From: Porphyra umbilicalis
Taxonomy: Eukaryota; Rhodophyta; Bangiophyceae; Bangiales; Bangiaceae
DNA length: 64,000 nt
Direction: 5' to 3'
Assembly (NCBI GenBank): GCA_002049455.2
Contig: KV919002.1
Location: 1 to 64,000 of the forward strand
Shown: piece after piece, positions 1 to 64,000 of the stretch
How positions within the stretch are numbered: the stretch's first letter is position 1
How the letters are laid out: each line of letters begins with the position of its first letter
Made by a program: the position numbers and the translations under genes
The notes under the pieces: generated by a model
Told to the model about the DNA's origin: nothing
Seen by the model: the letters and a program-made list of their open reading frames with translations, nothing else
Database searches by the model: none

Positions 1-101
1 AGCGTCCACAATGACAGCGCGTTGGCCGCCTCGGTCCCCGGCACCGCCGCGCCCGCCGCCGCCACCGCCGCCGCGTCATTGGTGGCAGCGGCGGCGCTCG
101 C

Positions 102-1727
102 GTGGGCGGCCCCGACGGCGACCTCCCGCCCGCTGCCGCCGCCGTGGCTGCTGTGGCCGCCGCCCCCCGGCGGTTGGTGGCAGAGACGGCGGCGGCGGTG
201 CGGGCGCCCGCCCGTGCCGACGGTGCGGGGTGGCTCGTGCGGGACGCGTCTGACGCGCCGGCGCCGACGCCCGCCGCCGAGGCGGCCACGGACGACGAGG
301 CGGCGCCGTTTGTGGAGGTGCCCTTCCCCCTGGCGCGCATCAAGACCTTTTACCGCCGCATTTCGAGGGTGGACGGCTGCGTCTCAGACTCGGTGTCCTT
401 CCGCGGGCTCCTCCGCATGCCCAGTCGGCCGGGCGTATTTTTCATCCCCCACGCGCTGATGAAGATGGGCGGCGCGACGTGTGGCACCGAGGGCCCGTCG
501 GGCGCCCTCCCCACGTGGGCCCTCCAACTGACGTCCGAGACGGATTTGGAGGCGCTGACCGACGCGCAGCGCGCGTACCTCCTCGGCTTGACCGGCATGG
601 TCGTGACGCGCGTGGACAATGTGCGGACGCGCGCGGCGGCCGAGGCGGCGGGCACGGTGGACCTGTGGGAGGTACTCTTTGCCAAACCGACGACCGCGAG
701 CATCTTTGTCGCGTCGCTCACGTGGCGGGACGTGTGGGTCGGCGTTGAGTTGGACGCCGCGCGGCGGTGTGGGATTGAGGAAACCCCCGTCGGCACCGTC
801 TACCTGTTTTTCTACCTCTCCCCGCCGACGCACTTGGAGTTGCAGCACTCGGCGGTGTACGCGGAGCCCAACAACTCGATCATTGTGGCGGTCGGCGGGC
901 AGTACCAGCGCGTGTGCGTGTATGGGGCCAACGCGTCCACGGCGGCCGCGCCGACGCCGCCGCCGCCGACGCTTGTTGATCCGACGAGCGACCTCGGCTT
1001 CCGCTCCTGCTTCCCGGCGGCCGCGGCGGTCGTGCGCGCCGACGGGTCGACGGCAGCCATGGCGGACGTGGCCGTCGGCGACGTGCTCCGCGTGTCGGCC
1101 GCCGGCGACGGGGGGTCGGCGGCGTCCTGGTCGGCCGTGTACATGTTTGCGCACCGGCTCGCCGGGGGGGCCTATGAGTTTGTCGAGTTGGCCACGTCGG
1201 ACGCGGGTCGGCCGACGCTCACCCTCTCGCCGGGGCACCTGGTGTACCTGGCCGACGGGCGGCTGGTGGCGGCCGCGGCGGTGGTCCCGGGTGACGGTTT
1301 GCAGCCGGCGGCGCCGCTGGCCGTTGTTGGGGCACCGCGGGGGGGTGGGGTGCGTGTGCCCGGCAATGGGTCCGCCGCCGCCGCCGCTGCGCCCGCCGCC
1401 CCCGCCGTGTGGGTGACAACCGTGACGCGGCGGCGGCTGCCCGGCTTGTACAACCCCATGACGCTCCACGGGGACTTGATCGTCGACGGGTACCGTGTCA
1501 GCACGTACACGACGGCCATGCCGCCGCGCCTCGGCGGCGTGCTGTCGGCGCCGCTCCGCGCGCTCTACGCGGCCACGGGGCTGTCGACGGGGTTGTTGGA
1601 GGGGGGCCCGAGCGCTACGCGCCCGCCGCGCTGTGGGCGTCGACGCGCGCGGCGGCTCGATCGGTGCTGTGGGGCTGACGTGCCTCCTCAGCGCGCGTTT
1701 GGGGGGATGGGCGCGGGAGGGGGGTGA
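102..1727 (+). CDS. Hedgehog-type Hint-domain protein 1 (5' end unresolved)
   Basis: A C-terminal Hint (Hedgehog/intein autoprocessing) module follows about 300 residues of unrecognised, probably extracellular sequence. The Hint part starts at the Cys codon at 1008-1010 in the motif SCFPA. It has a hydrophobic SPGHLVYL block in place of the usual T-x-x-H motif and ends with GLYNPMTLHGDLIVDG and STYTT. Hint domains cleave the bond before their first Cys, and in Hedgehog this joins a lipid to the released N-terminal part. No ATG opens this frame: a stop lies at 12-14, and the given start is only the first alternative start codon. A hydrophobic Ala-rich stretch that looks like a signal peptide is in another frame at 1-105, so the true start lies upstream or a frame change or intron is missing. 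The C-terminus seems shifted at the G run near 1600-1606: the alternative frame ends at 1678 with a tail resembling that of the second Hint gene. The domain call is firm, the ends are not. Confidence 0.75.
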   Translation: MGGPDGDLPPAAAAVAAVAAAPRRLVAETAAAVRAPARADGAGWLVRDASDAPAPTPAAEAATDDEAAPFVEVPFPLARIKTFYRRISRVDGCVSDSVSFRGLLRMPSRPGVFFIPHALMKMGGATCGTEGPSGALPTWALQLTSETDLEALTDAQRAYLLGLTGMVVTRVDNVRTRAAAEAAGTVDLWEVLFAKPTTASIFVASLTWRDVWVGVELDAARRCGIEETPVGTVYLFFYLSPPTHLELQHSAVYAEPNNSIIVAVGGQYQRVCVYGANASTAAAPTPPPPTLVDPTSDLGFRSCFPAAAAVVRADGSTAAMADVAVGDVLRVSAAGDGGSAASWSAVYMFAHRLAGGAYEFVELATSDAGRPTLTLSPGHLVYLADGRLVAAAAVVPGDGLQPAAPLAVVGAPRGGGVRVPGNGSAAAAAAPAAPAVWVTTVTRRRLPGLYNPMTLHGDLIVDGYRVSTYTTAMPPRLGGVLSAPLRALYAATGLSTGLLEGGPSATRPPRCGRRRARRLDRCCGADVPPQRAFGGMGAGGG

Positions 1728-3743
1728 GGCGTGGCACGATCGAGCGGCGGAGCGCCGCAGACACGATCGGGCTGGGGAGGTCGGGGCGAGACAAGATGGA
1801 GGACCAGAGTGCAGACAAAAGGGGGGCCTGGTGGGCATGGAGCTTCATGAGAAAGGTGGTGCGGAACTCCAAACAAACTTCATGCTGTACAGTGTCCGTC
1901 ACAGTGTTGTGCATCGCCCTTGCCCACGGTAGCCAGCTCCCCCATCTGAAGGCGTTTCTCATTCATCGTTTTGGTGGCTACTTTCTTGCTTCCCGGCAGA
2001 TCTGACCAGTGAGATGTCTGCTGCGCCGTGGAGCTTAACTGGGGGTGGGACACAAATGCCATTTCTGGCATACAGCCGTTCTCCCAAAAATCCCGCACTC
2101 CAACTGTTGCAAAAGAGTTCTAAATCGGCCTCTACGACCCCGCAGTCGAAGAAACAGGCGAGGGAAGAAACCTTGGAAAAACAACTTGCACTCTCACTTT
2201 GCAGGTTGCCCATTGTTGTCAGGAATTCCTCCCATGGAAGCGCCGCGTCACCCTACACTGCACGTCTGCGAGCTCTTGTGCGTGCTGCTCTGGCCAACGC
2301 GCCGTGAACTGGGCCGCTGCATCGGTGGTCCAGCTGTGCAGCGTGTGCAGGCGCAGCGCGTCACCTGTCATGTTGGGTTTCTCTGTCGGCTTCCTCGACG
2401 TTTGTGTCTGTGCCTGACACTCATCGGCACCCTCAGCGGTCATTCGAGGACACACAATGTCCATAAAATGGGTGGTGATCGCATCCCGGGATATCTGGGT
2501 GATAGGAAGGACGGCTCGAGCGAGGTGGGAGTGTCCGGAGTCTGATCCAGGGGGAGCCTCGCCCGCCAGACCGCTCCTCCTTTCCCTCGCGCAAGCCCAT
2601 ATGTCAGGGGCTGCTCGTGGCCGAGGTTCAACCTCGTTCGTGCGACATCCAGAATGTCCTGACAATCAGCACTGCAACGACAGTATCGTGCAGTCGGGTG
2701 GTCTTCAGCAGCTGATGGACACCATCGTGACACGATGATGGTGTGTGTCTACGAAGTTTCTCATTTTAACTTCGTGTGTTGGCACATCGAGAAGCTCGCT
2801 ACGAGATGGGTGGAGGCAGACGTGGGAGTGCAGTGGAATGGGGTCCTCGGCTGCTTGTGCCGCAGTGTGCGGCTGGCACGCGTCTCGTCTCGTCACCTGG
2901 ACGAACAAGGATGCGGTGCTCGAGGGTGCACAACAGGGGACCGCCGGTTCCGCTGGTCAACCTGTTCCAAGGAACCGCAGCGGCGCGTCAATGACCGGTG
3001 GCCGCGAGATGTGGCATCCATAATGGCTCGCCCACAGCAGGTTTCGCGAGGTCAGTTGAACTGAGGATTTGGCGCGGTCCGCCCATTGCATGAGCCCGGC
3101 AGGGAGCCCCGCTCGGCGGTGTTGCTGCCCGGCCCGCCGGCTGCGGTGCATCTGCACTCGGTGTGCAAAGACCCACCGGGTCAATCCTACAGCAATGTCG
3201 GCTACATGACCATCCATCACATCCCCCCTGTACTGTACAGTATTGACGCCAGTAAAAACAGAACGCCCCTCATCTCGGTGTTCCACGAATGCGTTGCGGC
3301 ACCGGCCTTGCGCGAGGCTCCAAGCGGGCCATCCCATCGCCGTACGCCGCGCGGGCCACGGACAGCGTGTGAGCTCCACCCAGCTCTGACCGGTGGTCGC
3401 TCACGCGAGGAGCCCGGCCTGAAGTCGTGACCCCCGCTTCCCAGACGTGCGTACACTCCACCGCACCCGTGCGTTGTTTGCCAGGGAGACCACGTCACAC
3501 TCGAGCTATGACGCATCCCCCAGCGGCGTGCGCCCGCCCGAGACGTGGCGGTGGAGCTGACTTCTCTGCGGACGACTGTGCGTTGGCCCTGAGCAGGATG
3601 AATTTCCATACTTGCGTTGCAACTTCCTCGGTGCCTACAAGATGGGGGGGAGGCTCGGCAGAAGCGACGCCCTTGTTGCACCACTCAACGCCACAGACCA
3701 AGCCAGCTCCGCACACGCACACCCTCGCTTCCATCCACGTGTG
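1728..3743. other. Intergenic region without recognisable gene
   Basis: Two kilobases of lower GC content with only short overlapping open frames that match no family I know. It holds two copies of a GTACAGT-type motif, at 1886-1893 in the 3' flank of the first Hint gene and at 3229-3241. I see no tRNA, repeat array or transposon end. Confidence 0.5.
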
Positions 3744-3872
3744 ATGCTGCCGACGCCCTGGCGCTCCATTACGCGCTCTGCTGTCGCCCGTTGTGCTGCT
3801 GCTGCCGCTTGGCCAACGACCACCCTTGCCACTGCTTCGGGTCCTCCCCAGCCACCACCTCCATCACACACG

Positions 3873-3903
<31 letters not shown>

Positions 3904-4270
3904 CACCCCCAAGAGGCACGCAACAGGGCATGGGCGCACCCGACTCGACGACAACTCCACCGCAGCCGCCGCCCCCCCCCCCGCCACCGCCGCCGCCGCC
4001 ACCCAACACCCCGACGGGCGCAGCACCGGCCATCGACTGGGACGCGGCTACCTCCCCGGCGCGGCCGGCGGCCTAAGTAACAAACCAAGCCACCGCCCCG
4101 CCATGCATCTCGGGGTCGCCACCGACGCTTCCGGCACTCCCGTCGACGACCTGACGCTCCGATTAGCTGAGGTGTCGACGACGTCGCCACCCCCGTCGCC
4201 GCCGCCGGCCCCGCCGAGCTCCCCGGTGGCGCCGCCCGAGGGGGGCGACGCCGACACGTCCAGCGCGTAG
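3744..4270 (+). CDS. Possible small proline-rich organelle-targeted protein, frame unresolved
   Basis: An ATG at 3744 opens a 110-residue frame to a stop at 4076. It begins with an Arg- and Ala-rich, acid-free stretch (MLPTPWRSITRSAVARCAAA) that resembles a mitochondrial presequence, then two long proline runs. A second frame from about 4103 to 4270 reads as plausible acidic coding sequence, with LTLRLAEVS and GGDADTSSA. Just after its stop the same frame reads LTGWQRRLGGELQDR. The pieces may be exons of one gene or one frame broken at the C runs near 3968-3977. I do not recognise a family. Confidence is low because proline and alanine runs arise easily in this GC-rich DNA. Confidence 0.25.
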
Positions 4271-4924
4271 CCGGCGGCCTAGGCCGACCTGACGGGGTGG
4301 CAGCGTCGGCTTGGCGGCGAGCTGCAAGATCGCGCCGTGGCGTTGGGGACGAGGTGTGTGCATGGAGTGAGTAGCCTCGACTCGTCTGGATTTTTGTTTG
4401 CGTTTGTTCTGAGACTGATTATTGGACGGGTCGCGGGCAAGACAGTTCAGTGACCGGGCTTTGAGCCGCGGCTACCAGGATGAGGGCGCCCACTCGGTTC
4501 TGTACGCGGGAGCGGGGGAGCACTGCGAAGAGCGAACGACGATGGTGGCGGACAAAGATGCACGCGCCACGGAGGAGGGGGCCCCAGCAGTCGGCGGTTG
4601 CGCCATGCCGAGGAGCCGCACACGAGGCCGAGGACAAACCGGCGGGGTGGCAGGGTTTTTGGTGTGCCGGGCGAGGCCACCAACTGTGTTGAAGGCCAGG
4701 GGGGACACGCGAGGCGGTACGTCACTTGGGCAGGCCGACCCAAGACACAAACTTGTACAGTACATTCTCTCACTGTTGGCACGGACCCATGTCTACCAGC
4801 GGGGTCCTCCAGGGGCCCCGCCGCACCGAGGCCCACCGCACTCGGCCCCCCGTTCCAGCCACGTCCCCCCTGGCGCTGACAGTTCCCCAGTCCTGCCCCC
4901 CCCACCCCCTGCGTGCCGCCGCGG
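4271..4924. other. Intergenic region, 3' flank of the EME1-like gene
   Basis: No recognised coding sequence apart from a possible continuation of the small proline-rich gene near 4283-4360. The motif TGTACAGTACA lies at 4754-4764, about 160 bases past the stop of the minus-strand EME1-like gene. Confidence 0.4.
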
Positions 4925-6772
4925 CTACGCCCCCACCCCCCCCGGCGGTGGGTCCCCCCGCTGAATCCGCCGCATCGGGTCTGCGCACGTAAACACCAGC
5001 GCGAGCGCGGCGGCCATGCTCGGCCCCAACCGCCGGTTCTTGTCCCCCACCCGCAGTTCAGCGAGCGCCGCCACCCCCCCCGGCTCTCCCACCGCCGCCA
5101 GCAACGCGCCGAGCGTCGGGTGCGCGCGCCGCACCGTCGCCGCGCGGCCGGCGGTGCAGCCCGGCACGCGGGTCAGCACGTCGAGGTAGGCCACCCCGTA
5201 CGAGCCGCCCCCTTCAATCGCCACGTCGACGCCGTCGGGGCCCGTCGCCGCCGCGGCGGCGCTGAGGAAGGCGGCGGCCGAGGAGGTGGACGGCAGCCGC
5301 GCCGCCGCCGCCGCCGCGCCATCGTCGGCGCCCGTCCCGTCGGCCACGACCGCGTGGCGGTCGTCGTTGCGCTTTTGGGCGCCCGCCCGCCTGGCGACGG
5401 CGTCGAGGAAGGTGGCGGGGCGCCGGTGCGGCGCGCCCGCAATCGCAATGGTGAGGCGCGCGAGGTAGTCGACGGCCGCGCCGACGGCGGGCACCTCCAT
5501 GTGGGTGATGCCCCACTCGACTTGCAGGAACGTCATGGCGTCCAGGACGGCCGTGCGGGACACAATGGGCGGGGTGTCAACGTCACCGCCGCCGCCGGCG
5601 CCGCCGCTCCGCCGGCGCCCCCCGGTACCAGCCGCCATCACTGCGGCCGCCTTGCAGTAGCCGTGCAAGTTGAGGAGGAGCAACTCGACGCGCACGCCGT
5701 CGCCGGCGAGCGCCAACGTCCGCTTTGCGTACGCGTTGAGCTCCCCCGCGTCGGTGACCATGCCGACAATGACCGCCGCGGGGAGCAACACCGCCACGCG
5801 GGGGAGCGCAACGACGCCGCGGCCGCCGACGCCCGGCGCGGCGGCAGCGGTGGCACCGCCCCCGCCGCCGCCCCCCCCCCCCCGCGACGGGAGGAACACG
5901 TCGACCTCGTCGCTCTCCGTCGCGCCCGGCGCGCGCGCCCACGTGATCGCGTACGGCACGCGGCTCGGCGCCACGCCGACGCGTCGTGGCAGCCGCCGCT
6001 CGAGCGCCGCCCGCACCACCGGCCCCGCCGTTGTCGACGCGAGCGCGTCAGAGAGGAGGAGCGCCACCTCCCCCGCGGCGGCGCCCGAGCGGAGGGGGTC
6101 CCGCGCCCACGCAGCGTCGATTTTGGCCGCCGCCACCGCCGCCTTGTCCGCCGCCTTGGCCGCCCGCGCCGCGTCGCGGGCGGCGGCGGACGCGGCCTTG
6201 GCGTCGGCCTTGGCCGCCCGCGCGCGCGCCGCGGCGGCGGCGCGGGCGGCTTTTTGGGCGGCGGCGGCGGCGGCCTTGGCGGCCTTGCGCGCGCGGGGGG
6301 AACCGCCATCGTCGTCGGCGTCGGCGTCGGCGGCGCCATCGGTGGCGGTGGCGGTCGCCGTGGCGGCTGCGGCAGGGCGGCCGCGGGGGCGCTTGCGGCC
6401 GCCGCGGGCGGCGGCAGGGGGCGGCGGCGGCGCCCGCGGCGGCGGCGCGTAGGTGGGATCGATCAGCGCCATGTCGTAGCCGCCCGTTTTGGCGTCGAGC
6501 GCCAAATCCAGCGCCTCGTCCGCGGCGCCAACGTTGCCGCGGGACTGGCCGAGGGCGGCGGCCAGGACGGGCGTGGTGGCGGTGGGGTGCAGCCGCCGCA
6601 GCGCGGCGACCGTTGCCGCGTCGGGGGGGGGGGGGTGCCGGGCGGTGACGTGGGGGGGGGGGGGGGGCACGCCGGCGGCGGTGGCGGTCGGGCGCGGGCT
6701 GGCGCCGCCGCCGTCGTCCGACTCGTCGACCAGGTCGACGAGGTCCGGCGCATCGTCCGCCACGCCGTACAT
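4925..6772 (-). CDS. EME1: EME1/MMS4-like subunit of the MUS81 structure-specific endonuclease
   Basis: EME1/MMS4 proteins are the non-catalytic partners of MUS81, which cuts branched DNA such as stalled forks and recombination intermediates in the nucleus. The 615-residue protein starts at the ATG MYGVADDAPDLVDL and has one exon. An acidic and proline-rich N-terminus comes first, then an Ala/Lys/Arg-rich basic region (about residues 125-221). A degenerate ERCC4 nuclease-like fold follows (about 265-470) with VPYAITWARAP, VAVLLPAAVIVGM and VEWGITHMEVPAVGAAVDYL. The C-terminus carries a helix-hairpin-helix (about 525-560, YLDVLTRVPGCTAGRAATV) and the GDKNRRLGPSMAAAL block that resembles the end of EME1. 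I see no ERKxxxD catalytic motif, as expected for the partner subunit. Length is near that of other EME1 proteins. The assignment rests on C-terminal similarity recalled from the family; a divergent XPF-like protein is the alternative. Confidence 0.7.
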   Translation of the reverse strand: MYGVADDAPDLVDLVDESDDGGGASPRPTATAAGVPPPPPHVTARHPPPPDAATVAALRRLHPTATTPVLAAALGQSRGNVGAADEALDLALDAKTGGYDMALIDPTYAPPPRAPPPPPAAARGGRKRPRGRPAAAATATATATDGAADADADDDGGSPRARKAAKAAAAAAQKAARAAAAARARAAKADAKAASAAARDAARAAKAADKAAVAAAKIDAAWARDPLRSGAAAGEVALLLSDALASTTAGPVVRAALERRLPRRVGVAPSRVPYAITWARAPGATESDEVDVFLPSRGGGGGGGGGATAAAAPGVGGRGVVALPRVAVLLPAAVIVGMVTDAGELNAYAKRTLALAGDGVRVELLLLNLHGYCKAAAVMAAGTGGRRRSGGAGGGGDVDTPPIVSRTAVLDAMTFLQVEWGITHMEVPAVGAAVDYLARLTIAIAGAPHRRPATFLDAVARRAGAQKRNDDRHAVVADGTGADDGAAAAAARLPSTSSAAAFLSAAAAATGPDGVDVAIEGGGSYGVAYLDVLTRVPGCTAGRAATVRRAHPTLGALLAAVGEPGGVAALAELRVGDKNRRLGPSMAAALALVFTCADPMRRIQRGDPPPGGVGA

Positions 6773-8181
6773 GGTGGGTGTGGGGGGAGGAGGGGCAACA
6801 CGTGGACGGGACAACGGGGAATGGGCACGCAATAGGGGGGGGAGGGGGAGCAAAGGAAGACTTTGCAACGGGGGTGGGCACGCGATGGGGGGGGGGGGCA
6901 AAGGCAGAGCAAAGGAGAACACACACGACGAGGGAGAGGACGCGGTGGAAAAGGACTCAAGGCCGTGCAAGGGGACACGTGCGGATCGACGGTGGAGCAG
7001 CGTGAGTGCGCGGCGTGGCGCCCCCAGACCAAAAGCGGGGTGCATCCAACGTCCCTTTTTCAAACCTTGCACATTGCATTTCAATTCCAAAGGACCGCGG
7101 AGCAGTTATATACATTTGCCAGCAGTGTACCCCTGGCCTTGACACCTCGGAAGCGTTTGAGATCTCGGATCACGAGAGAAGCAATGGGCCAACGGTTGAC
7201 AGTGGACAAAAAGAGGCGCTTGACGCCGTGGGTGGCGGGCCGACCCGCGTCGCAACGCTCGTGCGCGCGTGCGCGCCGTGCGGCCGTCCCCCGGTGGCCC
7301 GCCGCCCGTGGCCGTTCCCACACGCCCCACTGTCCCGCCCACGCGCCACGACGGGGCGGCCGACGCCGCGGGTGCCACGCCGCCACGCATCGCTGGCCCC
7401 CGCCGGCACCCGCGTTTCCCCATTGGGATGCCCGCCGCGGACAGGCGGGCGGGTGGCGGGGCGGCGGGGCCGCGGCAGGGGGGGGCCCAGCGGGGACCGC
7501 CCTCCCGCCGCCGCCCTCCCGCCGCCGCCCTCCCGCCGCCGCCTGACAGCCGGTCACCCACGGTGGGCGGGGGCGCGCCCTGGTTCCCGCCCCCGCCCGC
7601 AAGCGGCGGGCCGTGGGCGGGCGCCGCCCCCGCCACCGCGCCGCGGCCCGCGCGCGCGCCGTGGCGGGGGGCCGTCCGCGTCGGCCAAACGGGGGGAGCC
7701 CGCCCGCGCCCGCCGCCGCCCGCTCGGCGCGCGGCGGTGTCGCGCGTCGGCCGCGCGGCGCCCGCGGCGGCCGACCGGCGGGCGCGCGCGCGCGCGCCCG
7801 CGTCGGCCGCCCGTTGCGCGGCGCCGGCGCGGCAGTGGCGCCCCGGGGGGGCGCCGCCGCCGCCGCCGCCGCCTGCCCCGCGCACGCCGCCTGTGCGGTC
7901 GGCAGCCGCGCGCTGGCGGGTGGGTGCGCCCGCGGGGCGGGTGCGCCCGCCCCCGCCTTATGAAGCCCCCGCCTGGGCGCCACACGCGGGCGGGTGTTGC
8001 GGCGACGCGCTCGCTCCCACCGCCCGTCGGCCGTCGTCGGTCGTCGCACGGTGTCCTGTTTTTCTACCCCAGAGCCCCTTCCTCCCCCCCCCTTCACCCT
8101 CCCTCCCCCCCTTCCCCCTCCCTCCTCCCCCTCTTCCCCCCTCCATCTCCCCCGCCCGATTGCCGATATTTCCGCCACACC
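6773..8181. promoter_or_regulatory. Divergent promoter region between EME1-like and Hint-domain gene 2
   Basis: The two flanking genes are transcribed away from each other across 1.4 kb. The first 300 bases carry G runs; from about 7200 to 8150 the DNA is extremely G+C rich. A TATA-like TATATAA on the minus strand (7106-7112) lies 335 bases before the EME1 ATG. Just before the Hint ATG is a C-rich pyrimidine tract (about 8077-8155). Open frames run through this block on both strands but have no family similarity. Confidence 0.35.
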
Positions 8182-10811
8182 ATGCGGCTCGCGACGCGCC
8201 CCGTGCTCGGCGCCGCCGCCGCGGCGGTCGCGGCGGCCGTGGCCGCCGCGTCGCTGCCCGCCGCCGCGGCCGTGCGGCTGACGGCCCCCCCCGTGCCCCT
8301 GCCGACGCCCTGGAACATCTTTACCCCCGACGTGGCGCAGTATGTGCGGCTGCCGCTGCGCGGGGACGACCCGGACGAGGCCCCCCGGGTGGCCGTCAAT
8401 GGCCCCCAAGTCGTGGACGATGGCAGCGGCTCCTTTGTGTCGCCCCTCGGCTGTGGGGGCGGCGGCGTCGGCACCGCCGGCTGCTTCTACCGGTCGATTA
8501 CGGTCGCAACGGTCGGCGCCAACGGGTCGGTGCTCACCAACCAGACGGTCATCACGCACGCGCGCGGGGGCTTTGCGTTTGAGGAGCGAGCCGACTTTTC
8601 GTTTGGGCGCTCCATGGCCGTCATCAATGGCCACCTGACCGTCACGGCGGGGACGGACCCGTCGGACGACCCGGCGCCGGCGCTGCTGACGCTGCGGCTA
8701 AAGGCGGACGACACCGTGGCGTCGTCGTCACGCCTCGACTTGCGGCCGGTCTTGTGTCCCGCCGCCGACGACGATGGCGACGGCGGCAGTCCGTCGTGCG
8801 CGTCCACCCGCATGACCGACTTTTACGTGCGGGCGGTCGGGGACGTGGACGGAGACGGGGTGGAGGACGCCCTCGTCTACATGTTCCGCACCCTCCACGT
8901 GGTGTTCCTCACCGCCAACGGCACCGGCATCAAGGGGTGGAAGAGCACCTTCCTCCCCGAGCTCTTTGGCCTCTTCCACGGCCGCTTTAGCGCGACCAAC
9001 GTGGCGGTCCTCCCCGACATTGACCGCGACGGGGTGTTTGAGGTGGCCGTGCAGGGGGTGGCCACCCCAACGACGGGGGAGGTGGACACGAGCGCGGGGC
9101 CGCCGCAGGTCGTGCCGACGCGCGTGTGGGTGCTCTACCTCGACGACACGGGGGCGGTGGCGTCCCGCTCGGCGGCCCCGTTTGGTTTTAACGCGGGCGG
9201 CTTTACGGGCACCCCGTCGTCCCCGTTTGACGCCGACGATTTCAACGTGGGGGCGTCGGACGTGGCGACGTTTGGCTCCCTCCTCGTCGCGCTGCCGCGC
9301 CTGCGTGACGGGCGCACGCTGATGGCGGTCGCGTCCAACCCGCGCTCGACGGTGTGGGTGGTGAGCGTCGGCGGCGACGGCCGGGCGCGGTCGACCGACG
9401 CCATCCCCGTGGCGGCGCCGACGCTGCCTTCCGCGGAGCGCGTGCGGGGGGTGTTTCCCCTCGGCGCCCTGGCGGCCGACGACGCTTTTCAGCGGCTCCT
9501 CGTGACGACCGACGAGGGGCTCGACTCGCAGCGGTGGCTCCTCAGCCTCAATGTGCTCGCCGCGCCCGACGCGGCGGCGGTGCCACCCGCCGTGACGCCC
9601 ACCCCCTCCCCCACCCCCACCCCCGAGGCGGTCTTCGAGCCCCCCGTGACGATCATTGAGGTGCCCGTCACCGTCCCGGTGTCGCCCGTCACCGTCCCGG
9701 TGTCGCCCGTCACCGTCCCGGTGTCGCCCGTCACCGTCCCGGTGTCGCCCGTCACCGTCCCGGTGTCGCCCGTCACCGTCCCCGTGCCGCCCGTCACCGT
9801 CCCCGTGCCGCCCGTCGACACTGCCGAGCCGCCGGTGGAAACGTCTGAGCCGCCGGTTGACGCCTCGGAGCCGCCGGCTGAGGGCGTCACTGACGGGGAC
9901 GGTGAGGGTGAGGGTGAGGGTGACGGTGACGGTGACGGTGAGGGTGATGATGACAATGACGGCACAGTTGGCGCAACGGACGAGCGGCAGCCCGGGGACC
10001 CCGCCCCCATCGACGAGTCGCCCCCGCCGCTCGATGAGGATGACTCGGTGTGTTTCCCCGCCGACGCGACCGTCGAGTTGGCCGACGGCCGCACCGTGCC
10101 GATGGCCGACGTGGCGCTCGGCGACCACGTGCGCGTGTCGGCGACCGCCTACTCCCCCGTCTTCCTCTTTACCCACCGGGTGCGGGGCGGCCGCCGGCCG
10201 TTTGTGCGCCTGACGACGGCGGCGGGCGCGTCGTTGACCGCCACGGCAGGGCACTATGTGTATGCCAATGGGCGGCTGACGGCGGCGGGGGCGGTGCGGG
10301 TGGGGGACCGGCTGGAGACGGTCGGGGACGCCGCCACGTGCACGGTCGTGACCGCCACGGCGCGGGTGGCGGGGACGGGTCTGTACAACCCACAGGTACG
10401 TGTGTGGACAGGGTTTCGGGCAGTCGGTCGTGGCTTTGCGGTGGCCGCGCGTGTGTCATTTGCTTGTTGCGCTTACTGGGCAGTCTTTGCCAACCAAAGG
10501 AGACATGCCGTGATACTGACAGAAGCGCCTTTGGATGCCGTCCCGTCTACACCGCTGTGCTGCGCTCGGGCCCTTGACGCTGCTCTCATACACCGCCGCA
10601 CCGCTCTCTTGCACAGACACTGCACGGGGATATCGTGGTCAATGGCATCCGTGCCAGCACCTACACCATGGCGATCGAGCCGGCGGTGGCGTCGACGCTG
10701 CTGGCGCCCCTCCGTGCGCTCTTCCGCTTGGCGGGCCTCACCACGACGGCGCTCGACGGGGGTGCCGACCGCTTGGCCGCCCTCTTGCCAAGCGGCGCAG
10801 CTGCGTACTAG
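8182..10811 (+). CDS. Secreted FG-GAP repeat and Hedgehog-type Hint-domain protein 2
   Basis: Two exons, 8182-10395 and 10617-10811, give 802 residues. The intron has GTACGT at 10396 and CACAG before 10617, phase 0. The ATG was chosen because it opens a typical signal peptide (MRLATRPVLGAAAAAVAAAV). The N-terminal part looks like an integrin-type beta-propeller with calcium-binding loops: VGDVDGDGVEDALV near residue 220 and PDIDRDGVFEVAV near 278. A linker of seven PVTVPV-type repeats (about 495-545) and a Gly/Asp/Glu-rich stretch follow. The Hint domain starts at Cys624 (VCFPADATVELADG), contains the T-x-x-H motif with His691 (TATAGHYVY), and ends with YNPQ joined across the intron to TLHGDIVVNGIRASTYT. 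The last motif has Ser where Hedgehog has its second Cys. Predicted action is self-cleavage before Cys624, releasing the propeller part in the secretory pathway or at the surface. The family call is firm; the released ligand role is inference. Confidence 0.85.
9664..9816 (+). repeat. 21-bp tandem repeat coding PVTVPVS/P
   Basis: About seven copies of a 21-base unit (cccgtcaccgtcccggtgtc plus g) encode the Pro/Val linker between propeller and Hint domain of the gene above. The first five copies are almost identical, the last two carry ccgcc variants, so copy number probably varies between strains. A second simple repeat coding alternating Gly with Glu or Asp follows at about 9898-9950. Confidence 0.9.
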
Positions 10812-12300
10812 GGAGTCGGCGCACCGTCTTGACTGTTGTGGTTATTACTCTTCACTCCGTGGTGTGTGTTTATTTTCTCTTCTCGCGAGACGCCCTGCCC
10901 CGCTGGTACTTTGCGGGAACGGGCGAGACTGTTCTGCCTCCCTTTTCTCCCCGTGGTTCGGACCGAGACGCGGCGAGCCCCCGCGTGGAGAAACAGCCTC
11001 TGGTGCTTTGGTGCGGCCACGGTGGTCGCAGCCACCGTTCGGCGATCGCTCAGCGCGCCTCGTTCCATCCAGTGCGTCCCATCCTCTCTGCCAGCGTCAG
11101 CGTCGACCCCCCACCGTCAAATTCGACTCATTTCAATCTATTGAATGAAATCCACAGTATGTGACGGCGGGGGATCTCCTCCGCTGGGTCCCGTCGGCGC
11201 TCCGCTCGGCGCGTGGCTGCTCGAGAGCGCCCCGTCGGCCGAGCGCGTCGGTGGAAGCTCCTGACTGAAGACCCACAAACCTACCCCATGGGTGGTCATT
11301 TCGGGCTCGTTGCCTGGCCCCACCGTCCACCCATTACGGATCGGCGCTGGCGCCTGCTGGCGGCGACCCCTGCGCGGGACGGCACACTGCCCCGCGGGTG
11401 CAGCCTGTGGCTGTCCGGCGCTGGGCGTCGAGCGCGGCACGCGCCGCGGTGTGGGTGTGTACTGTTCTGTACAGACCTCCCCCCCCTCATCCGCCGCTCA
11501 ATTTTCAGCGTCAACGCGCCGCATTCCGCCGCGCGCCGCCGCAGCGGTCGGCGCGCGCGTGAGACCACTGCTGCGTGGCGCCCCGAGGGGGGGGGGGGGG
11601 CGGACTGGCGCAATGCGAGCGGCGCGCCCCGCGTCACTGTGACGGCGGCGGGGGGGAGGGGAGCGCGCCGCTCGCCCCGAGGACGGGGGCGCCGCGGCCG
11701 CGCCGCGCCGCGCCGGCGCAGCTGGACCGACCTGCCCGCTGCCGTCGTGGGGGTGGGGTGCTTGTACGCGGCGCCCCCCTTGTTCCTGGTGTGGGGTTTT
11801 TGGTCGGGGCAGGGGTGGGGCCGCCGGCGGCGCCGTCTATGGAGGCGCGCCCGCCGCATCGCACGCGCGCGGTGGCGGGTGTGTGACGGCGCTCGGTGGG
11901 TGCCCGCTGCCGCAAGGGGGGCGGCCGAGGCGGCGAGGGTAACCGCCCCTTTTTCCCCGCACGACACGCCCGTGTGGGCCGCGCGTGGTGGTGGGGAGTG
12001 GGGGTGCGTGGAGCGGAGCTGCCCCCCCGTCCTTTACCTCGCTCGCCCTCTGCCTCGTGCCTGTAGCAGACGCTGCCGCACCACCGTGTGTGGGTGCCTA
12101 CGGCGGTCGTTGGCCACCGCCGCACAACCTCAACCCCCCCCCTCCCCCCCTCCTCGCTGCTCGCACCCCCCGCCAACCAGATACTCCCCTCTGCGTTGTC
12201 GCCGACGGCAGCGACGGCCGCTTTCCCTCCCCTGCCGCCGCCGCTGCGGCTGTCGGCGTGGCCGCCCGCGGCGCCTCCTGCCGGCGGCGCCGGTGTGGGG
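10812..12300. other. Intergenic region upstream of the P4-ATPase
   Basis: No recognised gene. The first 350 bases after the Hint gene are less GC-rich. The block GTACTGTTCTGTACAG near 11459-11474 is a variant of the motif seen in other gene flanks. The rest is GC-rich and contains open frames on both strands with arginine- and proline-rich translations that look like noise. Confidence 0.4.
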
Positions 12301-12669
12301 GTGCATGGCATCACCGCCGCCATGGGCGCCTTCGCCGCCTGGCGCCAGCGGTGGCCCGCACACCTCCTTTGCCATGCTCGACGATGAGGGCGCCGCGTCG
12401 CTCTTCTCTGCCTCCCCCGAGCCCCGCGGCGGCCGCAGCCGGCGGGCAGACGGGTCGGCGGGGGCGGGGGGCGACGGCGGCGGCGGCCGCCACGCGGGGG
12501 GGGATGTGCCCCCGGCGCGAGCAGCTGGTCCCTCGGCCGCCCGTGGGGGCCCGCCGCCGGTCGACGCGTCGGTGGGGGTGCCGCCGGTGAGGGGGGTGTG
12601 GGGGGGCACGGCGGCGGCGACGGCCGGCGGCCCGGCTCGCGGGTGCCCTCCACCAACCCCGCGGTGTCG

Positions 12670-15600
12670 ATGGAGTCCCTGACCGCGTGGACGACCGCCG
12701 CCTCGTCGAGCATCCGCCTCATGGGCGACGCCATCCGCACCCGCGTGCCGGGGGGTGGGGGCGGCAAGGCGGTGGGCGGCGGCGGCGCTCCGGTGACGGC
12801 CAACGACCTCGGCGGTGACGGGTGGAAGGGCGGCCTGCGCCCCCCGTCGGCGGTGCCGCCGTCGGCCCTCCCCCGCGTGGTGCTCCTCAACGCGCGGGAG
12901 GCCAACCGGCGGGCGGGCTTCCCTCGCAACTACGTGTCAACGACCAAGTACACGTGGCTGTCGGCGGCCCCGACGTTCCTCTTTGAGCAGCTGACGCGCT
13001 TCTCCAACGCCTACTTTATTGTCGTCGGTATCCTCTACCTGTTTGACTCCATCTCCCCCGTCTTTACCGCGGGGCGCTACGCCAGCCTCTACTCGGTGGG
13101 CATTGTGGTGGCCATCGCCGCCGTGCGGGAGGCGCTCGAGGAGCTCCGTCGGTACAAGGAGGACCGGCGGGTCAACCGCGATGCCGCCCGCGTGCTCGGC
13201 GTCGGCGACTGCACCTGGGCCGACGTGCGCGTCGGCGACATGGTGCGGGTGCACAAGGACGAGCCCTTCCCCTGCGACCTCGTGCTGCTCGCCACGTCGG
13301 ACGACAATGGGGTGGCGTACGTGGAGACCAAGCAGCTCGACGGGGAGTCCAACCTCAAAGTCAAGCTCGTCCTCCCCGACCTGGTGCTCCGCTTTGAGAC
13401 GGATGACGCGGCCGCCGCCGCCGCGGGTGCCATCACGTGTGAGCCCCCCAACGACCGGCTGTACCGCTTTGCGGGCAGCATCACCGTGGAGAACCCGCTC
13501 GTCGACGAGGACGACCCGGCGCGCGTCGACGCGGACGGCTCGGTGACGATGCCCCTCGGGCCCGAGCAGCTGCTCATCCGCGGCTCGACGCTGCGCAACA
13601 CCGAGTGGGTGCTGGCCATTGCCGTTGCGACGGGGCGGGACACCAAGCTCCTGCGCAACAACAAGACGCGGCCGATCAAGCGGTCGCAGCTGGAGCGGTC
13701 GACCAACCTCCACTACTTTGTGCCGCTCGTGCTGCAGGTCGTCATTGTCATCGTCTTGACGATTGCGCAGGTGCGGTCGTGTCGCACCAAGTTTATCGAG
13801 CACGACGCGTGGTACTTGCTGCTCAAGGCGGGGGAGGAGTGCCCGTCGAGCGCGGCGGTGCTCCGCGTTTTCACTTTTTTTTGCACCTTTTCGGGCCTCA
13901 TCCCCATCTCCCTGTACGTGACGGTGGAGATTGTGCGGGGCTTCCAGGTCGCCCTCGTGCAAGCCGACGCGGCCATGGTCCACGAGACGGTCGCGCCCGC
14001 GCGGCCGTCGACGGCTGGGACGCCCGGTGGGGCGCCCGCGGCGGCCGGCTGCGCGCCATGGCGGCGGAAGCGGCGGCGTGCGGCGGCCGCTGCGCCTGCA
14101 GACGGTGGCGCAGAGGCGATCAAGCTCTTTGCAGAGGTCCGCACGTCGAGCCTCAACGAGGAGGTGGGGGTCGTCAGCTACGTGCTGACGGACAAGACGG
14201 GCACGCTGACGGCCAACCTGATGGAGTTTCGCCACCTGGCGGTCAACGACTCGGTGTTGAGCGTGGCGGAGCTGGGCGACTTGGTGTCGCCGACCAGTCG
14301 CCCCGACTCTGTCGCGTCGGCCGACTCGCTCGGCGGCGGGGACGCGGACGACGCGGCCCAGGCGATGCGGGCGCTCCGCTTGCTCGCGCTGTGCCACTCG
14401 GTCGTACCCGACGTGCAGGCCGACGGCACCGTGTCGATGCAGGCGTCGAGCCCCGACGAGGCGGCGCTGGTCGCTGCCGCCACCGCCGCGGGCGTGGAGT
14501 TTGTCGCCCGCCACAGCCGCTCCCTCCGCATCAACGTGCACGGGGCACCCGAGGAGTATGAGCTGCTGGCGGCGTTGGAGTTTGACTCGACCCGCAAGCG
14601 CATGTCGGTCATTGTGCGGTGCCCCGACGGCCGCGCGCGGGTGTTCTGCAAGGGCGCCGACACGGTCATCTTTGAACGCCTGACGCCCGCCGGCCGGGAG
14701 GCGGTGCAGGAGACGGCCAACCGGCACCTCCACGCGTTTGCGGTGGAGGGCCTCCGCACCCTCTGTTTGGCGGTGGGGGAGGTGGAAGAGGCCCGCCTCG
14801 AGTCGTGGCTCGCGCGCTACCGCCTCGCGCTCGGCTCCTCCACCGGCGACCGGGAGGAGGTGCAGGCGCGGTTGGCAGAGGAGATGGAGCGTGACCTCAC
14901 GTTTGTCGGCACGACCGCCGTGGAGGACCGCCTCCAAGACGGGGTACCCGCCACGCTGCGGGCGCTGGAGCGCGCGGGCGTGCGTGTGTGGATGATGACG
15001 GGGGACAAGCTGGAGACTGCGCTGAACATTGGGCTCTCGTGCGGGCTGCTCAACGACGACATGGACATCATTGTGCTGTCTGAGGCGGACCTGGAAGGCA
15101 CGAGCGCGCAGATTGACCGCGCGCTCGGCCGGTGGTCCGCGCTGCTCGCCGACGGGTGGGAGCCGCAGAAGTTTGGGCTCGTCATTGACGGCGGCACCCT
15201 CCACTGGGCGCTCCTGCCCGAACTCCAACACAAGCTCATGCTCCTCGGTCGCTCGGCGCGGTCCCTGATTGCGTGCCGCGTGTCGCCCAAGCAAAAAACC
15301 GAGATGGTCGAGCTCATCCGCCGCCTCGACCCGGGCAAGGTGACGCTGGCGATTGGGGACGGCGCCAACGACGTGGGGATGATCCAAGCCGCCCACGTCG
15401 GCGTCGGCTTGGTCGGCCTTGAGGGCAAGGAGGCCAAGCTCGCGTCGGACTTTGCCATTGGGCAGTTCCGCTTCCTCGCCCGCCTCATGTTTGTGCACGG
15501 CCGCTGGAACTACACGCGCGTCGCGCGGATGGTACTGTTTGTCATCTACAAGAACATTGTGCTCGTGCTGTGTGAGCTGTATTGGGCGCCCCACGCGGCC

Positions 15601-17904
15601 TTTACGGGGCAGCCGCTGTTTGACCCGTGGATTGGGTCTATGTACAACCTGAGTTTAACCACCTTGTTGCCCATCTTCATGGGCATTTTGGACCAGGAGC
15701 TGGCCGCGCCGTACGCGCTCATGTTCCCCGAGGTGTACCGGCGGGGGCACAACAACTCGGCCTACTCCTTCCGCGTCTTCCTCGGCTGGCTTGCGTCGGG
15801 CATTTGGCAGTCGGCCGTCATCTTTTACTTTGCGCGTTCGGTCATTGGGGACGGCCTAACGGCGAGCGGCCGCCACCTGGGCATCTGGAACCTAAGCCTC
15901 AACGTGTACTCGACTGCTGTCCTTGCTGTCCACGCCATGGTCATCGTGTATGTGGCGTCGTGGACCATGCTGTCGGCCTTCCTCTTCTTTGTGTCCTTTT
16001 GCTCCTGGTTTGTTATCGGGCCGCTGCTCACGACGGAGGGACCGTCTATCACAACGGGCCTGAGCCCGAGCCTCTATTGGGGGGTGCAGCTGATGTACCA
16101 GCAGCCAGCGTCGTGGCTTTTTACGGCCATGGCGGTGGCCATCTGCGTGCTCCCCAACCTGAGCTACCACGCGGTGAAGCGGGCGTGGTTCCCCAACTTT
16201 AAGCACCTTGTGCAGGAGCTTCAATGCCGCGGCTTGGTCGGTGACATGGAAACCATCGTGTCGGCTGCCGACGGGGAGGTGCAGCGCGACCGGCTGTTGT
16301 CGTACCTGGGTATTGCCGACCCAGGCAGCTCCTACGCGGGGCACGGGGACGTTCCACTCAAGGCTGGTGCCGCCGCCGACTACACGGCCGCGGTTGACTC
16401 TCCGCGGACGTCCATGCTCAGCGACGCGGAGCGGCGCGCGTCGAGGGCGGGCACTGTGGTCACCCCGCGCCAATCCGCTGCCAGCGCCCCCGGCGGTGCT
16501 GCAGAGGCCGGCTGGGGGCGTCTGGACGAGGCGGACAGCTTTTCGTACATTGGCGTGGGTGCTGTGGACCCGCCTGCCGCCGCGCCTGCCGGTGACGGCA
16601 GCCACACACCCGGCCGCCGCGCTGGCGGCGGAGGCACACTCCACCTCATGAGGCGGGAGGGCCCGCTCCGCTTTACGGGCTTTAACTTTGACGGGGACCT
16701 GCTCAGCTCCCGCGCGGGCCTCCACCTGGCGCCCCTGCTCGCACACTCGGAAGCCGAGGCGGACCGCTGGCGCTTGCGCCGCGCTCGCATGCGTCACCTG
16801 CGGCGGGCGGGGTCGGACACGCAGCTGGACGTGGGGGGCGTGCGGAGCAACCTCCTCACCCCCGCGACTCGGCGGAGCCACCAGACCTCACGGACGGCGG
16901 GCGGCGGCGGCGGCGCTGCCTTTGCCGCCCCACCATCAGCGGCGGAGGCGTCGGGGGATGGGGGTCCCGTAAGCCTCCGCTTCCGCCCGCACGTAGGGAG
17001 CTCGGCGCTGTCGCGGTCGCTGTCCGACTCGCGCGTCGTCGGTGACAGCGTCGTCAACCGGCTCATCCCCACCTCTGACGGCGTCGGCGTCGGGCCGCGG
17101 AGCCCCCGGAGCGCGCGGCGCGCCGACCTGGCTCGCCTCGCCGAGTGGGCCCGCCTGATGCGCGTCAACAGCGGTGGTGGTCGGGGTGGCGGCGGCGGCG
17201 CCCACTCGGCCAACTGGGCCGACGTGGCGACGGCCGCGGGCGTCCCCGACACCTTTTTCGAGGCGGTGGTGGAAGTCGACACGCTGCCCGGGGACGACAC
17301 GCGCGGCGTGCATGTCCTTCCGCCGGCCGTCCTCTCTGACGACGACACGGGCGTGGGCGGTGGCGGGTCCGTGTCGCTCAGCCGCCGCCAACGGCGGCGG
17401 CTACAGCACGCGCGCGCGCGCACGCTGCACGTGGAGCCCGCGTCTCCGCGGCTGGGCGGCGGTGCGGATGGGGGGTTGTGGGGGCGCCTGGGTGGGGGTG
17501 GCTCCCCGCGCGGCGGGCCCGTGGGGGCGACGTGGGGGGGAGCGGCAGCGGGCACGTCCCCGCGACGGGGGGGGACCTCCCCGCGCGGAGGGGCGGCGGG
17601 GGTGTGGGCGCATTGGGTTGGGGGGGGCGGCGCGCCGCCGCCGCCGCTGGGGTTGGCAGATGACCCGCCGCGGCAGGAGGGCGAGCACGGGAGAGGGCAC
17701 CCGCCGGCGGCGGCGGGGACGTCGACGGCGGCGGGCGCGGTGGGCGCGCCGTCGGCGGCACTGGGGCGGCCAAGCGCATCTGCGGTGCCGGAGGCCAGGC
17801 CGCCGTCGCTGCCGCGAACAGAGGAAGGGGGGGTTGATTGGGGTGGCGCGTCACTGCTGCGGCAGGGCGGGCGCGCGACTTGCACAGATGTTGGGAGGTG
17901 GTGA
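12670..17904 (+). CDS. P4-type ATPase (phospholipid flippase catalytic subunit)
   Basis: P4-ATPases move phospholipids from the outer or lumenal to the cytosolic leaflet of the plasma membrane, Golgi or endosomes, usually with a CDC50 partner. From the ATG at 12670 the single exon gives 1744 residues. In order: first membrane pair near residue 111 (FSNAYFIVVGILYLF), actuator LDGESNLK near 225, P4-specific PISLYVTVE near 412, phosphorylation site DKTGTLT with Asp508, SPDEAALV near 594, KGADTVIF near 661, MMTGDKLETALNIG near 777, hinge GDGANDVGMI near 896, then the C-terminal membrane segments to about 1170. The remaining 500 residues are a low-complexity Gly/Ser/Arg-rich tail, so the protein is clearly longer than the usual 1100-1350. 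Upstream, an open frame with MLDDEGAASLFSASPEP (from 12373) in another frame may be the real N-terminus, cut off by the G run at 12598-12606. Family certain; lipid specificity cannot be read. Confidence 0.93.
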   Translation: MESLTAWTTAASSSIRLMGDAIRTRVPGGGGGKAVGGGGAPVTANDLGGDGWKGGLRPPSAVPPSALPRVVLLNAREANRRAGFPRNYVSTTKYTWLSAAPTFLFEQLTRFSNAYFIVVGILYLFDSISPVFTAGRYASLYSVGIVVAIAAVREALEELRRYKEDRRVNRDAARVLGVGDCTWADVRVGDMVRVHKDEPFPCDLVLLATSDDNGVAYVETKQLDGESNLKVKLVLPDLVLRFETDDAAAAAAGAITCEPPNDRLYRFAGSITVENPLVDEDDPARVDADGSVTMPLGPEQLLIRGSTLRNTEWVLAIAVATGRDTKLLRNNKTRPIKRSQLERSTNLHYFVPLVLQVVIVIVLTIAQVRSCRTKFIEHDAWYLLLKAGEECPSSAAVLRVFTFFCTFSGLIPISLYVTVEIVRGFQVALVQADAAMVHETVAPARPSTAGTPGGAPAAAGCAPWRRKRRRAAAAAPADGGAEAIKLFAEVRTSSLNEEVGVVSYVLTDKTGTLTANLMEFRHLAVNDSVLSVAELGDLVSPTSRPDSVASADSLGGGDADDAAQAMRALRLLALCHSVVPDVQADGTVSMQASSPDEAALVAAATAAGVEFVARHSRSLRINVHGAPEEYELLAALEFDSTRKRMSVIVRCPDGRARVFCKGADTVIFERLTPAGREAVQETANRHLHAFAVEGLRTLCLAVGEVEEARLESWLARYRLALGSSTGDREEVQARLAEEMERDLTFVGTTAVEDRLQDGVPATLRALERAGVRVWMMTGDKLETALNIGLSCGLLNDDMDIIVLSEADLEGTSAQIDRALGRWSALLADGWEPQKFGLVIDGGTLHWALLPELQHKLMLLGRSARSLIACRVSPKQKTEMVELIRRLDPGKVTLAIGDGANDVGMIQAAHVGVGLVGLEGKEAKLASDFAIGQFRFLARLMFVHGRWNYTRVARMVLFVIYKNIVLVLCELYWAPHAAFTGQPLFDPWIGSMYNLSLTTLLPIFMGILDQELAAPYALMFPEVYRRGHNNSAYSFRVFLGWLASGIWQSAVIFYFARSVIGDGLTASGRHLGIWNLSLNVYSTAVLAVHAMVIVYVASWTMLSAFLFFVSFCSWFVIGPLLTTEGPSITTGLSPSLYWGVQLMYQQPASWLFTAMAVAICVLPNLSYHAVKRAWFPNFKHLVQELQCRGLVGDMETIVSAADGEVQRDRLLSYLGIADPGSSYAGHGDVPLKAGAAADYTAAVDSPRTSMLSDAERRASRAGTVVTPRQSAASAPGGAAEAGWGRLDEADSFSYIGVGAVDPPAAAPAGDGSHTPGRRAGGGGTLHLMRREGPLRFTGFNFDGDLLSSRAGLHLAPLLAHSEAEADRWRLRRARMRHLRRAGSDTQLDVGGVRSNLLTPATRRSHQTSRTAGGGGGAAFAAPPSAAEASGDGGPVSLRFRPHVGSSALSRSLSDSRVVGDSVVNRLIPTSDGVGVGPRSPRSARRADLARLAEWARLMRVNSGGGRGGGGGAHSANWADVATAAGVPDTFFEAVVEVDTLPGDDTRGVHVLPPAVLSDDDTGVGGGGSVSLSRRQRRRLQHARARTLHVEPASPRLGGGADGGLWGRLGGGGSPRGGPVGATWGGAAAGTSPRRGGTSPRGGAAGVWAHWVGGGGAPPPPLGLADDPPRQEGEHGRGHPPAAAGTSTAAGAVGAPSAALGRPSASAVPEARPPSLPRTEEGGVDWGGASLLRQGGRATCTDVGRW

Positions 17905-18496
17905 ACCATGCTCTTTCTCGCGGTCGACGGCTTGCCGCTGCGGTCGACGTGCCTCGCTTCTTGGGCCGTGGTGCGAGCGGAGGGCGCCTCTCAGTTGTCA
18001 TCCAAAGATGTGGGCACCCTTTGCGCTGCCCGTCGCGCTGCCACCGTCATTGTGCCGTGGCGGCGGCGGCGGCGCGACGACCCAGCGCCCAGACGCGGCC
18101 GAGGCGGCGGGCCATCGCGCAGCGTCTGGTCCAGACGGTCCCGGACGTCCCGGAAGGTGGGCTGTTTCGGATGTGACGGCACGCGCTCGGGATATCCGGA
18201 TGATCCGTCGGGGATCGCACCACGGCCACGTGGCGGGATCCACCCCACCCATTTCTGGACGTTTTGAATCGGTCAAAGAAGAGGTTGTGGGCGCCCAGGT
18301 CGACCCGCCGCGCCGTCGTTGGGAGCTCTGCGGCGGATGCGCCCTCACCGCCGTGGGAAGGGCGCACCGTCCCGTGGATGCCGCGTCCGCCCCATCGCCG
18401 AGTTGTGCCCTGCCGTGTGCGCGCGTCCCCCGCCACTGCCCGCGCGACGCCCCTCTGACTGTGGATTCCCCGTTGCCCCTCCCCTCACCGGCTGCC
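17905..18496. other. Intergenic region after the P4-ATPase
   Basis: About 590 bases without a recognisable gene or repeat. It forms the 3' flank of the P4-ATPase and the 5' flank of the next plus-strand gene. I see no GTACAGT motif here. Confidence 0.4.
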
Positions 18497-18601
18497 ATGG
18501 CGTCCACCCGTGGCGCCTTTGTGCTCGCCCCACCCCTCGTGGCGGGCGGCGGCCTCGCGCCCGCCACCCGCGGCGCAGGGGCGGGCCGCCGACCGCGTCG
18601 G

Positions 18602-18632
<31 letters not shown>

Positions 18633-19384
18633 CGCTGGCCTCTGCTGCGCGCGGACGGTGCCGTCCGCCGCCGCCAAGGGCTCCCCCCCCCGCGCCCGCG
18701 GTGGCGGCGGCGGCGGCGGCGGCGGCGGCAGGGGCTTTGGGCCCCCCCCCCTCCCCCCCCCCCCCCCGCCCCCCCCACGCCGACGCACCCCCCCCCCGGC
18801 GACCGCACCGCGTGGGAAGCGGCGTACAAGGCCTACATCCGCCGCAACGGGCGCGTCGCGTGCGCCATGTGCTGGGAGGGCTTCACCGCCCACGGCCGCG
18901 GCGCCGTCTTTGCCGACTACTCCCGCGCGCCCGCGCCCGGCGACGGCGCCGACGCGGACATTGTCAACAGCGTGGAGAGCATCCCGAGCTTGTACGTGTC
19001 CCTCACGGAGCTCAAGGCCAACGCCGGCCGCGCGTTGGGCGCGGGGGGGGGGCGGGGGGGGGTGCCGGCGCTGCGGGCGCTGCTGCCGGCGGCGGCGGCG
19101 GCGGCGCCGCCGCCGGGCGTGAGGTCGACGATTTTGGGGAAATCGTGGCGCGCGTCGGCGGGTACGACCCCGACGCGGAGTTTTGTGTCATCTTCCAAGC
19201 CGCGGGCGTCATGGGCGTCGACGTGGTGCGCCCGTCGGTCGGCCCGCGGGCGGTGTGGGAGGCGGGGCGCGACGCGGGGGGGGGGCGCCGCGTCGTGGGG
19301 GGGGGGGGGGGGGGCGGGGGGGGCTGGGGGGGGGGACGCGGCCGCCTAAACGAGGTCGTCGACGTGCCGAGCCGCGACGCGTGA
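18497..19384 (+). pseudogene. Hypothetical protein with plastid-transit-like start, reading frame broken at C and G runs
   Basis: The ATG at 18497 starts MASTRGAFVLAPPLV, with a hydroxylated, acid-free, Phe-containing start typical of primary-plastid transit peptides. The frame then meets a C run of about 26 bases (18607-18632) and further C and G runs. Convincing coding sequence continues in a second frame at about 18796-19050 (TAWEAAYKAYIRRNGRVACA, then MCWEGFTAHGRGAVFADYS and ESIPSLYVSLTELKANAG). It switches back to the first frame at about 19115-19384 (VDDFGEIVARVGGYDPDAEF, CVIFQAAGVMGVDVV), ending at 19384. Codon style of these pieces matches the neighbouring genes, so I read it as one gene of about 290 residues with two or more single-base length errors in homopolymers, or a decaying gene. 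I do not recognise the family. Function unknown, plastid location inferred only from the start. Confidence 0.45.
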
Positions 19385-19462
19385 GGGCGGTGCCGGGGGG
19401 GGGGGGGGGGGGGGGCGGGGTAGACGCCGCCGTGGGGACGCGCGGCGGGGCCGGGCTGTGGG

Positions 19463-19495
<33 letters not shown>

Positions 19496-19752
19496 GCCCG
19501 GCGACGGCGGCCCGTACCACGACGGCGGGGGACGGCGGCGGCCGCGGGCCGCGGCGGCCGCGGGTGCAACGGCGGCGGCCGCGCGCGGGCACGCGCGGGG
19601 GCACCCACGGGCACCCACTCGACTGTTACGCTGTTCTTGTTATCTACGCTGCCCCGCCGTCGCGTCCATGCCGCGCACCGTCGGGGCGGCGGCGCCGCGC
19701 GCCGCCGTGCCGCCGCGCGCCCCGGCGGGCGGCCGGCGCGGCGCTGGGGGCT

Positions 19753-20698
19753 CTAGTCCCACGGGGGATCCCCCCCCCCCCCCCCCCCTCCTCCCCCCCC
19801 CCCGCCCACAGGTCCTCCCCCTCCCCCGCGCCGCGGCTGCGGCGGCGCCCCCCCCCCGCCAGGCGGCCTTGCCCCCCCCACTCCAGCGGCCCTTGGCGCC
19901 GCCACTCCCCGCCGCCCCCGCACCGCCCGCGCGGCGGCGGCGGCGGCCGCCACGGGGGGGCGGGGGTGCCCCCCCTCGCCCCGCCCCCGCCGCCGCCCCC
20001 GCCCCCGACCCCGCACCCGCCGCCGCCGCCGCCGCCACCGCCGCCGGCGCGGCGGCGGCGCCCCCCCCCTCCGTGCGGAAGGCGCCGAGCCCCCCAAAGC
20101 GCAGCGGCACCCCCCCCGTGCCGACCCCCCCAACGGCGAGGGCGTCCGCGTCGGCCCCCCCGACCACCCATACCCCCCCGTCGTGCGGCCGACCGTTGCG
20201 CCGCCGCCGGCGGCGAGCAGCAGCTCGTCGAGGGCGGTCGACGCCGGATCCCCGGCCGCCTCAAGCGCCGACCGCAGGGAGGCGGCGCGGGAGAGGGCGG
20301 CGGGGGGGGGGACGCTGCCGCGGCGGTGGCCCCCGCCACGACTGCCCGCCGCAGCGCGGCGGCCGCGGCGGCCGCAACCGGATCGACGGGCGGGCCGGTG
20401 GCGGTGGGGGGGCGCCGCTGCCGCGGCGGCCGCCGCCGCCGCGCGACCGCCACCGGCCGCCGACGACTGGCGGCGCCGACACGGAGCGGCTCGTCGGCTG
20501 CTGTTGGGGCGTGCCCGCGTCGGCCCAGTCGGCGTCGGTCGCGCCGCCGCCCGTGGCGGCGCCGCCCGCGGGCGGGGGGGGGGGACGGCGCCCACGTCCA
20601 TGCCGGGGGGGGACGACCCCGCCCGCCGCCGGTGGAGGAAGGAGCGCGACGAGCTGCCGCCCGTCGATTGGCGGCGGCGGTGGCCGCCGCCGCCACCG

Positions 20699-20739
<41 letters not shown>

Positions 20740-21100
20740 GCCGCCGCCCCCAAGGACGCCCCCGTCGCCGCGGGGGCGCTCGCGGCTGGAGCGGCGGCGG
20801 GTGCCCCAGAGGAAGGAGCTCTGCGACGCGACGGGCGGCTCCGCGTCGGGCAATGGCGACGCGGCCGCAACGGCGTCGCCCTCCCCCGGCAACGTCCACG
20901 GGGGGGGGGCCGGCCACGGCACCGCCGCCGCCACCGGCGGGGTGGACGGGGGGGCGCCGAGGGCGACCCAGGACGCCGACCCCGTGTCGCCGGGACCCCC
21001 ATCATCCGCGACGCTGCTGTCGTCGCGGCCGCCGCCCGGCGGGTAGGGCGGCGGCCGCCGCCGTCGCCGTGGGAGGCACCACGGGGAAGGCGCGTCGGCG

Positions 21101-21145
<45 letters not shown>

Positions 21146-21167
21146 TCTGCGGCAGCGGGCTGGCCGT

Positions 21168-21202
<35 letters not shown>

Positions 21203-21426
21203 GCATCGTCCCCGCGTTTTGCAGCTGCGGCGGGCGACGCGGCCGCCTCGGCCGGCGGCGTCGTGTCCGCGAGCACCAACGGCGGTGGCGGATCCGGGTC
21301 TGGGACGGCAAACCCAATGGCGGCCGTCGCCGCTGCCGCCGCCTCCCGCCCCGGCCGCAGCGACCCGCCGCCGTCAGCGTCGGCGCGGGAGGTCCTCCCA
21401 ATGCACGCGCCCACGGCGTTGCCCAT
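19753..21426 (-). CDS. Hypothetical low-complexity protein with N-myristoylation-like start
   Basis: A minus-strand ATG at 21426 opens a frame beginning MGNAVGACIGRTSRADADGG. Gly2 followed by Asn, with small residues and a nearby Cys, is the classic pattern for N-myristoylation plus palmitoylation, which would tether the protein to a membrane. The rest is Ala-, Gly-, Pro- and Asp-rich, with an Asp-Ala repeat coded by a GTCGGC hexamer array (21113-21145) and a CCG array (about 20691-20750). Believable patches such as LSRAASLRSALEAAGDPAST and DELLLAAGGGATVGRTTGG (about 20200-20300) suggest a real protein, but the frame probably shifts at G and C runs, and the end is uncertain. No catalytic domain is visible. 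Unknown function. Confidence 0.4.
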
Positions 21427-22719
21427 CGCAGCGGGGTGGGGCTGGTGCAGCGCGCCGCCTCTTGGTTGCGTGTCGCCACGGGACGGGGGAGCGGCGCCGT
21501 CGCGGGCAACGCGGACCCCGCGGCGGGGACACTGCCAACGACCGCCGGCTGGGGCGCGGCCAAGACGCGCGGCACGTCGGTCGCCGCCGCCGCACCGCAC
21601 CGCACACACACCGGGGCGCCAGCGCTCGCCCACCACCGGCACCTGTGGGGCACGCGGCGCCGCCGGCGCCACCGCCCGTACGCCGTCAAAGGCACGCGCA
21701 CCGGCACGACGGTCGCCGTGCACCTCCCACCCACAGGCAACAAGAAACAGGGCGGCGGTAGGGGGCCAAGGTTGGCGCGTCGACGGCGGCGGTCCACCGA
21801 GCCAAGGCGGTGGCCGGCGCCTGCGCGCCGCAGACGCCGCGCGCAACGGCGCTCGCGGCTGTTGGATGCGGCGAGCAGCGGTCCCCCGTGCGTCTACGCA
21901 GCGCCCCCCAGCGCGGCGCATGCGCCCGCCGTACGGCACGCGCCGCGGCGGGCGGCGGAGCGCGCGCCTTCCCGCCCCACGGCCCAGCGGGGACTGGGGG
22001 GGGGCGGTGCCCTCGAGACCGCCTGTGGCGCGTGGCCGTGCGGCGCACACAAGTCGCGGCTGAGTGTGCGGGTGTGGTTGCCAGGGGGCACACCCCTCTC
22101 CCGCCCGTGGTCGGACGCGCGCGCGGAGAGCAGGCGCGTGCGACGTTTGTGAGGCGGTGCTGATCCCCATGGTCACGCATCACCCGCTGCAGCTGTCGGG
22201 GCCGGCGGGACCGCGGGCCCCGCGCGGCCGCGCCTCCACGCCACCCGCCGCAGTGTCGGGCGCCCGCCAATCTCGGTCGGCCGCATACGCGCGGACGGGC
22301 CGTCGTGTTCATTGGTGGCCCCGACCAATGGGTGCGGCGTATCTCCCCGCGGGGGTTGCTCGCGCGAGAGCGCAAGAGGCGGGGCGTCGCGGTGGGCCAG
22401 CCCCGGGTCGGCGCGAAGGGAAAACTGACAACAAGAAGGGCAGCGGGCCATCTCTGTGGCGGTGCAACGCGGCGGACCTCGGCACACTGGCGCGCGCGGA
22501 CGCACTTTTTGTTATTCTCTTCAAGCCGGCCAGAGCCAGCGCTGGGGGGAGTAAATAGAAAGAAAACAGTGCATCGCGCAGCCGCGCGCGGTGAGCCCCA
22601 CGACGCGGACACAAAGTGAACAGCAACGGAGGACAAAAACCCAAAACACCCCTCACGCACAACCGTTTGCTCCACCTCCCGCGCCGCACCACCCCAACCT
22701 CCACGCCGCGCTCGACGCG
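21427..22719. other. Intergenic region between two minus-strand genes
   Basis: It lies upstream of the minus-strand gene starting at 21426 and downstream of the one ending at 22720. Open frames exist on both strands but read as arginine-, alanine- and proline-rich noise. The segment 22400-22640 is less GC-rich. No repeat or RNA gene seen. Confidence 0.4.
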
Positions 22720-24111
22720 TCACCCGCCCGCCCCCCGCGCGGCGGCGGCGGCGCGCCCGAGCGCGACCGTCGCCGCCGCCTCGGCCGCCGCGTCGGCGGG
22801 CACCAACCCGAGCGCCGCCGCCGCCCAGGCGTGCCCCCCCGCGCGCGCCACCCCGTCGGCGGCCGTTGCCTCCCCCGCCGCGCGCAGCCACCCCGGGCTC
22901 GGCAGGGCGAGGGCCCCCCCCGGTCCCGCCACCGTCCACCGGAGGGCCACCCGCAGGGCGTCGGCGGCGACGGGGAGGGGCAGGGGCGTCGGCACGGCCG
23001 CCGCCGCCGCCGCCACCCCATCCCCAGCCCCTGCCGCCGCCGCTGCCGCCGCTGCCGCTGCCGCCGCCGCGCCCGTCGCGGCCGGCGGCTCGGGGGCGGT
23101 GGCCAACACAAACCGACGGCGGAGCGCGCGGACCCCCCCCGCGCGTGTGATGGCCCGCGCGAGCGCCACGTCACCCGCCGCCCGCAGCGCCGCGAGCGGC
23201 GGCAGCACCCCCCCGGGTGCGCCCGCGGCGGCGGCGGACAACCCCCCGACGAGCGCCGCCGTCTCGACGGCCGACGCGTACGCGTCGTACGAGACGAGGC
23301 CGAGGCGCGCCGCGGCGGCGGCGTTGCCCTCCCCGCCCGCCGCGGCCGCAGCGACCACGTCGTGGCGGCCCGCTTCGCGGAGCTCCCGCGACCGGGGGAG
23401 CACCCCGCGCGCGAGGCGCAGGCGCGCCGCCGCGCCAGAGGTGAGGAGCTCGTCCACCACCGCCCGCGCGGTCGGCGTGTCGGTCCACCACGCGGGGGGA
23501 ACGGGGGGCGCCGCCGCCGCCGCCGCCGCCGTCGCTGCCGGCACCAAGGGGGAGGGCGGGGCCGCGCGCTCCGCGGGCGCCGCCGACCCCACCGCCGCCA
23601 GTGCCGACGTTGTGGGCGGCGGCAGTGCCGCCGCCGCCGCCGCGACGACCACCACCGGCGGCGGCGGCGGGGCCACCGGCGGCGGCGGGGCCACCGGCGG
23701 CGGCCGCGGCGGGGGGCCCTTCCCCCCCCGGCGGCTCCGCCGGCGCGCCGGCGGGGGCTCCCCCACGGCCCACCCGAGCGTCGCCGCGACGCGGCGGTAC
23801 CCCCCCCCGGCACAGAGGCGACCCGGTTAGCCACCGTCGCGTTGAGCGTGCGGAGGACCGCCCGCGGGGGGAGGGTGCCCGCCGGCAACCCCGCCGCCGC
23901 CACCACCGCCGCCGCCTCGGCGGCGACCGCCGCCACGTAGGGGGGGGTGCGCCCGGGGCCGACGCGGGGGTGCGCGCGGCGCGCCGCACCGGCCGCGCGC
24001 CGGCGGCTGGTCGTCCGCAGGGGCGTGCGCGCGGCGGGGGAGGGGAGTGGGGGGGGGGGGGGGGGGGTTGCGGTTGGGGTTGCGGTTGAGCGCGGGGGGG
24101 GGGGGGGGCGT

Positions 24112-24144
<33 letters not shown>

Positions 24145-24908
24145 GTAGCGCCGCCGCAGCCGCGCCACCCCCGCGGCAGACAGGGGGGGGGGGTCGGCCG
24201 CCCCGCCGCGCCCCGCCGAGCGGCGGCCGTCGGCAGCGGCGGCGGCGCGCGTGACGGCGGCGGTCGCCACCGCCGCGGCGGCGCCGCCGTCGCCGCCGCC
24301 CGCCGCGCCCGCGCCGCCGCCAAACGCCCACGCGGGCGGCGGCAGCGGGGCGAGGTGGGGCGACCCAAAAGGCGGGGGCGGGGCCCCCCCCTGCTCCCCC
24401 CACCCAGCGTGCACGCTCAGCGGGGCGCCGAGGAGCTCCCCGCGCCGCGCCCGGCGGCGGCCGACCGCCGCCACCCGCCCGCCACCGCCGCCGCCGCTGA
24501 CGGGCAGGCCGCACGCCCCACACACCCCCCCACCGGCGGCAGCGGCGACACCCCCCGCCGCCGAGGGCGACCGTGACGCAATGGCGGGGGGCGGGGGGGC
24601 GCCCCCCCCCCCCCCCCCCCCCCCGGCGCCCCCCCCCCCCCGAGGACGGGCACAAAGGCGGCGCGGGCGGCGGCGGGTCGCGGCGGCCGGCGGCGGCCGC
24701 GCCCGCCGCCCGCCGCACACGCACACGTCGGGTGGCGCGGCGGCGCTGGGGTGACGTGCGCCGCGGGGGGGCGCGGCGGGGGCGGGGCGGCGGCGGCGAC
24801 GCGCGGGGCGGCGCCGGCGGGGGGCGCCGGCGGGGCCAAATCCCACGCCACGTACGCTTCGGGGGGGATGGCGCCCGGCCGCGCGTCGTCGTTGACGAGG
24901 AGGCCCAT
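22720..24908 (-). pseudogene. Hypothetical protein with four LP..LR.aG...GG..LGL repeats, frame broken at G runs
   Basis: A minus-strand ATG at 24908 starts MGLLVNDDARPGAIPPEAYV. Downstream coding patches lie in different frames separated by long G runs (24042-24143, 24601-24650 on the plus strand as G or C). They include GVCGACGLPVSGGGGG with a CxxC pair, RARRGELLGAPLSVHAGWGE, and a final 348-codon frame ending at 22720. The last third contains four related segments of about 35-40 residues: TLPPRAVLRTLNATVANRVA, then VLPRSRELREAGRHDVVAAA, then VLPPLAALRAAGDVALARAI, then ALPSPGWLRAAGEATAADGV, each followed by Gly-Gly and most by an LGL-like end. From memory a similar LPxxxELRxxGRxDL..GG..LGL motif occurs in some plant and algal proteins, but I cannot name the family. 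I read it as one gene damaged or mis-sequenced at homopolymers. Function unknown. Confidence 0.5.
24042..24143. repeat. Cluster of long poly-G tracts
   Basis: Several runs of G, the longest above 25 bases (about 24116-24143), sit within the minus-strand repeat-protein gene and coincide with changes of reading frame. Similar C or G runs occur at 18607-18632, 19398-19416, 19465-19492, 24601-24622 and 47701-47745. Confidence 0.8.
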
Positions 24909-25457
24909 GGTGCGCCGCGCCAAGCGGGTGGGGGGAGGGAGACAAGCGGGGGGGAGGGTGCCAGACGGCCGACGAGCGCAAGACGGCAGGGGGGCGGCGC
25001 TGGGGACGGGCACGGGCGGCGGCGGTCGCCGTCGGGCCGACCGACCACGTAGGGGCGCCCGCCCGTGGAGGAGGCGCGAGGTCCTTTGGGTTGGAAGACG
25101 CCCTGCAATTCTCGCAAGTCGTTTCAGACCAAGTCGCAGATGTCACTAAAGTCGATCGAGGAGACTAAATGTTTGTAGCATAATCCGGACAAGGACAGCG
25201 CTACGACGGAAGCGAGCCACACCAAGCGCACGATGGTGCCCCTTTGGATCCCCGTCTTGCCCGTCGCTGCCTCCAGCTGTCCCGCCTGCTGTGCGTCTGA
25301 GAGGACGCGCTTGTGGGACCCTGCTCTTTTTTTGGTTTCCAGGACGGGACAAGCATCGCTCTCAGCACACTCGTCGAAAAAGCGCAACGGCGTCGCCGCG
25401 CGCGCGCCCCTCTACCCGCCTCGTCGGCCGACGCGCGCGCCCCAGCCGCCGCGGGCT
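24909..25457. other. Intergenic region between two minus-strand genes
   Basis: A 550-base gap upstream of the repeat-motif gene and downstream of the receptor-like gene. The part 25095-25390 is markedly less GC-rich. No gene, repeat or RNA recognised. Confidence 0.4.
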
Positions 25458-26163
25458 CTACTGCTCGTAGCTCTTGTACAGCCCATCCGGCGTTGCCAGG
25501 CCCCCCTCCGACGCCAACACCCCCGGCATGAACGGGGGCGCGCCCCACGCGGCGGCGCCGCCGGCGCCTTGTCCCGCCGCCGGGCCAACCGACGGGGGCG
25601 CCGAGGCCCCCCCCCCGCCGCTGCTGGCGGCCATTGACGCGCTGGTGCTGCTGTGGATGGTCGACAGCAGGATGTCGGGCATTGGGGGGGGGTTTGGGCG
25701 ACCGACGGGCGCGCCGCCGACGGCGCGGGCGGCGGGGGGGGCCACCCCTTGTGACCACCGGCGCCTCCCCCGGGAGCCCCCGCCCCCGGGGGCACCCCCG
25801 CACCAAACGCCGGTGCGGCGCCCTGCGGTGGGCGGGCGGGCGCCCCAGGGTGCGCACCGCCCGCCCCCTGCGCGGGCGCGTACGCTGTAGGCGGCGACGC
25901 GGCGCCGACAAACGTTGGCAATGGGGCCGCCGCCGCCGCCGCCGCGGGCGCATACGTCGTCGGCGGGTGCGCCGGTGGCGGCCGACCGCCCCCGCCGTTT
26001 GACGGCAGCTGCAGCGACGCCGCCGACGGCGGCTCTGACGGCGCATAGTACGGTGGATGCTGCGGCGGCGGTGGGGGTAAAGCGTCGCCAGCGACCGTCG
26101 GCGGCGGGCCCACTGGCAGCGTCGCCGCCGACGGCGGTGGCGCAGGGGCGTAGTATGGCTGCG

Positions 26164-26196
<33 letters not shown>

Positions 26197-26410
26197 GTAC
26201 CACCGCCGCCGCCGCCGGTGGGGCTGGTGGCGGCGCGCCCTCACCCCCCCCGCCGCTGTCGCCACCCGCCGCTCCCGCGGCGGCCGCCGGCTTGGCGCCA
26301 CCGGGCCGCGACCGGCGGCGGAGCTGCCACACGACCACCCCGGCAATGGCCACAGCCGCCACGACCGCCGCGATGGCGCCACCCGCAATGAGGCCGATCT
26401 TGGATTGGCT

Positions 26411-26441
<31 letters not shown>

Positions 26442-27157
26442 TTGTCCCCGCCGTGGCGGCCGACGGAGCTCCGCCCGCCCACCGCGTACGTGCACGGGTT
26501 GGTCGACTCGATGAGGAGGGCCATGGGCTGCCCCGGCGCCACGCCGTCTGCCAAGCCGGGGGCGACCCCCGGCGGCGGCCCCGTCGTAAACAACACGATC
26601 GGCCCCGATGGGGATGTGTACGCCGAGCCGCACGCAAAGCCCTCGTCAAAAACGAGGATCGTCCGCCCGGCAGCGTCGTGCCGCGACAGGGCATCCATAC
26701 TCTCCAGCAGCGGCGTGAGGAGGCCGAGGCTCTTGGTCGACAAAATGGCCGTCACGACCGGGCCCGCAAAGCCCGACGGGGCCTCATAGTCGGCGCCGCC
26801 GTCGCAGGTGGCGCCGTTGGCGGCAACGCCACGGAGCGGCAACGTGACCGCGCCAGCAACGCCGGCCACCGCGCCGCGAAAGGTGAGGGTGTTGGGGCAG
26901 CCGCGCACGCCGCGCACGGCGGTGTAGGGCTCGTCCGACACGCTCACCGTGCCGTTCAACTGCAGCGGCCGCACCGAGGGGGGTGCCCACCGCCACGCGC
27001 CTGGCTCCCGCGCCGCCGAAACGTGCGAGGGGCCCCAACTCGGCCCACGCCGAGGCGCGGCGGAGACGGCGACCCCGCCGGCCGCGGTGGCCACGAGGTA
27101 AGCCCACGCGGACGCGGCCGCGACGGCGACGGCGGCGACGCGCCGTCCACGCGCCAT
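25458..27157 (-). CDS. Type I single-pass membrane protein with proline/tyrosine-rich cytoplasmic tail
   Basis: The ATG at 27157 opens a signal peptide (MARGRRVAAVAVAAASAWAY). About 230 residues of ectodomain follow, with scattered cysteines (VRGCPNTLTF, GATCDGGADYEAP, FACGSAYTSP, STNPCTYAVGG). A Gly linker leads to one membrane span (KIGLIAGGAIAAVVAAVAIA then VVVWQLRRRSR stop-transfer). The roughly 300-residue tail is rich in Pro, Ala and Tyr, with motifs QPYYAPAPPP, HPPYYAPSEPP, TTYAPAA and TAYAPAQ. PPxY-like motifs are typical ligands of WW domains. Near the end the frame breaks at a C run (around 25685-25692 or 25735-25745). The alternative frame gives a more natural end, MPDILLSTIHSSTSAS to GLYKSYEQ, with the stop at 25458-25460. 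About 566 residues. Surface receptor or adhesion role is inference; no named domain was recognised. Confidence 0.65.
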
Positions 27158-28150
27158 GCCGTCGAAACAAGAGCGGCGGCCGCCCCTCCCCGCTTGCGAC
27201 AATGGGGCCGCCGCGACTGTGACAACAGCGTTGCCGTCGACGCGGGCGTCGGTACGGGCTCCTCCCAAGCGGGGCCGCTCGTTAGGGGAGAGCACGCGAC
27301 GCGCCGTCAATGCGCGGGCGTCGCGGATGCGGCGGCTTTGGGAGGGCGACGGCGCTGGGCGCGGGGCCCACCACCGATGGCGCGTTGACACTTGCGACGG
27401 CCAGCACCGCACGGAGCCGCCCTAGACAGGCCAAACGGGCTGGCGCACATCGCGGTGACGGCCAGCGGCCGCGGTTCCTCGCCGCGCGCGGCGGCGTGCC
27501 TTCACTGCGGCACCGCTGCTGCAGGGAGGGGGCCCCACGCGCTGGCTGGTTGCTCGCACGAGGGCGCTGCTGCTTCACATCCTCTGGCACGCGACCGTTT
27601 GATTGGCTTGGGGGTGACGTACGAGCCGCGGGCGCGCGCCGCGCTCCCCCTCCCAAACAGACCCTGCGCAGACCCATCGCCACCGTCCTACCGGCTCGTG
27701 CACGAGTCATCGACTGCCGGCGGTTGGCAACAAGGCACCTCTCGCAACTGACAGATGTCCAGGACAGCCTTGACAGAACCTAGCGAGGATCGTGGTACGT
27801 GGCAAGCGGGCGGTGCTGCCTGACGAGGCAGACATTCATCTTGTCCACGCCGATGACAGCTGCCGTTTGAGCAACGAGCGCGAGGATGCTATTGCAAATG
27901 ATACTGTACTGTACATGCATGCGCGTACGAGCAGGGCACGATGCAAAAACAAAGCAGCACCCCCATACCCGCGGCATAACAAGAGAAAACAAAAGGTGTT
28001 GAAATGACAGAGGTTGGTGCGCACCCGCTGCACGAGTCATACACGGCATGACTCGTGCCGTATGACTCTTGCCGTATGACTCTTGCTCCACGGGTCTGTT
28101 TGCGGGTGACTGCTGTCGCCAGACCAGACATCCATCGACGCCCCCCCAGC
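27158..28150. other. Intergenic region between two minus-strand genes
   Basis: Upstream of the receptor-like gene and downstream of the multi-pass membrane protein gene. It contains the motif ACTGTACTGTACA at 27903-27915 and the TGACTC repeat cluster at 28031-28083. No coding sequence recognised. Confidence 0.45.
28031..28083. repeat. TGACTC repeat cluster with perfect inverted repeat
   Basis: A 10-bp perfect inverted repeat, CACGAGTCAT and ATGACTCGTG with a 7-base spacer (28031-28057), is followed by two tandem copies of a 14-base unit containing CGTATGACTCTTGC. The hexamer TGACTC occurs four times, once on the opposite strand. It lies just past the 3' end of the minus-strand gene that stops at 28151. 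It resembles a set of bZIP-type half sites, or a 3' RNA hairpin; the role is not known. Confidence 0.6.
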
Positions 28151-30936
28151 CTACACGAGCGTCGAGAGCAGCGCCAACGCGGCGAGTGCCCCGGTCGTCG
28201 TCAGCGCAACGACGCTCAAGCGCCGAACGAGCAGCGCGCGGACCGTCTCGCGCGCCGTCCCGGCCGTCGAGTCGACCGCGTGCTCCCACAGGGGCCCGCC
28301 GAGGCGGCCGAGGAGGGACGACCCCGGCGGGCCAAGTAGGTCCGACACGTCCACGTCCCGCGCGACCGCCTCATACAGGGCGGCGCCGACGTGCACGGCC
28401 TCCTCCTTGGCGCCAGGGCGCGCGGCGTGGCCGAGAGCGACGAGCATCACGTGCATCAGCGTGCTGCCGGCGCCCCCATCCATCACCGCCATGTCCAGGC
28501 GGAGGGCGCGCAGCTGCGCGTCTCTGGTGTCCAAGACGCCCGCTGGGCCGGCCGCGACGGGGGCCGCCGTCACACCAGACACCCCCCCGCTGTCGGCCGG
28601 GTCGGCGGCCAGCACGACCGCGGCCGCCTCCGCCTCGGCGGCCTCGGTGCGGGGGATGGCAAACGTGGACAACCACAGCAGGTTGCCGATGGTCGTCAGG
28701 AGGGCGCACCCCGCCGGCGAGGCGCGAAACGCCGCCACGGCGGCCGCGTCCGTCGAGGCGGTGGCGCGCCCCAAGGCGGCCCCGTTGGCGGCGAGCACCA
28801 CCACCAGCACCGCCACGGCGGGCGTCGGCACGACGAGGCACTGGTCGAGCGCGGTGCCGGGGTCCACCAGGCCCCCGCCCGACGCGGCCACCACCCGCAA
28901 CAGCCGCTCGACGAGGCGGTGGAGGGACGTGCCGTCGCGGGCGGCGGCGGCGCGCGCGGGCGGCGGGCGGCGCACGGTCACGGCCGCGCGGGAGGCCGCC
29001 CACAGGCGGCCCCACAGCGGCTGCTGTTGGACGAGCGTGTTCAGCTCGCACGTCATATCCAGCGCCGACCACGCCGAGGGGAAGCTGTCGGACAGGCGGC
29101 GGCCGGGTGGCGCGGCTTCGGCGGCCAGCCACGCCCACGCCGCGTCGGCGCTGTGGAGGTCCGCGTCGCCGGGTAGCAGGCGCGCCACGTCGACGGCGGA
29201 GGAGCTGGCGCTGCCGCTGCCGCTCCCACTCGACACCGGCGGCGTGTGTGGGGCCGAGATGGGGGTGGTCACTCCCGACGTCGACAAGCCACCGCTGCTC
29301 GGCGGCGGGGCCGTCGCCCACTCCTCCCAGGCCGGCTGCAAGTCAATGTACCCGGGCTTGGACAGCCGCGCGGGTAGTGGCAGGGGGACCCGTGGCGCCG
29401 ATGGCACCGGTGCGCCGCCCGACGGCGCCCCAAAGTACCCGCCCGTCTCCAAGTTGATCCCCCGGTGTGCCGACAGCGCCTTGCCGAGCCGCAACGCGTC
29501 GTCCCACGTCAAACAGTTGGCCATGGGGCCGAGCGGGGACAGGGCCGACGCGACCGTCGCGAGCACCCCACACACGTCTTCGGGGACGAGCAAGTCAAAC
29601 AAAGCGCCGCCGTCTGGGGCGGCAGCGGCGGCGGCGCCCCCCCCCTCTGTTTCGGCAATGGGCAGCAGCGAGTCCCCGTCGACAGAGGAGCCCCGGCTGC
29701 TGCTGCTGGCGCTGACGCCGCCGCCGCCGCCGCCGCCGCCGCCGCAGCCGCCACCGCCGTTGCGACTACCGCCGGCCGCCACCGGGGGCGACGGACCCCG
29801 ACGAGCCACACGCGGCGGCGGCGCCCCAAACGACGCGGCGGTCGGCACCGCCAGCCGCACCGTCGGGGCCGTCGCGGAGAGGCGCGCCCGCCCGCGGGCG
29901 GCCACCCAAAAGTCGTCGCCGTCCACGTCGCCGTCGTCGTCGATGGCGGGTGCCCCCCCCCCCCCCCCCTCCTCCCCACGCGTGCCAACGATAAACGGCA
30001 ATCGCGCGCGCAGCGGGCCGACCGCCCCCCCCCCCGCCGCAACGTCGCGTGGTCGACCGGCACCGCCGGCACCTCCACCCCCACCCGTGTCAGCCGCATC
30101 GCGCGGGCGTGGCAGGTGCCCTCCGAGACGCCCACCTGCACCTCTGTGCCGCCGCCATAGGCCACCGCCAGCAGCGATGCTTCGCCCCGCCGCAGGGCGA
30201 CGGGCACGGTCAGGCCGACTTCGAGGGCGAGGACCGTCGCCAAGTAGAACACGATGGAATCCCACGCTTGGAGGGCGGCCGCGCCCGCCACCCACCCGGC
30301 CCACACCGCCACAAAGGCGGTCCGCCCGGCCGTCGACAGCTCGCGGAAGAGGAGGCTCATGGAGAAGCCCCACGGGCCGCGGGCGCCGGGGTCGACCCCG
30401 CCGTCGCCGCCATTGTCGCTTCCCCCCCCGCCACTTACCGCGCCGCGATGCGCGAGGAGCGGCAGGGGGAGGACCAGCACCAGCGGACAGACGGCGTGGA
30501 ACCACTGCCACGCATAGCGGGACTGGGTGGATACGACTCGGGGGAGCACCGCCGCAAGGGCGGCAAAAACCCCGCTGAGCGCCACCGCCGTGGACGCCGC
30601 CGCCCACGTCGTCGGCCGCCGGAGGGAGGCTACCGTCACGCCCGAAAGAAGACGCAGGATGGACACAATGACCGCGAGGGCGGCGGCGACCGACGCCTCT
30701 CGGTAGTCGATGGAGCGCACGGGGGACACCTCCAGGGGCTCTGCGTCTTGGCGCTCAGCCGGCGGGGTGCGGGTGAGGCGCAGACCTCCCCCGGGCCCCA
30801 ATGGTGGGGTCGCCGCCAAAGCGGAGGCGGCGCAAACCGCCAGCAGGAGCACCGCAGGGAGCAGCCAAAGCGCCCGGCACCGCCCAAGCGGGACCCCACG
30901 CCGGCAGATGCTAAGGACACGCATGGCCGCACACAT
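28151..30936 (-). CDS. Hypothetical multi-pass membrane protein with one frame break
   Basis: The start is the ATG at 30936 or, four codons later, at 30924 (MRVLSICRRGVPLGRC). Five or six hydrophobic segments lie in the first 260 residues: ALWLLPAVLLLAVCAASALA, VAAALAVIVSILRLLSG, STAVALSGVFAALAAVLP, HAVCPLVLVLPLPLLAH, TAFVAVWAGWVAGAAALQAW and VFYLATVLALEVGLTVPVAL. The frame changes at a run of eleven C at 30025-30035. Adjusting that run by one base joins it to a second frame of about 620 codons ending at 28151. That part is soluble-looking, with acidic and Ser-rich stretches, and ends in another hydrophobic helix (SVVALTTTGALAALALLSTL) at the very C-terminus. Total about 925 residues. No family recognised. 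Topology suggests a membrane protein with a large central cytoplasmic or lumenal domain and a tail anchor. Confidence 0.6.
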
Positions 30937-32759
30937 CAGGTGCACGAGTAAAAAGCAAAAGACTCAACACCGCAGCTTCCAGATGCAGCGAGACACAAGC
31001 GCGACATGACTGTGTCTTGTGCAGTGATCGTGTATGGAAGACGGCGGCGCATCAACAAGAACACTGGACGAGAACACCACCAAGCGCGTACCAGTCAGTG
31101 CACTCACAGCCACGAGCGCTTGTCATTGTTGCGTACCGAACGACACGAACAGGAGACGCCAACCGGCCAGTCAGCCACCGGCACCGGTGTCAACGACGGG
31201 GTGGCTGGCGAAGGCCCGCCACTGCAGGCGTCCAGTGGAAAAGCCGTGGATCACAGGTGATCCGATAAGTAGCACCCTCCCGTTCTTCCTCGGCATCTCG
31301 CGTTCCAGACTCGCTCAGTACCTTGGTGATTTGTGATAATTGCCTTTCTGGGCTTGATTTGGGCCGCACACAGTTGCGCTTCTCGACTGCCGAGCCCATC
31401 TTCCCCCCCCACCCTCACGCCCGGTGCCCGCACCTGTCTGCGGTGTGCATTCTCCGCCACCCCTCACCTGCCGACCGCCGCGGCGCCCCCCAAAATCAAA
31501 CATGCCCTCCCGCTCTTCCCCCCACGCCAAGATGGAGCAACCTGGGCCCCGCCTCCCCGCTGCCGGTCGGCGGCACCCGACCACGTGCGTTAGGCCCCCA
31601 CCCCCCGGCAGGGGGCTTGGCGGCGGGCGCGCCAAGGGCGGCTGCGTTTGACGGCGACAGAATCGAAACGCAGCCGGGACGAGGCGCCGACACCCCCTCC
31701 TCTGGCCCACCTGGCGCGGCTGCGCCGCACCAGCAGGCTCGCAGGCGCGGTGGCACCCCCGTGATCTTGTCCGTGGCGGCCGCTCCGCGCAGGCGGTGGC
31801 AGCAGCTGCTGGTAGACCTGGCGCGCGGCCCCAGACCGGGGGCTCGCCGGCGTTTTGTGTTGAGCGGCGCTCGGTGGGGAGGGGGGGGGTGGACGGGGTG
31901 GTCCTCCTTGCTGGCTCACCATTGCGCATGTGGTTTATTCTTTTCTCTTTGCCCTTCGTGAGCGTGTCTGGCGGCCTAGGGCGCGTGTATGCCTGCGTCG
32001 AGCGGGGGGCTCCGCGGCGGGGTGCTTGGAGCCGGCGGCCGACGGACCGCTCGTGCCACCCCGCTCACGCGGCCGCGCTGCGTGCGGGGCCGACCGGGTG
32101 GGTTGGCAAACGCAGGCGCGTCGGTCGCGGGACCGCCGGGCGTAGGGTCGGGTCTGGACGCGTCCCCCTCCAGACCGTCGGTTGTCGCCCAATTCACGCC
32201 CGCCGCCCGCCCGAACGCAAGCCGGCCCCCCCGGATGAGCGGCGAGGCGGGTGTGGGGGTCGGCGGGCGCCGCAAGGGGCGCCCTCCCTCCTCTCCTCCC
32301 CCCACCCCCCCACCCCCGCTCCCCCGCGACGGACGTAGGGCCGTCAGCCTCTGGCAGCCGGGCGGCAGCGGTCGCGGAAGGGTCGCCGCCACCCTCGAAT
32401 GGGTAAAGATGGGCCGCGACGCTCTCGTAGGCCTGCGGGACCCCCCTACCCTATGGCAGACGGTTGTTTCGCGCTCGCGTTGGCGGCCGCGGCATGGACG
32501 CCGACCGCTCGATACACGCCACGGCTGGTGGTGGGGGTGGCAACACGAGCGGGAGTGGGCGGCGGCTAGGGGACGGACGCGCTGGCCGCCGCGCCACGCA
32601 CGCGGGCGTCAACTCGACGCGGGTTGGTGGGGTGCCTCTGGCTCCGCGCCTCGACGTAAGCGTCGTGTCTGCACGACCGCCGACGCCGCCGACCACGTCG
32701 GTTGCGGCGGTGACGGCGCCCCGTCCCCCGGTCAACGGACGGCGCCGGTGGGGGTGGGA
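30937..32759. promoter_or_regulatory. Divergent intergenic region before the TIG/REJ gene
   Basis: It separates the minus-strand multi-pass protein gene from the plus-strand TIG/REJ gene, so both promoters should lie here. The first 450 bases are relatively AT-rich. An open frame runs in from 31989 and is continuous with the REJ gene, but its translation is arginine- and proline-rich and precedes the signal peptide, so I treat it as non-coding. Confidence 0.4.
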
Positions 32760-32819
32760 ATGACAGAGGGTGGTGGCGACAACGGCGACGGCGGCTGCGG
32801 CCGCCCCGGTGGGCCTGGG

Positions 32820-35800
32820 ATGGGGGTCCGCCGGCGGGCGGCGCGGCGCAGCCTCTTTGCTGCCGTCGCGGCGGCGGCTGTGTTGGGGTTGGTCCGCGCC
32901 GCGGCGGGCGCGACGGCGGCTGGGCCCGGCGTGGCCGCAACGGGGGCGTTTGGGTGCGGCCACCCGGCGGTGAGAGTGACCGCAGAGGCGGCGGGGGGCG
33001 GCGCCGCCGCCCTGCCGTCGGTCGGCCGCCAAGCCGCAGAGGGCGGCGCCGCAGCCGCGGCGGCGTCGGCGGCGGGGACACCGACGCCGACAGCGACGCC
33101 GTCGCCCGCCGACATTGTTCGTGCGGTGGTGGCGGGCTGCACACTCACCTCGTCCGCGCCTGATACGGTTGTCTTGTTGCAAGTCAACGGGTCGGTGGAG
33201 CACCTCTTGTCGGCGACGCTGACGCTGCCCCACCCGGGGCTGCCGCTGACGGACATTGCGTTTGGGGTCACGTCGACCAACGGGGCGGTGTTGCAAGCGC
33301 CGACTGCCGACGGCGACGCGGCGGCCGTGGCGGCGGCGTCGGCGGCGATGCTCTCCCGGCGGGTCAGCGCCGTGTTCCCCAATGGCAACGCGCGGGTCGT
33401 CAACGTGACGCTCGCGGCGGATTTTGACGCCATGGTCGGGACGACCAACGTGTCCCTGGTTGCGACGACACTCGAGCCGGCAGACGACGCTACTGGCGGG
33501 GGACGGGTGAAACCCCCGACTGAGGGCCGGGGCGAAGGTGATGGCGGGACGGTGTTGACGCTCGGCACAGCGACCTGCTCTTACATCATTGCGGGCATTA
33601 GCGTGTACCAGACGGCGTCTGACGGGTCACCCACGCTCGTGTCGGGCGACGGCCACGGCCTGTCCATCCCCTACACGGCGTTGCTGCCGACGGGCGCAAC
33701 GGGCGCAGCGTCGGACGCGACGGCGGCGCCCAACAAGTTCAGCCTCTCCGTGTTTGTCCAGTTTGCCAATGGAACGTCGTCGGCCATCCCCGCGTCGGTG
33801 GCATCGGGGCCCACGGCAGGCGCCGAGTCGGTAGCCGCCTTTATGGGCGGCGTCGACGCGTCGCTCGTGTCATGGAGCGGGCAGCTTGCACACAACGCGG
33901 CGTCGTGCTCGATGACGTCGGCTGCGAGCGCCGACGCGGCGGCGCCCGGGGGCTTTCGCCTGGCCGACGGGTGCGGCTTTGGGTTTTACCACACCGCAAC
34001 CGGCGGGGTGCAGCTCGGCCTCGGCGTAGAACCGTACCGGGCGGGCCCGCTGGTCATTGGCTTGGCGTGGTCGGCACTGACCGCCACCGATGTGGACCTC
34101 ATGGACGAGGTGTGGACGTCGATCGTGACCATTGACATTACGGGGCGGCCGCCGCCAGTGATCATGGGCGTCGCGCCGTGGACGGACGAGTTGGGGGCGG
34201 CGGGCGCGCTGGCCGCCGGCGACTTTGCGTCTGCGCCGACCATGCTGCGGCCGTCGGGCGGGGAGCAGCTCGTGTACCAAGCGTTCAATTGCGAGGGGTC
34301 GGTCGAGCGCGCCGTGGCGGTGACGCTCGGTGGGGACGGGGCGCAGTCGGCCGTCGGCGGTAACCTGTCGTCTGGTGGCGGCAGTGGCAGCGGGGGCAAC
34401 GACGGCGGTGGCCGCCGCGTCACCTTCCTCGAAGTGCCGGGCTCGTACCTGTCGACCGGCGCGCCGGCCTTCATGCAGTACTTCACCGTCACGACCGTGC
34501 CCGGCAACGGCACGGGCCTGCCATGGCAGCTGCTCGTCACCCGCCCGTCGGTGGGTGCTGACGGCGGCTCGGGGCCGCTCGAGACCGTGACGGCGGTGAT
34601 GTCTCCGGGGCTCGACGCGCCCCTGAGCTACGACACCCGCCTGGTGGCCATTGACAACATGTCGCCGACCGGCGGCACCGACACGGGGGGCGCCACCATC
34701 ACCCTATCTGGCTACTTTCCGGGCCTGCAGCTCGGCCGCGGGGACGGTGTCTTCTTCAACGCCGTCCGCGTGCCGGATCGCTACATCGTGTCTGTGACGG
34801 CCAGCGTCATCACCTTTACGCTGCCGCCGCTGTCAACGTTTGGGCGCAACACGGACTACACGGTGACTGTCCACGTGGCCGCCGAGGTGTCCAATGGCCT
34901 CGCGTTTGGCTTTTGGTCGGGTTCGACGGTCGCGCAGATGGAGGTGACGGGCACGTCCACGCGCGGCGACGCGTACGAGCTCGGCCGGTGCAACACGGCG
35001 CGCTTTACGGTCATGCTCCAGCCGCTGTCGGCGGCGACCACCACCTTCAAGTGGACGGTGCGGGCGCGGGTGGCGGGCGGGACGGACCTGCTGACGACGC
35101 TCCCGGCCGACCGGGCCACCCGTGATACACTCGTCCTCACGTCGGACGAGGTGCCCCTCGGTGACTACACTGTGTCTGTGACGGTCACGCTGCCGACGTT
35201 TACGGTCAGCTCCTCGTCGCACCTCCGCCGCACGGACGCGCTGTCCGTGGGGGTGTACCTTCACACGCCCCCCGTGCGGGCCGTGACGGTGCCAGACGCG
35301 CCACTGCGGGTGGCGGCGCTCATCGACACGCCCGGCTGCTTCACGCCGCCGGTGTCGGGCAATGACAGCCTGATCCTCAAGTGGTCGTTTATGGGGCGCA
35401 CGACGCAGTGGAGCTACCGCGAGACCGAGGCCCGCGCGCAAGCGTCCTCGTCTGAAGAAACGCCTGCCCGCCTCGGTTGGGAGTATGTGGTGCCGCAGCC
35501 CGACTTGGAGTACGGGCGCCACCCGGTGGCGTTGCACGTTTCGTACGCGGGCGCGTCTGAGGTGCATGGCACGGCCTCGACGGTCGTTGAGGTGGCGCCG
35601 TCGCCGCTCGTCGCACGCATCCGCAACGGCGAGACGGTTGTCAACGTCAACACGAAATCGGCTCTGACGATGGTCGGCAACCGGTCGGTGGACCCAGATG
35701 TGGTGGCCCCTGCCAACGGCAATGCCGGCCTGACCTACGCCTGGTCATGCGTGACCGCTGAGGCGGCCACCGATGACCCGTTTCAGCCGTCGACGGTAGA

Positions 35801-38579
35801 AGGTGGCTCGCGGTCGTCGCCCGCCCGCGACGCGTGCCCGCTGGCCTTGCTCCCAGCGACCGACGCGTCGTCGGCGTGGACGGTGCCGCCGTCGGCGTTT
35901 GCGGGTCTGCCGGGCAAGGTGTCCCACGTCTACTACCGCCTGGTCGTCCGCAAATCGGCGGCCAACGCGGCGGACGCGGTGCTCGGCACCCGCACGTCGG
36001 CGCCGACGACGCTGACGGTGCGGGTGGCGCGGGACGAGGCGATGCCGGCGCTGACAAACTTCCTCTTGGACGTGCGGGACAAGCGCGGCGTCGCCATCGA
36101 TCCGGCGGCGGTCAAGTACTTCGACGACGTGGTGCTGCACGTGGCTACGGACACGCCCGGCACGACGTGGTCCTACTCGCTCGTCTCCCCGCTGACGGAC
36201 GTGGCGACCTTCCTGGCTCCCTCGCGCCTGCTGGTCGAGCACGGTTACTACCGGCCCGACGCGCTCGGGACGCTTGGCAACCGGCTGCCGCTAGGCATCC
36301 GCGCTGGGTCGCTCGCCCCGTCGACCGCGTACGAGGTGCGGGTCGACTTGGAGGCGGCCGGGTACGCGGCCAAGTCCGCGTCGCTGACCCTGCAGACGCT
36401 CGAGCGGCCGAGCGTGGTCTTCCCCACGCCCGCGATCATGGAGGGCGACACCGGCACCGAGTTTTCGGCTTGGGCGGGCCCGTCGTTCAACGACTCGTCG
36501 TTTGTCATCTACTTCAAGTTGACCAATGAGGCGGGCGAGACAACGTGCGTTGGCGGCTGCACCGGCTACCCACTGGTGCGCTTCCGTGTTGGCCTGCCGG
36601 GCACCTACAAGCTGACGGCCGTGCTGTACGACGCGCAGGGTGCGGCGGAGCTCGACGTTAAGACGCTCGATACGCCCCTGGTCGTTACCGAGGCGCCAGA
36701 TGTACAAGACCGGCTGCGGGCGGACCTGCTGCGGTCCTTCCGCCGGGGTGACGACGCGTCCTGGACGGGGCTGGCCAAGGACGTGGCGTTTATGCTGTCG
36801 ACCGAGTTTGATCAGCCACACGCATTGACCGCCGTCCGCCGAATGGCTGTTGCACACGCAGCGGCTGAGGTGGCTGCCCTCCCGTCGGGTGACCTTGCGG
36901 TGATTGGCACCCGCCAGCAGTTGGAGGCCAACTCGACGGCGCTTGTGGCCGCGGACGACACGGTGCCGACCGTCGAGGGCGACGGCTCTACAACCACGCC
37001 CGCCGCCGCCGCTACCGCCGCGGCTGGGTCGGATGCGGACCTCAAGACGTTTGTCAGCGACACGGTGTACGAGATCATCCACGGGGGCAACCGGCTGTTT
37101 TGCAACTCAGTGCCCAATACCCTCCACTCGGAGGTGTGCATGGCGCTCGTCAACACCCTGGCCATGCAGCAGTGCCTGTCGGCCGAGGCGGTGTACAGCC
37201 TCGGCGCGACCGTCCGGTGTTGCGCGGAGAACGTGCCGCTGCGGACGGCGGGCAAGATGGACGGGCTGTTGGCGACGGCGTTTGACAACCTCGCGCGGCT
37301 TGCGGCCAACGCCGACTGCGCGGAAGGCAGTGGCCGGCGGCGCCTGCGCTCCGAGGCGGGGGCGCCGAGCCAGATCGTGCCGGACATTTACGAGTTTATC
37401 GTGGCGCAAACCACGTCGATTGTCGGCGTCGACAAGGCGGCGGGCTTTGCAACGCGCATCCGCATCGAGCCCGAGGCGCCCGCACGCCGTTCGGCGCCGA
37501 CAATGCTCGTCGCCGGCATCGTGTCAGGCGACGCGGCGGTGCGGGTCAATTCGACGGACCAGGGCGTGCCCACTGACGGGGCGCTGACGACTTTTCGGCA
37601 GCAGGAGGCGGCGACGCCGGCGGCGGCGGAGCTCCACCACGGCGTCCTGTCGCTGGCGGTGGCGTCCAACCCAGAGCAGCTGCCATCACTGGGCGTGTAC
37701 GGGCGCGACTCGGGGACAAGCCGCACGCGGGAGGAGGCCAACGCAGAGGCGGCTGACGGGGGCGGCCCGCCCGATGCGGGGGAGCTGGTCGAACTCAAGG
37801 GCCTCCGCGGAGACGGGGAGAACAACTACTTCTTCATGCGCCCTGTGTGCTTGGAGCGAGTCTTTGGGACGACCGGCACCAAGCGCCTGCTCTTTGCCTA
37901 CTACCAGTCGCCCGACTTCGTGGTTCAGTCGGGCATCCAGGAGGCGCCCCACTACGCCGAGACGACGCCGGGGCTCTTCACGACCCGCATCTACGAGGAG
38001 GATACTTCGACTGAGACGACCGGAAAACTGCGGCCGCTTGCGGTGGCCGACGACGGGCCGCACTGCTTCTGCTGGCGGCTACCGTTGGCCAACGTGTCGG
38101 CCTTTGACGGCACTGACGACGAGCTGCGGCCGGGCGTGTACACTTTCACGGAGCTCAAGGAGTACGGGGTGGACGTGGCCAAGGGGGAAGCCTTCCACTA
38201 CTGGGAGGACACGGTGCTGCTCGTCGGCTCCTCTATCTCGGAGCGGTGGGTCGAGGCGTGCATGGACCGGCCCGGCCTGATCGGCGCCGCGCCAACGACG
38301 CGCATCATCGGGCCGCTCGGCTTTGGCACGACCGTCCTGGCGGGCTTCCAGTCGCTGACGGTCGCGGGCATCATTGTCGGCGTCATTGTCGCGGTCGTTG
38401 TCGCGCTCGTTGCGTCGTGGATGGTCGCGACCCGCACGGCGACGGGCGGGGCGTTGCCGCCGCGGGGGATTGGTGCCGGCGAGGTGTTCGTCGAGCGCGA
38501 CGTGTGGGGGCGCGGCACGGGCTTAGCGGCAGCGGGCGGGGACGTCACCCCGGCCGTCTCCCCGGTCGCCGCCCAGTGA
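32820..38579 (+). CDS. Cell-surface protein with TIG and REJ domains and one membrane span
   Basis: A single exon of 1919 residues from the ATG at 32820, chosen because it starts a signal peptide (MGVRRRAARRSLFAAVAAAA); an in-frame ATG at 32760 would add 20 residues. After an Ala-rich segment and several unrecognised beta-rich stretches comes an IPT/TIG domain near residues 612-690 (MSPTGGTDTGGATITLSGYF). A REJ (receptor for egg jelly) module spans about 930-1290, with TYAWSCVTAEAATDD, SHVYYRLVVRKS and GTYKLTAVLYDAQGAAELDV. A cysteine-containing region follows (FCNSVPNTLHSEVCMALVNT, VRCCAENVPL). A single transmembrane helix lies at about 1841-1870 (LTVAGIIVGVIVAVVVALVA), then a roughly 50-residue cytoplasmic tail. 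REJ domains occur in sea urchin sperm receptors and polycystin-1. I see no polycystin channel and no GPS site. Likely role is adhesion or signalling at the cell surface, possibly between gametes, which is inference. Confidence 0.8.
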   Translation: MGVRRRAARRSLFAAVAAAAVLGLVRAAAGATAAGPGVAATGAFGCGHPAVRVTAEAAGGGAAALPSVGRQAAEGGAAAAAASAAGTPTPTATPSPADIVRAVVAGCTLTSSAPDTVVLLQVNGSVEHLLSATLTLPHPGLPLTDIAFGVTSTNGAVLQAPTADGDAAAVAAASAAMLSRRVSAVFPNGNARVVNVTLAADFDAMVGTTNVSLVATTLEPADDATGGGRVKPPTEGRGEGDGGTVLTLGTATCSYIIAGISVYQTASDGSPTLVSGDGHGLSIPYTALLPTGATGAASDATAAPNKFSLSVFVQFANGTSSAIPASVASGPTAGAESVAAFMGGVDASLVSWSGQLAHNAASCSMTSAASADAAAPGGFRLADGCGFGFYHTATGGVQLGLGVEPYRAGPLVIGLAWSALTATDVDLMDEVWTSIVTIDITGRPPPVIMGVAPWTDELGAAGALAAGDFASAPTMLRPSGGEQLVYQAFNCEGSVERAVAVTLGGDGAQSAVGGNLSSGGGSGSGGNDGGGRRVTFLEVPGSYLSTGAPAFMQYFTVTTVPGNGTGLPWQLLVTRPSVGADGGSGPLETVTAVMSPGLDAPLSYDTRLVAIDNMSPTGGTDTGGATITLSGYFPGLQLGRGDGVFFNAVRVPDRYIVSVTASVITFTLPPLSTFGRNTDYTVTVHVAAEVSNGLAFGFWSGSTVAQMEVTGTSTRGDAYELGRCNTARFTVMLQPLSAATTTFKWTVRARVAGGTDLLTTLPADRATRDTLVLTSDEVPLGDYTVSVTVTLPTFTVSSSSHLRRTDALSVGVYLHTPPVRAVTVPDAPLRVAALIDTPGCFTPPVSGNDSLILKWSFMGRTTQWSYRETEARAQASSSEETPARLGWEYVVPQPDLEYGRHPVALHVSYAGASEVHGTASTVVEVAPSPLVARIRNGETVVNVNTKSALTMVGNRSVDPDVVAPANGNAGLTYAWSCVTAEAATDDPFQPSTVEGGSRSSPARDACPLALLPATDASSAWTVPPSAFAGLPGKVSHVYYRLVVRKSAANAADAVLGTRTSAPTTLTVRVARDEAMPALTNFLLDVRDKRGVAIDPAAVKYFDDVVLHVATDTPGTTWSYSLVSPLTDVATFLAPSRLLVEHGYYRPDALGTLGNRLPLGIRAGSLAPSTAYEVRVDLEAAGYAAKSASLTLQTLERPSVVFPTPAIMEGDTGTEFSAWAGPSFNDSSFVIYFKLTNEAGETTCVGGCTGYPLVRFRVGLPGTYKLTAVLYDAQGAAELDVKTLDTPLVVTEAPDVQDRLRADLLRSFRRGDDASWTGLAKDVAFMLSTEFDQPHALTAVRRMAVAHAAAEVAALPSGDLAVIGTRQQLEANSTALVAADDTVPTVEGDGSTTTPAAAATAAAGSDADLKTFVSDTVYEIIHGGNRLFCNSVPNTLHSEVCMALVNTLAMQQCLSAEAVYSLGATVRCCAENVPLRTAGKMDGLLATAFDNLARLAANADCAEGSGRRRLRSEAGAPSQIVPDIYEFIVAQTTSIVGVDKAAGFATRIRIEPEAPARRSAPTMLVAGIVSGDAAVRVNSTDQGVPTDGALTTFRQQEAATPAAAELHHGVLSLAVASNPEQLPSLGVYGRDSGTSRTREEANAEAADGGGPPDAGELVELKGLRGDGENNYFFMRPVCLERVFGTTGTKRLLFAYYQSPDFVVQSGIQEAPHYAETTPGLFTTRIYEEDTSTETTGKLRPLAVADDGPHCFCWRLPLANVSAFDGTDDELRPGVYTFTELKEYGVDVAKGEAFHYWEDTVLLVGSSISERWVEACMDRPGLIGAAPTTRIIGPLGFGTTVLAGFQSLTVAGIIVGVIVAVVVALVASWMVATRTATGGALPPRGIGAGEVFVERDVWGRGTGLAAAGGDVTPAVSPVAAQ

Positions 38580-41360
38580 GGGGCGGCAGTGGGGGCTGTG
38601 GCATGGGCAACGGCAACGGTGGCGGGGGCGGGGGTGGCGGCAGCCGGCCGCCTCGGGCCTGTACAGTGCACGTACGCGGGGGTGGACTCGAGGCCGGGGT
38701 CGCCCCGGGGAAGGCGGTGGGGGGGGACGGCGGACAAGAAGAACAAGGGGTGGGACCGAGTGGTGAGCGGCCAGCCGTGCTGCCACCCGCTCGCGGCGGA
38801 GCAACAGCCGCGGGGATGCCCCTGACGAGGAGTGGGGGAGGCGTAGGAAGGACAACGGGAGCGGGTGGCTTTGAAGCGAACAACTGCAATCTCAATGAAG
38901 AAGAACATTGTTTCTATTTGCTTTCCTTGAGCAGCGGAGGTGCGGGGGGCGGCACCGTGGATGGACTCAGGCAGGTTGCGCCTGCCGAGCCGCAGCCATG
39001 ACAAGTCGGACCGACAAAGGCGAGCGGAGCTGCGGCTGGCGAAACTCGAGCTGGCCGGTCGGTGGCAAGCGCAGTTGTTCGACTTTGGGCGTCCCGCCCC
39101 TCGCTCTCGCTGCCCACACGGGTGAGTCTGCTCGAGCACGGCGCGGTTCGTCTACCTGTATGCGGTGACGGGCCTGCGCGCTGCGCGCCGCTCGCCGGAT
39201 CCCACCGACGGAGCGCACCGGCGGCGGCGGCGGCGGCGGCGGCGGCGCATACCCGGATGAAACCCGTTTTTTCTAGTCGTTTGGTAACGAGACCGTGAGG
39301 TGGGCTAAGGCGATGGTGTCCTTCTGGGAGAGAAAAAAGGACGACAGTGTAGACGAGAAGGCGCTACTTCTCAACTCGGGGGTCCCTCTTATCAGGCCTC
39401 CCAGACCCTATCCGTGTCTCTCGGTATGACACAGAAGACGAGGAACACCCCTTTGCCGGCACTTCCGGCCACTCAAGACGTTGCCTCGCGACCCAAAAGA
39501 CCGCCGTGAACAGGGTGAGGGCGGCGTCCACACCCACATGGCGCATACACTCATGTGGCACCCGCACCCACCGGGCGCCGGGCGCGGCGGGGACGGCTGC
39601 CGCGCATCGCCGTCGGTGCGACGGCGGCGCGCCGCAGCGCCGCCGCCTTGCGTGCGCGCGCGCGCCGCGGCGGGGCGGCGGCCGCGGGGCGGCGGCGGCC
39701 GCCACGCGGGCGCGGCGGCGCGCGGCGGCGCGCGCAGCGGCGGGCTGCGAGCGCCGCCGCCGCGTGCCACGCGCGGCCGGCCGGGCGCCAGGGGGGGGGG
39801 GGGGGACGGCGGACGGTGGGGGCGACGGCCACCCCTGCTGCCGCGCGCCCACACCTGCCCGACCCACGCGTGGGGATGGCACCCGCCGGCCCGCGCTCCA
39901 TAGCCGCCACCGGCAGCCGCGCCGCCGCCGCCGCCCGACAGGCGGGCCCGACGGGTGGTGGGGGGGGAGTGGGCAAGGGCGGGGCCGCGCCATCTTGAAG
40001 CGCCCCCCCCCCCCCCCCAACTGCGGATGCACAACTAAAAAACCCTTGCAGCGTTGCAGCCGCGGCGGTGCCGTTCCCGCCGCGGCGGCACCGCGGCCAC
40101 GGTGGAGCAACCGGGGCGTGTGCCACCGACGCGGCGGGCGCCACTGCGGTGGACTTGGGGGGACCCACGGCGGCACCGATTCGGTGCCATACGTGGCCGC
40201 GGTGCCACCACCCCAAACGTGCGGTCGGGCGAGCCCCGCCCGCCGGCGGCGGGGCTGCAGATCCGGGCGGCGGGCGCCCCGACCCAAACCGGGCGCACGA
40301 GCTGACTGGAAAAAAGAAATACCCAACCGGGTCGGCGCACAAACCCCCCCCCCCTCCCTGGCGGCGTGTGGGCCCGGTGTTACCCGGTGGCACGAGTCCA
40401 TTGCTTACGGTCGCGGGGGGTCGACCGCCGCCCCGTCGTTGGGTATGCCGGCCGCGCGCCGTCTGCGACGGGGTGGTGCGGTGCGGGTCGGCCATTTGAT
40501 TGATGACAGCCGCGTCCCCGGGCCGGAGGAAAGCGGGCCTTCCCGTTCAAACGGCTCGTCGGCGGGCTGCACGCCGGCTGTTGCACGCGGGTGGGTGTGT
40601 GCCACCACCGCCGAGGGGTTTGGAGAAACAGCCAAGAACGACGCGACTGGGAGGCCGCTGGAGGGCGCTTGCGCGGGGGCGTGCGCATCCACGCGTCCCG
40701 GCGGTGGGTGGCGCGGGGCGGGGGCGGGGTGGGTGGCCCGGCTGTCAAGGAGTGTGTGCCGCGTGGGGTGTGTGGCGTGCTGCGTGGCAGCGCCTGCCGC
40801 AGCCGCCCCCCGCCCGTGGCGCTCGCGGGCCGCCCGCCGTGTGTGTGCGCGTGCGTTTGCGGCGTGTGCGTTGCACGGCAGTGCGCTTGACCGACCGCCC
40901 GACCGACGGTGCGGCCGTGGCGGCGCCCACCCACGCCCTGCGGCGGTGGCCGTGTTGGGGCCCGTGCGTACGTTGGCTTTTCAGGCCCGCCTCGTCCGAC
41001 CGCAACGGCGGTGTAGGGTTGCTGTCGCACGGGTCGGGCGGCGTCTGGTTGCGGGTCGGCCGCGGCGACGACGGTGGCGGCGGCGGCAACGGCTCCTGTG
41101 GTCGCGGCCGGCTGTAGAGGTGGTGACATCCCGTCGCCCGAGTCTGGGAGCGGGGGGTCGAAGCGTGTCGGCGCGAGCGCGGCGGTGGCTGCCTCTCCGA
41201 CGCCGCGGCCGCGCTGCCCGCCGACGACGACGACGACGCTTGGCGAGAGCGTGCGGGTCGAGCGGACGCGCAGAAGCGCCGCCGCTGTGGACGTTTGGTG
41301 CCTGCATCCTGGGGCGACGCCACCGACGCTGCGGCGGCGGTGCTTGCTCCGGTGGCCACC
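38580..41360. other. Long intergenic region before the formin gene
   Basis: 2.8 kb with no recognised gene. TGTACAGT at 38660-38667 lies 80 bases past the stop of the REJ gene. A GGC trinucleotide run is at about 39219-39247. The block 39530-41350 is extremely GC-rich and open on both strands, but its translations are arginine- and proline-rich and lack any domain. The formin promoter should lie just before 41361. Confidence 0.4.
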
Positions 41361-43997
41361 ATGTCGCGACGTGGCGCCAAGGGCGCCAACAAGGAGTTTG
41401 ATGCGCGGGCCACGCTGGAGCAGCGCCTTGGGCCCGAGGTGCTGAAAAAGCTGGAAGGTACGTGCGGGTGGGGGGGAGGGCAGGGGGGGCGTTGAGTGAA
41501 GGGAGATGGGAGGCGTGTGGTGGCCTTTGTGTAGGGTACTGGCTGTGCGCCGGCAGATCTCGTCCGCATGGGGCGGTGGGGGATGCTGGGGGGCGGTGCC
41601 AGCGGCACGTTTTTTCCTGTGTACGATGCGGCGGTGCTGCTGGGTCTCCTTGCCAGAGATGAGCCCATTCTGACGCCCCATGGTCGTCGGGTGTTTTCCC
41701 TACTCGTTTCTGTCAGTCTTTCTGCTCTCCCCCGCGATTGTTCTCGTGTCTCATCTTGCTTGTCATCGTTTTTCTTTCCCGCCGCGCAGCCATGGCGCAC
41801 GAGTTTGTGCGCTTTGAGCGCGGCCAGTTTGGCTTTTACATTGACCCCGCCCGGTACGCTGTCAAGCAGCGGCAGGTTGGCCCCCTCGGCCGCGGCCGGC
41901 GCCGCAAGGTCGTTGCGGGCGTCGACAAGGATGGCAACATCATCACGGCGTGGGTGGGCGTCGACGCCAAGGGCGGCAAGGGCGCCCGCACCCTCAATGG
42001 GGAGACGGTCACCATCCCTGAGGCGTATGCGGAGGGTGCCCTGGGCGGCGGTGGCTTTGGGCCGGGCTATGGGCCGGGCGGGGGAGGGGGACCGGGCATG
42101 GGCCCCGGCGGCGGTGGGGGTCCGGGCTTTGGGCCGGGCGAGGGCGGGGGTGGGGGGTGGGGCGCCGGCGGGCCGGGCGCCGGCGGTCCGGGCATGGGCC
42201 CTGGCGGCAAGGGCCCCGGTGCGGCGGGCGCGGCAGCCGCCGCCGCCGCCGCCCGCAAAAACCAGCAGGCCCTGGGTGGGGCGCCGGGTGCGCCAGGTGC
42301 GCCCGGCTTTGGCGGCCCGGGCATGGCGGTCGACGAGCACGGGCAGCCGATGGCGCCCAAGCTCCCGACCGGCTCGGTGGACGCCAAGGACAATACGGCG
42401 CGCGGGCGTCAAAAGAAGCCCCTCCATTGGGCCAAAGTGCCCAATAACCTCCTTCCGGGTACGGTGTGGACGACGCTCGACGAGGCCAACGTGCGGCTCG
42501 ACGAGGAGGAGATTGACAACCTGTTTGGCGTGGACGTGGTCGAGCGCTTCCAGCTGCAACAGGAGGAGGTCAAGCCCGAGGTGCTCCCGCACAAGCGCAA
42601 GCACAACATTAACATTTTGATGGCCAACATCAAAATGTCGTCGGAGGAGGTCAAGGACGTGGTGCGGGTGCCGACGTACAAGGACCTCGACGCGGGGTCG
42701 CTGCAGGCGCTGCTCCTCGTCTGTCCGACGCCCGAGGAGGAGGAGCTCCTCAACAAGAACCTCGAGATGAAGGACCAAGTCGACCGCACGGACCAGTTTA
42801 TGATGGAGCTCGCAGAGCTGCCGGGCCTCCGCGCCAAAGTGCTCTGCGCCCTGTCGGCCAAGACCTTTAACGAGGAGGCCGTGGAGGTTATCCGCAACAT
42901 GGACACCTTTGCGATGATCCCCGTCGAGGTGATGGGGTCGGCCAAGGCGACCAAGACGCTCGAGGCGATCCTCGCCCTCGGCAACTTTCTCAACTCGGGG
43001 ACGGGCCGCGGCGGTGCGCACGGGTTCAAGCTCGAGGCCCTCGCCATGCTCTCGTCGGTCAAGGACGCCCGCGGCGGCACGCTCCTCGACTACCTGGTGC
43101 ACATGCTCGAGCGCGACGAGCACGGCCTGCTGCCGCTGGACGACATGCCGACGCTCCCCCGCTCGGGCGAGTTGTCTCTGGAAGCCATCTCGGACGAGGT
43201 GCAGGCGCTCCTCGAGTCGGTCACCAACGTGACGCAGCAGATTTCGGTTATTGGCGCCGACGACACGCTCGCCGTCTTCAAGACTGAGATGGAGATCTTT
43301 GCGGAGGAGGCGACCAAGGTGCGGGAGGAGATTGTCTCCCTCCGTGCCCTCATGATGAACAAGAACCAGGCCATGATGGGGCACTTTGGGGAGCGGAACA
43401 AGATGTCCCGCGCCCGCCAGGAGGACATCCTCCGCATGCTCCGCGAGTTCCTCGTCGACCTCGACGCGGCGTTGGCGCGCCTCAATGAGAAGCGCGAGCG
43501 GGCGATGAAGACGGCGGCCAAGGCCGCCCAAGCGTCGGGCGCCGACCCGCACGAGGCGGCGCAGTCGGCGGCGGCGGCAGTCGGTGGGTTCGGCTCCCGC
43601 CACAGTGGTGTCACCACCCCGCGCGCGCCGTCGCGGTTGCACTTGCTCAACGTCCCGTCGGCCGACGATGGGGGCGACGATGGTGGGGGTGGCGGCGGCG
43701 GCGGCGGCGGCCCGCCCGCTCCGCCCCCGCCCATGGGTGGTGGTGGGGGTGGCGTTGGCAGCGGCGGCCTGCCGCCGCCGCCACCACCCCCCTCGGGCAT
43801 GGGCAATGGCGACGGCGCGTCGGCGGCGGTGCGGAAAATGGTGCCGCCGCCGCCCCCCCCGGGCGGGGGCGGGCCCCCACCGCCGCCCCCGCCGCCCCCG
43901 CGGCCGCCGTCGATGGGCGGTGGGCCACCGCCGCCGCCGCCACCGCCTCCGCCACCGCCGTCCAAGCTGGGTATGAGCGGGGGGCCGCCGCCACCGC

Positions 43998-44028
<31 letters not shown>

Positions 44029-44038
44029 CAGGTCTTGA
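41361..44038 (+). CDS. Formin (FH2 actin nucleator) with C-terminal poly-proline segment
   Basis: Formins nucleate and elongate unbranched actin filaments in the cytosol; FH2 dimers hold the barbed end and FH1 proline tracts recruit profilin-actin. The gene has two exons, 41361-41457 and 41790-44038, giving 781 residues. The ATG sits in a gccaccATG context. The 332-base intron has GTACGT and GCGCAG ends, phase 1. A Gly-rich region (about 117-170) precedes the FH2 domain (about 241-595), which is well conserved: KKPLHWAKV, HNINILMANIKMS, LALGNFLNSGTGRGG, AHGFKLEALAMLSSVKD and MSRARQEDILRMLREFL. Proline runs, alternating with Gly, follow FH2 from about residue 666 to the end (PPPPPRS stop). No proline-rich FH1 precedes FH2, so the order is reversed from nearly all formins. 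No GBD, PTEN-like or membrane domain is seen. Family certain. Confidence 0.95.
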
Positions 44039-45197
44039 GCGGGGTGCCAGTGTGTCATGGGGCGTCTCTTGCGAGTCGATCGAGGCTTGGGGCCGTGGAG
44101 CCAGCCGGCCTAGCCTGGACGTTTGTGTGCAGTTGAGGGGGGGGAGGCTGGGGTCTGCTGTGGAGTGTAAGGGCGGGTGCAGCGCCCCCGAGGTGAGGGT
44201 GTCACGGTTGGTGGGGTGGGCCACAGGCAGGCAGGCAGCAAAGGGTGTGTGTGGCGTTGTGGGATGTGTGTGTGTGGCAAGTGTGTGTAGAGAGTGGGCT
44301 GTGGGCCGCCAGCTCCGCCTCGGGGGCTGCGCGGCGTGGGCCGCGCGCGGCCGCCAGGGACGGGGGCGCCCACCCCTATTATTTTTTTCCGCGCGAGCGT
44401 TTCCGGCTGGCAGCCGTCCACTGCGCCGGCGACCGCCGGTGCCGCCCGTCGTGCTGGCCTGCTCGACGCCGCCAGTGTGCGGGTGCGGGCCCGCATCACA
44501 GACGGCTGCTCTCACCTTGTGGTTGAGATGCCGAGCGCCCCGTGTGCTCTTGAGAAGCGCAGCCTCTCCAACGCTGAGATGGTGGTACTGTACTGTCCAC
44601 GGCGCCTTTCCAAACGTGCTACTTTACAAGAAGAGGACGCACAGCGCGAGGGACGCGCCGCACGCCAGACCAGCAATCGGGCACGGCAGCGGCACATCCC
44701 CGTCGCCAAGCGCACCCCGCGCGCCATCCCCAACGGGGCGGCGCACGCGCCCGCGCCGACACGCGCCCGCCCGGCGCACGCGGGCCCGCCGGCCGCCGCC
44801 CACCCGCCGCCGCTCCGCGCCGCTGGGTGTCGCGCGCCCGCCCGTCCCGTGCGGCGGCGCCTCCTCCCGACCCCGCCCCGCCCCGCCGTGGCGCCCTTTC
44901 GCCGGGGCAAGGCCACCACTCCCCCACCACCACCCCCGGTCGTCCCAGCTGTTGCGGGGCGGACTCGGGGGCGGCACCTCGCGCCCTATCAATGGCGGTG
45001 CACGGCCGCCACGACCGTGCCCCCGCCCGCCGCGGATGCCACAAGCGTCCGTGATGACAGCGGGCGGGAAATGACGGCCGAGCCAGCAAGTGGGCAGGCG
45101 AGCCGCCGCCGCCGCCGCCGCCGCCACGCGGCAGATCGCCGCCGCCGCGGCAGGCGGGCGCCGCCGCCGCCGCCGCCCCCCCCCACCCCCCCCCGCT
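44039..45197. other. Intergenic region between convergent formin and TOM7-like genes
   Basis: Two genes end toward each other here. A TG-rich stretch (about 44185-44295) follows the formin, as expected for a region downstream of a cleavage site, and ACTGTACTGT lies at 44587-44596. No gene recognised; the longer open frames are arginine/proline-rich. Confidence 0.4.
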
Positions 45198-45395
45198 CTA
45201 GGTCTGTGTCGCCGGCGGCGGCGGGGACCCCCCCGACAGCGCCGCCGAGAGCCCCCCCTCGATGGTCGTCAAGCCAATGGCCACGACGGCGGGCACAAAC
45301 CCATAGTAGAAGAGGGTGCCGGCGAGCGTCGAGGCGCCATTGTAGATGCGCGTCGCGTCGCGGGTGAGGTGGCGGAGCGCCCGGCGTGGGGCCAT
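45198..45395 (-). CDS. TOM7: TOM7-like subunit of the mitochondrial outer-membrane import channel
   Basis: A 65-residue protein from the ATG at 45395. The basic N-terminal part (MAPRRALRHLTRDATRIYNG) leads to one hydrophobic helix, GTLFYYGFVPAVVAIGLTT, and a short Pro-rich end. The pattern of a short amphipathic stretch, then Y-G-F-x-P followed by a hydrophobic segment with G-L or G-M, is that of TOM7, a small tail-anchored protein that tunes assembly of the TOM complex. Length fits the family (50-75). No other TOM component is nearby; the divergent neighbour 970 bases away is the plastid import factor Tic22. The call rests on a short motif and on length, so a different small membrane protein is possible. 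Confidence 0.6.
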   Translation of the reverse strand: MAPRRALRHLTRDATRIYNGASTLAGTLFYYGFVPAVVAIGLTTIEGGLSAALSGGSPPPPATQT

Positions 45396-46362
45396 GGCGC
45401 CGAGGGCGGGGGGGGGGGGGGTGGAAGGGGGGGGGGGGAAGAAAGAGGGGTGGTGGTCCTAGGAGTGACGGGGAGAGGAGAGGGGGGAGGGGGTAGTAGA
45501 GTAGGGATGCGGGGGGGTGGTGTGACACGGCTCAGAGGTGGGGACAGAGACGGCGGGGTCGGGACGGCCACGCGGCGTCGAGTAGGATTTTGGGTAGAGC
45601 GCCCGGGGGTTACGAAACGGCTTTCAAAGGGCGCTGTTAGGGCGGCGCTTTTTGGTGCTGATCGAGCCCTGTTCGTGCCCTGCGCGGTGGGAGGGAACTG
45701 TAAGGAGTCGTCAGGACGATTTTTTGATCCGCTACAAAGCGAAAGACATTGAGCGGGCTCCCCCGACCACCTTCAGAGGCCGGGAACGCTCATTCAGACG
45801 GAAGAACGGGTGCTACTAGGGGCGCCGTTACGGCGCTGTTGGTCTTGAACAAGCGTGCACAGGGCGCTGTGGACGCTGTTTCGCCCCGGCGCCCCCCAAT
45901 TGGGCGCTGCTACAAACCCTAGCTACAGACTGGGCGGGGGCCGCCCCTGCGCCCACCTCCCGAGTCTGCCACACCTCCCGGAGCGTGAGCTTTGGATCGC
46001 ACCGTTCCGCCGCCATTCTTCCACCTCCCCCGCTCGTACCGCACCGCTGTGGTTGTCGCCCGCCGCCGACGCGGTCTGGTGTTTCACACCTCGTGCTGTT
46101 GTGCTCATCGACGCGTTGCGGCTGTTGTTCCCCGCGTGCGGGTGGGTCCCCACTCGCTCCCGCTCCCCGCCGTGCGTCTTGCGGTACGTGCGTCGCGCCC
46201 AGGGCCGTTGGCGGGTGGCGCCCCCCCCCCCCCCCCCGTCTTCCCTAGCGGCGCCTCTGCGACCGGCGCCATCCGTCGTCCCCCCCTGCGCGCCACCCCC
46301 TTTGCGGTGGTGGTTGCGTGTTGACCGAGAGGATGATGCCCCCGGCCGAGCGCCGCCCGGCC
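45396..46362. promoter_or_regulatory. Shared divergent promoter region of TOM7-like and Tic22 genes
   Basis: The two import genes diverge from this 970-base segment. The stretch 45580-45920 is less GC-rich and carries several GGCGCTGT-type words (near 45648, 45832, 45861). C and G runs lie next to both starts. No TATA box recognised. Confidence 0.4.
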
Positions 46363-47409
46363 ATGGCGTTTTGCACGGGCGGCCCGTTGGTGTCCTCGCC
46401 CTTTGTTGCGGCGGCCGCCACGGGCACCCGCCTCGACGGCCTCGGCCGCCGCGCCAACCGCCGGCCGGCCGCGCCGGCAACGACGCCCGTGTGGCGGCCG
46501 ACCGCCGCCGCCCTGACGCCGCCGGGCGGGGACGGCGGGTCGGATCCGCCGCCGCCGCCGCCCGGCGGCCGCGGCGGCGGCAGCGGCGCGCGGTGGGCGG
46601 GCGTTGCCGCCGCCGCCGCCGCCGCGGCGCTCGCGTTGGGCGTCTCCCCCCCCGGCGGCCCGCCGTCGACGCGCCCCGGCGGCCACGACGGCTGGTCGGC
46701 GGCGCTCCTCCCGACGGCGGCGGTGGCGGCCACGGCCGAGGCGGCCCCGTCGGCGCGCGCCGCCGCCACCGCCCCCGGCGTGGTGACGGCCGTCACGACG
46801 GGCGGCGGTGGCGGCGGCGGCGGCGCCGCCGTCGCGTCGGTGGACGCCCCCACCCCCGTGCGGCGGCCGACGGCGGCGGCGCCCGTGCGCCCGCCCCCCC
46901 GGGGGCGTCCTCGCCCGCCTCCCGCGCGTTCCTCGACCGCCTCGCCTCTGTGCCCGTCTTCCTCATCACCTCCTCGACGGGGCAGCCGTTCCTCGCCACC
47001 GCCGACGCGTCGTCGGCGCGCGTCGCGCTCATATTTTTCTCCCCGGCCGACGCGGACGGGATGGCGGCGAGCATCCGCGCGTCGGGCGCCGACGCGCAGG
47101 TGTACGTGCTCGGGTTGGACAAGGCGTACGAGATGGTCAAGGCGCCGCCGGTGCCGTCGGGGCTCCCGCCGACCGCCGACGGGGCGTCGCCCGAGATGGT
47201 GTTCCGCTTTTGTCCGGATGGGCGGCAGGTGCGGGCGGCCGAGGCCATCCGCAAGGCCGCCGCGGGGGGGGGGGGGGGGGCGGCAGTGGCGGCGGTGGCG
47301 GTGGCGGCAAGCGCGGCGCCCGCGGCGCCAAAGTCGCCCCCGTCGAGGGCGTGCCGGTGTTTGTGGCCAAGGGCCTGACGCTCCGGCGGGGCGGTGCCGC
47401 CGGCAGCGC

Positions 47410-47440
<31 letters not shown>

Positions 47441-47866
47441 GGCAGCGGCGGCAGCACCGGCACGTCGAGCGGCTTGATGGTCCCCCTGTTTTTGACGCGC
47501 GAGGACGTGGACGACGCGTGGGCCAAGCTCCGCGAGCGGGAGACGGGCCTCCCCGCGCAGGCGACGGTGGAAGTCGGCAGCCTCATGTACCTCCTCCAGC
47601 AGATGGAGGCGAACGGCGCGGCGGCGGGGGAGGTGGCGCTCGGCGTGTTTCCCCCGCGGGAGAGCGTCGATTATGTGGCCAAGATGCAGGCGGCGGCGGC
47701 GGGGGGGGGGGGGGGGGGGGAGGGCAGGGGGGGGGGGGGGGGGCAAACGTGGCGGCGGGCGTGGCGGCAGGTGAGTGTCGGCCCAAGCGCTGGCGGGGCG
47801 AGGCCAGTGGAGCAATGGCGGGTGGGGGGGTGGACAGCGCCCGCGCCCTGTGGTCTGACGGCGTGA
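46363..47866 (+). CDS. TIC22: Tic22-like plastid protein import component, frame broken at G/C runs
   Basis: Tic22 works in the intermembrane space of plastids and passes preproteins from the TOC to the TIC translocon. The ATG at 46363 (a second in-frame ATG is at 46333) gives MAFCTGGPLVSSPFVAAAAT, a plausible transit peptide, then a hydrophobic Ala-rich segment. The Tic22 domain follows in two other frames: FLDRLASVPVFLITSSTGQP, RVALIFFSPADADGMAASIR and VYVLGLDKAYEMVK from about 46920, then VEGVPVFVAKGLTLRRGG, MVPLFLTREDVDDAWAKLRE and VEVGSLMYLLQQME to about 47690. The frame changes lie at the C/G run 46890-46906 and at a G run near 47264-47281. Each needs one base more or less. The end is uncertain: G runs at 47701-47745 and a consensus donor CAGGTGAGTG near 47768 leave room for another frame change or an intron. 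The family call is strong and proves a plastid-bearing host. Confidence 0.8.
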
Positions 47867-48301
47867 GGCCGGCGCGAGTGCGTACGGGGCGCCGCGGCGC
47901 GACGTGTGGGGAGGTCAGTGGGGTTACGAGCGGCTTGGGGCGCCTGCATGACCTGCGTGCGTCCCTGTTGCCGTTTTGTGTTTCTTCTTTCTGGGACGGC
48001 AGCGGGGTGAGGCCACGTGTGCTCTGGGTGGAGCCCTGTTGCCGCACGCTCGGTCGCTCTCGAAGCTGAGCGTGTTGGGGGTGTGAGACAGCGCGCATCT
48101 GACGTGGCGCTCGTGCGCGCTCGCCATGGCTTGTGTCGATGGGGTGAGGTGTCTTTGGGACGGCGGTACCAGCCGCTTGCTTCGTCGGCAACGCGGGTGG
48201 GGGCAATGCCGAACCTCCAGGGCGTACGAAAAAGTTGCGCCCCGTGTTACGGTTCTTGAGGCCTTGGCTCGACTCCGCGTCCGGAACAAAAGCAGTCGAA
48301 G
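47867..48301. other. Intergenic region between Tic22 and tRNA-Ser
   Basis: No coding sequence recognised. Its last bases hold the oligo-A stretch 48288-48291, which on the minus strand is the TTTT termination signal of the tRNA gene. Confidence 0.5.
48288..48291 (-). terminator. RNA polymerase III terminator of tRNA-Ser
   Basis: AAAA on the plus strand reads TTTT on the minus strand, 10 bases after the tRNA discriminator base, the usual minimal pol III stop signal. Confidence 0.7.
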
Positions 48302-48427
48302 CGTGTCTGGCAGGATTGTTGTCGCGGTATGCGGATTTCGAACCTGCGCTCGGAAACCGAAATCGATTTCTAGTCGATCGCCTTCAGTGGTGGGACATGA
48401 TGTCCAGAACCACTCGGCCACAGACAC
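48302..48427 (-). tRNA. tRNA-Ser(AGA) with two ectopic introns (D-loop and T-loop)
   Basis: Read on the minus strand from 48427, an 82-base tRNA can be assembled after removing two segments. The acceptor arms GTGTCTG (48421-48427) and CAGACAC (48303-48309) pair over all seven bases and are followed by discriminator G, as in serine tRNAs. The A box is TGGCCGAGTGG. The anticodon arm ATCGA-CTAGAAA-TCGAT pairs perfectly with anticodon AGA. A long variable arm TCGG-TTT-CCGA is present, and the T stem GCAGG/CCTGC pairs fully. The 23-base insert at 48385-48407 splits the D-loop (GGTT before, AAGG after). It can form a hairpin GGACA/TGTCC flanked by AGTGG/CCACT, a bulge-helix-bulge-like layout that tRNA splicing endonuclease could cut. 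The 21-base insert at 48317-48337 splits the T-loop (TTCGA before, ATCC after). TTTT follows 10 bases downstream. Boundaries may shift by a base or two. Confidence 0.9.
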
Positions 48428-50416
48428 TGGTACGTTCTAATGGAGCGTCTTGTTACAATGATGTTATACCCTGTAACTCAGGGCTGCGGCGTGTCTCGAC
48501 GTCGACCACGTCATACGATGAAAGAGTCACCTGGAGCCGTTGACCTCACGCTTTCTCGGTTCCACTTGTACGAACTGGACCTTTGCTCGTGTTGGTGGTT
48601 CGCGTACCAAAGCCACGCGCCCCCGAAGTGGATGGTGTGCTGACGGGACACTGTTTGGGAATACTTTGTGCAGTGGAAAGACGACTCCCGGCCACCATAC
48701 AGGTGTGACCTCGAGATACAGCCTTCGACCAGATCACCCGCGGCCGATATCGGCGCGGCACACTCAACGTGTGGTCCTGGCGCGGCCCATTCTGCCGCAT
48801 CCCGGGTGCGGTGATATCCGCATCCGGTGCGTACAACCATGCAATGTTGGACCAACGGCAGGTCCCAAAACGAGCCTGGACCTGGTTCAAGTTGGGTGGA
48901 GATGCTGATACGCTGGTAGCCAAACGTGCAAGGTCTGGACGCTACCTTCGTGGACAGCGTGTGACTTTGCATCACCAGCGTTGCGTGCTGGCCGATGCAG
49001 CCTATCAGATGCTGATCTACGCGCTCTCCGCGTGCTCAGGGCAGCTCGAAGCGGAAAAATAGGGGACCGTAAACGATGCTGGCTACCACGTCACAATTTT
49101 TTTTCCCGGCTCTCCCTCGTGCGGGGAAAGTGCGCAAGGTGGGGCACTATTGATCGTGCTGGCCACTGTCCGCGTTCGACCTGCCCATAGATCGCACGGG
49201 GCGTGCCACAGACAAGAATATACCACCTGCACCCGGTCACTCCTGTATTGAAGTGACGGAGTGGCAATGGACCATCGCGTCCTGGTCACTGACCGGTGCG
49301 TTGCCAACGGACAGCGACAGAAAACGCTGGCGCTGTCGAGGTCGCGCTCTCCAGCACGGAGATCGAGTGGAGACCTCGAACGCCAACGAGTCGTGAAGCA
49401 GATAGCCTCATTACGAGGCTATCTGCCCATGATGGGTCTGCCGCGAGGATGGTCGTGTTGTCACCGCTGGCTACAGCTGGTGCGCCGTGTCCGGTTGTGT
49501 CGGCTAATCACGCTGCGTGTGCGATTTGACTGGACTACAGTGGTGACACGTACTATACGCGACAGTCAGCCATCAGTTCGTGGAAAAAGCGATCCCTGCA
49601 TTCTGTGGTTGTCTGTAGGGTATGACAATGCCAGAGAGTGGTGCCACTTTTAATCATAGAATCTGATAGATTGTGACCAAGAAAGGGTGACCGGGCCTCT
49701 TGAACGCCGCTTGAGGCGACCCGCCGTGCTGGAGGAATGGACACAGAGGTGTTTGGGCCAGCAGCGTGCTCGACTGCTGTGTCGCGGTCGAGGCCCATGA
49801 CCATGCTGGCGACGGGCAATACTTAGCCAGTCGAGCGCCGCCATGACCGCCAAACCAGACCCCATACGCATGCACCATCCGCTTTCTCGATGTCTCTACC
49901 CTCCCCCTGTCACGCGTCGCGTTCCACGCCGTGCCACCACCTGACATCCCCCGCCTCTGCCTGCAACCGCAGGCCGCTTGCTGCCGTCACAAGAGCCACG
50001 ACATAAGACGACGACGTCAGCGACGTTAAGACAGGTGCCCCATCTGTCCCAACAGAGTTTTCTGTCGCTCCTGACCCCCCAGCCCTTGAACGGCACCTGC
50101 TGGTCCCTTTGGCGCGCGTCATTCGCGTGACCGCTGAATGAATCCATCTGGAACACTCTAGTGTTGCGCTCCCCGCTCCACACGACCGGGCTGTGTGTCA
50201 CCACGGCCGTAGCCGTGTGTTGAGCGGCAGGGGTTCTCCCCGGCCGCCGGCCCCGGGTGAGTCAAGACGGGGGTCCTGGGACCTCGGTCAGTCTCCGATC
50301 GTCGCCCACTTCTTGCCGTCGGCATCCCCGCCCTCCGGCCGGCCCCAGTGCTACCGCGCGTCGTTCGTAACCCAGACTGAAGGTGCCGGTGCCGGCCGTC
50401 GGGTCGGCTTTTCAGC
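48428..50416. other. Gene-free region between tRNA-Ser and the MAPK-like gene
   Basis: About 2 kb at roughly even base composition, unlike the GC-rich left part. Short open frames match nothing I know. One perfect 12-bp hairpin lies at 49398-49426. No further tRNA signature found on either strand. The kinase promoter should lie near 50200-50416. Confidence 0.45.
49398..49426. repeat. Perfect 12-bp hairpin
   Basis: GCAGATAGCCTC and GAGGCTATCTGC are exact complements around the 5-base loop ATTAC. No poly-U follows, so it is not an obvious terminator. It could be a transposon remnant or a small structured RNA. Confidence 0.6.
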
Positions 50417-52524
<2,108 letters not shown>

Positions 52525-53625
52525 ATTGCGGCCATGGATGTCTCGGCCGAGGCGACTGGGTTGTCTTGCGCGTTTTATGCAGCCATGCTGCCGTTCGTCC
52601 ATGCTCCCTCGACACGCGCTCGTGGCCCTGCTCCCTACTTGCACGTGCCCACACCCGCCGGTGCTGGGACCGCCCACGTCGACTATGTCGATGGAAGGTC
52701 GCATGCGGGAGTCGGAGGACACGCGGCGTGGCGGTGGGGCAGCTGGACGTTTGTGTTTTTCATGTTTTCCAGGTATTTGTCGCGGGACCAAGGTGCCGCA
52801 CAGGGGAATAGCTCCGTGTGTTGTTGCTTGTTCCCGTGCCAGTTTCGCGCCGCCGTGCCCTCACGGGTTGATGCGCGCCCTGGTACCCGTGCCCTTGCCT
52901 CTGGTGCGCTCGGAGCGCTGAATGACAGCTGGATGTGTCGACAGGCGGCGCGTCAGCTCCAGTTTACCCCAAACCCCACGTATGGGGCGAGCACAACGCG
53001 CCCGCCGCGCGCCTGCAATGGCCGCGGCGGTGTGCGCGTACTCCATGCCCATCCCCATGGCCAGAGAGAGGCGCGGCAGCAGGCGCCAACGACCGCCACC
53101 GCCAAACCGCCCTCCGCCGCTACAGCCACCACCGGCGCCGCACCCGCTGCCCCCTGCATGCGGCCGCCAGTGGCCGCCCATCACCCGGCGGGGGCCCACA
53201 ATGCGCGCGGTCCGTCCCCCCCCCAGCCCCCCGCTACAGCCGGCCCCACGTCTGGACCGCACGCCGCCCCGCCGTACGCCGGCGGCCGCCGTGCCGACGT
53301 CCACCCCGTGGACGCCCGCCGCCCGTCCCGCCTCGACCGCCGTCCGCTACCGCCGTTGGCGCCACCCCGGCGCCCTGCCCTCCCACACACCCCACCCGTC
53401 GCCGCGCGTCGCCGCCTGCACGGCCGCGCAGTGGCCGGGCGGGGGGGCCCGACCAAACAGGGCGCTCGCCGCCCCCGCGGCCGTGCGGGAAACACAGCCG
53501 TCGGCACCGCCGCGCGCCGCCGCGCGCCGCCGCGCGCCGCCGTCCGCCACCGCGCGCAACCGCCTCGTGGGGGGGGCCGTGTCGAGGGAGCCACCGCGGG
53601 GCCGCAACGCGGCCTGGTTGCCGCC

Positions 53626-53660
<35 letters not shown>

Positions 53661-54006
53661 GCGCGCCCGGCGCGCGCCGCCCGTTGCCCGTCCCGCCGTG
53701 GGCGCCGATGGCGGCGGCCAGGCCGAGGGCCGATCACTATGGGCCGTCGGCGCCCCCCGCGCACGACGCGGCCGCGTCGGTCGCGACGCTGCCGTCGGCT
53801 GACAGCTGCTCCCATCGGTGCCGCCGCCGGTGGGCCCTCCGGCGGCACACAGGTCCGTGGGGCGGTGGCGACGGTGGCAGTGGCGGCGTCTGCGGCAGCG
53901 GCGGCGCCGCAAAGGAGGTCGCTGACCGCGCCGGCCGCGTCGCATCGACCGCCCCAAGGTGCCATGGCACCACACGCCCAAAATTTAGTTAAGGGCGGAC
54001 TTCTGG
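52525..54006. other. Region with weak minus-strand coding potential
   Basis: The part 52525-52930 is 3' flank of the kinase gene. From 52950 to 53965 the DNA is very GC-rich. A minus-strand ATG near 53965 gives MAPWGGRCDAAGAVSDLLCG followed by an Ala-rich stretch, and later patches such as LSLAMGMGMEYAHTAAAIAG (about 53100-53020) look somewhat protein-like in other frames. A hypothetical gene with homopolymer frame breaks is possible, but nothing is recognisable and I would not call it a gene. Confidence 0.25.
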
Positions 54007-55262
54007 GTCGTGACCAGGGATGGAAAAAACCGCGATTTTTTACATCTCGGATCGATTAATCTATATATTAATCTATTAAATCTCGATTTTTCAATTAATC
54101 AATGGTTTTATTGCTGTCTGAGACTTCGACTGCGGGCTGTGTCTGACCATCCAAGTCGCCGCCGCGTCGCTGGTCCGAGGGTGCTCGCTTGCCTCGGTCG
54201 GTGGTGGAATTTTTACACTTCACACTGAGTGGCGCGTCGGTCATCCTGAGGTAGAAGAGAGAAGAGCGGGGAGGCCGAGGTGGTCGCCGTTGTCCGTCCA
54301 GTGCGAGGTGAGGGTGAGGAGCCGCCACTGTAGCCGAGGCCGACCCCGCTGCCGCTCTCCACCGTTGTGACCACCCCGCCTCCGCACCGCCAGCCACCAA
54401 GACGCGTGTCGCACCACAGGCAGCGGCCGAGACCCGAGGCGACAGCCTTCTAGCATTAAGTTAAAAAACACATAAAAAACGGGAGAAAGGCAACTGATTG
54501 ATCTATAGATTAAATATGTATTAAACCGATTTCATTTATTGAATGCATGCATTTTATTGGTGCCAACCCTAGTCGTGACACGTTCTGACACGTGCTCTCA
54601 AAAGAGCAGCCACGCCAAAAGCACCGTTCCTCGTCGAACGTGAGAGGTGCCACAACACCTCCCCACATCAGCTTGAGCGGCACTTGGCATGTGCGTGCCC
54701 AGTCGAAATCGCGCCTCCCCTGTATGGCAAAAAAGCAACAAACCAGCAGACACTTCTTTCACACCCGTCAAACCTACAAGATAGAGGGGCTCACGAAGAG
54801 CAATCCCACCTACTTCTCTACTCTTTTCTTTTTCGCTTGTTTTCTCGCCACAGCCACCGGCGTTTTCCCGGGTTCGCACACGGGTGCTTGTGCGGCCAGA
54901 CGGAGCTCTACGAGCACTCACATGCGTATTCCTACGCAGTGCTTTTGATGAGCACTGACGAACGAGGGGGGAGCGGTGTGGCAACGGACGAGAACGGCTA
55001 CCGAGGTGATTCCGACATGCGGCAAAAAGTGTGGCCTGAATGCGGATCGGGCACACAGCCAACAGGTCGAGTTCTATCGAAGGGCCTCCACTTCGACCAA
55101 CAATCCCATGGTCGACTGAGACACGTCCCCGAGCTCCCAGTAAGTGTGCAAACTACAGGAGACACGTCTGCGAGCCCTCACTTTTGACAGCCTGACCAAT
55201 CAGAGCCCGAGAAAGCCAGACGTCCGGAAATGGGGCTCCTTAACTAAACTTTAGGTGTGGCC
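53975..55262. mobile_element. Possible older element with TTTAGTTAAGG inverted ends, split by the hAT insertion
   Basis: TTTAGTTAAGG at about 53986-53996 recurs in inverted orientation (CCTTAACTAAA) at about 55240-55250. Flanking CCACAC and inner CCAGA-GTCCG sequences are also similar on both sides, over about 35 bases with gaps. The hAT-like element sits just inside the left end. This looks like an older transposon that received a younger one. No clear target duplication was found. Confidence 0.4.
54007..54579. mobile_element. hAT-like non-autonomous DNA transposon with 8-bp target duplication
   Basis: The element occupies 54015-54571 (557 bases) between two direct copies of GTCGTGAC (54007-54014 and 54572-54579). 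Its ends are inverted: CAGGGATGG on the left and, read inward on the other strand, TAGGGTTGG on the right. An 8-bp target duplication and AGGG-type ends are hallmarks of hAT transposons. Both subterminal regions are AT-rich and share TTAATCTAT-like words. No transposase frame is present, so it would depend on another copy. Confidence 0.8.
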
Positions 55263-56084
55263 AGCGCCGCTGCTGCGGCAGACACGCTCAGCTCGTGGGG
55301 GAAGCGGTGGCGATGGGCCGGGGCTGGCAGTGAAAAGAAGCGGGAGGCCGGTCCTGTCGCGAGCAGGGGTCGCTTCACACGACTACTGAACGGGCCGCTG
55401 CGACACTCCTTTCAGAAGCACTGCGTATCATCGATTGCGTTGGAACCATGTGAAAAGCTAAAAGCTGGGCCGAACCCTCAAAGTGGTTGTATCCATCCAC
55501 GGCACTTTCAGCACCATCCAGTCGCAACCATGTCTACTCGTACCGTTTTCGTCCCAACTGCCTGCATCTCCCCCCGGTTTGCACCCCCCCCCTCCCGACG
55601 TGACCCACGTCTATAGTACCGCGCCACAGGCTACGGCCAGTGAGGAAAAGGGTGAGACCTATTGCTGTCTTCCCGAGTTTGGCCGATGTGGTCAAAGTCA
55701 AGACAGGGTCTAGCTAGGTTAACGGCCCATTGGTCGAACGTCTGCATCCGGCTAAATGGTTGGCGCCCCGCGGGCGTATTTCCGTCTCACGCGGGCGCAT
55801 TTCCGTCTCACGCGGGCGCATTTCCGTCCCCCGCTACGAACGGGTCGCTACGCCTGGTACGCCCCGCTACAGTCTTTCTCCAATGCTGGGCACCCTTTGT
55901 GGCACGAAGGTAGCCTCCGTTCTTCGTGCAGAAGACAGCTCAATCGGCCCTCACGGCACCGCAACGCTGTCCTGTTACTAGGCATCGTGCCCAAGAGAGG
56001 ATGTCACAGCAGTGGAGAAAGAATGTACTGCCAGGTCTACGACTCGCTACGGCCGGATCGCTACGCCCGCTACGCCCCGCTACG
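54580..56084. other. Gene-free region with short repeats
   Basis: No recognisable gene. It contains the right end of the possible older element, a 21-base triple tandem repeat (55769-55831), and two related stretches rich in CGCTACGCC words (about 55838-55872 and 56051-56085). Confidence 0.45.
55769..55831. repeat. 21-bp tandem repeat, three copies
   Basis: Three head-to-tail copies of CGCGGGCGCATTTCCGTCTC plus A (55769-55789, 55790-55810, 55811-55831) with one to three differences. All three stay in one reading frame, but no gene is evident around them. Confidence 0.8.
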
Positions 56085-56813
56085 TACAGTCATTATTCGG
56101 TTGAATCCGTCCCGGCTATATCCTCAGTGTATAAAACCGGGCCGAAGAATGCACCACAGGCGCCGAGAGAACGGGGAATGTGGACTGCAAACACATTTAT
56201 GGTCGACCTTGTGAACTTATTCTCAGGCAGGATCAATTTACACAAGTCCGAGCTCATCCTGCAGGAATGGAACACAATGTTGCCCGCGCAGATTGCCCGC
56301 CGGTCTGCCTGAAGGCGAACTGCCTGCCCAACAGGGCCAACACTGAGCTCAGACGCCAGCCTGATGACGTTCAGCCTGTTGCAGACAACAAAAAGTTGGA
56401 CGTGTCTTCTCTAGAAGCCATGATGGCCAACACGACGCGGCAGCGCGAGTTCGAGAGCGTAAGCGGTCAAGACCATGCGCAGGTGATGCGTCGCTGGGTG
56501 GTGGCTGAGACTGATTTGGAGGCCGTCGATGTGACGGTTGACGTGGTTTGGGCTGGGGCGGACGATGAACAGTGATGCGGCATGGCGGGTTGGTACGAGG
56601 CACACTCTTGCGTAATTAGGTTCTGCGAAGGTAAGTAAAACTGGATTTCATCTCGTCCGAGTTCTCCGTAAATGCTGTCTTTCGTACTTCTCTTTCTTCC
56701 CAGTAGTATTGAAATCACCTCACGGCAGCCGATCGCAGGTCGAGCCAAAGGAATCTGAGTACTAGCAGCAGCTGTAAACAAATGGCGATGGATATAGCCG
56801 AATAATGACTGTA
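56085..56813. mobile_element. Tc1/mariner-like MITE, copy 1
   Basis: The element spans 56087-56811 (725 bases) between TA dinucleotides. Its left end is CAGTCATTATTCGGTT, and the right end is the inverse, AGCCGAATAATGACTG, with one difference. A TA target duplication and CAGT-type ends fit the Tc1/mariner superfamily. The first 130 and last 180 bases resemble copy 2, including ACGGGGAATGTGG and TAGTATTGAAATCA. The middle contains a 131-codon open frame (56180-56575) with no recognised domain and no DDE motif that I can see. Confidence 0.85.
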
Positions 56814-57842
56814 ACCATATCTCCGCCACGTGTGCGGACACGTTTTTTACAGTTGATCACCCCTCTTGACATCGACGGCATCGGCCAAAATTGGGAAGAC
56901 AGCAATATGTGCGGAGACAGGGTGAAAGCAACAGCACGGTGCAACCAACCTGGTGCTATCCGGCACTCACGCTTTTCCTGTCTTGCGGGCACAGCGAGTC
57001 GCGCCTGGGAGTAGCTACACGCAATTCAGATTTTTCCAGGAACCGGACAGTGCCTACGTGACCGGTCTGCAGACTCATGTCCACAGCACCAAAGCGAACC
57101 GTGCTGGGCTTTCCACATCGATTCGCTGACCATTCCCTGGGGTCCCTCGACAGTCTCAGGAGTCGCCGATTACAAAACAATCCCGAGATGGACATGGCCG
57201 GGCCTTTGACGCACATCAGAGCCGCCATTGACACCCGAAATTGACGCTGCGCCCTTAGAGTGTCAGCCGGACACAAGAACTTCGCTTGTGTCCATCGTCC
57301 ACCACCGCGTCTGCTCTCGCGGCGCGTGGCGGTCCATGAAACAACTGCACAGTGTCGTGGCACACGAAAGAGTAGCAAGAGATGTGAGGATGCTGTGCTG
57401 TTCGAAGCCAGCTGGAGTGGTTGCAGACCGTCGAAGCTGATGATGCTCAGCGGGTGGGTGGTCCAGAAGTCCGCGTCCACCAACCTCCCCCGCGCCCGTG
57501 CGCACAGAATAGCTCGCAGCCTCTGATCCAGCCATCCGTGAGGACCAACGAGACTGCTGCAGAACTCAGCTACATGACAAAATGCCATAGAACTTCATGC
57601 CGACAAGCTGCGCGGATTGGTCCGCTGAGGGTGGCGTGCAACTCTACTTTCGGCCTCCGCGGCTGGGCGAGGTTGTGGGCGGCCAGAGCGATGTGGGGGT
57701 GCTTGAGACGGTACGCGGCACAAAGAGTGTGAGTCGCGGCCTGTCCAGTGCCCCCGCGCTCAACACGTACTATCCCGAAAAGTCGACTTCTAACCAGCGT
57801 CCTCTGGAGGGACTTCGGAACATGTTCAATTATTGAATGGCA
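56814..57842. other. Spacer between the two MITE copies
   Basis: One kilobase without recognisable gene, repeat or RNA. Short open frames on both strands show no family similarity. Confidence 0.45.
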
Positions 57843-58437
57843 TACAGTTATTATTCGGTTCGATCCGTCCCGGTTATATTCACAGTGGATATAACCGGTC
57901 CGAAGAACGCACCACAGGCGTTGAGAGAACGGGGAATGTGGAATGCAAGCGCATGAATTATCGGCCTCTTAAGTTGTTCTACGACTAGATCAACTACCAC
58001 AAATCCAAGGATGACTACACGTACAACCCCCTGCCTTAGCGGTCGGATCACCTCCGATCGACCACCGGTGCGCGTCTTCTCACGCGCGGCCCGCCCCCTT
58101 CTTACCCACCTCCGCTTCTCTGCCTACCCCCAAAACCACGCCAACCGCACCTACCGCTCTGTTCACATCACCATGACACTCGCGAACGTTACGTTGACGA
58201 GTGATGCGGGCATGGGAGGATGATACGACTGAGGTTGACGTGTTCTCAGAATCTGCCCAGGCAAACAATTATTGCATTACATATCGCGCCCGGAAATCTA
58301 TCCTCAATATTTCTGTTGCTGCCACATAGTATTGAAATCAGTTCATTGCAGCCCCTGCGGAAGTCTCGGGACATGCGTACAACATTAGTCAGACACTGTA
58401 AACAAATGGCGCTGGAAATAACCGAATAATGACTGTA
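57843..58437. mobile_element. Tc1/mariner-like MITE, copy 2
   Basis: The element spans 57845-58435 (591 bases) between TA dinucleotides, with ends CAGTTATTATTCGGTT and AACCGAATAATGACTG. It is shorter than copy 1 and diverges in the centre, but shares the terminal regions at perhaps three quarters identity. It is in the same orientation as copy 1. No long open frame, so non-autonomous. Confidence 0.85.
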
Positions 58438-61400
58438 CCTCTAGCGTAGTCGGCGAGCACCAACGACTAGATGACGAAACGGTCAATAGTGATTAGACTG
58501 CGATTCCGCAGACGACGACAGTTGTTTGAGAGTGCGAGAGACGCAAGGATCGTAAATGCCGCATATCTCGGTGGCGCGAAGAAATGATGATCATGTTGTT
58601 TTGAAATCCAGAGGTTGACATTGCCAGTCACTGATAAGACAGACCTCCATGACCGTCCGGAAAGTCGTGCACATGCTGATTCTCTGTACCAGCGCCGTGA
58701 CGCACGATTTTCAAATTTCCTGGGAACGCCTCCAGGACAGGGTAAAATGGCGTGTACTCAAGGACGATTCCACCCACTAAAGCGCATGAGCGCGAACCAT
58801 ATTGGCTCCCACAGAACTGGGCAATGGAAAGAGCGTTGGCGCTGCACATGGGCGCATCCTGAAGCCTGCGCCATCGGCGTTGTCATGACACACTTTCAGG
58901 CGGCTACGACCATCGGCATGCGAGATTGACGCTTTTCCTTGGATCTCACCGCTGTACTGAACGCCTTCGTGTGGAATAAAGGACCCGCTGGTAACTCTCT
59001 AGGCTGGAACTCGACGTGGTCTGGCGACAAAATGCGTGTCATCTGTGCTGTGGGGATGTCTGGACGACATTTTTGGCCGTTGGTTGACATGAGCGGTGGT
59101 GGTGGGGGGCAGATGATGCTCGTAGCCGGCCGATAGAAAGTGCATTTCCACGGGATGCCAGATCTGATCAGTCCGTGTCTTACTTCAGAAAATTGTCAGA
59201 GCCAGTTCCGGATCAACAGAGACGAAAAGAACGGTGCGATTTTGGAGGAACAGAGAAGCATCGAGGTGTATCTGAGCTCCACAAGACCCCTTGAGCGCCT
59301 AACCTTTTTACTTTCAGAAACATTGCCACGGAGACCAGTTTTACTTCTTCTCATGGTCAACACAAGCATAGAACAGTGTGGAAAACACTTTGCTGGTACG
59401 CCTAAATGCATGAAATAGACCTTTACACCATATTCTTCTCTCCTCCATGCTAGGGGCTTCCTGGCGTAGCTCTTATGGATGGGCGTATAATTTTTTATGT
59501 AGGTTTTTTTGGCAAACTATGTGCACAATCACCTTCGCGCTTCTAGCGAAGCGATTGGATATGTTTTCTGGCAGTGACCGTACGAGTCAAGCGTACGTAC
59601 GCTTGAAAAGAACACTGACAGCGTAATTGCAGCATTGATGGACATGTGTATCTGAACTGTTAGCCGGTGGGTCAAACTCCACGCCTCAAATTCACTTTTA
59701 CACTAATAACCAGAGCTGGGTAGGTGAATTCCCGCTTTGTTGTGTCGCGCTTCTCAGACAGAGCCCAGTGGGATCCTTCGAGTCACACTCTCGCCAAAAC
59801 GCCACCGACACAGCAATTCAAAATGTAGTGGTTAAAACAAATCGCTGCAATGGAAACACCGCCTACTTCGGCGACATAGTAGCATCGGCAGCCCTGCCGT
59901 CATGCTTGATGCCAGCCATGCTTGTTCGGGTGACGCAGCGCTCTCTCTCATGGGGGGGTGCCACTGGCTGGCACCGGGTAGCCGGGTGCCTTAGGCGGCA
60001 GCCATAACGCCAGGGGTTCACGGCCGTACCCGGCGGCGCGGACGGCGGCGGCGGCGCGGCAGCGACGGTGGCGACGGGGCGGCGCCGAAGGGGGTAGGAT
60101 ACCGGCTGGGGCCTCACACCTTCAGCTGGCGCGGTGCCCGTCTGGCGGCGGGCCTCCGAGCTCTGCGCGTCTGTCCTCTCGCGCCTCCCACCCGTCCGGG
60201 CATCGCTCAATGCACCCACCCTGCAAGCTGAGACCGGTACCAGACCTGGTCCTTACTCTTGTTCGTTGGTTTGATGCCCTGTTGGGCTCCATATATTCGC
60301 TTGTTAGGCACGTAGTTTAGCCGATCCCGTGACGTAAACGCACTTTCGGCAAGCCGGTCGGTGCAGGACACCGCACAACACGAAGCCCCCCGGGCATTTC
60401 GGACTGGCGGCTCGTCTGTGAACATCCTATGCGCCGAACGTTACCTGATGCACTCCCTCCCACCCCCCCGCATCGTGTATTACGCTCGGAGTGATCGTGA
60501 ATACTTCGCGAGTGCGTATCTGGCGAAACTCGCTTGAAAAATGGCCGGTAGCGTACCAATCACAAAAAGAAATTGGCGCGAGGCGAGTTTGGAGCCGCAG
60601 CTCTCCACAAAGTGCGCAAGCGAGCTTCGCGGGAAATTTTCGCGCGAGGTACGCATGAGCTAATTAAGCTTGGAAAACCTTACTCCACACTGCCTGGCAC
60701 GCAGAGTAGTATAGAAACGATATTTGGAGTGAAGTGCTCGGCGCACCTGTGCGCACTCCTACACTCTCGCAGTACTTTGCTGATCTCCAAAAAAAGGCGG
60801 TTGCAGAGTGGTTGCAATCGTCATGAAGCGTACATGGATCAATGGAATCGCCGGATTTCTGAAAGAATTCCTACAGACCAGGCGGTCATGGCCGTACGGC
60901 GTCGAAACCCACTTCAGCATGAGAGAAAATCTTAGGAAGTTTCAATATCTCCCGCGAAATGCTTTGATTGTGCCCAAATCGCCCTTCCGACGGGTCGGGC
61001 GTGGGGTTGCTAAACGCTCCCCAATGTTTGGGGCGCGGTGTCATACAGCTCTGATAAGCGCCCAAACGCGCCTCAAACGCACAGAAAAGCGCCCCACATC
61101 GCCTTAACCGCCCGCATAAATTCAGTACATAGCACCCACTAAAGTAACAGAACAACGGAAGTGGTGCCCGTGGCTGGTCTCACAAGTCTCATGATAAAGA
61201 GACTTGCGTCCTAAACTCTGTTCCACGAGGGATGGAGTGCACCACGTCTGAAAACGAACGACCTTATTTTCATTCCCGGCGACAGGTGCTTGCCGCGAAC
61301 GAGACCATCACGCTCACGCCGTCCTCAGCAGTCTCTTTTGATCAGCATTGCGGCGGTCGGGGATCGCTCACTCATCCGTCCGATGGAGTACGCGTACACC

Positions 61401-63120
61401 TCCCCTGTCTTTCGTACTGACAGTCACGCGTGGCCCCCTTGTTCAGGGCGTCATTGGCGGGCGTGCCCCCGTAGGATACAAGAGTAGTCGTCACAGGTTA
61501 GTGGCACGATTCCTTTGACCGTCTGGGAGTTGGTTGTCGGGACTTGCATCTGTTGGGACAGCAGCAGTGTCCGGCTGCTAGGTCAGCAGTCTACTCATTG
61601 TTTGAAGTCATCGATTCTTGACCGGCACTTGACATTGGCAAGTCTATACTTGGCTCAGCAGAAATTGCAGTTCGCGCCTCAAAAGCGCCACTGCCAATGT
61701 GGTGCGCATGGCGCTTACGCACCGACATCGCACTGTTTAAGCGCGCCCTGAAAGCGCCCTTAAGCGCGCCCTCAGATGCCTTTAGCGACCCCATTCGGGC
61801 CACAGCAATCTGGAGAAAATCTCTGTTTACCTCGATCCGGGATATAGATGCGGTGCGACCCTCCAGCCGAAGCACCTTCGTGGCTTGCAAGAAGTCCAAC
61901 ACCAGATCTAATCGAATGAATGTAGGGTGGCCTGCGCGTCCGCCAATCCGAAATCGTTTCCATTCGTCGTCGTTCACTCCGCGTACCTGATCTCTGCAAC
62001 TGGCATTCTCTGACGGTTAGCAATAGGCAAGAACTACGTCGTAGACATGACCTGCACACCGCACCGGCCAACAGAACGTCTCGTTGTGCACAAAGAAGCA
62101 AGATCCTGTCCGCAAACCTGCCGTCCAATTCACGTGGCCCTTATCGATTGCGTCGCAGGGCAAATCGTGCTTTGACATGAGCATTTAGGTGCTTCGTAGG
62201 AGTACCCTCATCCCTCTCCCCACCGGCTCCCTGGGGCGCTTTCTGGGGCTGCCCACCCCTCTCCCCTTCCCCCACGCCCTCTAACCGGCTCCATAAAGCA
62301 CTCGTGGGGACGCTTCCCGGGGCTGCTATTGACCGCGTGCCGCCCACCCGCCCGCCCTCACTCACCTACCGCGCAACCCCCGCCTGCACCCCACACGTGC
62401 CCACAGGAATACACAAAGGTTAAGGCAAGTGCAAGAGAAAAAAAAGGCGCAATCGCTGCCAACTTCGCGTAGGTCAACCGAATCAGGGAGAAAGGCACAA
62501 GCGTACAAGACGCATCCTGTCAGTACGTGCTGGTAGTATGGAGACAACAATTTCGTTCAGCAAAGCAGCAGCAATACGACAAGCACATGAATAAACGACG
62601 TTACAAGAAGTGGTCGAGCTAACAGCATAAACGTACAGTTGCTGGGAGGCGTTGGCAATTGGGTCAGCATGGCGCTCATGCTAGCACCTGTCCTGACCAC
62701 GAACGCCGGAGTGACGGCCATGCCCGTCGTGGAGGCGGCACCTGACGTGGGGATGGAGCCAGTGGCGTCAATGCCCGCGTGCCAACGCAATTCTGTTCTT
62801 CGACGAGTGCGATGAGATGCGCCTCACACGCAGAATTGGTGCGTGCGCGCCCAAGCGCGGGAACGGACGCCGTATACGTCATTAGTACAGACCAGCCAAG
62901 CCAGCAAGCGCGCTGCCGTCGCGCGTAGGCTGCGTTTGGGGGGGCGAGCAACTGTGGTGAGGACGTCGCGCAGTACGACAAGGCCCTCCAGCGGTCCCGT
63001 GAAGCTCTCTATGGTTGAGCAAGTTGGTCTGATGCCGGCTCTGTCGATGAGCTACATCAAGTTCAGTCGGTAGCGGCTGGCCCTTGGCAGGACGCGTAGT
63101 GGCCCAGCCAGTGTACAGGT
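58438..63120. other. Long gene-free, moderately AT-rich region
   Basis: About 4.7 kb where I recognise no gene. It holds an 18-bp perfect palindrome (59588-59605), a GC-rich island at 60010-60220, and two patches rich in GCGCC words (60975-61105 and 61675-61775) that look related. A minus-strand 77-codon frame at 62557-62790 ends in a hydrophobic tail like a GPI-anchor signal, but it has no convincing upstream part. Confidence 0.45.
59588..59605. repeat. 18-bp perfect palindrome
   Basis: CAAGCGTACGTACGCTTG is its own reverse complement. It could be a protein-binding site or a relic of a transposon end; nothing around it decides. Confidence 0.6.
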
Positions 63121-63130
63121 GTTGCGGATG

Positions 63131-63492
63131 GGCTATTCCGAGTCGTGGGTCAGACATGCCTGGCCCTGAGGAGCTGGGGAAAATGTTGAAATGGAGATGT
63201 TCAGATCTCCAAGCCAGTCACACCGGTCATGCGGCGTAGTTGATTTTCGACCTCTCGACTGGTTATGGGCCCATCTCGCGCTGGATGAAAATCTGAGAGG
63301 TCGTAGGTTCGAGATTCGCCTCGGCTGCGCCCCAGGATGGGGACGGAGAAATTTGCAGGTCAGGCAATTCCGAGGAGTGGGTCAGACGAACATGTCCCTG
63401 AGAAGCTAGTGGCAGTGAAGAACTGGGACTGTTCAGCTCCCCAAGCCAGGCACGTCGGTCGCGTGGCGCAGTTGGTTTTCGACCTCTCAACA
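63131..63492 (+). repeat. 232-bp imperfect tandem duplication with tRNA-like A and B boxes
   Basis: The stretch 63131-63260 recurs at 63363-63492 with about three quarters identity, offset 232 bases. Near the end of each copy is an A-box-like sequence (TGCGGCGTAGTTG at 63230, TGGCGCAGTTGG in copy 2). After copy 1 comes GGTTCGAGATTC (63306), a B-box-like sequence, preceded by ATGAAAATCTGAG as in tRNA-Phe anticodon arms. CGACCTCTC and GAGAGGTCG between the boxes are perfect complements. The acceptor and T stems do not pair, so this is more likely a degenerate tRNA or a tRNA-derived SINE than a working tRNA. Confidence 0.4.
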
Positions 63493-64000
63493 CACCCAAA
63501 CAGCCTTTTCACTACTATTCTAGCTGGTGTGTGCATGTGCGAGAACGAAAGTTGCGACGAGCTGGTGGCTTTGCTTGAGACGCACCTTTCCCAAGCTGAT
63601 GCTTAACTAAGCAATGAAGTCTGGCGAGCACCGTCCGGTGCGGATATTCTTCGCATGCGATTACGCGGCGAGGTGCAACACCGATAGTCGCAAGGATGAC
63701 ACTGCAACGCCGCCGTGACCTCACTGCAAGCGCACCCCGCGGCCCAGCCAGAAGAAAGCGGCCTTGGAAGAGGCCTACGGGACCTTGGACGACGTCTCCG
63801 GCTGGCGGCACCTGCGCGAGGGACCTGCTTTGCTGATCGCATTGTGACGGACGGCGTAACGCCTGCGCCGGGTGCGCCTGGCATACCCGATCACCGCTGC
63901 TCAGTGGAGCGGAGGCCAATACGTCCGGTGAGTTGTCGGAACATCGTGCCAATTCCATTGCACACGACGTCAAAACATACTATCTGTACTTGGGTGTTGC
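63493..64000. other. Right edge of window, nothing recognised
   Basis: A minus-strand open frame of 152 codons (63515-63973) shows no family similarity and arginine-rich composition. No repeat or RNA gene seen. Confidence 0.4.

Follow-up and report, generated by a model that had tools for sequence, protein, structure and literature searches.

Within the 64,000-nucleotide stretch of Porphyra umbilicalis DNA analysed here (the window), 126 bases on the minus strand take the form of a serine tRNA once two short inserts, one in the D-loop and one in the T-loop, are left out. This raises the question of whether the locus is a gene spliced at two unusual places, the remains of a gene, a chance resemblance or a template for an RNA that keeps its inserts. 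Judged from sequence comparison, it is very probably a nuclear tRNA-Ser(AGA) gene that is functional, and pol III would make from it a transcript with two protein-spliced introns, one in the D-loop at about 20/21 and one in the T-loop at 59/60. The basis of this reading is the anatomy of the gene, the conservation of its paralogues, the occurrence of filled and empty sites, a set-wide bulge-helix-bulge (BHB) geometry and the presence of the enzyme genes.

The GC content of the window ranges from 53 to 81% by 4-kb step. Nuclear GC in Bangiales is given as 64-68% versus 37-57% in other red algae (PMC7423979), and another Neoporphyra assembly as 70.06% (PMC8752119). These values and a plastid of red-algal type (see below) point to a Bangiales alga, probably Porphyra. 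Elsewhere in the window, at 7006-11148 (+) and 31980-38579 (+), there are long open frames in which a Hint module (E 8.8e-13) and a REJ domain (E 5.7e-20) were recognised.

Anatomy of the gene and its junctions

The gene runs from 48427 to 48302 on the minus strand, with a D-loop insert of 23 bases and a T-loop insert of 21. Both inserts lie outside position 37/38. Its parts, and the evidence for each, are as follows.

48302..48427, minus strand: tRNA-Ser(AGA) gene with two ectopic introns (sequence; covariance model R1; ARAGORN on the spliced form)
48408..48427, minus strand: exon 1, with the acceptor 5′ strand, the D-stem 5′ strand and the D-loop up to GGTT (20/20 identical in the copies on contigs C290 and C260)
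48385..48407, minus strand: D-loop intron, 23 nt, at about 20/21 (±1 base) (match to the spliced form interrupted at 3/3 loci; BHB-like fold)
48337..48384, minus strand: exon 2, with the D-stem 3′ strand, anticodon arm, variable arm, T-stem 5′ strand and T-loop to A59 (identical in C290; 2 differences in C260)
48316..48336, minus strand: T-loop intron, 21 nt, at 59/60, with a weak central helix of 2/4 pairs (T-insert alignment; folds; fixed-geometry test)
48302..48315, minus strand: exon 3, with T60, the T-stem 3′ strand, the acceptor 3′ strand and the discriminator G (sequence; paralogue comparison)
48369..48371, minus strand: anticodon AGA (ARAGORN, spliced form)
48410..48420, minus strand: presumed A box TGGCCGAGTGG, kept whole despite the D intron (sequence)
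48338..48344, minus strand: presumed B box core GGTTCGA, kept whole despite the T intron (sequence)
48409..48414, minus strand: AGTGGT, exon strand of the D intron's central BHB helix (folds)
48386..48391, minus strand: intron strand ACCACT of the same helix (folds)
48288..48291, minus strand: TTTT, a pol III terminator-like run 10 bases 3′ of the gene (sequence)

The D-loop insert keeps both the coordinates and the length that the original prediction had given it. For the T-loop insert the predicted length of 21 nt stands, but the position shifts by one base: 48336-48316, at 59/60, is likelier than 48337-48317. The possible cut has an A on both sides, so that either placement leads to an identical product of 82 bases; comparison of tRNA-Thr(CGT) copies with and without an insert places the junction after A59, and all T inserts align there.

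Detection by tRNA-finding programs

ARAGORN reported tRNA-Ser(aga) for the 82-base form lacking both inserts and for no other form: the unspliced sequence and the form without the D insert alone returned nothing, and removal of the T insert alone produced a false Gly(ccc). Without the inserts the tRNA is thus complete and its anticodon plausible, in agreement with the claim that a serine tRNA emerges once both are taken out. Standard finders had been expected to miss the gene, and both tools tried did so. Over the 64-kb window ARAGORN found 0 tRNAs, also when introns of up to 200 were allowed, and Rfam gave 0 matches at gathering score; at a permissive threshold, positions 48202-48527 yielded a chance mir-203 match of 14.3 bits alone, and no tRNA. 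Default tools can thus overlook such genes. A survey of tRNAs and codons in eight red algae including P. umbilicalis used default tRNAscan-SE (PMC10496412). The description of tRNAscan-SE 2.0 has archaeal-mode candidates analysed for non-canonical introns and describes eukaryotic tRNA genes as carrying at most one intron (PMC8450103).

The probability that the locus merely pairs like a tRNA by chance, or results from an assembly error, is negligible. R1, a covariance model that tolerates inserts, scores the window gene at 61.0 bits against 12.9 bits for the runner-up in the 64-kb window, although the former score is circular, R1 having been built partly from this gene. A D-loop-gap pattern for class II tRNAs gave 19 rows (overlapping alternatives counted) in the assembly against 0 for the reversed-pattern control, and this explanation is already contradicted by the recurrence of the same exons, with the same split, on two further contigs.

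Paralogues of the gene

The assembly (83.8 Mb, 665 contigs), queried with the unspliced gene and with the spliced form, contains the same three Ser(AGA) loci by either query, namely the window gene and the copies on C290 and C260, all of them split at both the D and the T sites. An intact tRNA-Ser(AGA) elsewhere had been named as evidence that would speak against the original prediction; the spliced-form query found no continuous copy in the assembly, in a search that skips common words and with an assembly that is perhaps incomplete. The exons of the window gene are identical to those of C290 at 82/82 positions and to those of C260 at 80/82, without the loss of constraint that marks tRNA pseudogenes. 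The T inserts of the three copies align no better than shuffled sequences, and among the D inserts those of C290 and C260 are alike (0/1000 shuffles as alike), that of the window copy being not clearly so (p 0.09-0.10). In the flanks, of which 1.4 kb were compared, likeness ends within about 15 bases of the gene, with one exception, a 37-base match between C260 and the window.

The same exons with the same split at two further loci independently support the window gene, and conserved exons with drifting inserts are, at the sequence level, an intron-like and not a pseudogene-like pattern. We therefore hold it to be very unlikely that the locus is a decaying tRNA pseudogene whose random inserts stay in place for good, the true Ser(AGA) gene lying elsewhere. 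Short insertions in the D- or T-arm of eukaryotic tRNA genes are described as mostly affecting a single gene among many synonymous ones, which is then supposed to be a pseudogene (PMC4090602), and the poor BHB of the window T intron (see below) would fit such a reading. Three dispersed copies with nearly identical exons and the same two insertion sites, the lack of any intact Ser(AGA) copy found in the assembly, and the repetition of the pattern in other tRNA species, together with set-wide BHB geometry and terminator-like runs, argue against a pseudogene and for a spliced gene.

Introns in other nuclear tRNA genes

RF00005, run over the assembly, scored 63 of 1261 candidates and yielded 56 listed places, of which the plastid contig C665 holds 25. 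This contig codes for Ycf4, CbbX, DnaK, acetolactate synthase, histidyl-tRNA synthetase and heme oxygenase, a red-algal plastid gene set. The D-loop-gap pattern for class I tRNAs added 13 rows (overlapping alternatives counted), against 0 for its reversed-pattern control. The chosen loci were aligned to an insert-allowing model (E cut 1e-6; two matches of 12.9 and 11.8 bits fell outside), and the resulting 56 rows were collapsed to 52 distinct genes by counting an identical gene plus flank once, which also merged one genuine second locus, L027. The 25 plastid rows were omitted, as were 8 of the 31 other RF00005 rows, which were repeat-like, organelle-like or broken off (L039, L040, L042, L043, L044, L047, L048 and L049); L046, L050-L052 and L087 duplicate loci already used.

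D-loop and/or T-loop introns occur in 38 of these 52 nuclear tRNA genes, a proportion that is not a frequency, the collection being biased by the D-intron patterns and the omitted rows. No intron is present in 13 genes and an anticodon-loop intron only in 1; a D intron alone is found in 22 (including the truncated L076) and a T intron alone in 6. Multiple introns take the form of D plus anticodon (5 genes), D plus T (4) and D plus anticodon plus T (1, the Ser(TGA) gene L075). At least 19 of the 21 stem pairs are formed in 51/52 genes. The exception is L076, a copy of Leu(AAG) whose 5′ end is altered and which forms 16/21 stem pairs; it is probably a truncated pseudogene. According to the anticodons read from the loops, the intron-bearing species are Ser(AGA, CGA, TGA), Leu(AAG, CAA, TAG), Val(CAC, TAC), Asn(GTT), Thr(CGT), Lys(CTT), Phe(GAA), Tyr(GTA), Arg(TCG) and Cys(GCA). 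With the same build in other tRNA genes, D and T insertion at about 20/21 and 59/60, and a serine call restored by removal, the suggestion that the inserts are introns of the ectopic kind seen in red algae is supported.

Several of the omitted loci have features of their own. Five (L039, L042, L044, L047 and L048) are tRNA-like sequences in several copies with similar letters on both sides of the tRNA part, and look like a dispersed tRNA-derived, SINE-like repeat. L040 (C115:69279-69367) is a tRNA-Ser that lies on a nuclear contig but is AT-rich and organelle-like, and it is possibly an insert of organelle DNA. A Lys(CTT)-like copy (L049, C425:49745-49809) stops within the T arm; an intact Lys copy is found some 2 kb away.

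Filled and empty sites within tRNA families

Some paralogous families have both filled and empty copies. Thr(CGT) has four loci, 57-58/58 identical up to A59, of which one is uninterrupted and three carry differing T inserts exactly after A59. The Lys(CTT) family comprises uninterrupted copies (L012, L015 and L023), a copy interrupted by a D insert (L093) and three that have an anticodon insert as well as a D insert (L090, L098 and L099). Asn(GTT) is represented by two loci, one split in the D-loop only and the other in the T-loop only, and no intact Asn(GTT) was found in the assembly. On the sequence evidence at least one Asn(GTT) type must be spliced if asparagine codons are to be read, and both must be if both genes are in use, unless the assembly or the search misses an intact gene.

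These families also bear on the idea that the inserts are retained, giving a mature tRNA with enlarged D- and T-loops or a tRNA-derived RNA with another role. This we regard as very unlikely: the inserts vary in length and sequence between copies whose exons are nearly identical, Thr(CGT) and Lys(CTT) occur both with and without them, and a T-loop of 28 bases is not expected to form the tRNA elbow.

Filled and empty paralogues provide natural before-and-after pairs for how tRNA introns come and go. Because Thr(CGT) has one empty and three filled sites, Lys(CTT) has empty, D and D plus anticodon copies, and Asn(GTT) has D-only and T-only genes, we tentatively suggest that gain and loss of introns at 20/21 and 59/60 are still going on within gene families, that both sites are possibly hot spots, and, as part of the same tentative reading, that the splicing machinery itself might insert or erase introns next to the internal promoter boxes. 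An origin of the intronless Lys and Thr genes from spliced copies by retroposition is not supported, as no CCA stands directly 3′ in their flanks.

Two Leu(AAG) copies have about 1.25 kb in common at 86.7% identity, and their introns differ at 3/17 bases. A duplicated cassette (L067, L069 and L071) carries Leu(AAG) and, about 330 bases off on the opposite strand, Val(CAC), both with D introns. A TTTT run within 40 nt is missing in 2/3 intronless Lys(CTT) copies (L012 and L015) and present in 4/4 intron-bearing ones, and the split copies may be the active ones.

The bulge-helix-bulge splicing signal

In a BHB, cleavage occurs after the second bulge base. The strict motif is a 4-bp helix flanked by two 3-nt bulges (PMC3978253). 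For T introns the helix so predicted pairs bases 54-57 with the intron, and the 3′ bulge consists of two intron bases and T60. At this offset the 11 T introns form a mean of 3.27 of 4 pairs, with 5/11 helices complete, against means of 1.45-1.91 and no complete helix at six other offsets; the pair sum was matched by 0 of 20,000 shuffles. The geometry is that of the literature, but the folds were already known when it was applied, and the sets include related introns (e.g. the three Thr ones). The cut that this fold geometry predicts is the junction shown by the empty Thr(CGT) copy. The 25 D introns peak at the same offset as the T introns, with 7/25 complete helices, and a full 4-bp helix within one base of that offset is formed by 12/25, against 4.45 in shuffles (P 0.0004). 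Constrained fold energies point the same way: the Stouffer z is −3.68 over 24 D introns, of which 19 are negative, and −2.59 over 11 T introns, of which 9 are negative. A looser helix test of exon tail against intron tail was not significant, the sum being reached by 622/2000 shuffles for D and 453/2000 for T introns; with 25 registers it was too permissive, and it was succeeded by constrained folding and then by the fixed geometry.

BHB folding of the precursor had been proposed as a check on the window gene, and the two introns answer it differently. The D intron has 4/4 central pairs at offset 2, with AGTGGT/ACCACT, an inner GGACA/TGTCC helix and a z of −4.06. The T intron has 2/4 central pairs and a z of −1.88, and with the C290 copy makes up the lowest two of the 11 T introns, which as a set follow the motif; its own BHB would thus be relaxed or degenerate.

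Transcription signals and splicing machinery

From the box consensus, we take 48410..48420 to be the A box of the window gene and 48338..48344 its B box core; neither is cut by an intron. The B box had been thought to be kept across the T intron together with a following CC. Its core RGTTCRA is indeed whole in 11/11 T-intron genes, but the CC half at consensus spacing is present in 1/11 (Val(TAC), L041), the window gene having TC, so that its preservation through the T intron is rejected as a general rule. A TTTT run lies within 40 nt 3′ of 47/52 collected tRNA genes, the expectation from flanks being 5.7/42.

A Sen-type endonuclease is encoded in the genome. The endonuclease domain PF01974 has two loci, one with a frame nearest to Sen34 chains of the PDB (L085, E 3.7e-16) and one nearest to Sen2 chains (L086, E 2.5e-10), and the Sen54 N-terminal domain is found at L100. 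No match to PF09631 (Sen15) was found in the genome at E 10, in a search with all-prokaryotic control genomes. An RtcB-like gene with a 700-codon open frame is present; the Trl1-type ligase domain PF09511 had no match in the genome and none in the controls either.

From these elements we infer transcription, cutting, ligation and charging, and a reason for the tolerance of the inserts. Pol III would transcribe the split Ser(AGA) gene, and introns at the D and T sites are perhaps tolerated because the A box and the B box core stay whole. The Sen-type tRNA splicing endonuclease, with its Sen2-, Sen34- and Sen54-like parts, would cut both introns at folds of the BHB or relaxed BHB type. The three exons would then be joined into the 82-base tRNA by an RNA ligase, probably RtcB, and this tRNA would be charged.

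Comparison with known systems

Ectopic and multiple tRNA introns are known from the red alga Cyanidioschyzon merolae (PMC3978253, PMC4090602, PMC4033280, PMC9602550), an extremophile with a 16.5-Mb genome (PMC3978253), which is the eukaryotic entry for multiple tRNA introns in a review table (PMC4033280). There, more than 62% of nuclear tRNA genes are reported to be interrupted, at least 12 of the genes by several introns and three by a D, an anticodon and a T intron (PMC9602550); its permuted genes have junctions at 20/21, 37/38, 50/51 and 59/60 (PMC3978253). According to published descriptions of C. merolae, several features are common to it and P. umbilicalis: both are red algae whose nuclear tRNA genes carry up to three introns, in the D-arm, anticodon and T-arm; the introns at 20/21 and 59/60 found here match junctions of permuted genes there; the folds are BHB or relaxed BHB; and Sen2, Sen34 and Sen54 occur with no recognisable Sen15, for which the controls here were prokaryotic. 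Unlike C. merolae, the present host is a Bangiales macroalga with a GC-rich genome of 83.8 Mb, and its tRNA genes form paralogue families with some copies filled and some empty at one site.

Archaea offer a second comparison, the Thermoproteales and others being described with small BHB introns at various sites, 20/21 and 59/60 among them (PMC4090602), and archaeal tRNA genes with up to three introns each (PMC8450103). As described, the small BHB introns, the several positions and the maximum of three per gene are shared with P. umbilicalis, whereas the genes and enzymes there are archaeal.

The kind of intron is thus already known; what seems new, judged by the accessible literature, is the host and the filled and empty paralogues. 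No report of ectopic tRNA introns in Bangiales was found in that literature.

The third system is the nucleomorph of Guillardia theta, with ectopic tRNA introns of 3-24 nt, several per gene, whose removal has been proven by RT-PCR (PMC4090602, PMC3978253); cryptophyte nucleomorphs are of red-algal origin (PMC4494063). Non-canonical insertion sites and several introns per gene are common to both according to these accounts, but the nucleomorph is a relict genome and many of its introns are described as having no defined BHB, in contrast to the precise BHB register of the T introns as a set here. If the present reading is true of a seaweed that is multicellular and mesophilic and whose genome is much larger, ectopic tRNA introns would not be a by-product of genome reduction or heat; red algae may have the trait from their common ancestor, and its presence in the red-derived Guillardia nucleomorph would agree with this.
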